A stretch of DNA of 38,370 nt from Deltaproteobacteria bacterium. GTDB taxonomy: Bacteria; Myxococcota; SpSt-1050. The notes under the pieces were generated by a model. It worked only from the letters and a program-made list of their open reading frames with translations, was not told the origin of the DNA and ran no database searches. The position numbers were made by a program, and so were the translations under genes. Each line of letters starts with the position of its first letter. The first letter of the stretch is position 1. The stretch covers positions 1 to 38,370 of the forward strand of contig JAOAFA010000081.1 of the NCBI GenBank assembly GCA_026416535.1. The letters run 5' to 3'. Below, piece by piece: positions 1 to 38,370 of this stretch.

Positions 1-240
1 ATGAAAAACAGATATTTTGACCCCCCTAATCTCAAACTTACGCCCGAACTCAGAGAAAAGATACTCAATCTTAGAAGAAGTCTCTACTATGACCTCAATA
101 TCCTCCACTTTAAGGATAAATTAGAGGAAGAACATAACATACATAACATAAGTCTTAGTTATGAGACTGTAAGAGGACTTCTCATCAAAGAAAGACTATG
201 CAAAGCAGAAAAAATAGGAGATTTTACAAGTAGACTAAAA
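1..240 (+). pseudogene. N-terminal fragment of an ISNCY-like transposase
   Basis: The first roughly 80 codons read as the helix-turn-helix part of a transposase: a basic Arg-rich stretch, then 'YYDLNILHFKDKLEEEH' and 'LSYETVRGLLIKERL'. This resembles the 'Y-x-x-F-N-x-x-H-F-x-E-x-L-x-x-x-H' followed by 'LSY-x-x-V-x-x-x-L' pattern of ISNCY/IS1202-type transposases. After about position 240 the frame stays open to 633 but changes to hydrophobic sequence with no transposase character, and no DDE catalytic domain follows. It is therefore a truncated remnant. The window starts at or inside the gene, so the true 5' end is unknown. The family assignment is from memory of the pattern only. Confidence 0.45.
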
Positions 241-249
241 AGAATGCCA

Positions 250-485
250 AAGGTAATTAGAATTTACCTGGCACTCTTGCTCATATCCTCATTATCTATA
301 GTTTACAACCAAACGTTAGTTTATACATTTTTTGTTTATCAAACTTCATTTGTTTGTAGTATACATCTAATATGTACCTTGTTGTTTGAATCTATGGCTA
401 TGGAGGTATCTCCTCCAACATCTCCATCACTATCAATTGTAAATGTCTCCCAATTGCCACTGACGTTGGTGGCATGTTTCAAAGC
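250..485 (-). pseudogene. decayed beta-propeller-type repeat protein fragment
   Basis: On the minus strand, codons running down from 485 to 369 read 'ALKHATNVSGNW', 'TFTIDSDGDVGG' and 'TSIAIDSNNKVHI'. This is one almost intact unit of a repeat common in deltaproteobacterial surface proteins (LKYATN-x-SG-x-W, T-ID-x-x-GDVG-x-YTSIAIDSNNKVHISYYD). Further down the same strand, after a frameshift, 'TIDNED' near 290-280 is the core of the next decayed unit. There is no start or signal peptide, and the upstream minus-strand sequence is unrelated. It lies inside and opposite the open frame that follows the transposase fragment, which argues that this frame is not a gene. Confidence 0.55.
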
Positions 486-557
486 ATTATTTACTTCTTC
501 TTCTATCCTTTCAAGTCTGTGTTTTCTAACATTTTTTAATCGTATTATATTTTCCAA

Positions 558-890
558 AATAAAATTTAAATATTACCAACACCCACCAAAATCGGGTAAA
601 GTGAGAAGGGGAGGATCTGCTTTATTATCTTAAAAGAAGGGATTTAATCTACATAGATGAGAGCAAAGTGTTTGCTTTAATGACTGGAGGTATGATTTTT
701 GGAATTTATCAATTCAAGAGATTGTATTACGCCCTTAGGACAGAAGGGGGCTTTTTGAGGGAATTTTTTAAAGGTCTTCAAGGGATTCCTCTTGATCCTC
801 AAACATGTTTGATAATTACTTTCGATGCATCGTTCTTTCAAACTGTCGTTATATGCTTCTTAATATTGCGAAAGGAGTAAATATTTTCAC
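558..890. other. stretch without a recognised gene
   Basis: A plus-strand frame runs open from about 605 to 880 and includes 'RRDLIYIDESKVFALMTGG'. It has no start codon with a ribosome binding site (only an internal GTG at 668), no recognisable family, and sits in a decayed region. It may be another fragment. Nothing else is visible before the promoter at 891. Confidence 0.3.
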
Positions 891-920
891 TTGACAAAGA
901 TGATTTAATTTAGCAATAAA
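891..920 (+). promoter_or_regulatory. candidate sigma70 promoter for the zinc-ribbon/lon operon
   Basis: A perfect TTGACA lies at 891-896. An AT-rich hexamer (CAATAA/AATAAA, 914-920) lies at about 17 bases spacing, and a GGGAGG ribosome binding site at 938-943 precedes the ATG at 953. The -35 is convincing and the -10 is weak. Confidence 0.4.
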
Positions 921-952
921 AGCCATTACTTATTTTAGGGAGGTTAGGATAT

Positions 953-1264
953 ATGACGCTTGAGTTTGAATGTATAAATTGTGGAGCAGACTTTGAATTG
1001 GAGTTTACCGACCTATTAGATAAACCTGAAAAACTTAAATGTCCAAACTGTGATATAAGGGCTGATGTTCATGCCGTGGAAGATATGATGGGAGCCCTTG
1101 ATGATGTGTGTGCGAACGTAAAACAAATAAGAAGAAAATTCAGGGTGGCCTTCACATTAGAGAGTGACGATCTCCCACCTCCATATGGTCCTGCTGATGA
1201 ACACGACGCTGACAACTGGGCAAACGAGAAGATAGAGGAAGAGATGGAGGAAGAGGATGAGTAA
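953..1264 (+). CDS. small zinc-ribbon protein encoded upstream of lon
   Basis: This is a 103-residue protein. Two CxxC pairs (C7/C10 and C30/C33) bracket an acidic loop and form a typical zinc ribbon. The middle third is mixed and the last 35 residues are very acidic (many Glu/Asp), ending in a poly-acidic tail. There is no signal peptide or membrane segment. GGGAGG (938-943) supports the ATG start. The stop overlaps the lon start by 8 bases, so the two genes are translationally coupled. Zinc-ribbon proteins of this size often act as adaptors or RNA/protein-binding factors, but the sequence gives no specific role. A link to Lon, for instance substrate delivery, is only inferred from the coupling. 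Confidence 0.75.
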   Translation: MTLEFECINCGADFELEFTDLLDKPEKLKCPNCDIRADVHAVEDMMGALDDVCANVKQIRRKFRVAFTLESDDLPPPYGPADEHDADNWANEKIEEEMEEEDE

Positions 1265-3668
1265 TAACGACGCGGAGGTAAAAGACCCTGATGTCATAAC
1301 TGTATCTGAGCCTTTAGAAAAAAGGGGACAAAAGATTGTGGTGTCTCAGGGTGAGATACCAGATGTCCTCTTTGTGGTAGTTCTCGAAAACAATATACTC
1401 TTCCCCGCGATGGTTTTACCTATTATACCTACGGACGAGAAAGCAAGGGCGGCGCTTGAAAGTGCTAATAGCCAAAATAAGTTTGTGGCTCTCCTTTTAA
1501 GAAAAGACGAGACCAAGGATAAGTATGAGCCTGGAAATATTTATAACGTAGGGACAGCTGCAAGAATACTTAAGATAATAAACCTGCCGGACAATAACAT
1601 ATCTGTTGTTGTTCAATGTGTAAGTAGAATAAAAGTGGAAAGGTTCATCAAAATAGAGCCTGTACCTATTGTAAAAATAATTCCTTTAATTGATACTTTC
1701 GAGACAACTGATGAACTTGAGGCACTGTGGAAGGCACTACAATCTAAGATACAGGAATTTATAAAGCTTCACCCCTCTATCCCTGATGAATTGGGGATGA
1801 TAGCTCTTAATATAGAGGGTCCCTCGAGACTTGCTGATTTTGTCGCTGCAAATTTAAATATCCCAGTGGAACACAAACAGGCAATACTTGAGACTACGGA
1901 TGTAAAGGAACGATTAAAAATTGTTCTTGAACACATAACAAAGGAACTTGAGATACTTAAGCTCTCGCAGAAAATACAAGAAGAGATCAGGCAAAAGATA
2001 GAGAAACATCAAAGAGATTTCTTCTTACGAGAACAGCTCAAACTTATAAGGCGCGAATTAGGAGAGGAGAAGGATGAGAAATCCCTTAACATTGAAAATT
2101 ATCGAGAAAAGATATCAAAAAAAGGATTACCATCTATTGCACGAGAGAGAGTAGAAGAAGAGCTTAAGAGACTTTCCTTATTGCCGCCGGATGCGGCAGA
2201 GTTTAATGTTATTAAGACCTACCTCGATATTGTGTTGGATTTGCCTTGGGATGAGCACACAGAGGATAACGAGGATATTAAGTTTGCAAGAAAGGTTCTA
2301 GACGAGGATCATTATGGATTGGAAGACGTAAAAGAAAGGGTTTTGGAGTTTTTGGCAATAAAGAAGTTAAATCCCAAGAGGAAGGGAAGTATACTATGCT
2401 TTGCAGGTCCACCTGGTGTGGGGAAGACATCTATTGGTCGGTCTATTGCAAAGGCAATGGGTCGAGAATTCTACAGATTTTCCCTCGGTGGTATGAGAGA
2501 TGAAGCAGAGATAAAGGGTCATAGAAGAACATACATCGGGGCAATGCCCGGAAAGATCATACAGGCACTGAGACAAGTAAAGGTGAATAATCCTGTAATT
2601 ATGCTCGATGAGATAGATAAGCTTGGGCATGATTTTAGGGGAGACCCCTCCTCCGCCCTTCTCGAGGTATTAGACCCAGAGCAAAATAGCAGTTTTTTAG
2701 ACCATTACTTAGACATACCTTTTGACCTCTCCAAGGTGTTTTTCATTGCAACAGCTAATTACAAACAGGATATCCCGGCTCCCCTCCTCGATAGAATGGA
2801 AATAATCGACTTTAGAAGTTATATATTAGAAGAGAAGTTAAATATTGCAAAACGTTACCTAATACCAAAACAGAAAAAGGAAAACGGGCTTGCCGACTAT
2901 AAGATTGTAGTCACAGACAATGCGATTAGAAAGATCATTAAGGATTATACTAGAGAGTCCGGTGTGAGAAACCTTGAGAGAGAAATCTCCTCTGTATTTA
3001 GGAAGATTGGCACATTGATAGTTGAGAAAAAGAGATATCCGACCACAATTTATGACAAGAATATAACTGAGTTCTTGGGTACTGAAAAATTCAGAGATGA
3101 AAACATAATTCGGACTAGAAAGGCGGGGGTGGCAGTGGGGCTAGCCTGGACACCATTCGGTGGGGATGTCATGGTAATAGAAACTACTAGATTAAAGGGT
3201 AAGGGAACGTTGAAGTTGACCGGTAAACTCGGCGATGTAATCTCAGAGTCTGCACAGATCGCTCTGAGTTATATAAGGGCGAATCATCAGCTATTTAAGA
3301 TCCCATCAGAGGTATTTGAAAAATTCGATATTCATATTCACTTTCCCGCAGGAGCGGTCCCCAAAGATGGCCCATCGGCCGGAGTTACAATAACATCAGC
3401 ACTGATATCTCTCCTCTTTGATGGTAAAGGGAAAAGACTCCCAGATAAGATAGCAATGACCGGTGAGATAACCTTAACTGGGGATGTGTTACCTGTTGGT
3501 GGAATAAGAGAAAAACTTGTGGCCGCTCGTTCTAATGGTATTAAAGTAGTATACATCCCGCGTTCAAATCTCAAAGATACTAAGGATGTCCCTCAAGAAG
3601 TTCTACAAGATATAAAGATCACTCCCGTAAGACATTACAAGGAGATCTTCAAAGAGATCTTTGGTTGA
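1257..3668 (+). CDS. lon: ATP-dependent Lon protease (LonA)
   Basis: Full-length LonA of 803 residues, a cytoplasmic ATP-dependent serine protease that degrades misfolded and regulatory proteins. The order is an N-terminal substrate-binding LON domain (about 35-240), a coiled-coil helical region (about 240-345, including 'QRDFFLREQLKLIRRELGE'), the AAA+ module with Walker A GPPGVGKT at 384-391 and Walker B 'PVIMLDEIDK', then the protease domain. The catalytic dyad is Ser707 in 'PKDGPSAG' and Lys753 in 'GGIREK', 46 residues apart; the 43-residue spacing of E. coli Lon is extended by a short loop. The ATG at 1257 overlaps the zinc-ribbon gene. No adjacent clpX or tig is present. All key residues are intact. 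Confidence 0.97.
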   Translation: MSNNDAEVKDPDVITVSEPLEKRGQKIVVSQGEIPDVLFVVVLENNILFPAMVLPIIPTDEKARAALESANSQNKFVALLLRKDETKDKYEPGNIYNVGTAARILKIINLPDNNISVVVQCVSRIKVERFIKIEPVPIVKIIPLIDTFETTDELEALWKALQSKIQEFIKLHPSIPDELGMIALNIEGPSRLADFVAANLNIPVEHKQAILETTDVKERLKIVLEHITKELEILKLSQKIQEEIRQKIEKHQRDFFLREQLKLIRRELGEEKDEKSLNIENYREKISKKGLPSIARERVEEELKRLSLLPPDAAEFNVIKTYLDIVLDLPWDEHTEDNEDIKFARKVLDEDHYGLEDVKERVLEFLAIKKLNPKRKGSILCFAGPPGVGKTSIGRSIAKAMGREFYRFSLGGMRDEAEIKGHRRTYIGAMPGKIIQALRQVKVNNPVIMLDEIDKLGHDFRGDPSSALLEVLDPEQNSSFLDHYLDIPFDLSKVFFIATANYKQDIPAPLLDRMEIIDFRSYILEEKLNIAKRYLIPKQKKENGLADYKIVVTDNAIRKIIKDYTRESGVRNLEREISSVFRKIGTLIVEKKRYPTTIYDKNITEFLGTEKFRDENIIRTRKAGVAVGLAWTPFGGDVMVIETTRLKGKGTLKLTGKLGDVISESAQIALSYIRANHQLFKIPSEVFEKFDIHIHFPAGAVPKDGPSAGVTITSALISLLFDGKGKRLPDKIAMTGEITLTGDVLPVGGIREKLVAARSNGIKVVYIPRSNLKDTKDVPQEVLQDIKITPVRHYKEIFKEIFG

Positions 3669-4300
3669 GTCTCTTTTCTTCGTAAAAGAATATGTGAGAA
3701 AAACGTCATCTATACTTCTATTTTGTGTTAAGTTTTTGTGTATGAAGTTTCTCTTCCATCGTAACCTTTCTAGCATCCCTTTGCACACCTCATACTCATC
3801 TACCCCACTTACTAAATAAACAACCTTCTCAACCACACCCTCACCATGAAATACCTCTATAACCTCCCTCCTCCTCTACTCACCAACCGTAGTGTATATC
3901 ATCTGCCTCACCACTCTGGATACCTTATATAAGGCAGTACAATTAAAATTTTCCCTGTTATATTGACCGTTTTTAAGCTTTGTTTGCAAAAAATTATAGG
4001 AGTAGGTTTTAAGATAAACGATGACAAAACATTAGTCCTCTCTTCCAAAAAGGTCTGCTCTTTTACACATTCTGATATCTTTTGGCTTTCAAGGATTTTC
4101 TTAAAGGTTGTGCAGTAATTTTTCCATGCTTGCTTTCATGATTATGTTTTTAGTGTTGGGATGGTATGATGTGGGAGTTTAATATGTGATCAAATTTTTT
4201 AGAGTTTATTTTCTCCATTTTCACCTCATCTTCCAGAGCATACACAATTTTGTCATACTGCCTCATTTTGCGGTAGCACGGCTAGCATGGTGTAAATTTA
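3669..4300 (-). pseudogene. gap with decayed minus-strand coding traces, possibly a transposase remnant
   Basis: No intact gene is present between lon and the BamD-like gene. On the minus strand, fragments in shifting frames have protein-like composition: 'MRQYDKIVYALEDEVKMEK' near 4270-4210, 'FKKILESQKISECVKEQ' near 4110-4050, and 'VIEVFHGEGVVEKVVYLV' near 3860-3810 continuing to about 3690. The last piece vaguely resembles the C-terminal end of IS256-like transposases. Stops and frameshifts separate the pieces. The lon-proximal end overlaps the 3' end of lon. The family call is a guess; what I see is only a degraded coding trace. Confidence 0.25.
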
Positions 4301-4304
4301 TTTA

Positions 4305-4333
4305 TTGACATAAAGATTCAAAAATTATAAATA
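4305..4333 (+). promoter_or_regulatory. candidate sigma70 promoter for the BamD-TPR-FHA operon
   Basis: TTGACA at 4305-4310 is followed by a TATAAATA stretch at 4326-4333, with spacing of 15 to 17 bases depending on register. Transcription would begin near 4340, only about ten bases before the ATG at 4351, and no Shine-Dalgarno sequence is visible. Confidence 0.45.
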
Positions 4334-4350
4334 TTAACTAGATTATTGCT

Positions 4351-5130
4351 ATGAGAAGATTCCTAGTAATTCTGGCTTTTACTTTTTTAACATGTGGGTG
4401 TGCTACGACCGGTAGCGATATTAAAAAATTAGAGAGTGAGAGTGCGAAGGAAGAATTTGAAGATGCCATTAAATCGCTTAAGGGGGGATATTATCAGGAG
4501 GCAATTGACAAATTTAATCAAATAAAGATTAAGTATCCTTTTTCAATATATGCAACAGAAGCGGAACTAAAGATTGCTGATTCTTATTTTGAGGACGAGA
4601 AATATATTGAGGCAGCAGAGGCATACACAGAGTTTATAAAGCTTCATCCTTCACATCCTATGGTTGACTATGCGGCCTATAGGGTAGCACTTTCGTATTA
4701 TAATGATGCACCTAGTGATTGGCTCATCTTACCTCCATCTTATGAAAAGGATCAGTCCTCAAATATTAAGGCCCGGAAGGCTTTTTTGGAGTTTCTCCTA
4801 AGGTATAAGGGTTCAAAATTTGAAGGTGAGGCAAGGAAATACTTAGAAAAAGTGGATAAGAGATTGATAAATCATGATGTCTACGTTGCTAAATTTTACT
4901 TCAATAGAAAAAAATATGAAGCAGTCGAGAATCGTATTAAAAACATAGTTCGACAATATGGGATTGTTGATGGAATGGACGAGGCACTATACTTATTATG
5001 TAGTTCACTCTTTTTCCAGAATAAAATGGAGGAGTTTGATGAGATGTTTTCTGAGATGAGTAGAAAATTCCCAAAGAGTAAGTATTTAGAGAGGCTCCAG
5101 AATTTGCAAAAGTCTAAAAGAAGAGGTTAG
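4351..5130 (+). CDS. bamD: BamD-like outer-membrane assembly lipoprotein
   Basis: 259 residues. A short lipoprotein signal ends in 'FLTCGC' with Cys17 the likely lipidated residue, followed by TPR-type repeats with the BamD-family features 'YPFSIYATEAELKIADSYF', 'YIEAAEAYTEFIKLHPSHP' and 'YAAYRVALSYYN'. BamD is the periplasmic lipoprotein of the BAM complex that inserts beta-barrel proteins into the outer membrane. The length fits the family (about 240-280). The stop is 2 bases before the next ATG, so it is co-transcribed with a soluble TPR protein and an FHA-DUF4388 protein. The lipobox is imperfect (Cys at -2). A general TPR lipoprotein such as YfiO/CpoB-like is the alternative. The start has no clear ribosome binding site. 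Confidence 0.8.
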   Translation: MRRFLVILAFTFLTCGCATTGSDIKKLESESAKEEFEDAIKSLKGGYYQEAIDKFNQIKIKYPFSIYATEAELKIADSYFEDEKYIEAAEAYTEFIKLHPSHPMVDYAAYRVALSYYNDAPSDWLILPPSYEKDQSSNIKARKAFLEFLLRYKGSKFEGEARKYLEKVDKRLINHDVYVAKFYFNRKKYEAVENRIKNIVRQYGIVDGMDEALYLLCSSLFFQNKMEEFDEMFSEMSRKFPKSKYLERLQNLQKSKRRG

Positions 5131-5132
5131 TC

Positions 5133-5846
5133 ATGCCTATAGATTCAAATTTTAGGGAATATTTAGAGAAGGGTACTGAGCTTTTCAAAGCAGAGAGATT
5201 TGAAGAGGCTGAGGGATATTTAATGGAGACGCTGAGGATTGGAAGGCCTTTTGCTGATGTATATTATATGCTAGGTATAATTGCATGGCACCGCAATGAT
5301 TATGAAAATGCTAGGAGATTTCTTGAGGAGGCGGTTTCAATGAATCCGGGATATGTAGAGGCTGCCACAAACTTAGCCCTACTTTATAATGAACATGGGG
5401 AATATGAAAAGGCAAATCAGGTTCATAGAAAGATGAGAGAGATAGTAGAGGCAAAAAAGACCACTGACATGGAGCCATACTTGAAGAGTAAGGTTGCTAA
5501 TATGTATGCAGAAATAGGGGATGTGTTCAGAGGGGCAGGTCACCTGCTCTTTGCAGAACGTGAATATAGACGGGCATTGGAATTTGCACCCGAATATCTG
5601 GATATAAAATTTAAGCTCTCTCTGGTCCTACGTGACAAGGGAGAAAAAGAGGAAGCTATAAAAGTGTTAAAAGAGATTATTACTTCTAATCCTAACTTTA
5701 ACACAGCAAGGCTTAATCTTGGAGTCCTTCTTTTTTTAATGGGGAAGATTGACGAGGCAAGGTATCATTTGGATGAGGTTCTCAAAAGAGATCCGGAAAA
5801 CAGAAATGCACAAATGTATATAAGATTGATAAATAAGCATAAATAA
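5133..5846 (+). CDS. tetratricopeptide repeat protein
   Basis: 237 residues made almost entirely of TPR helices. Clear units include 'GTELFKAERFEEAEGYLME', 'YYMLGIIAWHRNDYENARR', 'AATNLALLYNEHGEYEKA', 'GHLLFAEREYRRALEFAPE' and 'ARLNLGVLLFLMGKIDEAR', about six in all. No signal peptide or membrane segment is seen, so it should be a cytoplasmic protein-interaction scaffold. A purine-rich AGAAGAGG at about 5118-5126 serves the ATG at 5133, 2 bases after the BamD-like stop. The following gene encodes an FHA-DUF4388 protein, a pairing often seen in myxobacterial-type signalling loci. The specific partner is unknown. Confidence 0.85.
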   Translation: MPIDSNFREYLEKGTELFKAERFEEAEGYLMETLRIGRPFADVYYMLGIIAWHRNDYENARRFLEEAVSMNPGYVEAATNLALLYNEHGEYEKANQVHRKMREIVEAKKTTDMEPYLKSKVANMYAEIGDVFRGAGHLLFAEREYRRALEFAPEYLDIKFKLSLVLRDKGEKEEAIKVLKEIITSNPNFNTARLNLGVLLFLMGKIDEARYHLDEVLKRDPENRNAQMYIRLINKHK

Positions 5847-5867
5847 TCTTTAGTGGAGGGTTTTAAG

Positions 5868-6812
5868 ATGTCTTCAAGTGGTTATGTGTTGAAATTTATT
5901 TCTGGTAAGTATCAAGGAGGAGAGATGCCCCTTGAGGATAACCGAGAATACATTATAGGACGCAAAAGTGATATTGATATTGTCATTGTGGAAGATATGG
6001 TGTCTCGTATGCATGCAAAGATAATCCTCAACAATGGTCAAGTATATATACAGGACCTCGGTTCTACTAATGGAACATTTGTAAATGGGGAGAGAATAAA
6101 GAGGGTTAGACTAAAAGAGGGAGATAGAATACTCGTTGGGACATCACTATTTAGACTCGAAAAGGGGGAGGCAAAAAAGGCTGTAGGGCAGGTTAAGATA
6201 AATAAGACTGTAACAAAAGAAGAGGAGAGACAACCTCAACAAGCACAGCGAAAGACTATGCTTGGTGGACCTTCTATTAATCAGGGGACTCTTGCAGATA
6301 TACCGATGGCTGACTTACTTCAGATGATATCAGTTTCCAAAAAGAGCGGAGTTCTTGTAATTAAAGGTCAAGACGAAGGAAAGATATTTTTCAGATCAGG
6401 ACAGATACATTACGCCTGCATCAATGAAAATCATTCGCTAAACCCTGTAAAAGCTATATACCGAATAATCACGTGGGATAAAGGTAGTTATAGATTTGAT
6501 CCTCCAGACAATCGTAAGTTTGTAGTTGAGATAGATGAAGATCTTGATGTCATTCTTATGGAGGCTTTAAGGCAGAGAGATGAACTGAAAAAACTTTCAG
6601 GGCAGATACCCCCGCTCAATAGATCATTGACACTTAATACACCTATATCTCCACCCTTGAAAGAATTAAAACCTGATCAGCTTGATGTCCTCCAACTAAT
6701 AATAAATTATGGGCAGATAAAAACAGTAATGGATAAATCCCCGCTTTCAGATGTTGATGTAGCTAAGACAATATTATTTCTCCTCACCAAGGGGTATATA
6801 AGAGAGGCTTAA
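5868..6812 (+). CDS. FHA-DUF4388 signalling protein
   Basis: 314 residues from the ATG at 5868, which has GGAGGG at 5855-5860; an in-frame GTG at 5853 overlaps that site and is unlikely. Residues about 10-105 form an FHA domain (phosphothreonine binding) with 'IIGRKSDIDIVI', 'VSRMHAKI' and 'DLGSTNGTFVNGERI', all canonical. After a Gln/Lys-rich linker, a DUF4388 (PATAN) domain follows at about 135-225 ('GTLADIPMADLLQMISVSKK', 'GKIFFRSGQIHYA'). The C-terminus ends in a small winged-helix-like segment ('AKTILFLLTKGYI'). DUF4388 is typical of deltaproteobacterial and cyanobacterial signalling adaptors. It probably reads Ser/Thr phosphorylation and passes it to a partner; no kinase gene is present in the window. 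Confidence 0.88.
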   Translation: MSSSGYVLKFISGKYQGGEMPLEDNREYIIGRKSDIDIVIVEDMVSRMHAKIILNNGQVYIQDLGSTNGTFVNGERIKRVRLKEGDRILVGTSLFRLEKGEAKKAVGQVKINKTVTKEEERQPQQAQRKTMLGGPSINQGTLADIPMADLLQMISVSKKSGVLVIKGQDEGKIFFRSGQIHYACINENHSLNPVKAIYRIITWDKGSYRFDPPDNRKFVVEIDEDLDVILMEALRQRDELKKLSGQIPPLNRSLTLNTPISPPLKELKPDQLDVLQLIINYGQIKTVMDKSPLSDVDVAKTILFLLTKGYIREA

Positions 6813-7010
6813 AAAACAAAATTTAGAAACAAGGCATATTAAAATCCATACATATGAGTGATACCTGTGGAAAATAAAATTTCAAGAAGGTGTATTTATT
6901 TCGTAAGAAAGGTTAATAGCATTTTTAGGTTAAGATCACACGTCCTTTATCAATCTAAGTTGAAATATAGGTTTTGATGTGACTTGGAAGAAATGGTAAA
7001 CTTTATTAAA
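6813..7010. other. non-coding stretch without recognisable content
   Basis: The start of the 777-base gap after the FHA-DUF4388 gene has stops in all frames. I see no promoter, hairpin or repeat that I would defend. The middle of the gap holds the repeat remnant listed next. Confidence 0.4.
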
Positions 7011-7315
7011 GGTTGTTAAAGTATGTGGCAGATATAGTGATATGCTGGAGGCATATACAGTGGATAATGAAGGAACTGTTGGTGGGTTTATCTTTATAGC
7101 AATAGATTTTCAAGATCAAGGTTAATATTAGTTAATGATAGGGTGCATGATAGTGGCATAATAAAAAGTACAACGAACAAGAGTGGCGAATAGCAAGTAT
7201 ATACAATAGATAAAGATGGCGGGACGGGTTTGTGTACCTCAATGGGAGTGGATTCTGAAGAGAAGGCGCGTATCAGTTAGTGCAGTGTATCTGGAGGGGA
7301 GTTGAATGTATATTA
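7011..7315 (+). pseudogene. decayed beta-propeller repeat remnant (two units)
   Basis: In shifting plus-strand frames the sequence reads 'LLKYVAD', then 'AYTVDNEGTVGG' and 'FIAIDFQDQ', then 'KVNIS'. A second unit follows: 'STTNKSGE', a stop in place of the conserved Trp, 'QVYTIDKDGGTG', 'TSMGVDSEEKARIS' and a stop in place of Tyr. These match two consecutive units of the LKYATN-SG-W / TID-GDVG-TSIAIDSNNKVHISYYD repeat, also found decayed at 250-485. Several stops and frameshifts make it non-functional. The rest of the gap up to 7589 shows nothing recognisable. Confidence 0.55.
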
Positions 7316-7589
7316 CGAATAAATGAAATCTGGTTTAAGATTTCGTTATTCGAGTTTGGTAATTCATTTTGTGAGTCATTTAATATGGCTTAATTTGGAG
7401 AAGTGGGGTGATTTTATAGTGAAGGTTTTTCAATTGTTTTGGGTATATTTTAATTCCATAATATTATAGTATTGCGTAGAAATACTGGGGGATGATCACT
7501 TAGTAAGGATGTGGAGTTTTTATCGCTTGATATTATTTAATAAGTTGACTATTATTTATAATATGGTCCTATGTACGAGGAATGGGTGC

Positions 7590-9152
7590 ATGAATATCCT
7601 ATATAAGTTACTCACTGTGATTTCAATTTTTGTCTTTTGCTGTTCTTCAAAACCTGAATCAAAAAAAACAAAAGGAGGCAAGATGAAAGAAGTATTTAAT
7701 CCTGTTGTTTCCGGTTCCTTTTATCCAGGGACTGCCCAAGAAATTAGGAGTATGCTTGATAAGTTTGATAAACAGGTGAAAAGGACAATTGAAAATAAAG
7801 GGGAGGTACTAGGTCTTATCTCTCCACATGCCGGGTATATATATTCTGGAAGGACAGCTGCATATGGGTTTAAGCTTGTCGAAGGTAAAAAATATGACCT
7901 GATTGTTGTAATGGCACCTTCCCATAGGATGAGAGGAAATAAGGCCGTTATTCTTGATTATGACGCATATAAAACGCCTCTTGGAGAACTTCTGATTGAT
8001 AGAGAGGTAGCTGGTAATTTATTAAAAGATAGCAAAAATTTTATATCGGAGGCTAATTATTTTAGGGTTGAGCATTCCCTTGAGGTTCAATTGCCTTTTA
8101 TTCAGTATTATTTAAAGGACCCAAAGATACTACCAATAATCGTTCCGGTCTATGATAAAAAGGCTCTAAGAGATATTGCAACCTCCATATTTAATTCTCT
8201 TAAGAACAAGAATGTCCTCTACATTGCCAGTTCCGACATGGCACATTATAAACCTTATGAAGAGAATAACGCAATAGATGAGTATTCGTTTTCTATTTTA
8301 AAGAAAAATGATCCTGACCTCCTGTTTGAAGAGGAGATGCAGGAGAAGACTCAATTCTGTGGTATTGCCCCCATAATAGTGTTGATGAACATAGCTAAGC
8401 TCCATTATGCTGATGGGCCTTATGTCGTCTTTCATGAAAACTCCGGAGATACGGCAGGTGATAAGAGCGCTGTTGTTGGCTATGGTTCTGTTGCATATTT
8501 CAAAGCAACAAAATCTAAAGCCAAAGAGTTAAGGGATGATGAGGCTGGGGGTATTAAGGTAGACCATGGAAAAAAAGACGAGAAGACAAAGTATTCTCTC
8601 ACAGATGAAGAGAAGAGGGAGCTTCTGAGACTCGCGAGAAATTCTATAACTTACTATTTAGAAAACAAAAAGGAGATGGAATATACACCCAAGTCGGAAA
8701 GATTAAAGGAAAAAGGGGCTGCATTTGTTACCCTCAAAAAGCACGGGACCTTGCGGGGATGTATTGGGCATATAATGGCTTTTGAACCATTATATAAATC
8801 TGTCCTCTCGAATGCTGTAAATGCCGCGGTAAGTGATCCTAGGTTCCATCCTCTATCAATCAATGAACTCAAAGATATTGAGATCGAGATCTCTGTTCTA
8901 ACACCTCTTGAACCTATAAGGAAGGAGGATATAGTGCTTGGAAGAGATGGACTCGTCCTTACAAAAGGGTTTAATAAGGGAGTCTTTCTGCCTCAGGTTC
9001 CGGAGGAGGCAGGTTGGAAAACAGTGGATGAATACCTTTCACATCTATGTCTTAAGGCAGGACTCGATAGGGATTGTTATAAAAAAGGAGATGTAAGGCT
9101 TGAGAAATTCGAAGCCATCGTTTTCCATGAAAGCGATTTTAAGGACAAGTAG
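7590..9152 (+). CDS. Memo-AMMECR1 fusion protein (AmmeMemoRadiSam proteins B and A)
   Basis: 520 residues from ATG 7590. The first ~30 residues look like a lipoprotein-type leader (basic start, hydrophobic core, 'VFCCSS'), although the lipobox is poor. A second ATG at 7683 has AGGAGG at 7673-7678, 4 bases upstream, and would give a cytoplasmic form of 489 residues. The Memo domain (about 35-310) shows 'ISPHAGYIYSG', 'VMAPSHR', 'VEHSLEVQLPFI', 'ASSDMAHY' and 'CGIAPI', the His-rich fold related to class III extradiol dioxygenases. The AMMECR1 domain (about 335-515) carries the hallmark LRGCIG at 388-393. Both usually act with a radical SAM protein, which is not adjacent here. The biochemical role of this trio is not firmly established. 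The start codon is uncertain. Confidence 0.85.
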   Translation: MNILYKLLTVISIFVFCCSSKPESKKTKGGKMKEVFNPVVSGSFYPGTAQEIRSMLDKFDKQVKRTIENKGEVLGLISPHAGYIYSGRTAAYGFKLVEGKKYDLIVVMAPSHRMRGNKAVILDYDAYKTPLGELLIDREVAGNLLKDSKNFISEANYFRVEHSLEVQLPFIQYYLKDPKILPIIVPVYDKKALRDIATSIFNSLKNKNVLYIASSDMAHYKPYEENNAIDEYSFSILKKNDPDLLFEEEMQEKTQFCGIAPIIVLMNIAKLHYADGPYVVFHENSGDTAGDKSAVVGYGSVAYFKATKSKAKELRDDEAGGIKVDHGKKDEKTKYSLTDEEKRELLRLARNSITYYLENKKEMEYTPKSERLKEKGAAFVTLKKHGTLRGCIGHIMAFEPLYKSVLSNAVNAAVSDPRFHPLSINELKDIEIEISVLTPLEPIRKEDIVLGRDGLVLTKGFNKGVFLPQVPEEAGWKTVDEYLSHLCLKAGLDRDCYKKGDVRLEKFEAIVFHESDFKDK

Positions 9153-9163
9153 GAGGAGTTTTG

Positions 9164-12100
9164 ATGTATAGGATGTTCTTACCTTTTTTTGCGATTGTAT
9201 GGATATTGTTCTCCTGCCAATGTGAAGAATCAAGATTAGAGGAGATAGCCCCTAACTTTGAATGTGTTAATTGCCCAAGTGATAAGATAATTGATTTTGG
9301 AGTCGTAAGAGTTAATACCACAAAAGAGGTAGATCTTCAGATTCAAAATACAGGAAAAAATATCTTAGAGTTTAAATCAGTGAATGTCGTATTTGAGTCA
9401 GGTGTAAATTCTGAGGCTTTTAGTATAGTCCAATTTACTGCCTCTATAGCACCTTCACAAAAAGGAGTTATAAAACTTGCGTATTTTCCTCGGAGGTCAG
9501 GTGTTGATGGAGGTAAGTTGATATTGGAGTGGTATCATAACAAGGCAGCAGGTAAGGTAAAAACAGAGACATATACTCTTAGAGGAAGAGGGGCCGAGGT
9601 AGGATTGGATATCTGTACAGGGGATGAAAATGGTAGTATATTAAAATGTACTTCAGATTGCGAAAATAACCAGAAAGATGCCTGCCTGTCGCTTGATTTT
9701 GGTTCTATTGATCCAAAGACATCAGATATCTCAAAAAGGAGTGTCATCATCAAAAATATTGGTGAGATACCTATGATGCAGAAGGGAATAACAGTAAAGC
9801 AATGTCCTCCTAATAATAATCAGTGTGTGGAGAGTCAGATGATAAGTGCCTATGAATTTACCCTTGAGCCGACCAATACCAAAGACATAACGATAGGGTC
9901 AAAGCAAAGTAATATTACAAGTGTTGTATACAAGCCTATGGACGGGGGCAAAGACATTGGACAAATAGTCGTAATAACAGATGATGAGCTCCTTGATGAG
10001 GTTATAATATCGATTACTGCCGTAGGAATGGCTCCAAAGTTATGTTACGAGGCCCCTTTTTATAATTTTGGCGTGGTGCCTGTTAATACTCGGAGTGACA
10101 AGATTTTCAACATAAAGAGTTGTGGCACAAAGCCTGTTAAGATAAAAAGTATATCGGTAAAGAATAATCCAGATAATGAATTTGGTTATGATGGAACCAC
10201 ATCTCAGATTGGTGAGGAGATGGTACCGAATGAGGAGGTCGGATTGAAACTATATTACATCCCCAAGAATGAGGGGCTTGATACAGGTTCGATTATTATA
10301 GAATCAGATGATCCATCATTGAAGGAAGGAAAGGCTGAGATAAATCTTATGGGAACAGGACAAAACCTACCATCCTGTATCTTAAAATTAGATCCTGTAT
10401 CGTTGGATTATGGTCATATGGCCGCGGGTCAGAAACAGCTTAAAGACTTTTATATATACAATCTAGGGGACGGTGCGTGCGAGGTAACAAAGTTTGAAGG
10501 ACCAAGCAATAGAGATAACTTTAGGATTATTTCCATGTTTATCCAGGGCTCGTCATCTGGGGTAATATCAAGTATACCGTTCTCGATGATGCCTGGCGAC
10601 AGAGTAAAGGTTCAGATGGAATATACGGCTCAGGCAGAAAAGACCTGCATAAGTGACAAGATGTTGATCTATTCAAACTCGATAGATTCCCCATATGAAA
10701 CGCTTTATCTGACAGGGTGTGGGGGTGAGGAGCCTGTTTGTAAATTCTTTGTGCTCCCAGAGAATAATAAGCTCAATTGGGGGAACGTCCCAGTCGGTAA
10801 GACATATACACGCTCTGTGGTTCTTGAAAACATAGGCACATCAGATTGCTATATCAATACAGGGGCATTTGGTCCAAATGTTGGTAAGTGGTTTAAGTTG
10901 GTGAGGGTCCCAACTTATCCACTAAGGGTTCCCGTAGGGACAAGTGCGCGGTTCGATATTTGGTGTACCCCTGATAGAAGTGGACATGCTCCTGACAAAG
11001 ATGGGAATCCTGATTCATCAGGTACCAAGAATTTTATAAGTATAACAACCACCGATCCTAATAATTCATCGCTCACTTTCCCAATGTTATGTAATGGTGT
11101 CTCTTCTTACCTAATGGTAACTCCGGAGCCAGCTGTATTCCCCAATGCTACAAGTAATTGTTCTGGGCCGGATGTGACTATCAGTATGTATAACGTAGGT
11201 AGTGCCCCTCTAACAGTTAGTAACATAGTATCAAATTCATCTGAGTTTTTAATATCTGCAAAACCCAATCTCCCCTTAATTATTCAGCCGGGTTCCAAAT
11301 CCTCTATCAAGATGAAGTTTTCTCCCCAATTCATCGGTAGTAGAGAATCAACGTTGATGATCTCCAGTGATGCCTCAAACCTATTGGGTGGAAAGTATGA
11401 GCTCTTACTAATCGGGAAAGGTCTTACCGACAGCAAGGTTGAGGAGAGATTCGTTGCTTCGACCAAACCTAAGATCGATATATTGTGGTGTATCGACAAC
11501 TCTGGTTCTATGGCTGACGATCAGGCATCTCTTGCTGGAAACTTTCCGATATTTATTAATTATGCTGTAAGCTTAAATGCAGATTATCAAATAGGTGTTA
11601 TCTCCTCTGAGATAAATGAAGCTGCTAAGACAGATTCTGGTGATTACAATTATCCGGGTGTTTTGTTTAATAAAAAAGGGACCCCTAAGATAATAGCGAA
11701 TAACCCTCCTCAGAATCCGACACCAAACTACCAACCTGTTCTTAAAACTAGCATGGAGATAATAGAGGCATTTAGAAAGAATGCCTTGATAGGCGAGTGT
11801 TGCTCGGATGAGGCGGAGGCATGTTTTGAGGCAACTAAAAAGGCACTTACATCACCAATTATCGATGACCCTAATAAAAATAAGGGATTTTTACGGGATC
11901 AGGCCAAGCTCTATTTGATAATGGTGGCAGATGAAGATGATCAGTCTCCTGGGACAGTGGATTATTATGTAGATTATCTCAAACAGATTAAAAAGGATGC
12001 AACAGGTAAACTATTGTCCCTCTCAATTGTAGCTGGTTTAGATAAGGACGGTGATATAAATAATCTGCCTACGCCAATGAAGTGTCCAGGCTCTTCTTCT

Positions 12101-12418
12101 GAATCAGCCGGGATAAGATATCTGGATATGTATAAGAAAATTGGGAAGGGTATTGCGGCAAGTATATGTAATAGGAATTGGGGGCCACTGATGAGCAAAC
12201 TCGGTCTTGATGTCTTTGATACTCAAAATGAGTTCTTCTTGCACTCGAGACCGGCTGAAAACTCAGTTGAGGTATATGTCGCAGGTAAAAAATTGGACAA
12301 AGATACACCGAGTGGATTTACATACGATTCAGTAAATAATTCTGTGATTCTTGGTCCTGATGTAAACATTTCTGAAGGTGATGAGGTAAAGGTTACTTAT
12401 AATCTTGCTTGTTACTAG
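9164..12418 (+). CDS. choice-of-anchor-D / VWA surface lipoprotein
   Basis: 1084 residues from ATG 9164 (AGGAGG at 9151-9156; a TTG one codon earlier is less likely). The signal peptide ends at lipobox 'LFSC' with Cys18. Residues about 45-750 consist of about six ASH/HYDIN-like beta-sandwich repeats, each opening with a 'DFG-x-V-x-x-x' motif: 'IIDFGVVRVNTT', 'LDFGSIDPK', 'YNFGVVPVNT', 'LDYGHMAAG', 'LNWGNVPVG' and 'VFPNATSNC'. A von Willebrand A domain follows with the MIDAS motif 'DNSGSM' (Asp778, Ser780, Ser782). The C-terminal module 'NSVEVYVAGKKL...' ends in Cys-Tyr. This architecture is characteristic of surface adhesion lipoproteins in Myxococcota-like genomes. The metal-binding VWA head suggests ligand binding. 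The gene follows the Memo fusion by 11 bases and is probably in the same operon. Confidence 0.9.
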   Translation: MYRMFLPFFAIVWILFSCQCEESRLEEIAPNFECVNCPSDKIIDFGVVRVNTTKEVDLQIQNTGKNILEFKSVNVVFESGVNSEAFSIVQFTASIAPSQKGVIKLAYFPRRSGVDGGKLILEWYHNKAAGKVKTETYTLRGRGAEVGLDICTGDENGSILKCTSDCENNQKDACLSLDFGSIDPKTSDISKRSVIIKNIGEIPMMQKGITVKQCPPNNNQCVESQMISAYEFTLEPTNTKDITIGSKQSNITSVVYKPMDGGKDIGQIVVITDDELLDEVIISITAVGMAPKLCYEAPFYNFGVVPVNTRSDKIFNIKSCGTKPVKIKSISVKNNPDNEFGYDGTTSQIGEEMVPNEEVGLKLYYIPKNEGLDTGSIIIESDDPSLKEGKAEINLMGTGQNLPSCILKLDPVSLDYGHMAAGQKQLKDFYIYNLGDGACEVTKFEGPSNRDNFRIISMFIQGSSSGVISSIPFSMMPGDRVKVQMEYTAQAEKTCISDKMLIYSNSIDSPYETLYLTGCGGEEPVCKFFVLPENNKLNWGNVPVGKTYTRSVVLENIGTSDCYINTGAFGPNVGKWFKLVRVPTYPLRVPVGTSARFDIWCTPDRSGHAPDKDGNPDSSGTKNFISITTTDPNNSSLTFPMLCNGVSSYLMVTPEPAVFPNATSNCSGPDVTISMYNVGSAPLTVSNIVSNSSEFLISAKPNLPLIIQPGSKSSIKMKFSPQFIGSRESTLMISSDASNLLGGKYELLLIGKGLTDSKVEERFVASTKPKIDILWCIDNSGSMADDQASLAGNFPIFINYAVSLNADYQIGVISSEINEAAKTDSGDYNYPGVLFNKKGTPKIIANNPPQNPTPNYQPVLKTSMEIIEAFRKNALIGECCSDEAEACFEATKKALTSPIIDDPNKNKGFLRDQAKLYLIMVADEDDQSPGTVDYYVDYLKQIKKDATGKLLSLSIVAGLDKDGDINNLPTPMKCPGSSSESAGIRYLDMYKKIGKGIAASICNRNWGPLMSKLGLDVFDTQNEFFLHSRPAENSVEVYVAGKKLDKDTPSGFTYDSVNNSVILGPDVNISEGDEVKVTYNLACY

Positions 12419-12745
12419 CTTTTGTGTATGGGACTGTAACAGGTTACATATTAGTTTGATACTGTTGGATTAACTCTAACAAGTGTGATTCATGACCAGT
12501 GCGAAGAATTTATGCGAGATGTCAAAAGACAAATATTTCTATGATGGTAAATCTGTGGAGTAGTGTGTGAGAGGTTTTTTGTTAGGAACCTTTGGTTGTG
12601 AACTCAAATAGCAAGAATAAGATAATGGGCGATTTGTGTATAGATAGAAATTTAAGGTAAAAGGATCATGCATGTCTTGAATTTTTTAAATTTGATTTTT
12701 ACTCTTTAAGTGATAATAAATAATTCTCTTAATGTAGAGGATTTA
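12419..12745 (+). other. gap with a probable Cys-rich remnant
   Basis: No gene starts here. Around 12480-12570, allowing two frameshifts, the plus strand gives 'NSNKCDS', 'DQCEEFM', 'RCQKDKYFYDGKSVE' and 'CVRG'. The Cys spacing resembles the EGF-like Cys-rich modules of secreted deltaproteobacterial proteins, such as the protease at 17901. This is weak because the piece is short. The remaining sequence up to 12734 is AT-rich and featureless; TAGAGG at 12735-12740 is the ribosome binding site of the next gene. Confidence 0.25.
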
Positions 12746-13792
12746 ATGATAGAAAAGTCCGTTTATGTAAAAGACCTTAAAGAGAAGCAAAAGATCATAT
12801 CTCCTTTTTTGGTTAAATCAAAGGCGGCACCTTTGAATAAAAAGGGGGATCCTTATTTAAACATACTTCTATCGGATAAGACAGGTGATATTGAGGCAAG
12901 AGTCTGGGAGAATGTACAAGAGATATCCGAAAGATTTGAATCCGGAGATATCGTGCTTGTTGATGGTATCGCACAAAATTATCAAGGTAGGTTACAGTTG
13001 AGAATTAGTGATGTTAATAGGGTTTCGAGGGAAGATATAAATATAGAGGACTACCTGCCGACAAGTCCCATCCCCATAAACAGGCTGTGGGATGAGACAA
13101 AGCAGCTATTAAATTCTATTACGAACTTTGATTTGAAGAGACTTATTTCTAAAGTGTTTGAGGACAAGAATTTGGTCGAGATGATAAAAAAGGCACCAGC
13201 GGCAAAAGAGATTCATCACAACTTTGTAGGAGGGCTTTTATATCACACACTCTCTATGATGAAGATAGCAAATTTTATTGCTTCTCATTATCCTGAGTTG
13301 AACCGGGATATGCTGATTGTTGGGGTATTCTTCCATGATATAGGGAAAATAAGAGAGCTTTCAGTTGACAATTTTTTTGATTATACTGATGAGGGTAAGC
13401 TTTTGGGGCACATCGTTATTGGTGATAGAATATTAACGGACTTGATACAAAGAGTTGAAGGGTTTCCTGTTGAACTTGCATTTGAACTAAGACACATACT
13501 CTTGTCTCATCATGGTGACTTGTCAAAAGGTTCACCAAAATTGCCTATGACAATGGAGGCACTGATAGTCTCTTTTATTGATGATATGGATGCAAGAATG
13601 GAGAGTTGGCGGAAGATATTTGAGAAGGAGGATGGAAAGAGGTGGACCGCGTATCAAAAGATGTATGAGCGTTCACTATTTAGAAGCTCAAACAAGGATG
13701 CTGTTGATGATTTAACAAACTCGACTGATCAGGGCTTTAAGCCCTTTGCCCAGATGAATCTGATAGAGTTGTTAAATAAGGGTGAAAAATAA
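12746..13792 (+). CDS. YhaM-like 3'-5' exoribonuclease (OB-fold plus HD domain)
   Basis: 348 residues from ATG 12746, chosen because TAGAGG (12735-12740) lies 5 bases upstream; an in-frame GTG at 12710 lacks a site. The N-terminal OB-fold (about 5-110) has 'NILLSDKTGDIEARVWEN' and 'DGIAQNYQGRLQLRI'. The HD domain (about 140-300) has 'IHHNFVGGLLYHT' and His197-Asp198 in 'FFHDIGK', with a later 'LLSHHGD'. This is the layout of YhaM/CBF1, which trims RNA 3' ends with a divalent metal. Length and motif order agree with the family. The stop overlaps the next start (TAATG), which ties an RNA nuclease to a signalling operon. This coupling is unusual, and the enzyme may act on another phosphodiester here. 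Confidence 0.82.
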   Translation: MIEKSVYVKDLKEKQKIISPFLVKSKAAPLNKKGDPYLNILLSDKTGDIEARVWENVQEISERFESGDIVLVDGIAQNYQGRLQLRISDVNRVSREDINIEDYLPTSPIPINRLWDETKQLLNSITNFDLKRLISKVFEDKNLVEMIKKAPAAKEIHHNFVGGLLYHTLSMMKIANFIASHYPELNRDMLIVGVFFHDIGKIRELSVDNFFDYTDEGKLLGHIVIGDRILTDLIQRVEGFPVELAFELRHILLSHHGDLSKGSPKLPMTMEALIVSFIDDMDARMESWRKIFEKEDGKRWTAYQKMYERSLFRSSNKDAVDDLTNSTDQGFKPFAQMNLIELLNKGEK

Positions 13793-15798
13793 TGCAAGAT
13801 GGTGAAATTAGAAATACCCTATTGCAATTAGGCTTGATCAATCAATATCAGCTTGAGTATGCAGATGAGTGGGTTAAGAGATCACACGATAGTTTTCTTA
13901 ATGCTGTGCTCGAACTAAGATTGATAAATGAGGTTTCACTACTGAAATATCTCGCTACACTTGAAAAAACTAAGTATGTCTCTACCGAAAAGCTTTCTAA
14001 ACTCAAATTCTCTCAAAGGGTGTTGAGCTATATATCATCTGAAAGGGCTCAGAGGCTGAATGCGATGCCGATATATCTTGATCCGGGGTCTGGTGCCGTA
14101 GTCTTTGTAATGTCCTATCCTTTTACTGAGAACAGGATAGAGGAGATTAAAGATATTATGCAGGGCATGAATGTAAATATCTACGTAGCCCTTCCTTCCG
14201 CGATAGATGCCTTGATAAAAAAGGGTTTTTTCAATGATGCATCGGCTTTTGATAATATTCAAGATAGTGTATACGAGGATATTGAGCGTATCGTTCGATC
14301 AATGTTTTCAGAGAGATCAGAGGGCACTGGTTCGGATGTAGATACAGATAATAGATTATCTAATACTTCTGAGAGTCCTGATATGGAGCTTTCACCTCTC
14401 ATCGCTGAACTTCCAGATATAATGCTTAAAGAGGATACTAAGGACATCGTGGTTGATAAATCTGTCAGTAAGGTGACTGGTATATGGGCACTTGCAGATG
14501 AAAAGCTCTTAGAACTCATAAATACATTTGCTAATATTTTGGATGCTATGAAGGGAGGACAGAAAGGACATTCGTCCGTAGTTGCAAAGAAATCAATCTC
14601 GTTAGCAGAGAGGCTGGGTGCAAGCCGGGAGGAGATGTATTATATAGAACTTGCGGCATATCTACACGAGATCGGGAAGAGATCAGATATACATATAACA
14701 CTCCTAGCAATCCATGCGGACGACAAGTATTTGGAAGCAGCCAGATCTTCTTACAATCTGCCAATTACACTTTTTTCAAAGGTGAATCTCCCCCAAGAGA
14801 CAGTAAATATATTAAGGCATTTGTATGAATTCTATGATGGTTCTGGAATACCGGATGGACTCTCTCAGGACAAGATCCCACGCGGCTCCAGAATAATCTC
14901 TATCATTGATGCATTTGAAGATCTCATCCATAATCCAGATAACTATGCAGGTAAGACTTTTGACGTAAGTACTGCAATAAATATGTTGAGGATGAACACC
15001 GATATCCTTTTCGATCCCAAGTATGTCTCTATCTTTGCTCAGATACTCACAAACGAGGAAATGAAGAAAAAGATACTTGCGGCGAGTCCCTGGGTGTTGG
15101 TGGCTGACCCTGATGCCGAGAATGCCTCCATGCTCGATTTTAAACTCACCCAACAGGGATTCAACGTAGTTGTTGTGAAGGATACTGAAAAGGGTAAGGA
15201 GGCAATTAAAAATCATACTTTTGACCTTATCATTACAGAAGTTGATATTACTCCAAATGACGGGTTTGATTTTATTTACTCCATTAGGAAGGATAGTAGG
15301 TATATAAATGTCCCCATAATTATTTTATCCAAGGTGAGTGACCCCTCATCAGTAGAGAGGGGCTTGAACCTGGGAGTGATAGATTACATCACCAAGCCTT
15401 ATTCACCAGATGTATTTGTCCTAAAAGTAAAGAAGACCATAGAGAATTTTAACCAACAGCGCACATATGAAGAAAAGAAACAGCGCGGTGTGAGTGGCTC
15501 ACTCTCTGAGATCTCAATCCCAGATATCCTACAAATTTTATCTAATGCCCGTAGAACTGGTCTACTCTCAATTACAAGTAGCAAAGGCACCGGGGAGATA
15601 TATCTTGATTCTGGTAGAATTGTTGACGCAATATTTGGCGGACTTAGAGGGGAAGAGGCGTTCTATCAGATTGTCGGTTGGGAAGATGGGACATTTAGTC
15701 TTGACCCAGATGTGTTAATGCTAGGATCTACGATAAATAGGAGTACGGATGGACTTATCATGGAGGGGTTGAGAAGGCTAGATGAATCAAAGAAGTAG
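13792..15798 (+). CDS. GspE-N / HD-GYP-like / receiver / DUF4388 signalling protein
   Basis: 668 residues with four modules. Residues 1-150 resemble the N-terminal domain of type II secretion/pilus ATPases (MshEN-like: 'LLQLGLINQYQLEYADEW', 'LRLINEVSLLKYLATLE'). An acidic linker follows to about 225. An HD-GYP-like domain covers about 230-420. Its HD pair is changed to His292-Glu293 ('YLHEIGK') and the GYP loop reads 'DGSGIPDGL' (349-357), so cyclic-di-GMP hydrolysis is doubtful. A receiver domain (about 434-555) keeps Lys535 but has Glu483 where the phosphoacceptor Asp should be. DUF4388 closes the protein (about 566-655). The stop lies 17 bases inside the next gene. Likely a sensor/adaptor that binds rather than processes signals. 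No kinase is nearby. Confidence 0.85.
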   Translation: MQDGEIRNTLLQLGLINQYQLEYADEWVKRSHDSFLNAVLELRLINEVSLLKYLATLEKTKYVSTEKLSKLKFSQRVLSYISSERAQRLNAMPIYLDPGSGAVVFVMSYPFTENRIEEIKDIMQGMNVNIYVALPSAIDALIKKGFFNDASAFDNIQDSVYEDIERIVRSMFSERSEGTGSDVDTDNRLSNTSESPDMELSPLIAELPDIMLKEDTKDIVVDKSVSKVTGIWALADEKLLELINTFANILDAMKGGQKGHSSVVAKKSISLAERLGASREEMYYIELAAYLHEIGKRSDIHITLLAIHADDKYLEAARSSYNLPITLFSKVNLPQETVNILRHLYEFYDGSGIPDGLSQDKIPRGSRIISIIDAFEDLIHNPDNYAGKTFDVSTAINMLRMNTDILFDPKYVSIFAQILTNEEMKKKILAASPWVLVADPDAENASMLDFKLTQQGFNVVVVKDTEKGKEAIKNHTFDLIITEVDITPNDGFDFIYSIRKDSRYINVPIIILSKVSDPSSVERGLNLGVIDYITKPYSPDVFVLKVKKTIENFNQQRTYEEKKQRGVSGSLSEISIPDILQILSNARRTGLLSITSSKGTGEIYLDSGRIVDAIFGGLRGEEAFYQIVGWEDGTFSLDPDVLMLGSTINRSTDGLIMEGLRRLDESKK

Positions 15799-17401
15799 AG
15801 AGAGAGAGGCTTTTCTCTCTGTTTTGAGAGATAAAAAAGAGGTTATAATACTGAAAATTGAGAAGAATGAGCTTAAAGTGGGCTCTTCATTACTTTGTGA
15901 TGTGTCACTACCTCAATCCGATCTAGAGGAATACCATTTTGAATTAATAAACAAGGGAGGGGAATATATTGTAAAGCCGTTCGCAAATGCTAAAACTGCC
16001 TTAAATAAAAATATAATAGCCGAAGAAGAGAGATTAAAGGATGGTGATGAGATAAGTGCCGGGAGGCTCTCATTTATCTTTAATTTGAAGACTCAAACAT
16101 ACTCTGGTTCCACAGAAATACTGTATGAGGAAGACTTGGGAGAGGAGGTTAGGAAGGGATTTGTTGTGCTTCGATCCAATGGTGGTGAGAAGGTGTTTGA
16201 ACTTAAAAGCTCAGGACAGACAGTTATAGGATCTGGTAGGAATGTAGATATACGGGTTGACGATAGATATGTCTCAGATAGGCACTGCACTATCTTTTTG
16301 GATAGGGGTGTCTATTTTATTCGTGATAATTTCTCAAAGAATGGCACTTTTGTAAACGGTGTAAGAACTCGCGAGTCAGAGATAAAGAACGGTTCTATTA
16401 TCAGAATTGGCAAAACAGAATTAATTTTTAGGACAGAGACTAAGGGATTAGGTCTTGCCCCAGAAGATCAGGATGAATTCTGTGGGATAATAGGGTTCTC
16501 TACAAAGATAAAGGAGATCTTTGCCCTCATTAAAAAGGTGTCACCAACAGATGTCCCTATACTCATAACGGGAGAATCTGGGACAGGCAAGGAGCTTGTA
16601 GCGAGGGCAATATATAAAAATTCTCTAAGAGCAGATAAGATATTTATTCCCTTAAATTGTTCGTCAATTGCAAGGGATGTGATAGAGAGCGAGTTGTTTG
16701 GACACATCAAAGGTTCATTTACTGGTGCTGTCTCTAACAGAAAGGGGATTTTTGAAGAGGCTATTGATGGAACGGTGTTTTTGGATGAGATAGGTGATAT
16801 GCCCATGGAGCTTCAGGCAAAGCTCCTCAGAGTTATAGAATACGGTGAAGTAAGACCAGTTGGTTCTAATAAACCGGTACTCGTCAATACAAGAATCATA
16901 TCGGCCACAAATAAAAACCTTGAAGAGGCATGTAGAAGAGATAAGTTTAGAGAGGATTTATATTATAGATTAGGCGTTGTACACATCCATATCCCTGCAT
17001 TAAGGGAAAGAAGGGAAGATATAATCCCTATTGCTGAGAGATTCATTAGAAGGTTTGCTCCTTCCAGAGAGTTTTCATTTACTCCCTCTGCCAAGGATAA
17101 GCTTCTGTCTTATAATTGGCCAGGTAATGTCAGAGAACTTAAAAATGTGATTATAAGATCCATACTTTTTGCTGAGGATGACCGTATAGATGAATCATCT
17201 ATAATATTTCAACCGACTGGTTTTAGGGATTACATCCACTATGCGGATAGATTTATAAAGATAAAGCCGCTTTTCGAGGTTGAAAAAGAGGTCATAGAAA
17301 GGGCAATGAATATTTATAATGGAGATGTAGAGCTTGCCTCGGAAAAGTTGGGTCTAACTGTTTCAGAATTAAGGGAGAGAATAAAAAAATATGGCAAATG
17401 A
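15782..17401 (+). CDS. sigma54 activator with two FHA domains
   Basis: 539 residues. Two FHA modules occupy the sensor position. The first (about 15-100) is degenerate ('VGSSLLCDVSLP' lacks the Arg). The second (about 115-220) is better conserved, with 'VIGSGRNVDIRV', 'VSDRHCTI' and 'NFSKNGTFVNG'. The AAA+ sigma54-interaction domain has Walker A GESGTGKE at 264-271, a GSFTGA loop at 311-316 (a Ser variant of GAFTGA), Walker B 'VFLDEIGD' from 332 and 'WPGNVREL'. A Fis-type helix-turn-helix ends the protein ('NGDVELASEKLGLTVSELRE'). It should activate sigma54 promoters when its FHA domain binds a phosphothreonine, as in myxobacterial FHA activators. The ATG at 15782 overlaps the preceding gene; the end overlaps the PilZ gene by 11 bases. 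No obvious -24/-12 promoter was found nearby. Confidence 0.92.
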   Translation: MNQRSREREAFLSVLRDKKEVIILKIEKNELKVGSSLLCDVSLPQSDLEEYHFELINKGGEYIVKPFANAKTALNKNIIAEEERLKDGDEISAGRLSFIFNLKTQTYSGSTEILYEEDLGEEVRKGFVVLRSNGGEKVFELKSSGQTVIGSGRNVDIRVDDRYVSDRHCTIFLDRGVYFIRDNFSKNGTFVNGVRTRESEIKNGSIIRIGKTELIFRTETKGLGLAPEDQDEFCGIIGFSTKIKEIFALIKKVSPTDVPILITGESGTGKELVARAIYKNSLRADKIFIPLNCSSIARDVIESELFGHIKGSFTGAVSNRKGIFEEAIDGTVFLDEIGDMPMELQAKLLRVIEYGEVRPVGSNKPVLVNTRIISATNKNLEEACRRDKFREDLYYRLGVVHIHIPALRERREDIIPIAERFIRRFAPSREFSFTPSAKDKLLSYNWPGNVRELKNVIIRSILFAEDDRIDESSIIFQPTGFRDYIHYADRFIKIKPLFEVEKEVIERAMNIYNGDVELASEKLGLTVSELRERIKKYGK

Positions 17402-17789
17402 ATTTCACGATAGAAGAGAGTCGCCAAGGATACCTATTGAGATACCTATCTGCTATTCTCACATTAATACGTTTTTTTATGACTACATCAAGAATATTTC
17501 CCTAGGTGGGACATTTATTAAGACCTCAAATTATCTTCCAGTCGGAACAAAATTTAGGTTTACCATAAAACTTCCAAACATAGAGACCGAGCTAAATCTT
17601 AATGCTGAAGTAGTTTGGGTGAGGGAAAAGGAGGAGAATATCGGTAATAATACCTTGCCTCAGGGGATGGGCATAAAGTTCATTTTTGATTCAGAAGAAG
17701 AACAGAGAAGATTTAACGAGAAGATTGAAAAGTTGATGAGGAAACATCTTGGTGACAAGATAGTAGATAGACTTCTTAACAAAAGGTGA
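17391..17789 (+). CDS. PilZ-domain protein
   Basis: 132 residues, a single PilZ domain with little else. 'RRESPRIPIEIPICY' holds the first Arg-rich c-di-GMP-binding motif, 'NISLGGTFIKT' the second (D/N-x-S-x-x-G), and 'EVVWVREK' and 'GMGIKFIF' complete the barrel. The layout is like the small PilZ paralogues of deltaproteobacteria (TIGR02266-type). Residues 105-132 form a basic amphipathic helix. The ATG at 17391 lies within the end of the sigma54 activator gene, so translation is coupled. Because Asn replaces Asp in the D-x-S motif, c-di-GMP binding is plausible but should not be assumed. It probably acts as an effector or adaptor downstream of the operon's regulators. Confidence 0.88.
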   Translation: MANEFHDRRESPRIPIEIPICYSHINTFFYDYIKNISLGGTFIKTSNYLPVGTKFRFTIKLPNIETELNLNAEVVWVREKEENIGNNTLPQGMGIKFIFDSEEEQRRFNEKIEKLMRKHLGDKIVDRLLNKR

Positions 17790-17838
17790 TGTGAACTCTG
17801 ACATAATTTACATGGTTTTGTTTTTGTTAATATTTTCG

Positions 17839-17866
17839 TTTACCAAATATTGTGATTTTATATAAA
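17839..17866 (+). promoter_or_regulatory. weak candidate promoter for the matrixin-like protease
   Basis: TTTACC at 17839-17844 and TATAAA at 17861-17866 are 16 bases apart. They sit in the 111-base gap between the PilZ gene and the protease gene, whose GGAGAGG is at 17887-17893. The -35 matches only partly. Confidence 0.3.
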
Positions 17867-17900
17867 TTTTCTCGTATCTCGTATGTGGAGAGGTCTTATT

Positions 17901-19601
17901 ATGAAAAAGAGATCTTATTATCTCATTTTAATACTAACTTCAGTCTTTTTACTCTCTTCATTTAAGACACTAAAAGAGGCATATCAAGAAGAGGGCATGG
18001 ATGTATATGGAGAGACGCATTGGATTGGGGCCGATATGCCAGTGAGATACTCAATAAATGAATTAGGCTCGGCTGACATCTCAGGGGATTCAGAGTTTAC
18101 AGCTATTAATAATGCCTTTAATACGTGGTCAAGTGTGAATTGTGGTTCATATAAAGTGGATCTGAGAGTGGAGTATCTTGGTAAGACATCTGAGCGTGTA
18201 GGTTATTTTGATGGCAAGAATACCATAGATTTCGTAGAGTCCAGAAATGAATGGCCCCCAGAGGCTGGTGCAAACGCTATAGCATTTACAGTGCCGGCGG
18301 TCCGTGAGGATGGGATTATCACTGAGGCAGATATTAGATTTAATGGTGTTAATTATACCTGGAGTACATCTGGTAGTTACAATAGGATGGATGTAGAGAC
18401 AATAGCACTACATGAGCTAGGACACTTCTTTGGACTTGCCGATCTTTATGACAGTTATTCTTGTTACACAATAGGTGCTGTTATGTGTGGATACGGGGGT
18501 GGTGGTATCAAAAGGAGCCTCAAACAGGATGATAAAGATGGGATATGTTATCTATATGATCCAAACAAGTATTACCCATGTAGCAGAATAACGGATTGTA
18601 AAAATGGATTTGTGTGCAGACCCTATGTTAATATAGAGGGTAAGACAACCACTTATTGTTTAGAGCCGTACTGTGTTCCATCAACCCCTAATGATAAGTA
18701 TTGTAACAACCCATTGAATACTAAGGCCGTGGATCCTGGAAAAAGATGTGGGGATATAAATAATACCCCACTAAATATAGGTGACGATGTTTATTGTAAA
18801 AATCGTATGTGTCTACCTTCAGGAGTATGCTCAGGGGTATGTATAAGCGATAATGATTGTCCACAGAATATGAGGTGTGAGATGATAACGATTAAGATAG
18901 AGGAGAACGCTCAGGCGACACTTAAGGCTTGTAATACCCCTCCCGGGTGTAAAAATAATAGGAATTGTGAATCAGGCAAAGTCTGTACACCTTTTAGAGC
19001 CGGTTCTGCATTGATAACAGTATGTAATAATTCCATTGGCTCCAAGGAAGTGGGAGACTTTTGTAATACAAATACCGAGTGCAAGACAGGGGTGTGTTAT
19101 AATAAATATTGTTCAGCATTCTGTACATTGAATAGCGATTGTTCTTTATTTGGATCAGATTATCTCTGTACCAAAGATATAACTATTAGTTATGAAGGTG
19201 TTTCAGAGAAATTTTCGATATGTACGCGCCAAACGGTTATTGCGGATGCCGGCATTGATGCCCAGGACATTGATATTAGAGATATAACAGATGCACTAGA
19301 TGTCCTCTCAGATATACAAGATGTTGTTGATACCTCAGAAGATGTTGTTCTTGTGGATTTTATAGATGGTGGAGTAGCAGATCGCGGTGTAATTGTAGAT
19401 ACCAGCGTTGATACCAATTTAACTGATTTGATTGTAGGAGAAGATACATCAATCTTGAGGGATATCATTAAAATTGATACCTATTCTGAATGTCTCTGTG
19501 ATGAGACGTATGCGTGCGATCCAGATTGTGAATGTGACCCTGAGTGTTCAGAGGTCTCAATTGAAGGTTCAGGAGGGTGTAGTTGTAATGTCGTGGAGTG
19601 A
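17901..19601 (+). CDS. secreted matrixin-like metalloprotease with Cys-rich and Asp-rich tail
   Basis: 566 residues from ATG 17901 (GGAGAGG 17887-17893; an upstream ATG at 17883 overlaps the site and is less likely). A signal peptide covers about 1-24. The catalytic domain (about 35-220) has a full zinc site HELGHFFGLAD at 171-181, and 'AVMCGYGGGG' as the Met-turn, typical of matrixin/M10 proteases. Residues about 225-440 are Cys-rich, with several modules such as 'CKNGFVCRPY', 'DNDCPQNMRCE' and 'NRNCESGKVC'. Residues about 446-530 are an unusual run rich in Asp, Ile and Val. The end is a dense Cys cluster finishing 'GGCSCNVVE'. That end resembles the Cys motif before MYXO-CTERM anchors, but no membrane helix or Arg cluster follows. 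Probably exported and involved in extracellular proteolysis. Confidence 0.88.
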   Translation: MKKRSYYLILILTSVFLLSSFKTLKEAYQEEGMDVYGETHWIGADMPVRYSINELGSADISGDSEFTAINNAFNTWSSVNCGSYKVDLRVEYLGKTSERVGYFDGKNTIDFVESRNEWPPEAGANAIAFTVPAVREDGIITEADIRFNGVNYTWSTSGSYNRMDVETIALHELGHFFGLADLYDSYSCYTIGAVMCGYGGGGIKRSLKQDDKDGICYLYDPNKYYPCSRITDCKNGFVCRPYVNIEGKTTTYCLEPYCVPSTPNDKYCNNPLNTKAVDPGKRCGDINNTPLNIGDDVYCKNRMCLPSGVCSGVCISDNDCPQNMRCEMITIKIEENAQATLKACNTPPGCKNNRNCESGKVCTPFRAGSALITVCNNSIGSKEVGDFCNTNTECKTGVCYNKYCSAFCTLNSDCSLFGSDYLCTKDITISYEGVSEKFSICTRQTVIADAGIDAQDIDIRDITDALDVLSDIQDVVDTSEDVVLVDFIDGGVADRGVIVDTSVDTNLTDLIVGEDTSILRDIIKIDTYSECLCDETYACDPDCECDPECSEVSIEGSGGCSCNVVE

Positions 19602-19658
19602 ATATTTCCATGTTAAATCTTGTTGGACTTTTCCACTGTTTTGGTAAATTCTTAGGTG

Positions 19659-20201
19659 TTATAACGTCACCCTTTTGATTCTAGGAATAACTAATCTATC
19701 AAATAACAACAGCAATACTATATAAACTAGACTTAGGAAGCCGACTACACTCTTGTAAATCGGTTTTAATGTCCCTGACAGGTAATCTTGAATTGTTCCA
19801 ATATATACAACCCTTTTATATAGGAAAGTTAATAAAAATAAAGTGATTATAGTGAAAAACGTTATTCTGAGATAGATTGAATGTCTTCCGCCTTTGATTA
19901 ATGTCTTCTCAGTAATCCTGAATACGAGGAAAAATATTACATAATAAATAATTACAAAAAGAATCGTTATATAGAGACGGTAAGGATATATCATCATTAG
20001 CAAGTTTGAAAAAAAGTACATAAAGACGTAACTCTGGTAAAATACATGCATAAAAAGTACAAGTGGGATAAAGACGAGTGTGTAAAATATTACATATGCA
20101 TATAGAGGGAGATTTAATCTATGGAAATCATATTGGTGAGATGAGAGCGCTGCAAGGGTTGCTGAGAGGTAAACAAACAGAAGAATAATCAAGATATTCA
20201 T
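19659..20201 (-). CDS. polytopic membrane protein of unknown function
   Basis: 180 residues, very hydrophobic, with about five predicted membrane segments (near 2-18, 33-53, 60-95 covering two, 110-130 and 150-170) separated by short basic loops. No family motif is recognised. The ATG is 1 base beyond the stop of the PilZ membrane-anchored gene on the same strand, so they form a two-gene operon. The 3' end converges with the protease gene 57 bases away. The pairing with a c-di-GMP-binding PilZ protein suggests a membrane complex under second-messenger control, but that is inference from context only. Confidence 0.6.
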   Translation of the reverse strand: MNILIILLFVYLSATLAALSSHQYDFHRLNLPLYAYVIFYTLVFIPLVLFMHVFYQSYVFMYFFSNLLMMIYPYRLYITILFVIIYYVIFFLVFRITEKTLIKGGRHSIYLRITFFTIITLFLLTFLYKRVVYIGTIQDYLSGTLKPIYKSVVGFLSLVYIVLLLLFDRLVIPRIKRVTL

Positions 20202-20202
20202 T

Positions 20203-20805
20203 TTACCTCAGGAGGTACTTTGCTATCACATAAAGGGAATATCCAATGGCAGAGGCAAAAAGGACAAAGAAAGATATCTTTAGGATCATTGCAAAACGCC
20301 TTGGATCCGTTTGAGAGATTCGTAGGGATTTAAATTCGTTAATATATTTTTCATCTTCCTTGGTAGCCTCTGTCTCAAAAGGGCCTTTTTGGGCAATATT
20401 TTTGTAATCCAATCGATAGTGTTTGCCTCTGGCAAGGGCATCTTTTTGCTTGGAGATGATTACTGTGGGTCCAAGTATTTTCCTTATGAACGATCTAATT
20501 GTCTCTCTTGACTCAGCATATATCAGGTCAAATTCGACTCCAACTCCGGGTATCTGTCCTTCACCCGGCCTGACTATTCTTACGACCTTGCCCACGATTT
20601 TAAGAGGTGGGAGCTTTGAATATCCGGGCAATACAAAGGACAAATAAATGCGACTTCCAACCTCAGGTGGTGGGGTTATACTTAGGAATATGCCGTTTTG
20701 GGAGATATCTGTTGCTATGCATCTCCCCGTCTTTTCACCTATTTTATAATCTACACTAATTGATGTAGGTGCCCTTCTGTGCTGCCTTTTCTCACTACCG
20801 AACAT
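20203..20805 (-). CDS. PilZ protein with C-terminal membrane anchor
   Basis: 200 residues. The PilZ domain (about 5-115) has 'KRQHRRAPTSISVDY' (R-x-x-x-R region), 'ATDISQNGIFLSI' (D-x-S-x-x-G) and 'GVGVEFDLIY', all consistent with c-di-GMP binding. A charged linker (115-165) follows. One membrane helix at about 173-195 ('ILKISFFVLFASAIGYSLYV') anchors the C-terminus, so the PilZ domain would face the cytoplasm. It is followed 1 base later by the polytopic membrane gene. The start at 20805 has no strong ribosome binding site; the AT-rich sequence just upstream may hold the promoter. Confidence 0.85.
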   Translation of the reverse strand: MFGSEKRQHRRAPTSISVDYKIGEKTGRCIATDISQNGIFLSITPPPEVGSRIYLSFVLPGYSKLPPLKIVGKVVRIVRPGEGQIPGVGVEFDLIYAESRETIRSFIRKILGPTVIISKQKDALARGKHYRLDYKNIAQKGPFETEATKEDEKYINEFKSLRISQTDPRRFAMILKISFFVLFASAIGYSLYVIAKYLLR

Positions 20806-20832
20806 AGTAAATATTAAAACATATAATAAAAA

Positions 20833-21072
20833 TTATGGCAAATTTTTAGTACTCGTCTTTTTCCCCTTCCTATTGCCTTTAACCTTGTAATCTTTTAGGT
20901 CTATTTCTACAGGCACAAAAGTATAGTCCCCACCGACTCTTAATGTCTTGCAGTATTCAAGAGCCTTATTATAATCCTTAAATCTCTTGTTGCTTATAAT
21001 TTTTACAAGGGCGGCTTCTCTAGGAAAAATAGAATGAATTTGTGAGTAAGTAACTTTTCCTATTAGGTACAT
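20833..21072 (-). CDS. small basic protein of unknown function
   Basis: 79 residues from the ATG at 21072, preferred because GGAGG (complement of 21079-21083) lies 6 bases upstream. A longer reading from 21144 and an ATG at 21078 directly abutting the site are less likely. The protein has a mixed alpha/beta N-terminal half ('MYLIGKVTYSQIHSIFPRE', 'KALEYCKTLRVGGDYTFVP') and a Lys-rich tail ('KGNRKGKKTSTKNLP'). No signal peptide or known family is recognised. It lies 27 bases before the PilZ-anchor gene on the same strand. The basic tail could bind nucleic acid, but this is speculation. Confidence 0.55.
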   Translation of the reverse strand: MYLIGKVTYSQIHSIFPREAALVKIISNKRFKDYNKALEYCKTLRVGGDYTFVPVEIDLKDYKVKGNRKGKKTSTKNLP

Positions 21073-21250
21073 AATCATCCTCCGGTAAATCAAATGTGTT
21101 TGAGTTGCTATCCCGTGTTTATTTGTATCTCTATGGATAACCATACCGAAATTTTAATTTATATCGTTTTTGAAAATTATTTCAATATATTTTTTGACAT
21201 TGTATAGATAAATGCTCTGATTGTAAATTAATATTGCATAAATTAGTAAT

Positions 21251-21259
21251 TGATATAAT
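21251..21259 (+). promoter_or_regulatory. extended -10 promoter for tatD-rhomboid
   Basis: TGATATAAT at 21251-21259 is a perfect extended -10 (TGnTATAAT). No good -35 is seen at 17 bases, as expected for extended -10 promoters. Transcription would start about 15 bases before the ATG at 21281, with AGAAGGG as ribosome binding site. Confidence 0.5.
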
Positions 21260-21280
21260 ATTTGCATCTCTAGAAGGGTT

Positions 21281-22114
21281 ATGGTCTTTATTGATACACA
21301 TCTACATCTAGCATCCCCAGATTATAGGAATGATATTGTTGATGTAGTTAAAAGGGCAAGAGATGCGGGTGTAGGACAATTGATTACGATCGGATCTGGG
21401 TATGGTGCAGAGAACTTTGATGAAACGATACAGATAGCAGACAGATTTGATATCTTTTTTGCTCTAGGTGTGCACCCCCATGATGCAGACTTGGGGTTAT
21501 CAAGTTGCAACGAGTACAATGCTAGGATTGACTCTATTCTAAAAAGAATCAAGTGTGCAAAATCTAATCCTAAAATGATAGCAATAGGTGAGATAGGACT
21601 GGATTTTTATTACAACCACTCCCCACGAGATCTCCAAAAGAATACCTTTTCTGCACTTTTAGAGCTTGCATCAGAGGTGAGGTTACCGGTCATAATTCAC
21701 TCAAGAGATTCATTTAACGACACGATTGACATAATAAGGTCGGTAAGGCAAAGGATAAAAGGAGGGGTTTTCCACTGCTTTTCTGGAACTATAGAGAATG
21801 CAAGGGTAGTCTTGGATATGGGGTTCTTTATCTCCATTGCTGGGATTGTGACTTTTAAGAAGGCGGTTGAGATGCAGAGGGTAGCAACGTATGTTCCGCT
21901 CGATAGGATATTATTTGAGACAGATGCGCCATTTCTGTCACCCGTTCCTTATAGAGGTAGGAGGAATGAACCTGCTTATGTTGTTGAGATATATAGGTTT
22001 GTTTCAGATTTGAAGCGGATAACTATTGAAGAGCTTAAAGAATGTGTGCTAAATAATGTAATGAATTGTTTTTGTATCAGAAAGGAAGATATCCTTGATA
22101 CCTTTAAAAGATGA
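21281..22114 (+). CDS. TatD family metal-dependent deoxyribonuclease
   Basis: 277 residues, standard for TatD/YcfH hydrolases with a TIM-barrel. The metal ligands are present: 'FIDTHLHL' (His7, His9), 'GEIGLDFYY' (Glu), 'VIIHSRD' (His), 'GVFHCFSG' (His) and 'ETDAPFLSP' (Asp). TatD proteins are Mg-dependent 3'-5' DNA/RNA exonucleases linked to oxidative DNA repair and RNA quality control. AGAAGGG precedes the ATG. The last 20 bases overlap the rhomboid gene start, so the two are translated together. All ligands look intact. Confidence 0.93.
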   Translation: MVFIDTHLHLASPDYRNDIVDVVKRARDAGVGQLITIGSGYGAENFDETIQIADRFDIFFALGVHPHDADLGLSSCNEYNARIDSILKRIKCAKSNPKMIAIGEIGLDFYYNHSPRDLQKNTFSALLELASEVRLPVIIHSRDSFNDTIDIIRSVRQRIKGGVFHCFSGTIENARVVLDMGFFISIAGIVTFKKAVEMQRVATYVPLDRILFETDAPFLSPVPYRGRRNEPAYVVEIYRFVSDLKRITIEELKECVLNNVMNCFCIRKEDILDTFKR

Positions 22115-22823
22115 CATACCTTCAAGGACATTTCCAATAGTTAATGTTACTCTGATAGTGATTAATGTATTTTTCTTTCTTGTTGAGGTCTCACTCGGAG
22201 ACAAGTTGCAATATGTGTTTAATAGTTTTGGCGTGGTTCCTGCGAAATTTTTTGCAAGCTTTTATATAGTGGATGATAGAATAGTCTACATTGGGATAGC
22301 TGATAGGGTTATTCCCCTTTTTACCTCAATGTTTCTGCATGGTGGTTGGTTTCATCTCTTAGGTAATATGCTTTATTTGTGGATATTTGGAGACAACGTG
22401 GAAGATAGAATGGGACATCTAAGATATCTAGTTTTTTATATTTCTTGTGGTATCCTTGCAAGTCTTACTCATATAATTTTTAATCCTTCTTCGAACGTTC
22501 CATCGGTTGGGGCGTCAGGTGCCATAGCTGGCGTTTTAGGTGCATATATGCTTTCATTCCCCACTGCAAGAGTGGTTGTTTTGGTTGTCTTGTTTTTTTA
22601 CATAGATTTTGTTGCTCTACCGGCTCTACTCGTATTGGGGTTCTGGTTTGTAATGCAGTTTTTCTCGGGTGTATTGAGTTTGGGTGTGCAGAGTGCATCG
22701 ACAGGGGGCGTGGCATGGTGGGCACATATTGGCGGTTTTGTTGCAGGTATGGTATTGCTCTTTATTTTCAGAAAGAAAAACTATCGACCCCTGGGAAGAG
22801 ACCTCTGGTGGATAAGGAGATAA
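22095..22823 (+). CDS. rhomboid family intramembrane serine protease
   Basis: 242 residues starting at TTG 22095, inside the end of tatD; GGAAG sits just upstream. The N-terminus 'IPLKDDIPSRTFPIVN' matches the usual rhomboid opening (I-P-L/I-x-D-D-x-P-x-R). At least six membrane segments are seen. 'HGGWFHLLGNMLYLW' is the conserved membrane-loop segment. The catalytic pair is Ser141 in 'GASGAIAG' and His211 in 'AHIGGFVAGM'. It cleaves transmembrane helices of unknown substrates. The stop codon abuts the stop of the convergent ATP-grasp gene with no spacer. Confidence 0.92.
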   Translation: MIPLKDDIPSRTFPIVNVTLIVINVFFFLVEVSLGDKLQYVFNSFGVVPAKFFASFYIVDDRIVYIGIADRVIPLFTSMFLHGGWFHLLGNMLYLWIFGDNVEDRMGHLRYLVFYISCGILASLTHIIFNPSSNVPSVGASGAIAGVLGAYMLSFPTARVVVLVVLFFYIDFVALPALLVLGFWFVMQFFSGVLSLGVQSASTGGVAWWAHIGGFVAGMVLLFIFRKKNYRPLGRDLWWIRR

Positions 22824-23495
22824 TTAATCTTTTAGTACGACCAAGGCATCAACAGCAACAGGATTTCCTTTCTCAAACATAACTGGATTTATATCCACCT
22901 CCGATATATCATCTATTGTTTCGGAAAGTTTTGATAGATTTATCATCATATCACTCAGCATTTTAATATTTACTGGTGGGTATCCCCTGATGCTACCAAG
23001 CAATCTAGAAGACCTGATCTCTGACATCATCTCTTTGGCATCTCCCTCTGTTATAGGGCAGATTCTAATAGAGATGTCTTTAAGTACCTCAGTAAAAATC
23101 CCACCTAAACCAAAAATAATTGTGTAACCAAATTGCTTATCGTATTTAAGCCCAAGGAGAAATTCTCTCATGTCTGTGATTTGCGTTGATAGAAGGACAC
23201 CCTCAACACCTTCTGTTGAGATTAAATCTGAGAATTCTTTTTTGAGTTCATCTTCATCTTTGATCCAAAGCCTTACAAGGTTCTTCTCAGTTTTGTGAGT
23301 TATTGTTCGGGCAACACCTTTTGCAACAATTGGATATTTTAGCTTTGATATCTGGTAGATCTGCTCAAATTTTTCTATGTAATACTCTTCAATTATAGGT
23401 ATACCGAATTCCTTTAATACCTGTTTTGATTCATATTCTGAGAGCGTCTTTCGCCCTTCATCTCTTACTTTCTTAATGACCTCTACGTATCCCAT
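22824..23495 (-). CDS. ATP-grasp subunit of an ADP-forming acyl-CoA synthetase
   Basis: 223 residues, fitting the beta subunit of ADP-forming acetyl-CoA synthetase (ATP-grasp, CoA-ligase family). 'LSEYESKQVLKEFGIPI' is the characteristic N-terminus. 'KYPIVAKGVARTITHKTEKN' is the nucleotide-binding strand with an essential Lys and His, followed by 'GLGGIFTEVLKD' and 'EVDINPVM'. These enzymes make ATP from acyl-CoA. The ATG at 23495 has GGAG 7 bases upstream. The alpha subunit, which binds CoA and carries the active His, is not in the window, so it is an orphan subunit here or works with a distant partner. It follows cytidine deaminase by 16 bases. Confidence 0.8.
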   Translation of the reverse strand: MGYVEVIKKVRDEGRKTLSEYESKQVLKEFGIPIIEEYYIEKFEQIYQISKLKYPIVAKGVARTITHKTEKNLVRLWIKDEDELKKEFSDLISTEGVEGVLLSTQITDMREFLLGLKYDKQFGYTIIFGLGGIFTEVLKDISIRICPITEGDAKEMMSEIRSSRLLGSIRGYPPVNIKMLSDMMINLSKLSETIDDISEVDINPVMFEKGNPVAVDALVVLKD

Positions 23496-23511
23496 ACCAA
23501 TTCTCCGATTC

Positions 23512-23898
23512 TTAGATCCTAAATCCTATTGGAAGTAATTCTTTGATCTTGAATCTCTTGAATTTACCATCTGAGTTGAAGAGATATACATCAATATTGG
23601 GAGCAAGTTCGGCTATAAACTGTCTACAAATACCGCAGGGTGAGATAAATTTGAATCTATCTGATATAATGCCTATTGCCTTAAACTCCTTAAATCCCTC
23701 TGAGATGGCCTTTGTTATAGCCGCGCGCTCGGCACATATAGTTGCTCCATAGCTGCTGTTTTCTACATTGCAGCCTGCAAAGATATATCCATCTTTTGTA
23801 ATAACTGCGGCACCGACCTTAATCTTTGAATAAGGTGAATACGCATTTTTCATCACCTCTGATGAGTGTTCAAATAAAATTTGATATATTTTCTTCAT
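23512..23898 (-). CDS. cdd: cytidine deaminase
   Basis: 128 residues, the homotetrameric type. Zinc ligands are Cys55 in 'CAERAA', Cys88 and Cys91 in 'PCGICRQ', with Glu57 as proton shuttle. The substrate-contact segment 'CNVENSSYGATICAERAA' is intact. It converts (deoxy)cytidine to (deoxy)uridine for pyrimidine salvage. Its start overlaps the stop of purine nucleoside phosphorylase by 3 to 4 bases (ATGA), so the two form a nucleoside-salvage operon. Confidence 0.95.
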   Translation of the reverse strand: MKKIYQILFEHSSEVMKNAYSPYSKIKVGAAVITKDGYIFAGCNVENSSYGATICAERAAITKAISEGFKEFKAIGIISDRFKFISPCGICRQFIAELAPNIDVYLFNSDGKFKRFKIKELLPIGFRI

Positions 23899-24716
23899 AT
23901 CTTTGTTAAAACCTCTGTTATGAGGGCATAAAATCTGTCTTTTATTTTTTCTGCTACCTCATTTATGTCGGAGTGGGAAAGTCTTACCTTCTCAATACCG
24001 GCTGCCATATTTGTTATGGCTGAAAAACCTAAGACCTCCACTCCCATGTGATTTGCTACAATTACTTCAGGGACAGTTGACATACCTACAGCGTCAGCCC
24101 CAATAATTCTTAAGAATCTTATCTCCGCAGGAGTCTCATAGGATGGGCCATGCATGGCTACATATACCCCTTTTCTTAGCTTTATCTTTAATCTTCTGGC
24201 ACACTGCTCAGCTATCTTTTGAAGCCTTTTGGAGTATGCATAGGTCATATCTGGAAATCTAGGTCCCAGACGATCACAGTTTTTACCAATAAGAGGTGAA
24301 TCCCCCATGAGGTTGATATGATCGGTAATCAACATTATGTCACCCTTATTGAAACTTTTGTTTATACCACCAGCGGCATTTGTTACTATCATCTTTTTTA
24401 CACCTGAGTAGAAGATGGCTCTATATGGTAGAGCTATCTCTTGCATAGAATATCCCTCATAATAATGAAATCTCCCCTTCATCAATAACACATTCCTATT
24501 GTTTAGACTACCTTTTATAAGGAGTCCCTCATGTCCGGAAACTGTAGAAGTGGGAAAACCCCTCAGAGACTTATAAGGGACTGTTATCTTATCTTTTAAG
24601 ATATCAGCAATAAATCCAAGCCCAGAGCCTAAAACAAGGAGTATTTCAGGGATCTCATCGAAATTCTTTTTAAGTTCGTTACCTATGTTTTCTACCTCTC
24701 TAAAATAGTCCTTCAT
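23895..24716 (-). CDS. punA: purine nucleoside phosphorylase (trimeric, PunA type)
   Basis: 273 residues from the ATG at 24716, preferred because GAGG lies 5 bases upstream; an in-frame upstream ATG at 24752 has no site. Family motifs in order are 'LVLGSGLG' (phosphate loop), 'FPTSTVSGHEG', 'GRFHYYEGYS', 'TNAAGGIN', 'MHGPSYETPAEIR' (Glu base contact), 'VGMSTVPEVIVANHMG' and 'AITNMAAG' (purine Asn). It splits purine nucleosides with phosphate to base and ribose 1-phosphate. The length agrees with trimeric PNPs. It is the first gene of a three-gene salvage operon on the minus strand. Confidence 0.95.
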   Translation of the reverse strand: MKDYFREVENIGNELKKNFDEIPEILLVLGSGLGFIADILKDKITVPYKSLRGFPTSTVSGHEGLLIKGSLNNRNVLLMKGRFHYYEGYSMQEIALPYRAIFYSGVKKMIVTNAAGGINKSFNKGDIMLITDHINLMGDSPLIGKNCDRLGPRFPDMTYAYSKRLQKIAEQCARRLKIKLRKGVYVAMHGPSYETPAEIRFLRIIGADAVGMSTVPEVIVANHMGVEVLGFSAITNMAAGIEKVRLSHSDINEVAEKIKDRFYALITEVLTKI

Positions 24717-25472
24717 GAAAACCTCACAAGAAATTAACATCTTTAATAACATAAAAATTCGTTTTGGATAAGTAAAAACAGTTAGTAAGATATTTGAGTG
24801 TTTATCATTATCTTGGGATATGTAGTTAAGTATAAGGCATCATAAAGTACGCGTTTAAAATTTCTTCATGATGGTAGGAAATACGATCAGATATTTCCTA
24901 AAATAATTTCACGATTGACCTTTTTAAAGATTCACCTACCTCTTGCTTTTATAAAGCCCAATTTTTATTCTCTTTAAATCACCTAACTATCTCACTCTTC
25001 ATAGAAGTTCAAATTTTAATTTGATTCTGCTCTTTTTGAAAGTCATTGCTTATTCCTCTTTGGTCCTTCAATGTTTTTGATACAATTTATACCCAATTAG
25101 GATAAGTAACATGTCCTACTCTATTAGCAAACTCATAGATGGGAGTAATCATTTGAGATTTAGGGATGGACGGTCGGTGGAGTGAAGTAATTTAGTAATG
25201 TTTGAAAGGCAGACAAAGTTGAGATATGATAGTGAGGTGGAGAGGCGATAGTGATATTGTGGATGTTAATTTGCGTATATAACACGGAGAAGAAAGGGAT
25301 GTAGATGACGACAATTGTTAATAATGATTATGACTTGCCTTAAATGAACAAATTATATATGAAGCAATTATAAACTTGTGCGCGATATTAGTCTCGATGA
25401 TATAGATTTTGCTATCACACTCATCAAATTTTAAACTCTATTGACATTTCTTATATTTATTGAGAGGGACTT
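24717..25472. other. divergent gap with possible DUF4215-like remnant
   Basis: There are 756 bases between the PNP gene and the polymerase gene, without an intact frame. Around 25225-25320 the plus strand reads 'GDSDIVDVNLRI', a stop, then 'HGEERDVDDDNC'. This recalls a degraded CGDGIVD...GEECDDGN...DDNC module (DUF4215) of secreted proteins. TTGACA at 25441-25446 precedes the polymerase start, but no -10 is found at the right distance. The segment 24760-25140 has stops in all frames and no feature I recognise. Confidence 0.25.
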
Positions 25473-27452
25473 TTGTCTATCTTAAAAGGAAGAATTGCAT
25501 CCACTTTGACAAAGACCTATACCCAGTGTATAAGAACCTTGGATTATATGCTTGGAGAGACTGGCCTTAAATTTGTTGATTCGTCTGAAGAGGCAGATCA
25601 TATTGTTAAAGAGGTGTCCCGACTCCCTATTTTAGCCGTAGATATATTTTTCCGTTTGGAAAAAGGTATTAACAATCCCGCCTTGCTACTCGCTGGAAAT
25701 GAGAATATTCACTATGTCTTTGACCTGAGGAGATGTGGGCCAGATGCCTTACTATATATAATGGCTTCAAAAAATCTCAAAGTAATGTCCTCTGCATATG
25801 AAAAGATCCTCAATCTATATCAACATCAACTAATTCGAATAGAAAATATAACGGATATTCTCATCTTAGAGCAATTAATTACGAACAACTATTTCTTCCC
25901 ATCTGAGGTAAAGAGTCTTGACGACCTTTCAGAGAAATATTTGGGCTTTAAACCCGAGAAGGGAAGGCGGATTCTCATTGATAATCTTGATGGGGAGATC
26001 AGTCTTCATATCCTCGAGTATCTAAGGATAGAGCTACTTGTAATCTACAAGATCTTTTTAGAGCAGGTAAGAAAGATAAGATCTGCATCACTTGAGCGGA
26101 TCTCAAGAATAGAGAGCAATCTGATCAAGAGTCTCGCAAAGATTCAGCATATCGGGATTCATTTTAATATGGAGGATTTCTTAAAGCTTTTTTCATCTGC
26201 ACGAGATAAGAATCTATTGAAGGATGACTCTATTCTGGATGAAAAGGAGGTGGCCAGATTATTTAATTATGGAGTAAAAGAGAACACATATCTGGATAAT
26301 TTACTGAGAGACCTTGAGAAAAACTACAAAGATCCTGCTAGAGTGCTTTCTCAAAATGCCAATGAGCTCCTAAAGAGAGTAAGGCTACCAGAGTCAAGAA
26401 TACACAGTAGATTTGTTCAAATTTCGTCAGCATCTGGTAGAACCTCTTCTCAAACTCCAAATCTATTTGCTGTCCCTAAGGCAAGAATTTTTAGGGAATT
26501 TTTTTCAGCACCACATGGAAGGGTAATTATTACGTTAGATTTCTCGACATTCGAACTTGGTGTCCTTGCAGCACTTTCAAAGGACCCCCACTTTTTGAAG
26601 GCGTTTAGGGAAAAACTTGATCTTCATGCTTATGTGGCTCAGCTTATGTTTTCAAAAAAAGTTAGCAAAACAGAGAATCCAGAATTGCGGAGACGTGCAA
26701 AGGCTATTAACTTTGGGATTATCTATGGTATGACGGCACAGGGACTTGCAAAGAGATTAGAGATAAGTAAACCAGAGGCGATCAAGCTGATCAATACCTA
26801 CTATATGATATTTCCTTCTCTTAATTCATATATCCAAAATACGATTAGTTTGGCATTACAAAAGGGTGAGCTTAGAACACTGGCAGGTAGAAGGTGCCTT
26901 CTTTCGCCATTTGTAAATCTTACAGAGGAAAGAAAGAAGATCATAAATGAGATAAATACGAAGATTGTGAAGTCCTCGAACATGCTATACTCTATGCTTA
27001 TCCTAAAGTCCCTTGAAGAGGAGTATTTTAAAAAAGGGATAGGCTCTGAAGAGATGTATGTAAAGAGGTTACAAAATGTGATAAGTGAGGGAGAGCCTAT
27101 TAAAAGAATATTGCGAGATATGGATGTGAAAACTCATGAATTATATAGGTTTATTAGAAATATGCCTGTTCAGGGAACGGCAGCGGATATTATGAAGTTA
27201 TCAATAAGTATGATAGATGAGAGGCTTTCCGAAAAAGGTAAAAATGCATATATTATAAATATTGTTCACGATGAGATTTTGATTGAGGCTGGAGAAGAGG
27301 AGGCATGTGATATTGCATACATAGGCAGAGAGACTATGAAAGAGGCTTCAAGACAGATCCTTAAAGAGATAGAAATAGATGTAGAGGTCAACATAGGTCG
27401 TTTTTGGGGAGATTCGTCTCTTAATTATCTCATGGATAAGGCATTTAAATGA
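25473..27452 (+). CDS. family-A DNA polymerase lacking 5' nuclease, with apparently dead proofreading
   Basis: 659 residues from TTG 25473 with GAGAGGGA upstream. No 5'-3' nuclease domain is present. Residues about 20-190 are a 3'-5' exonuclease-like fold. The first metal motif is D57-I-F instead of D-x-E, and I find no convincing exo II Asn/Asp or exo III Tyr/Asp, so proofreading is probably lost. The polymerase part is intact: 'SASGRTSSQTPNLFAVP', motif A with Asp356 ('TLDFSTFEL'), O-helix 'RRAKAINFGIIYG' (Lys410) and motif C His-Asp600-Glu ('IVHDEILIE'). Between 'GRR' (472-474) and 'NMPVQGTAAD' (563) lies about 60 extra residues of charged helix compared with Pol I. The next gene overlaps by 4 bases and recA follows. 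Possibly a specialised repair or translesion polymerase; that role is inference. Confidence 0.88.
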   Translation: MSILKGRIASTLTKTYTQCIRTLDYMLGETGLKFVDSSEEADHIVKEVSRLPILAVDIFFRLEKGINNPALLLAGNENIHYVFDLRRCGPDALLYIMASKNLKVMSSAYEKILNLYQHQLIRIENITDILILEQLITNNYFFPSEVKSLDDLSEKYLGFKPEKGRRILIDNLDGEISLHILEYLRIELLVIYKIFLEQVRKIRSASLERISRIESNLIKSLAKIQHIGIHFNMEDFLKLFSSARDKNLLKDDSILDEKEVARLFNYGVKENTYLDNLLRDLEKNYKDPARVLSQNANELLKRVRLPESRIHSRFVQISSASGRTSSQTPNLFAVPKARIFREFFSAPHGRVIITLDFSTFELGVLAALSKDPHFLKAFREKLDLHAYVAQLMFSKKVSKTENPELRRRAKAINFGIIYGMTAQGLAKRLEISKPEAIKLINTYYMIFPSLNSYIQNTISLALQKGELRTLAGRRCLLSPFVNLTEERKKIINEINTKIVKSSNMLYSMLILKSLEEEYFKKGIGSEEMYVKRLQNVISEGEPIKRILRDMDVKTHELYRFIRNMPVQGTAADIMKLSISMIDERLSEKGKNAYIINIVHDEILIEAGEEEACDIAYIGRETMKEASRQILKEIEIDVEVNIGRFWGDSSLNYLMDKAFK

Positions 27453-28858
27453 GGGAGAGAGGAACTATTATTAAACAGCGCCAGAGGAACCTTCATACAG
27501 GGCTATTGTATCCAGATACATATGAGATCGCTATGTCTTCACTGGCATATCAAAGACTCTATTTTGTTCTTAACAACTCTGAAGGTGTCTTATGTGATAG
27601 ATTCGTCTCCAACAGGGCTAAAAGCCTCGAACATAACCTAAGCCCTCGTGATATTAAAATAGCGTTTATAACCGTCCCTTTTATACTTTGTACCAACTAC
27701 GTAGTTTCTTATTGTCATTATTACCTTAATCCACACAATGTGTTAACATGTATTGGTGGTGCTGGAGTTACAGCAAATCCGAAGCTTTTTAAACACTGTA
27801 AGGCTCTTGTTTTTACTGGGTCAATAGAAGAAAACTTAGAAAATATACGGACTATAATGAGAATGGTTAAAGCCGGTGTACCAAACGAGGTGATAATTAA
27901 CGAGATGCAACCGATCCTTGATGGAATCCCTATTGGATATGAGAATAATGGCATCCTTGAGTATGACCCCCCATGCTCTGTAATATATACAAGTGAAACA
28001 GAGTTTTCCAATATGCACTTGATAGAGATTAGCCGTGGCTGTCGTGGAAGCTGCAATTTTTGTATGTCAAGACATCTATATGGTCATTATAGAGAGTTTG
28101 AATATGAGCGTATAATAAAAGCAGTGGATGCTGCACCTGATTATATAAAATCCATTGGGTTAATAGGTGATGCCGTTCTTTCACATTCAAGAATCAAAGA
28201 TATTGTCAATTATATTTTACATAAGAAAAAGCGCCCTGCCTTTGCCTCTATTAGAATAGCTGATTTAAATGATGATAAGATTCCACTTATTTTGAAGTCG
28301 AGGGTAAAGACGATCACTATCGCTCCGGAGGTTGCCTCTGAGAAATTGATGAGGGTTACCAATAAGTATTACAACAGAGATGCCCTCTTTTGCTCATTAA
28401 AAGAGTTGATAAAAAACGGTGTAGTGAATATAAAGCTATATATGATGATAGGACTTCCGAATGAGAGTAGAGAAGATATCTTTGAATTGATTGATTTTAT
28501 CAGAGAGTTAAGAGGGCTGTTAGTAGATCTGTCCAAAAAGAAAGGGAGACTTGGGATATTAAAGGTTACTATAAACAATTTTGTCCCTTCACCGTTTACC
28601 CCCCTCTTTTCGTGTAACCCTGATGAGATAAAGAATCTTGAATATAAACAGACGTTAATAAAAACAGAACTCTCGAACTTATCGAATCTGACAATATCAA
28701 TGATGGATATATTTGATACCTTATATCAGACAGCACTTTTTAGGGCAAATGATGATTATGCGAGAAAAATCTTGCTTACTGACCTCAATCTTGTAAAGAG
28801 GGCATTTAGAGAAGATACGGATTTTGCAAACGATATTCTGAAGCTATGTTACAGCTAA
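27449..28858 (+). CDS. radical SAM protein with B12-binding-like N-terminus
   Basis: 469 residues. The N-terminal third (about 15-160) has the layout of a cobalamin-binding-like Rossmann region, 'GLLYPDTYEIAMSSLAYQRL', common to a class of B12-type radical SAM proteins, but no clear DxHxxG cobalamin motif is seen. The radical SAM core has the 4Fe-4S ligands Cys198, Cys202 and Cys205 in 'GCRGSCNFC', followed by 'GLIGDAVLSHS' and 'TIAPEVASEKLMRVTNK'. 'YMMIGLPNESREDI' is the usual TIM-barrel tail. The ATG overlaps the polymerase stop (ATGA), so both are made together. Known relatives include methylthiotransferase-like and uncharacterised enzymes. The substrate is unknown; a nucleic-acid role is suggested only by the neighbours. 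Confidence 0.85.
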   Translation: MRERGTIIKQRQRNLHTGLLYPDTYEIAMSSLAYQRLYFVLNNSEGVLCDRFVSNRAKSLEHNLSPRDIKIAFITVPFILCTNYVVSYCHYYLNPHNVLTCIGGAGVTANPKLFKHCKALVFTGSIEENLENIRTIMRMVKAGVPNEVIINEMQPILDGIPIGYENNGILEYDPPCSVIYTSETEFSNMHLIEISRGCRGSCNFCMSRHLYGHYREFEYERIIKAVDAAPDYIKSIGLIGDAVLSHSRIKDIVNYILHKKKRPAFASIRIADLNDDKIPLILKSRVKTITIAPEVASEKLMRVTNKYYNRDALFCSLKELIKNGVVNIKLYMMIGLPNESREDIFELIDFIRELRGLLVDLSKKKGRLGILKVTINNFVPSPFTPLFSCNPDEIKNLEYKQTLIKTELSNLSNLTISMMDIFDTLYQTALFRANDDYARKILLTDLNLVKRAFREDTDFANDILKLCYS

Positions 28859-28876
28859 AAACGCTCAAAAAATTTA

Positions 28877-28905
28877 TTGATTATTTGCAAATATTAAAAT
28901 TTAAT
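28877..28905 (+). promoter_or_regulatory. recA promoter with internal 12-base palindrome
   Basis: TTGATT (28877-28882) and TTTAAT (28900-28905) are 17 bases apart and form a good sigma70 promoter. The perfect palindrome TATTTGCAAATA at 28882-28893 lies between the two hexamers. It is a candidate operator for the SOS repressor of this lineage, because recA promoters are usually controlled this way. It does not match the E. coli or Bacillus LexA boxes. Confidence 0.45.
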
Positions 28906-28937
28906 GAAATCCTTTTATAACTAAAGGAGGGCAGAGG

Positions 28938-29999
28938 ATGACAACAGATGAGAAGAGTAAGAAAACTGACAGAGAAAAAATTATTGATGTAGCCATCAGT
29001 ACTATCGAAAAGCAGTTTGGTAAAGGTTCTATAATGAGATTGAAAGACGCTGAGGCAATAAATAGGACTATTCCAGTGATATCTACCGGTTTATTGTCTC
29101 TTGATATCGCACTTGGTACTGGTGGCCTTCCAAAGGGAAGAGTCGTTGAGATATTTGGGCCTGAATCCTCCGGTAAGACGACGCTTGCCTTGCATCTTAT
29201 TGCTGAGTGTCAGAAAAACCAGGGAGTGGCTGTCTTTGTAGATGCTGAGCATGCCCTTGACATAAAATATGCTGCAAAGGTTGGGGTTAAGGTTGATGAT
29301 CTCTTGCTTTCTCAGCCCAATTATGGTGAAGAGGCTTTAGAGATAGTGGAGACTTTAGTCCGTTCGGGTGCAGTGGATCTGATTGTGGTCGATTCTGTGG
29401 CTGCACTTGTTCCAAAAGCGGAAATAGAGGGTGAGATGGGGGACTCACATATGGGGCTTCAAGCAAGACTTATGTCACAGGCTTTAAGAAAGTTAACCGC
29501 CGCAATCTCTCGGTCAAATACTCTTGTGGTATTTATAAATCAGATTCGAATGCAGCTTGGGGTAATGTATGGTAACCCTGAGACAACAACCGGGGGTAAG
29601 GCATTAAAATTTTATGCCTCTGTTAGACTTGATATTAGAAAGGTTGGAAGTATTAAGAACGGGGAAGATGTTGTCGGGGCTAGAACAAGAGGAAAGGTAG
29701 TTAAAAATAAACTTGCCCCTCCACACAGGGAGGTAGAGTTTGATATACTCTTCAATGAGGGAATATCCAAAGAGGGAGATATCCTAGATACGGCGACTAA
29801 TCTTGGAATAATAGAAAAGACAGGCACATGGTATTCATATAAGGGTGAAAGGCTTGGACAAGGAAGGGAAAATGCAAGACTCCTATTGAAAGAAAACAGG
29901 GAGCTACTAACAGATGTAGAAAATAAGATTAAGGAATTTTATGGATTTAACGCAAAGCCAACAGATACGAAACAGGAGAAATTAGAGAAGAAGAAGTAG
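28938..29999 (+). CDS. recA: recombinase RecA
   Basis: 353 residues, full length. Walker A is GPESSGKTT at 74-82. Further signatures are 'FVDAEHALD', '[10 protein letters not shown]', the loop 1 region '[21 protein letters not shown]', '[20 protein letters not shown]' (loop 2 and Walker B area) and the C-terminal '[18 protein letters not shown]'. RecA polymerises on single-stranded DNA for recombination and triggers the SOS response. AAAGGAGGG lies 8 bases before the ATG. The C-terminus is Lys/Glu-rich. Upstream are a repair-type polymerase and a radical SAM gene with a 79-base gap, so a separate promoter is likely. The next gene starts 6 bases after the stop. Confidence 0.98.
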
Positions 30000-30005
30000 T
30001 TATTT

Positions 30006-30944
30006 ATGCAGGAGACAGAGTTTCTACAGAGAGTTAAAGATACTGCTATAAATCTCTTGAGGAGAAAGGAGGTCTTCGAGGATATTGTCCAGGAGTTTGA
30101 TGGGGGCAAGATGGTTCGACCGAGAACTATATATATTCTATCCCTTTCCTTAAACGAGTTTGATTTTGAAAGACTTATACCACTTGCAACCTCTACTGAA
30201 CTTGTTCATCTTGCAAGCCTATTTCATGATGATGTTATAGACAATGGAATGATAAGGAGAAACAGACAAACTCTTAATGCAAGGTATGGAAATCTTATTA
30301 GTATACTTGCAGGTGATTATTTCTATTCAGTGGCCTCTCGGCTTGTCCTTGAAAACTACAACTCAGAGGTTGCAAAGATCTACTCGTATGCGGTTTCTTA
30401 TATGACTCTTATGGAGCTTAGACAGGCATCTTTAAGATGGAGTTATGAGATTAGTAAAGATGATTACTTTGACATTATAAGAGGAAAAACAGGGGCACTA
30501 TTTTCAGCTTCATTTGAGGCATTGGCTATTATCTTTAACAAAAGTGAGTTGGAGAGGCTATATCTAAGAGAGGCGGGTATGCTATTTGGAGAGATATTTC
30601 AGTTAACTGACGATTTATTGGATTTTGTTGGGAGAAGAACTGGAAAGAGTAAGCTTAAGGATCTTAGTGAGGGTGATATCACTTTGCCGGCCCTTTTGCT
30701 GATGGAAAAAAATGGGAGATTTAAAGAGCTTGTAATAGAGTACTTTCGTTCGAAAGGAGAAAAACAACATCTGATAAAAGAGATAGAAAGGGTGTTAAAT
30801 GAGGGGAGTTCACCTGAGATGGAGATAAACGAAATAATAGAGAAAGACAAAGAGGAGATTAAGGGTAGGCTTAGGAGATTAAAAGGATTTTCCATGGATA
30901 GCTTCTCTCCTTTTTTAAACTTCATTTCGGTAAGAGAGATGTGA
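30006..30944 (+). CDS. trans-polyprenyl diphosphate synthase
   Basis: 312 residues, the all-helical family of octaprenyl/heptaprenyl diphosphate synthases. The first Asp-rich motif is 'DDVIDNGMIRR' (Asp75, Asp76, Asp79); the second is 'TDDLLDF' (Asp202, Asp203, Asp206). 'GGKMVRPRTIYILSL' is the usual substrate-binding Lys/Arg region. It condenses isopentenyl diphosphate onto an allylic primer, to make quinone or glycan-lipid tails. The ATG at 30006 is 6 bases after the recA stop. Its end lies 2 bases before the next ATG (30947; an in-frame GTG at 30941 overlaps it). Chain length cannot be told from the sequence. Whether it serves the next genes or only shares the operon is unclear. Confidence 0.9.
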   Translation: MQETEFLQRVKDTAINLLRRKEVFEDIVQEFDGGKMVRPRTIYILSLSLNEFDFERLIPLATSTELVHLASLFHDDVIDNGMIRRNRQTLNARYGNLISILAGDYFYSVASRLVLENYNSEVAKIYSYAVSYMTLMELRQASLRWSYEISKDDYFDIIRGKTGALFSASFEALAIIFNKSELERLYLREAGMLFGEIFQLTDDLLDFVGRRTGKSKLKDLSEGDITLPALLLMEKNGRFKELVIEYFRSKGEKQHLIKEIERVLNEGSSPEMEINEIIEKDKEEIKGRLRRLKGFSMDSFSPFLNFISVREM

Positions 30945-30946
30945 CG

Positions 30947-31738
30947 ATGTTTAAGATAAAGATCGGAGAGTTTACTACTGAGATCAAGCTGTCTCCGAAA
31001 CAGCTCGAGAGGGATGTACAAAATGTTTTTTCTGGATTTATTTCTACTGAGAGGCCAGACACCTTTTTGGAGGCGAGATTAGTTAGTGACCTTAAGTACG
31101 ATGACTACAATGAACTGGCACCTGCGAAGAAGGTTGCTCCAGACATGTACAAAATAAAATGGTATTATTTTTCCGGCACCTTCTATTTAAAAAAGGGGTA
31201 TGCAAAGGCTATTGTCAATAGTAAGCCATATGTCCTCTCGTCGCTACTTAGAATTATATACGCAATAAAAGCCACTAATTCAGATGGTCTTTTCATACAT
31301 GCTGCGTCTTTTGTAAAGCAGGGAGATGCATATCTCTTTGTTGGCAAATCAGGTTCTGGGAAAAGTACTTTATTAAAAATGGCTATGAACTCGGATCAGT
31401 CTATTAGACCTCTTACCGACGAGATCTCGTATGTCGCCCTCGAGGGGGGAAGACCATTTGCCTATTCTACTCCATTTTGGGGGAATACTAAAATAAAGGG
31501 ACAATATATTAAGGCTCCGCTCAAAAAGTTGTATTTTATTAGACAGTCCAAAAGAGATTTTGTAAAAAAGATCTCGATTGATGGCGTTATGATAAACATG
31601 CTGGAAAATGTATTGTTTGCATCAACTGAGAGAGAAAGTTTAGACTCAGTACTTTCAACAATTAGAGGTATTGTAAAAAAGGTCGAAGGCTTTAATCTCT
31701 ACTTTACTAAGAGTGATAAATTCTTGGAGGTAATCTAA
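30947..31738 (+). CDS. HprK-like P-loop kinase of a peptide-maturation type cassette
   Basis: 263 residues from ATG 30947; a GTG at 30941 is possible. The N-terminal 115 residues are a divergent beta-rich region. The P-loop is 'VGKSGSGKST' (Gly133 to Thr141), preceded by 'GLFIHAASFVKQGDAYLFVG'. 'PLTDEISYVALEGGRPFAY' is a typical downstream Asp-Glu segment, followed by 'YSTPFWGN'. These are hallmarks of the HPr kinase-related family often found beside PqqD-type proteins and radical SAM enzymes. It probably phosphorylates a protein or peptide. No HPr protein is near. The stop abuts the TTG start of the radical SAM/SPASM gene. No PqqD-like recognition domain is visible in it. Confidence 0.82.
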   Translation: MFKIKIGEFTTEIKLSPKQLERDVQNVFSGFISTERPDTFLEARLVSDLKYDDYNELAPAKKVAPDMYKIKWYYFSGTFYLKKGYAKAIVNSKPYVLSSLLRIIYAIKATNSDGLFIHAASFVKQGDAYLFVGKSGSGKSTLLKMAMNSDQSIRPLTDEISYVALEGGRPFAYSTPFWGNTKIKGQYIKAPLKKLYFIRQSKRDFVKKISIDGVMINMLENVLFASTERESLDSVLSTIRGIVKKVEGFNLYFTKSDKFLEVI

Positions 31739-32803
31739 TTGTCTTCAGATATTTCTGCATTTGAATACTTAAGACAAAAGGCTAGAAAGACAGGTTCTTT
31801 GCTATCTATTCATCTTGATATTACATATAGATGTCCACTGAAATGTATCCACTGCTATATCGACCATAGGGAAAACAGAGAGTTGTCTATTACTGAGATT
31901 ACGAAAGTATTAAAGGATGCCCGTAGGCTTAATGCTGTATTTATTACATATTCCGGAGGTGAGGTTTTTGTAAGGGAGGATTTCGAAGATATATTGAAGA
32001 TCTCGTATAAACTCAATTATGTCATAAAGATCATCACCTCTGGCTATCTTATAAGTGATTATGAAGTAGAGATGCTAAAAAGGTATAACGTAACAAGTGT
32101 AGGAGTATCCTTATATGCAGTTGATCCTGAGATTCATGATAGGATAACTGGAGTAAGAGGCTCATTTAATAGGACCATACGAGCTATTGAACTCCTAAAG
32201 AATGCAAAAATAAACGTTGTTGTAAAGACTTCGATAATGAGACCAAATTATAAAGATTACCTAAATCTGTTAAGGTGGATAAAATCTCAAGGCAGAAGGG
32301 TGTCTGCCCAGTATGATATGGTTATCACCCCAACAAAGTGTAACAGGTCAGGTGTAAGGGACCTAAATATCCCCTATAAGAAAAAGAGAAGTCTTTTGTC
32401 AGAGATAAAGAGGATTGAGGCGAAGAGGGAAACTAAGATAGAAGATATGGATGACTATAACCAACAGTATAGAGTTAGTGAGGATTCAATAACGTGTTAT
32501 GCAGGGATTACAGGGATTTATATAGCCCCTAATGGGAAGGTCTTTCCTTGTGTGGAGTGGGATGAACTCTTAGGAGATCTTAGGAAAGAGAGTCTCATTG
32601 AGATATGGAAAAACTCTGAAAGGTTAATGCAGATTAGGAATCTCAGAATCAAGGATTATAAAAAGTGTGTTAGTTGTAAGTATTTGAGTGCATGCTCTAT
32701 ATGTCCGGGTCTCAACTTGAGAGATAAAAAAGATATATTTGAGCCATCAGATCTTGCCTGTCAGAGGGCGAGGATGTATTATGAACAAGAGAAAACGAGC
32801 TGA
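31739..32803 (+). CDS. radical SAM/SPASM peptide-modifying enzyme
   Basis: 354 residues from TTG 31739, supported by GGAGG at 31726-31730, 8 bases upstream. The 4Fe-4S ligands are Cys32, Cys36 and Cys39 in 'CPLKCIHC'. 'YSGGEVFVREDFEDI' is the SAM-binding Gly-rich segment. From about residue 253 a SPASM domain supplies Cys for auxiliary clusters ('CYAGITGIYIAPNGKVFPCVEW' region, then 'CVSCKYLSACSICPG'). SPASM enzymes mature ribosomal peptides or proteins, for example anaerobic sulfatase-maturating and PqqE types. The downstream start overlaps by 23 bases. There is no N-terminal RRE (PqqD-like) domain and no precursor gene nearby, so the substrate is unknown. Confidence 0.9.
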   Translation: MSSDISAFEYLRQKARKTGSLLSIHLDITYRCPLKCIHCYIDHRENRELSITEITKVLKDARRLNAVFITYSGGEVFVREDFEDILKISYKLNYVIKIITSGYLISDYEVEMLKRYNVTSVGVSLYAVDPEIHDRITGVRGSFNRTIRAIELLKNAKINVVVKTSIMRPNYKDYLNLLRWIKSQGRRVSAQYDMVITPTKCNRSGVRDLNIPYKKKRSLLSEIKRIEAKRETKIEDMDDYNQQYRVSEDSITCYAGITGIYIAPNGKVFPCVEWDELLGDLRKESLIEIWKNSERLMQIRNLRIKDYKKCVSCKYLSACSICPGLNLRDKKDIFEPSDLACQRARMYYEQEKTS

Positions 32804-33269
32804 GACGTCGATCAAGACAATAAAAGATGCCATTGAGAGATATGGTAGATTTAAATTTAGTGTAAAGGGCTCATCAATGTTCCCATTCATTATAGATGGG
32901 GATGAGGTTATTATTGAGAGAGTATTACCGGAGGACATAAGAGTAGGAGATATCATAATGTATATAAGGGATACTCAAATGATTGTTCATAGAATTACAA
33001 ATATATATACAACTAGTACGGGAAGGAGACTATTTATTCTTAGGGGGGATAATTTACCTTATGAGGATAAACCTGTATGGGAAGAGGAAATAGGGGGCAA
33101 GGCAACAAAAGTAATAAGGGGTGATAAGGAGTTTACAGCAGCCTCTTTTCACCCAATTGTTATATCAGCTGTCAGATATGTCCTAAACAAAGGTAGAGTT
33201 CTCAAACGTATTTTAGGTTTGAAAATAACGCAAAATGACATTTTAAATATCTTAAGGAGGAAGAGATGA
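32781..33269 (+). CDS. S26-type Ser/His signal peptidase-like protein
   Basis: 162 residues from ATG 32781, preferred for GAGG at 32770-32773 seven bases upstream; a longer frame start lies further upstream without a site. The catalytic Ser is Ser32 in 'KGSSMFP'. The second motif is 'VGDIIMYIRDTQMIVHR', with His70 where bacterial type I peptidases have Lys, like the SipW/Sec11 (S26B) group. 'LRGDNLPYED' is the third, Asp-containing motif. No N-terminal membrane segment is seen, so it is not an ordinary leader peptidase. It overlaps the radical SAM gene by 23 bases and the next gene by 4. In this context it may process a modified peptide. Confidence 0.82.
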   Translation: MNKRKRAETSIKTIKDAIERYGRFKFSVKGSSMFPFIIDGDEVIIERVLPEDIRVGDIIMYIRDTQMIVHRITNIYTTSTGRRLFILRGDNLPYEDKPVWEEEIGGKATKVIRGDKEFTAASFHPIVISAVRYVLNKGRVLKRILGLKITQNDILNILRRKR

Positions 33270-33643
33270 GTATAGGTAAATTCGTAACGGCTATAAATTG
33301 TATGGATGGGCGGACCCAGGAGCCTTTAATTAAATGGGCAAAGGATAGGTTTGGTGCTGACTATGTAGACATGATAAATGAACCGGGTCCTGACCTCATT
33401 CTCATTAGTGAGGATAAAAACTTCTTTGACTACATTATGAAAAAGATCAGAATCTCTACTGAAAAACATGGTTCTAAAAGTCTCATTATTGCTGCGCACC
33501 ATGATTGTGCTGGTAATCCCGTAGGTCGGGAAAGACATATTGAATTTGTGAATAGGAGTATAGAAATTGCTAGGAAACATCTGCCGGGCATAGAGGTTGT
33601 AGGAGTATACATCAACGAAAGGTGGGAAGTTGAACCCTTGTAA
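33266..33643 (+). CDS. small beta-carbonic-anhydrase-like protein
   Basis: 125 residues. The beta-carbonic-anhydrase zinc set appears complete but compressed: Cys12 with Asp14 and Arg16 in 'INCMDGR', and His78 with Cys81 in 'AAHHDCAGNP'. Full beta-CAs have about 190-220 residues, so this short form may bind zinc without normal catalysis, or hydrate CO2 as a dimer. The ATG overlaps the peptidase stop (ATGA). It closes the operon. The following hairpin and T-run may terminate it. Its place beside a peptide-maturation cassette is unexplained. Confidence 0.8.
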   Translation: MSIGKFVTAINCMDGRTQEPLIKWAKDRFGADYVDMINEPGPDLILISEDKNFFDYIMKKIRISTEKHGSKSLIIAAHHDCAGNPVGRERHIEFVNRSIEIARKHLPGIEVVGVYINERWEVEPL

Positions 33644-33672
33644 GCTATTTTAAGATAGCACCTAAATTTTTG
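33644..33672 (+). terminator. weak candidate terminator after the cassette
   Basis: GCTATT (33644-33649), loop TTAA, GATAGC (33654-33659) gives a short hairpin with one G-T pair. An ATTTTT run follows about eight bases later, so the fit is poor. It directly follows the last stop of the operon, which supports the call. Confidence 0.3.
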
Positions 33673-34040
33673 CTCAAAGTTGTGTAGATGTGAAAGACTG
33701 GTTGTTAGATCAACGTTAATCTCATCTTTTTGTGGAGTCATTTACATCTTTTGTAGTTATCTTATTGACGATTTCTGTATTTATAAAAGATTAAGATGAA
33801 AAACAAGAATTAGGGGGATAGATTTAAAACTTGATATCTATGTTAGGAGAGTTAGTAAGTTTTGAAAACGGCTGGTTACATTTTTTAGGAATTTAGGAAC
33901 ATATAGATTATTCAGATTTTTAAGAGCAGTTTATAGATGGATTATTTAAATTTTTAGACCGTGCTTGTTTATGTATCTGACCAGGCCGAAGAACTAAATT
34001 TTGCAGTAGTACCAAAAGTTTTTGTTGACAAATCACAAAA
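33673..34040. other. gap without a gene
   Basis: AT-rich sequence between the cassette and the FadR-type regulator has stops in all frames. No precursor-like small gene with a ribosome binding site is seen here. The only recognisable signal is TTGACA at 34025-34030, close to the operator described next. Confidence 0.4.
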
Positions 34041-34069
34041 TATGGTTTAGTGGTTAAATGGTTAAACCA
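34025..34069 (+). promoter_or_regulatory. FadR-type operator and promoter of the 34090-36439 operon
   Basis: TTGACA lies at 34025-34030; a poor -10 (TAGTGG, 34048-34053) is at 17 bases. Three direct repeats TGGTT[T/A]A[G/A] start at 34043, 34051 and 34059, spaced 8 bases. The last forms TGGTTAAACCA (34059-34069), a perfect inverted repeat around one central base. It fits the TGGT-N3-ACCA pattern of GntR/FadR operators and overlaps the likely start point, so autorepression by the next gene is expected. Confidence 0.6.
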
Positions 34070-34089
34070 ATTTTAGGTTTAAAGTTGGT

Positions 34090-34830
34090 ATGAATTTCAC
34101 AAAAGTGGAAAAAATAAACATCTCAGAACAGATCGCCATAAAGATCAGGGAGGCTATTATTTCAGAAGAGATTCGGGCTGGTCAGAAGCTCCCATCTGAA
34201 CGCAAACTTGCTGAAAGATTTGGAACTAATAGGAATACACTACGGGAGGCATTAAAGATTGTAGAGAGAGATGGTCTCATAAAAATAAGACAGGGTGGCG
34301 GTATAGAGGTGTTAGATTTTAAGAAGGAAGGGAAGATTAATCTCTTATCTGCGATAATTAAAAATACAAAGAATAACAAATTTAAGTATGAAGTTATATT
34401 TGATAGTCTGCGGGTGCGTTCAGCTGGACTTGCTGAGATTGCAAGGATCTCCGCTGAAAAGAGGGATGAGGCAAATGTGGAGAGTATTAAAAAGGCTCTT
34501 GAAGAGATAAAATCGCATATAGGTACCCCTGATAAAGAGTTGTCATATAATCTCGAGATGAAGTTTTTAAGAACCATTGTCGAATCAACTAAGTCAATGG
34601 TTCTAATGTGGTTCTTTAATACTATTAAAGACATAACAGATGACGCGTTTGCTGAATTCAGTTATTTGTGGAATATCTCTGAGGAGTATTGCAAATCTCA
34701 GGAGAGGATTTTTAATGCTATCAAGGAGGCTAACCCAGAGCAAGCTTATCTGGTAACAAAGGAACATTTTGATAACTTAGACAAAAAATTATTTAATCTG
34801 TTTAAGGAGGTAAAGGATGCCCAAATTTAA
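34090..34830 (+). CDS. GntR/FadR-family transcriptional regulator with FCD domain
   Basis: 246 residues. A winged helix at about 8-75 has 'QKLPSERKLAERFGTNRNTLREALKIVERDGLI' in segments typical of GntR. The rest (about 90-240) is an all-helical FCD ligand-binding domain ('RVRSAGLAEIA', 'YNLEMKFLRTIVE', 'ERIFNAIKEANPEQAYLVTKEHF'). Such regulators sense carboxylates or acyl-CoA. The ATG at 34090 has only a weak AGG. The TGGTT operator lies 20-50 bases upstream. The end overlaps the epimerase gene by 14 bases, so it probably controls its own operon, with fatty or organic acid as an inducer candidate. Confidence 0.9.
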   Translation: MNFTKVEKINISEQIAIKIREAIISEEIRAGQKLPSERKLAERFGTNRNTLREALKIVERDGLIKIRQGGGIEVLDFKKEGKINLLSAIIKNTKNNKFKYEVIFDSLRVRSAGLAEIARISAEKRDEANVESIKKALEEIKSHIGTPDKELSYNLEMKFLRTIVESTKSMVLMWFFNTIKDITDDAFAEFSYLWNISEEYCKSQERIFNAIKEANPEQAYLVTKEHFDNLDKKLFNLFKEVKDAQI

Positions 34831-35875
34831 ATGTTTGGTAACAGGTGCATGTGGTTTCATAGGCTCCCACATGGTTGAATTGCTTGCTGAACATGGTCAC
34901 GAAGTAATTGCAACTGATGTCCAATCAACCATAAATGCGCAGGAACCTATTAAAAAGGAATGTGTCATCTCGACAAAGAAGGTAGCTAAGGAATTGATAC
35001 CATGTGATATCACAAGTAAAAAAGAGGTTGAGAAGTTGCCAATGGATGTTGATTATGTATTCCATGTAGCATCTGTATTTAGTTATTCAGCGCCGTGGGA
35101 AGTTCTTTACAAAGTGAATGTTCAAGGAACAATTAATCTACTTGAGGCAATAAGGAAGTCTCAGGGGATAAAGAGGTTTGTTTTATGGGGCGCCGGAGGT
35201 GTGTATGGGGAACCTAAACCGGAGTATACCCCATTTACAGAAGAAACTCCACCTGATCCACCTAATAATTATCAGAGGTCAAAATGGTTTCAAGAGTTTA
35301 CAACTATGGTTTATGGTAAGAAATACGGCATTAAATATACAATTTTAAGACCGACGACTGTGTATGGAATAAGACAATTTTACGGTGGAGTTGATTTCTT
35401 AAGGACCGCTCATAAAGCAGCTGTATTGGGGCTACCAGTAAATATGAATACCCACGTGCCGTTTGTGCATGTAAGAGATGTGTGTAATATGGCATTATAT
35501 CTTGCTCAGAGGCATGAGGCGGAAAATGAGGTGTATAATTCAAATGATGATTCAAAGATGACTCTCATAGAGGTTATGAGATTTATTGCTGCAATATATG
35601 GTAAACCGTTTGTTGTCCTTCCCCCGGCGCCGATCGGTGCTATTAAGGATATTTTATTGTTTGTTGCCGGGATTGACGCATATATATCTCAAAAGGTTTT
35701 GAAGAAACAAAAAGGGATTTTAGAAAGAGATCAGATCGGAATGATGAATTTGGATTTTTTGTATTCAAACGAGAAAGTCAAATCTACTGGATATAAGTTT
35801 TTGTATCCAGACCCCAAAGAGGGATTGATAGAAATGGCGAAGTGGTATAAAGAGGGTAGATATTTTGACATCTAA
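34817..35875 (+). CDS. NAD(P)-dependent short-chain epimerase/dehydratase
   Basis: 352 residues of the extended SDR family. The Rossmann motif is 'VTGACGFIGSH', and 'DVDYVFHVASV' plus the catalytic Tyr152-x-x-x-Lys156 in 'NYQRSKW' are present. 'LRPTTVYGIRQFYGGVDF' and 'PFVHVRDVCNMALYLAQ' are typical of nucleotide-sugar or 3-beta-hydroxysteroid dehydrogenase-like members. The C-terminus (about 270-352) has a helical extension. GGAGG precedes the ATG at 34817, inside the regulator gene. The substrate is not predictable; the FadR-type regulator suggests a lipid or acyl compound. Confidence 0.85.
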   Translation: MPKFKCLVTGACGFIGSHMVELLAEHGHEVIATDVQSTINAQEPIKKECVISTKKVAKELIPCDITSKKEVEKLPMDVDYVFHVASVFSYSAPWEVLYKVNVQGTINLLEAIRKSQGIKRFVLWGAGGVYGEPKPEYTPFTEETPPDPPNNYQRSKWFQEFTTMVYGKKYGIKYTILRPTTVYGIRQFYGGVDFLRTAHKAAVLGLPVNMNTHVPFVHVRDVCNMALYLAQRHEAENEVYNSNDDSKMTLIEVMRFIAAIYGKPFVVLPPAPIGAIKDILLFVAGIDAYISQKVLKKQKGILERDQIGMMNLDFLYSNEKVKSTGYKFLYPDPKEGLIEMAKWYKEGRYFDI

Positions 35876-35893
35876 TTAAAAGGAGGTTCACTT

Positions 35894-36439
35894 ATGAAAA
35901 GTAAAGAAAAGAGATTATCATATATTGAACTTGCTCTCAGTCCAAATGATAGGCTTGAAGAGATTATGAAGAGTGGAACCATACCTGATACAAGAGATCT
36001 TTGTGGTTGGGAGTTTAGGGGATATAACACGTTAGATCTAACGGGTATACTCGGGTTTAGGAAATTCAAAAAAGGTTTCTTCTCCGAGATCGAACCTAAA
36101 TCGCCGACTGATAGAATAAAAGGTTATAACTTGAAAGTAATCCAGAATGGAATTATAGATGATTGGATAGATACAGGCGCACCCAGATATGCATTTTATG
36201 AAGTGTATCCTGCAAAAGATGATCCCATAGATAACAAATATCAAAATGCAATTTTAATTAATTATGGTTTGAGCGATAAAAATCCAAAATATGATCCTTC
36301 CAGAGTTTTGAGGGACTACTTAGTTCAGGTATACCCGGATAACAAGGACCTGTTTTTGGGAAAGGCTTATGTGGCAATTGGTAAGGCAAGAATATTTGTT
36401 TCTTATTTTGTATTAGAGCGAAATAATAGAAATACCTAA
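35894..36439 (+). CDS. conserved uncharacterised protein
   Basis: 181 residues, preceded by AAGGAGG. I recognise the family pattern from proteobacterial genomes only as uncharacterised: 'WEFRGYNTLDLTGILGFRKF', 'KVIQNGIIDDWID', 'INYGLSDKNPKYDPSRVLRD', 'YLVQVYPDN' and 'LFLGKAYVAIG'. No signal peptide or membrane helix is seen. It is the third gene of the FadR-type operon, 18 bases after the epimerase gene. The stop lies within ATACCTAAGGTAT (36432-36444), a short inverted repeat. A lipid-related function is a guess from context only. Confidence 0.7.
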   Translation: MKSKEKRLSYIELALSPNDRLEEIMKSGTIPDTRDLCGWEFRGYNTLDLTGILGFRKFKKGFFSEIEPKSPTDRIKGYNLKVIQNGIIDDWIDTGAPRYAFYEVYPAKDDPIDNKYQNAILINYGLSDKNPKYDPSRVLRDYLVQVYPDNKDLFLGKAYVAIGKARIFVSYFVLERNNRNT

Positions 36440-36718
36440 GGTATTATAAATTTATTATTTATTGTTGCTGCTAAAAAGCTTAGATCTCGTGAGGCGAAGG
36501 GGAGGCCTTTTTACCTTCTTGGAGCTTACGTGTAGTTAACTCTCTCAAGGATCCTTTCTTTTTCCCCATAAACGTTGCAAATTTGAGGAAATTTAGTTTA
36601 TTTTAACATGGGTAAAGAAAGAGAAATTGAATGGTTTAAGGTGAGTGAGATAAAAGGTCGAGGATGGAGAGATGAAGAATATTGAAAAATCTACTTTTTG
36701 ATAGTATTAACTAGGATA
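36440..36718. other. gap without a recognised gene
   Basis: The 5' part has the short inverted repeat at 36432-36444 and a GC-richer block near 36490-36520. A 25-codon frame at 36609 has no ribosome binding site or homology that I can name. No clear promoter for the next gene is seen. Confidence 0.3.
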
Positions 36719-38370
36719 ATGGTTGGATTTAAAAAAGGTTTGCTTATATTAGTGTTGTTGGTCAGTTGTGCAGATGATAAGACGGAGTTGGTATTAAATA
36801 TCTATACCAATTATTCAGTTCCAGATGAGATTGATAGAGTAGAACTCGAGATATTTAGGGTGGAAACAGAACTATATTCTAAGGAGTATCAACTAAGTAG
36901 TAAAGAAGAGATCCCACTAAGAATATTAATTACCCAACAGAATAATTCGGAGGAACTTCTTGGTATAAAAGTAAAAGGCAAGAAGGAGAGAAATATAGTT
37001 GTTGAGACTTATATTGAGAGATCATTTGTAAAGAATAAGAGAATTGAGATAGACATCTACTTAAATAGAGATGCGGAGATGGATGGCGGTTTTGAATTCT
37101 TGGACAGGTTTGAAGGAGGTGACGGTATATACAGTATTCAAGATATGCTTGATAACAGTGATGCGGTAAGTGCAGATTCTGTGGTTGACACTTCAATGGA
37201 TGCTTATCCCCATGAACTGCCTTCAGATGCAAATTGTTATCTGATCTGCGGAGAGAATGCTAAATGTGTTAACAATGAATGTAGGTGTAATAGTGGGTTT
37301 GAAAACTGCGACGGGAAGTGGGACAACGGATGCGAGGGAGATATTTTAAATAATCCTCTATTTTGTGGTGGTTGTAATTCTAATTGTAGACCTCTGAATG
37401 TGACTAAAGCCCTGTGTATAAATGGAGAATGTGGATATAGCAGTTGCAATATCATGTATGAGGATAAAGATTTGCAGAAGAATAACGGATGTGAGAAGTT
37501 TAATTATTTCCCCAAGGTTTATGGAGGAAATAAAGATGAATTTCTTGAGGATATGTTGATTACGAAAGACGGAAATATTCTTCTTCTGGCTACTACTAAG
37601 AGTTGTTGTTCTGGTAACAATGATATGTGGCTTTTAAAACTTGATAGGAATGGCAATGTTATCTGGCAGAAAGTGATTGGTAAAGACAGAGATATTAAAG
37701 GACCACTGGATATAACCGAAACTGATGACGGAAATTATATGATTGTAGGTTCTACGAATTCTTTTAATGTAGAAAATTCTGCCGGGTTTATTCTGAAATT
37801 GGATAAAAATGGCGGTATCAAAAAGAGTTTTATTATGAATGATGTAGAATGGATATCATTTAAGAAGATAGATTGCGATAAGGATGTTAGTTGTCTCATC
37901 GTTGGTTCAGCGAGTATTGTTGGAAATACAGGATCTGATCTTTATGAGTTAAAACTTGATAAAGAATTCAACATTAAATCGCAGAGATTGTTCAGAGTAA
38001 TTGGTAATGAGGGAGATGGTATTGACTTGGTAAAAGGCGGATACAGTTTTAATTATATTATGGACAGCAAAGATGAGATACTGAGTAAAATAGCAGTCCT
38101 GATGCTGAATGCGGATAATTCTGTTTATTCGTTCAGGGAAATTAGAGCAAATAATGATTTGAAAATAACTAATTGTATCCAGATAGAAAGTGATGGTATG
38201 TATTGTTCCGGACGCATCAAATCCTCATCTAATTCAAATTATGATGTATTGATTTTCAGGTTTGCTTATCAGAATCAGGGAAAGATTGCCTGGAGCAAAG
38301 CCTTTGGTGGTATAGACCTTGACTATGGGATGCTATCTAAGTCTTCCAATGTACTGTCGTTGTATCTAGC
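36719..38370 (+). CDS. large Cys-rich beta-propeller lipoprotein (3' end beyond window)
   Basis: An uninterrupted frame runs from ATG 36719 through the window end: 550 codons, truncated at the 3' side. The lipoprotein signal is 'MVGFKKGLLILVLLVSC' with lipobox 'LVSC' (Cys17). Residues about 20-160 are an acidic beta-rich region. A Cys-rich module follows (about 165-265), with 'CGENAKCVNNECRC', 'DNGCEGD', 'CGGCNSNC' and 'NGCEKF', typical of deltaproteobacterial secreted proteins. From about 270 come beta-propeller-like repeats: 'GNILLLATTKS', 'DMWLLKLDRNGNVIWQKVIG', 'GNYMIVGST', 'GFILKLDKNG'. Likely an outer-membrane surface lipoprotein. The ribosome binding site is weak (AGGAT). It has many more Cys than its neighbours. 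Confidence 0.85.
   Translation, partial: MVGFKKGLLILVLLVSCADDKTELVLNIYTNYSVPDEIDRVELEIFRVETELYSKEYQLSSKEEIPLRILITQQNNSEELLGIKVKGKKERNIVVETYIERSFVKNKRIEIDIYLNRDAEMDGGFEFLDRFEGGDGIYSIQDMLDNSDAVSADSVVDTSMDAYPHELPSDANCYLICGENAKCVNNECRCNSGFENCDGKWDNGCEGDILNNPLFCGGCNSNCRPLNVTKALCINGECGYSSCNIMYEDKDLQKNNGCEKFNYFPKVYGGNKDEFLEDMLITKDGNILLLATTKSCCSGNNDMWLLKLDRNGNVIWQKVIGKDRDIKGPLDITETDDGNYMIVGSTNSFNVENSAGFILKLDKNGGIKKSFIMNDVEWISFKKIDCDKDVSCLIVGSASIVGNTGSDLYELKLDKEFNIKSQRLFRVIGNEGDGIDLVKGGYSFNYIMDSKDEILSKIAVLMLNADNSVYSFREIRANNDLKITNCIQIESDGMYCSGRIKSSSNSNYDVLIFRFAYQNQGKIAWSKAFGGIDLDYGMLSKSSNVLSLYL

Follow-up and report, generated by a model that had tools for sequence, protein, structure and literature searches.

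Linear polyphosphorylated peptides (LPPs), encoded by the lppA-K-B-S-D-N cluster of Paenibacillus alginolyticus (Bacillota), are among the closest described counterparts of the locus analyzed here (Popov et al. 2026, PMC13381572). In the LPP model, an RRE binds the YxxP-containing leader (full motif YxxPxVLxHQxIxFETxxS), the kinase phosphorylates Ser, and an SpI-like peptidase, LppS (catalytic triad S29/H68/D93), removes the leader with the help of the RRE (PMC13381572). Ser3 of the LPP core is polyphosphorylated, the cluster includes an NTP transferase and an MsbA-like exporter, and a radical SAM enzyme is not mentioned in the text of the LPP paper (PMC13381572).

The window, that is, the whole stretch of DNA that was analyzed, comprises 38,370 nucleotides of contig JAOAFA010000081.1 from a draft assembly of a Myxococcota bacterium (134 contigs, denoted G000; C10 and C62 below are other contigs of the same genome). 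We compared it with the genome of a congener, G001, and with that of a member of a different family of the same order, G002; the records carrying the genes of interest were judged to be DYEF01000046.1 (G001) and JACRCP010000045.1 (G002). The locus consists of the following genes:

25473-27452, polA
27449-28858, radical SAM protein upstream of recA
28938..29999, + strand, recA, which belongs to the run upstream of PPS and is conserved in G001
30006..30944, + strand, long-chain polyprenyl diphosphate synthase (PPS; Pfam polyprenyl_synt 3.5e-47)
30941..31738, + strand, HprK-like (LppK-like) kinase (PEPCK/HprK fold by AF2 and Foldseek)
31739..32803, + strand, SPASM radical SAM enzyme (TTG start; Pfam Radical_SAM 2.4e-24, SPASM 2.9e-11)
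32781..33269, + strand, soluble S26 (SpI/SipW/SEC11-type) peptidase (ATG start; NCBIfam sigpep_I_arch)
33266..33643, + strand, small beta-carbonic anhydrase-like protein (Pfam Pro_CA_2, PF20393, 1.1e-46)

The last five ORFs have the coordinates given in a first-pass annotation of this DNA, which had described them as coupled by overlaps or near-zero gaps: PPS and kinase share 4 nt, the kinase is separated from the SPASM gene by 0 nt, SPASM and S26 share 23 nt, and S26 and carbonic anhydrase share 4 nt. The order of all eight genes, from polA through recA to the carbonic anhydrase, is also present in G001. In Pfam, the polA-like ORF (659 aa, TTG start) hit the polymerase domain alone; a 5' nuclease domain was not matched. 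The G001 record (locus L077) derives from a MAG labeled Bdellovibrio sp.; the matching genome falls in the genus of the window, in a phylum that includes a Myxococcota-labeled record, so the Bdellovibrio name is probably wrong.

This tight coupling and its conservation in G001 would fit a single five-gene unit, as the first-pass annotation had it, with the carbonic anhydrase and the prenyl synthase acting on the same substrate, for example, by prenylation. The run, however, also includes polA and recA, and in G002 the kinase, SPASM, and S26 genes (hereafter, the triad) stand by themselves, with no adjoining PPS, carbonic anhydrase, or recA. The long-chain prenyl synthase of G002 is encoded on another contig, no PF20393 protein was found in that genome, and in a further genome with a related cassette (G005), the PF20393 gene and the cassette lie on separate contigs. 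Because neither gene adjoins the triad in G002, and a scan of the other cassette loci found neither, PPS and the carbonic anhydrase are probably neighbors rather than parts of the system, PPS being a housekeeping gene, and the five-gene reading is very improbable. Only the kinase, the SPASM enzyme, and the S26 peptidase form a system.

All catalytic motifs of these three enzymes are intact. The single-chain AF2 model of the kinase (pLDDT 94) retrieved PEPCK (6.9e-9) and HPr kinase (3.4e-4) in Foldseek, two targets that share one fold; in Pfam, the protein showed P-loop matches only. His120, the Walker A motif GKSGSGKST (135-143), and Asp160 are invariant in 17 homologs, and a TPFWG motif is located at 177-181. 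The SPASM enzyme combines the CX3CX2C motif (Cys 32/36/39) with seven conserved auxiliary-cluster cysteines (253, 271, 310, 313, 319, 322, and 341), the hallmarks of SPASM peptide maturases; its best solved relatives are SkfB (1.1e-28) and PqqE (5.3e-25). In a SPASM tree built without partial rows, the window copy groups with those of G001 and G002 (support 100/99), and the grouping of the whole cassette set is weak (67/85). The S26 peptidase scored 58.8 bits against the sigpep_I_arch model (cutoff 51.85) and 2.5e-10 against SEC11A. Its Ser32, His70, and Asp90 are invariant in 10 homologs; an N-terminal helix is present, and no membrane helix was found (maximum 19-residue hydropathy 1.05). By analogy with LppS, this protein is a probable leader peptidase. 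The first reading of the sequence had thus named the proteins correctly: a P-loop kinase of the HprK-related type, with a fold now backed by AF2 and Foldseek; a SPASM radical SAM enzyme, with Pfam matches to both domains; a SipW/Sec11-like peptidase with Ser32 and His70 and without a membrane helix, in which Asp90 proved invariant too; and a small carbonic anhydrase-like protein, with C12xDxR and H78xxC81 motifs and a strong PF20393 match.

The kinase gene adjoins the SPASM and S26 genes in G001 and G002 too, and kinase and SPASM genes share cassettes in several other phyla. A profile made from a 3-sequence kinase alignment identified 19 loci among 84,980 species genomes; the locus search with a single kinase sequence as query returned nothing. 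In Acidobacteriota, TA06, Elusimicrobiota, and one Myxococcota locus (G026), the genes follow the order kinase, PqqD-type RRE, SPASM, precursor, S26, some cassettes being without S26 or SPASM locally. The precursors in these cassettes consist of 48-56 aa and have K-K-P-Y-x-K-P-x-x-x-S-E... leaders and ACxK...C cores in common. Those from Acidobacteriota retain ...IYET..., which resembles the cleavage region of LPP precursors, and frequently end in Ser. In paeninodin-type lasso peptides, the Ser at the end is the kinase site, and by analogy, the C-terminal Ser of the Acidobacterial precursors is a possible kinase site.

The composition of the cassettes varies. In two Myxococcota loci, L152 (6755-7720) and L153 (3906-4847), from G129 and G189, the S26-type peptidase carries a GNAT acetyltransferase domain at its C terminus (Pfam 1.1e-12 and 6.5e-11, respectively), a fusion which suggests that the released peptide could be acetylated. 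Five loci of family f9 and its relatives (L148, L152, L154, L155, and L162) have the order RRE, giant protein (see below), (precursor), kinase, S26, with no SPASM match to the profile used; a SPASM-less version may therefore be common in large-genome Myxococcota. Divergent radical SAM proteins occupy the expected position of the SPASM gene in L044, L149, L160, and L161, the one in L149 scoring below the Pfam SPASM cutoff. Given that SPASM is absent by profile or divergent in many Myxococcota versions, the radical SAM step is not shared by all versions of the system. Two Armatimonadota loci (L088 and L092) show yet another layout of the cassette: they encode a kinase and an RRE, the gene for an S26-type protein lies upstream, and SPASM was not matched.

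The window lacks an RRE, and none of the small ORFs beside the run within it is convincing as a precursor, consistent with the first-pass statement that no PqqD domain or precursor lies nearby. Both are nevertheless encoded elsewhere in G000:

C10, 13420-13617, PqqD-type RRE, the sole PF05402 match in the genome
C62, 5862-6011, precursor of about 49 aa containing ...KRRYIRPTIKFRSSKRQMIVAVSCQKIWGESEYCN..., with an ortholog on contig C88 of G001

Exactly one PF05402 (PqqD) protein is encoded in each of G000, G001, and G002, and in all three it is unlinked to the triad. The best NCBIfam model for the RREs of these genomes is the lasso-type RRE, and the matches in PDB include the lasso/PqqD-family RREs 9x90, 5v1u, and 9x8z. 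In G001 and G002, the RRE gene is divergent from a gene for an orthologous 2,432/2,522-aa lipoprotein with Ig-like and FG-GAP domains. This giant family (1,600-2,800 aa) is encoded within 10 kb of the RRE and/or the kinase in each of the 11 genomes inspected among the 12 with the best scores, and the consensus order in Myxococcota runs RRE, giant, precursor, kinase, (SPASM), S26. No giant lipoprotein was detected in G000; since this is a draft in 134 contigs, the loss could be an assembly gap, though the RRE region lies inside a contig. Upstream of the C10 RRE, where G001 and G002 have the giant, G000 encodes a 782-aa Cys-rich lipoprotein (L105, 6794-9142). This protein and a 33-aa ORF beside the same RRE were considered as precursors and dismissed because they contain no leader motif.

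In G001 and G002, a precursor ORF lies immediately 3' of the giant gene that neighbors the RRE, as predicted from other Myxococcota cassettes. Neither the giant-linked precursor of G001 nor a 12-row precursor profile matched anything in G000, and there are no NCBIfam models for these precursors. Applied genome-wide to G001, the same profile weakly recovered a second peptide, on C88 (E 0.035), encoded between genes for a 1,009-aa exported PQQ_2-propeller protein and a 194-aa exported protein on one side and rsmD-coaD on the other. The G000 precursor was then located by synteny, via the rsmD locus: the C62 and C88 peptides occupy the same spot before rsmD-coaD. In both genomes, genes for an exported PQQ_2-propeller protein and an exported protein of about 195 aa with no known family precede this second precursor (L177, 2-1216, and L176, 1474-5101). 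The two peptides are 45% identical, with pN 0.34 vs pS 0.88. When a profile was trained without them, they were the top untrained small ORFs among 1,256 ORFs in 152 kb (E values 0.002 and 0.015). The final genome-wide search of G000 yielded no candidate beyond the C62 peptide, with a profile whose training included the C62 and C88 peptides and which is therefore circular for those two.

The leader of the G000 precursor contains ...KRRYIRP... and its core ...VAVSCQKIWGESEYC...; two positions, the Pro of [Y/W]xxP and a core Cys, never vary across the precursors from Acidobacteriota to G000. This leader has no FET-type cleavage motif like that of the LPP and Acidobacterial precursors, and the peptide has neither the ...IYET... 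region nor a C-terminal Ser. The search for co-occurring small genes uncovered [Y/W]xxP precursor ORFs in the cassettes and in most of the giant loci inspected. With two precursors and one enzyme set in G001, the enzymes would act in trans.

The recurrence of the giants near the RRE and/or kinase, together with the exported propeller protein upstream of the C62/C88 precursor, could also mean that the triad acts directly on a large protein, either the Ig-like/FG-GAP giant or the propeller, and that the small ORFs are incidental. This is unlikely. The canonical cassettes encode a short precursor and no giant, and the [Y/W]xxP leader motif belongs to short peptides: in 14 of the 17 giant loci inspected, the gap between giant and kinase contains an ORF of 40-60 aa whose leader has the basic-[Y/W]xxP pattern. 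The giants themselves begin with signal peptides and lipoboxes instead of leaders, and G000 keeps the triad without a detectable giant. We therefore rejected direct modification of the giant lipoprotein as the main reading, given the leader-bearing peptides in the giant-kinase gap and the lack of a detected giant in G000. Of the large protein substrate envisaged in the first-pass annotation, what is left is a linked extracellular protein, the leader-bearing substrate being a peptide of about 50 aa.

The reading that we favor, with a probability of roughly 0.8, is that the triad supplies the enzymes of a RiPP pathway whose genes are dispersed over three sites in the genome. The discrete PqqD-type RRE from C10 would bind the K/R-[Y/W]xxP leader of the C62 precursor and present the precursor to the window enzymes. 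The SPASM enzyme would probably modify the core at or near Cys, perhaps by forming a thioether crosslink as the sactisynthase SkfB does; the HprK-like kinase would probably phosphorylate a Ser; and the soluble Ser/His/Asp S26 peptidase would then cut off the leader, aided by the RRE as LppS is. A leader-bearing precursor, a recognition element, modifying enzymes, and a leader peptidase, the parts by which a RiPP system is recognized, are all encoded in this one genome. Because the RRE, the precursor, and the enzymes are encoded on three separate contigs of G000, the case for their joint action rests on homology and on each being the sole copy found. The data establish the genes, their folds and catalytic residues, their linkage in other taxa, and the presence and conservation of RRE and precursor; concerted action in this organism, the sequence of steps, the chemistry, and any connection with the large extracellular proteins next to precursors are inferences. 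The earlier proposal of a RiPP-like maturation set with a distant substrate accordingly stands, with both missing parts located on other contigs; the absence of a PqqD domain and a precursor that it noted is confined to the locus.

The dispersal over three contigs and the loss from G000 of the giant-linked precursor of G001 are also what one would expect of a decayed or re-purposed remnant, in which enzymes retained in a housekeeping operon now act on some other substrate and have nothing to do with the C62 and C10 genes. We consider this still less likely than direct action on a large protein: every catalytic motif of the window enzymes is intact, conservation of the triad extends to G001 (54-70% identity) and G002, and each of G000, G001, and G002 retains one RRE and at least one precursor.

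If the split pathway is real, its distribution over several loci means that genome mining built on gene clusters would overlook the substrate. Tentatively, the arrangement could be a new class of RiPP: a single set of kinase, radical SAM enzyme, SpI peptidase, and RRE, acting in trans, would mature scattered precursors, each encoded beside a large exported protein. Under that tentative reading, and with no greater confidence for the two ideas taken together, the crosslinked, phosphorylated peptide might work with, or be displayed on, an Ig-like or beta-propeller surface protein; an LPP-like pathway would then be tied to envelope biology in Myxococcota. The recurrent pairing of precursor and RRE with the Ig-like/FG-GAP lipoprotein provides a lead to the biological role, and with precursors defined for G000 and two relatives, the chemistry is directly testable.

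Compared with paeninodin-type lasso peptides, the system shares an HprK-like kinase and a discrete RRE reading a [Y/W]xxP leader; in contrast, no macrolactam cyclase or B2 protease was seen at the window locus or in the cassettes read, and the cassettes have an S26-type leader protease and a SPASM enzyme. With SkfB/PqqE-type SPASM maturases, it has in common the SPASM enzyme, RRE assistance, and a Cys-containing peptide substrate, but the partner set of kinase and S26 peptidase differs. The bond that defines sactipeptides joins a Cys sulfur to an alpha-carbon, and the core here does contain Cys residues. The window SPASM enzyme scored far below the cutoff for all named NCBIfam SPASM maturase models, and the matches of the kinase and SPASM proteins to the SynChlorMet and HprK-related kinase A families were weak (ScmC 30 vs cutoff 125, ScmE 112 vs 400, HprK_rel_A 28 vs 200).

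The core of the system matches that of LPP, and the pathway would work in a similar way. Both systems have an HprK-like kinase (PEPCK/HprK fold in the AF2 model of the window protein), an SpI/SipW-like leader peptidase with Ser/His/Asp (S32/H70/D90 in the window S26 protein, where the activity is predicted), and a discrete RRE with a short precursor carrying a YxxP leader. An NTP-transferase-like protein is encoded in the TA06 and Acidiferrales loci, and the Acidobacterial ...YxKPxVxSExIYET... is close to the LPP YxxPxVLxHQxIxFET. The G000 precursor has YxxP but not the remainder of the LPP motif, including FET, so that the Acidobacterial precursors are nearer to LPP. The system differs from LPP in that a SPASM radical SAM enzyme is added, the cores carry Cys, Ser3 of the LPP core is not conserved, the hosts lie outside Bacillota, and in the taxonomic order to which the window belongs, enzymes, RRE, and precursor are unlinked, the G000 RRE lying outside the cluster. 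No NTP transferase or MsbA-like exporter (LppN/LppD) was found among the window genes scanned. We did not assign the window set to LPP, considering the unclustered RRE, the incomplete leader motif, the lack of an NTP transferase and exporter at the locus, and the added radical SAM enzyme. The first-pass label "undescribed" needs qualification accordingly: the core matches LPP, and the LPP paper covers neither the version with a radical SAM enzyme nor these phyla nor the split layout (PMC13381572). The literature searched, with most subscription journals outside its range, contained no description of the combination of kinase, radical SAM enzyme, and SpI peptidase. The RiPP core of HprK-like kinase, SpI leader peptidase, and RRE is extended beyond Bacillota, with a radical SAM enzyme added to it.
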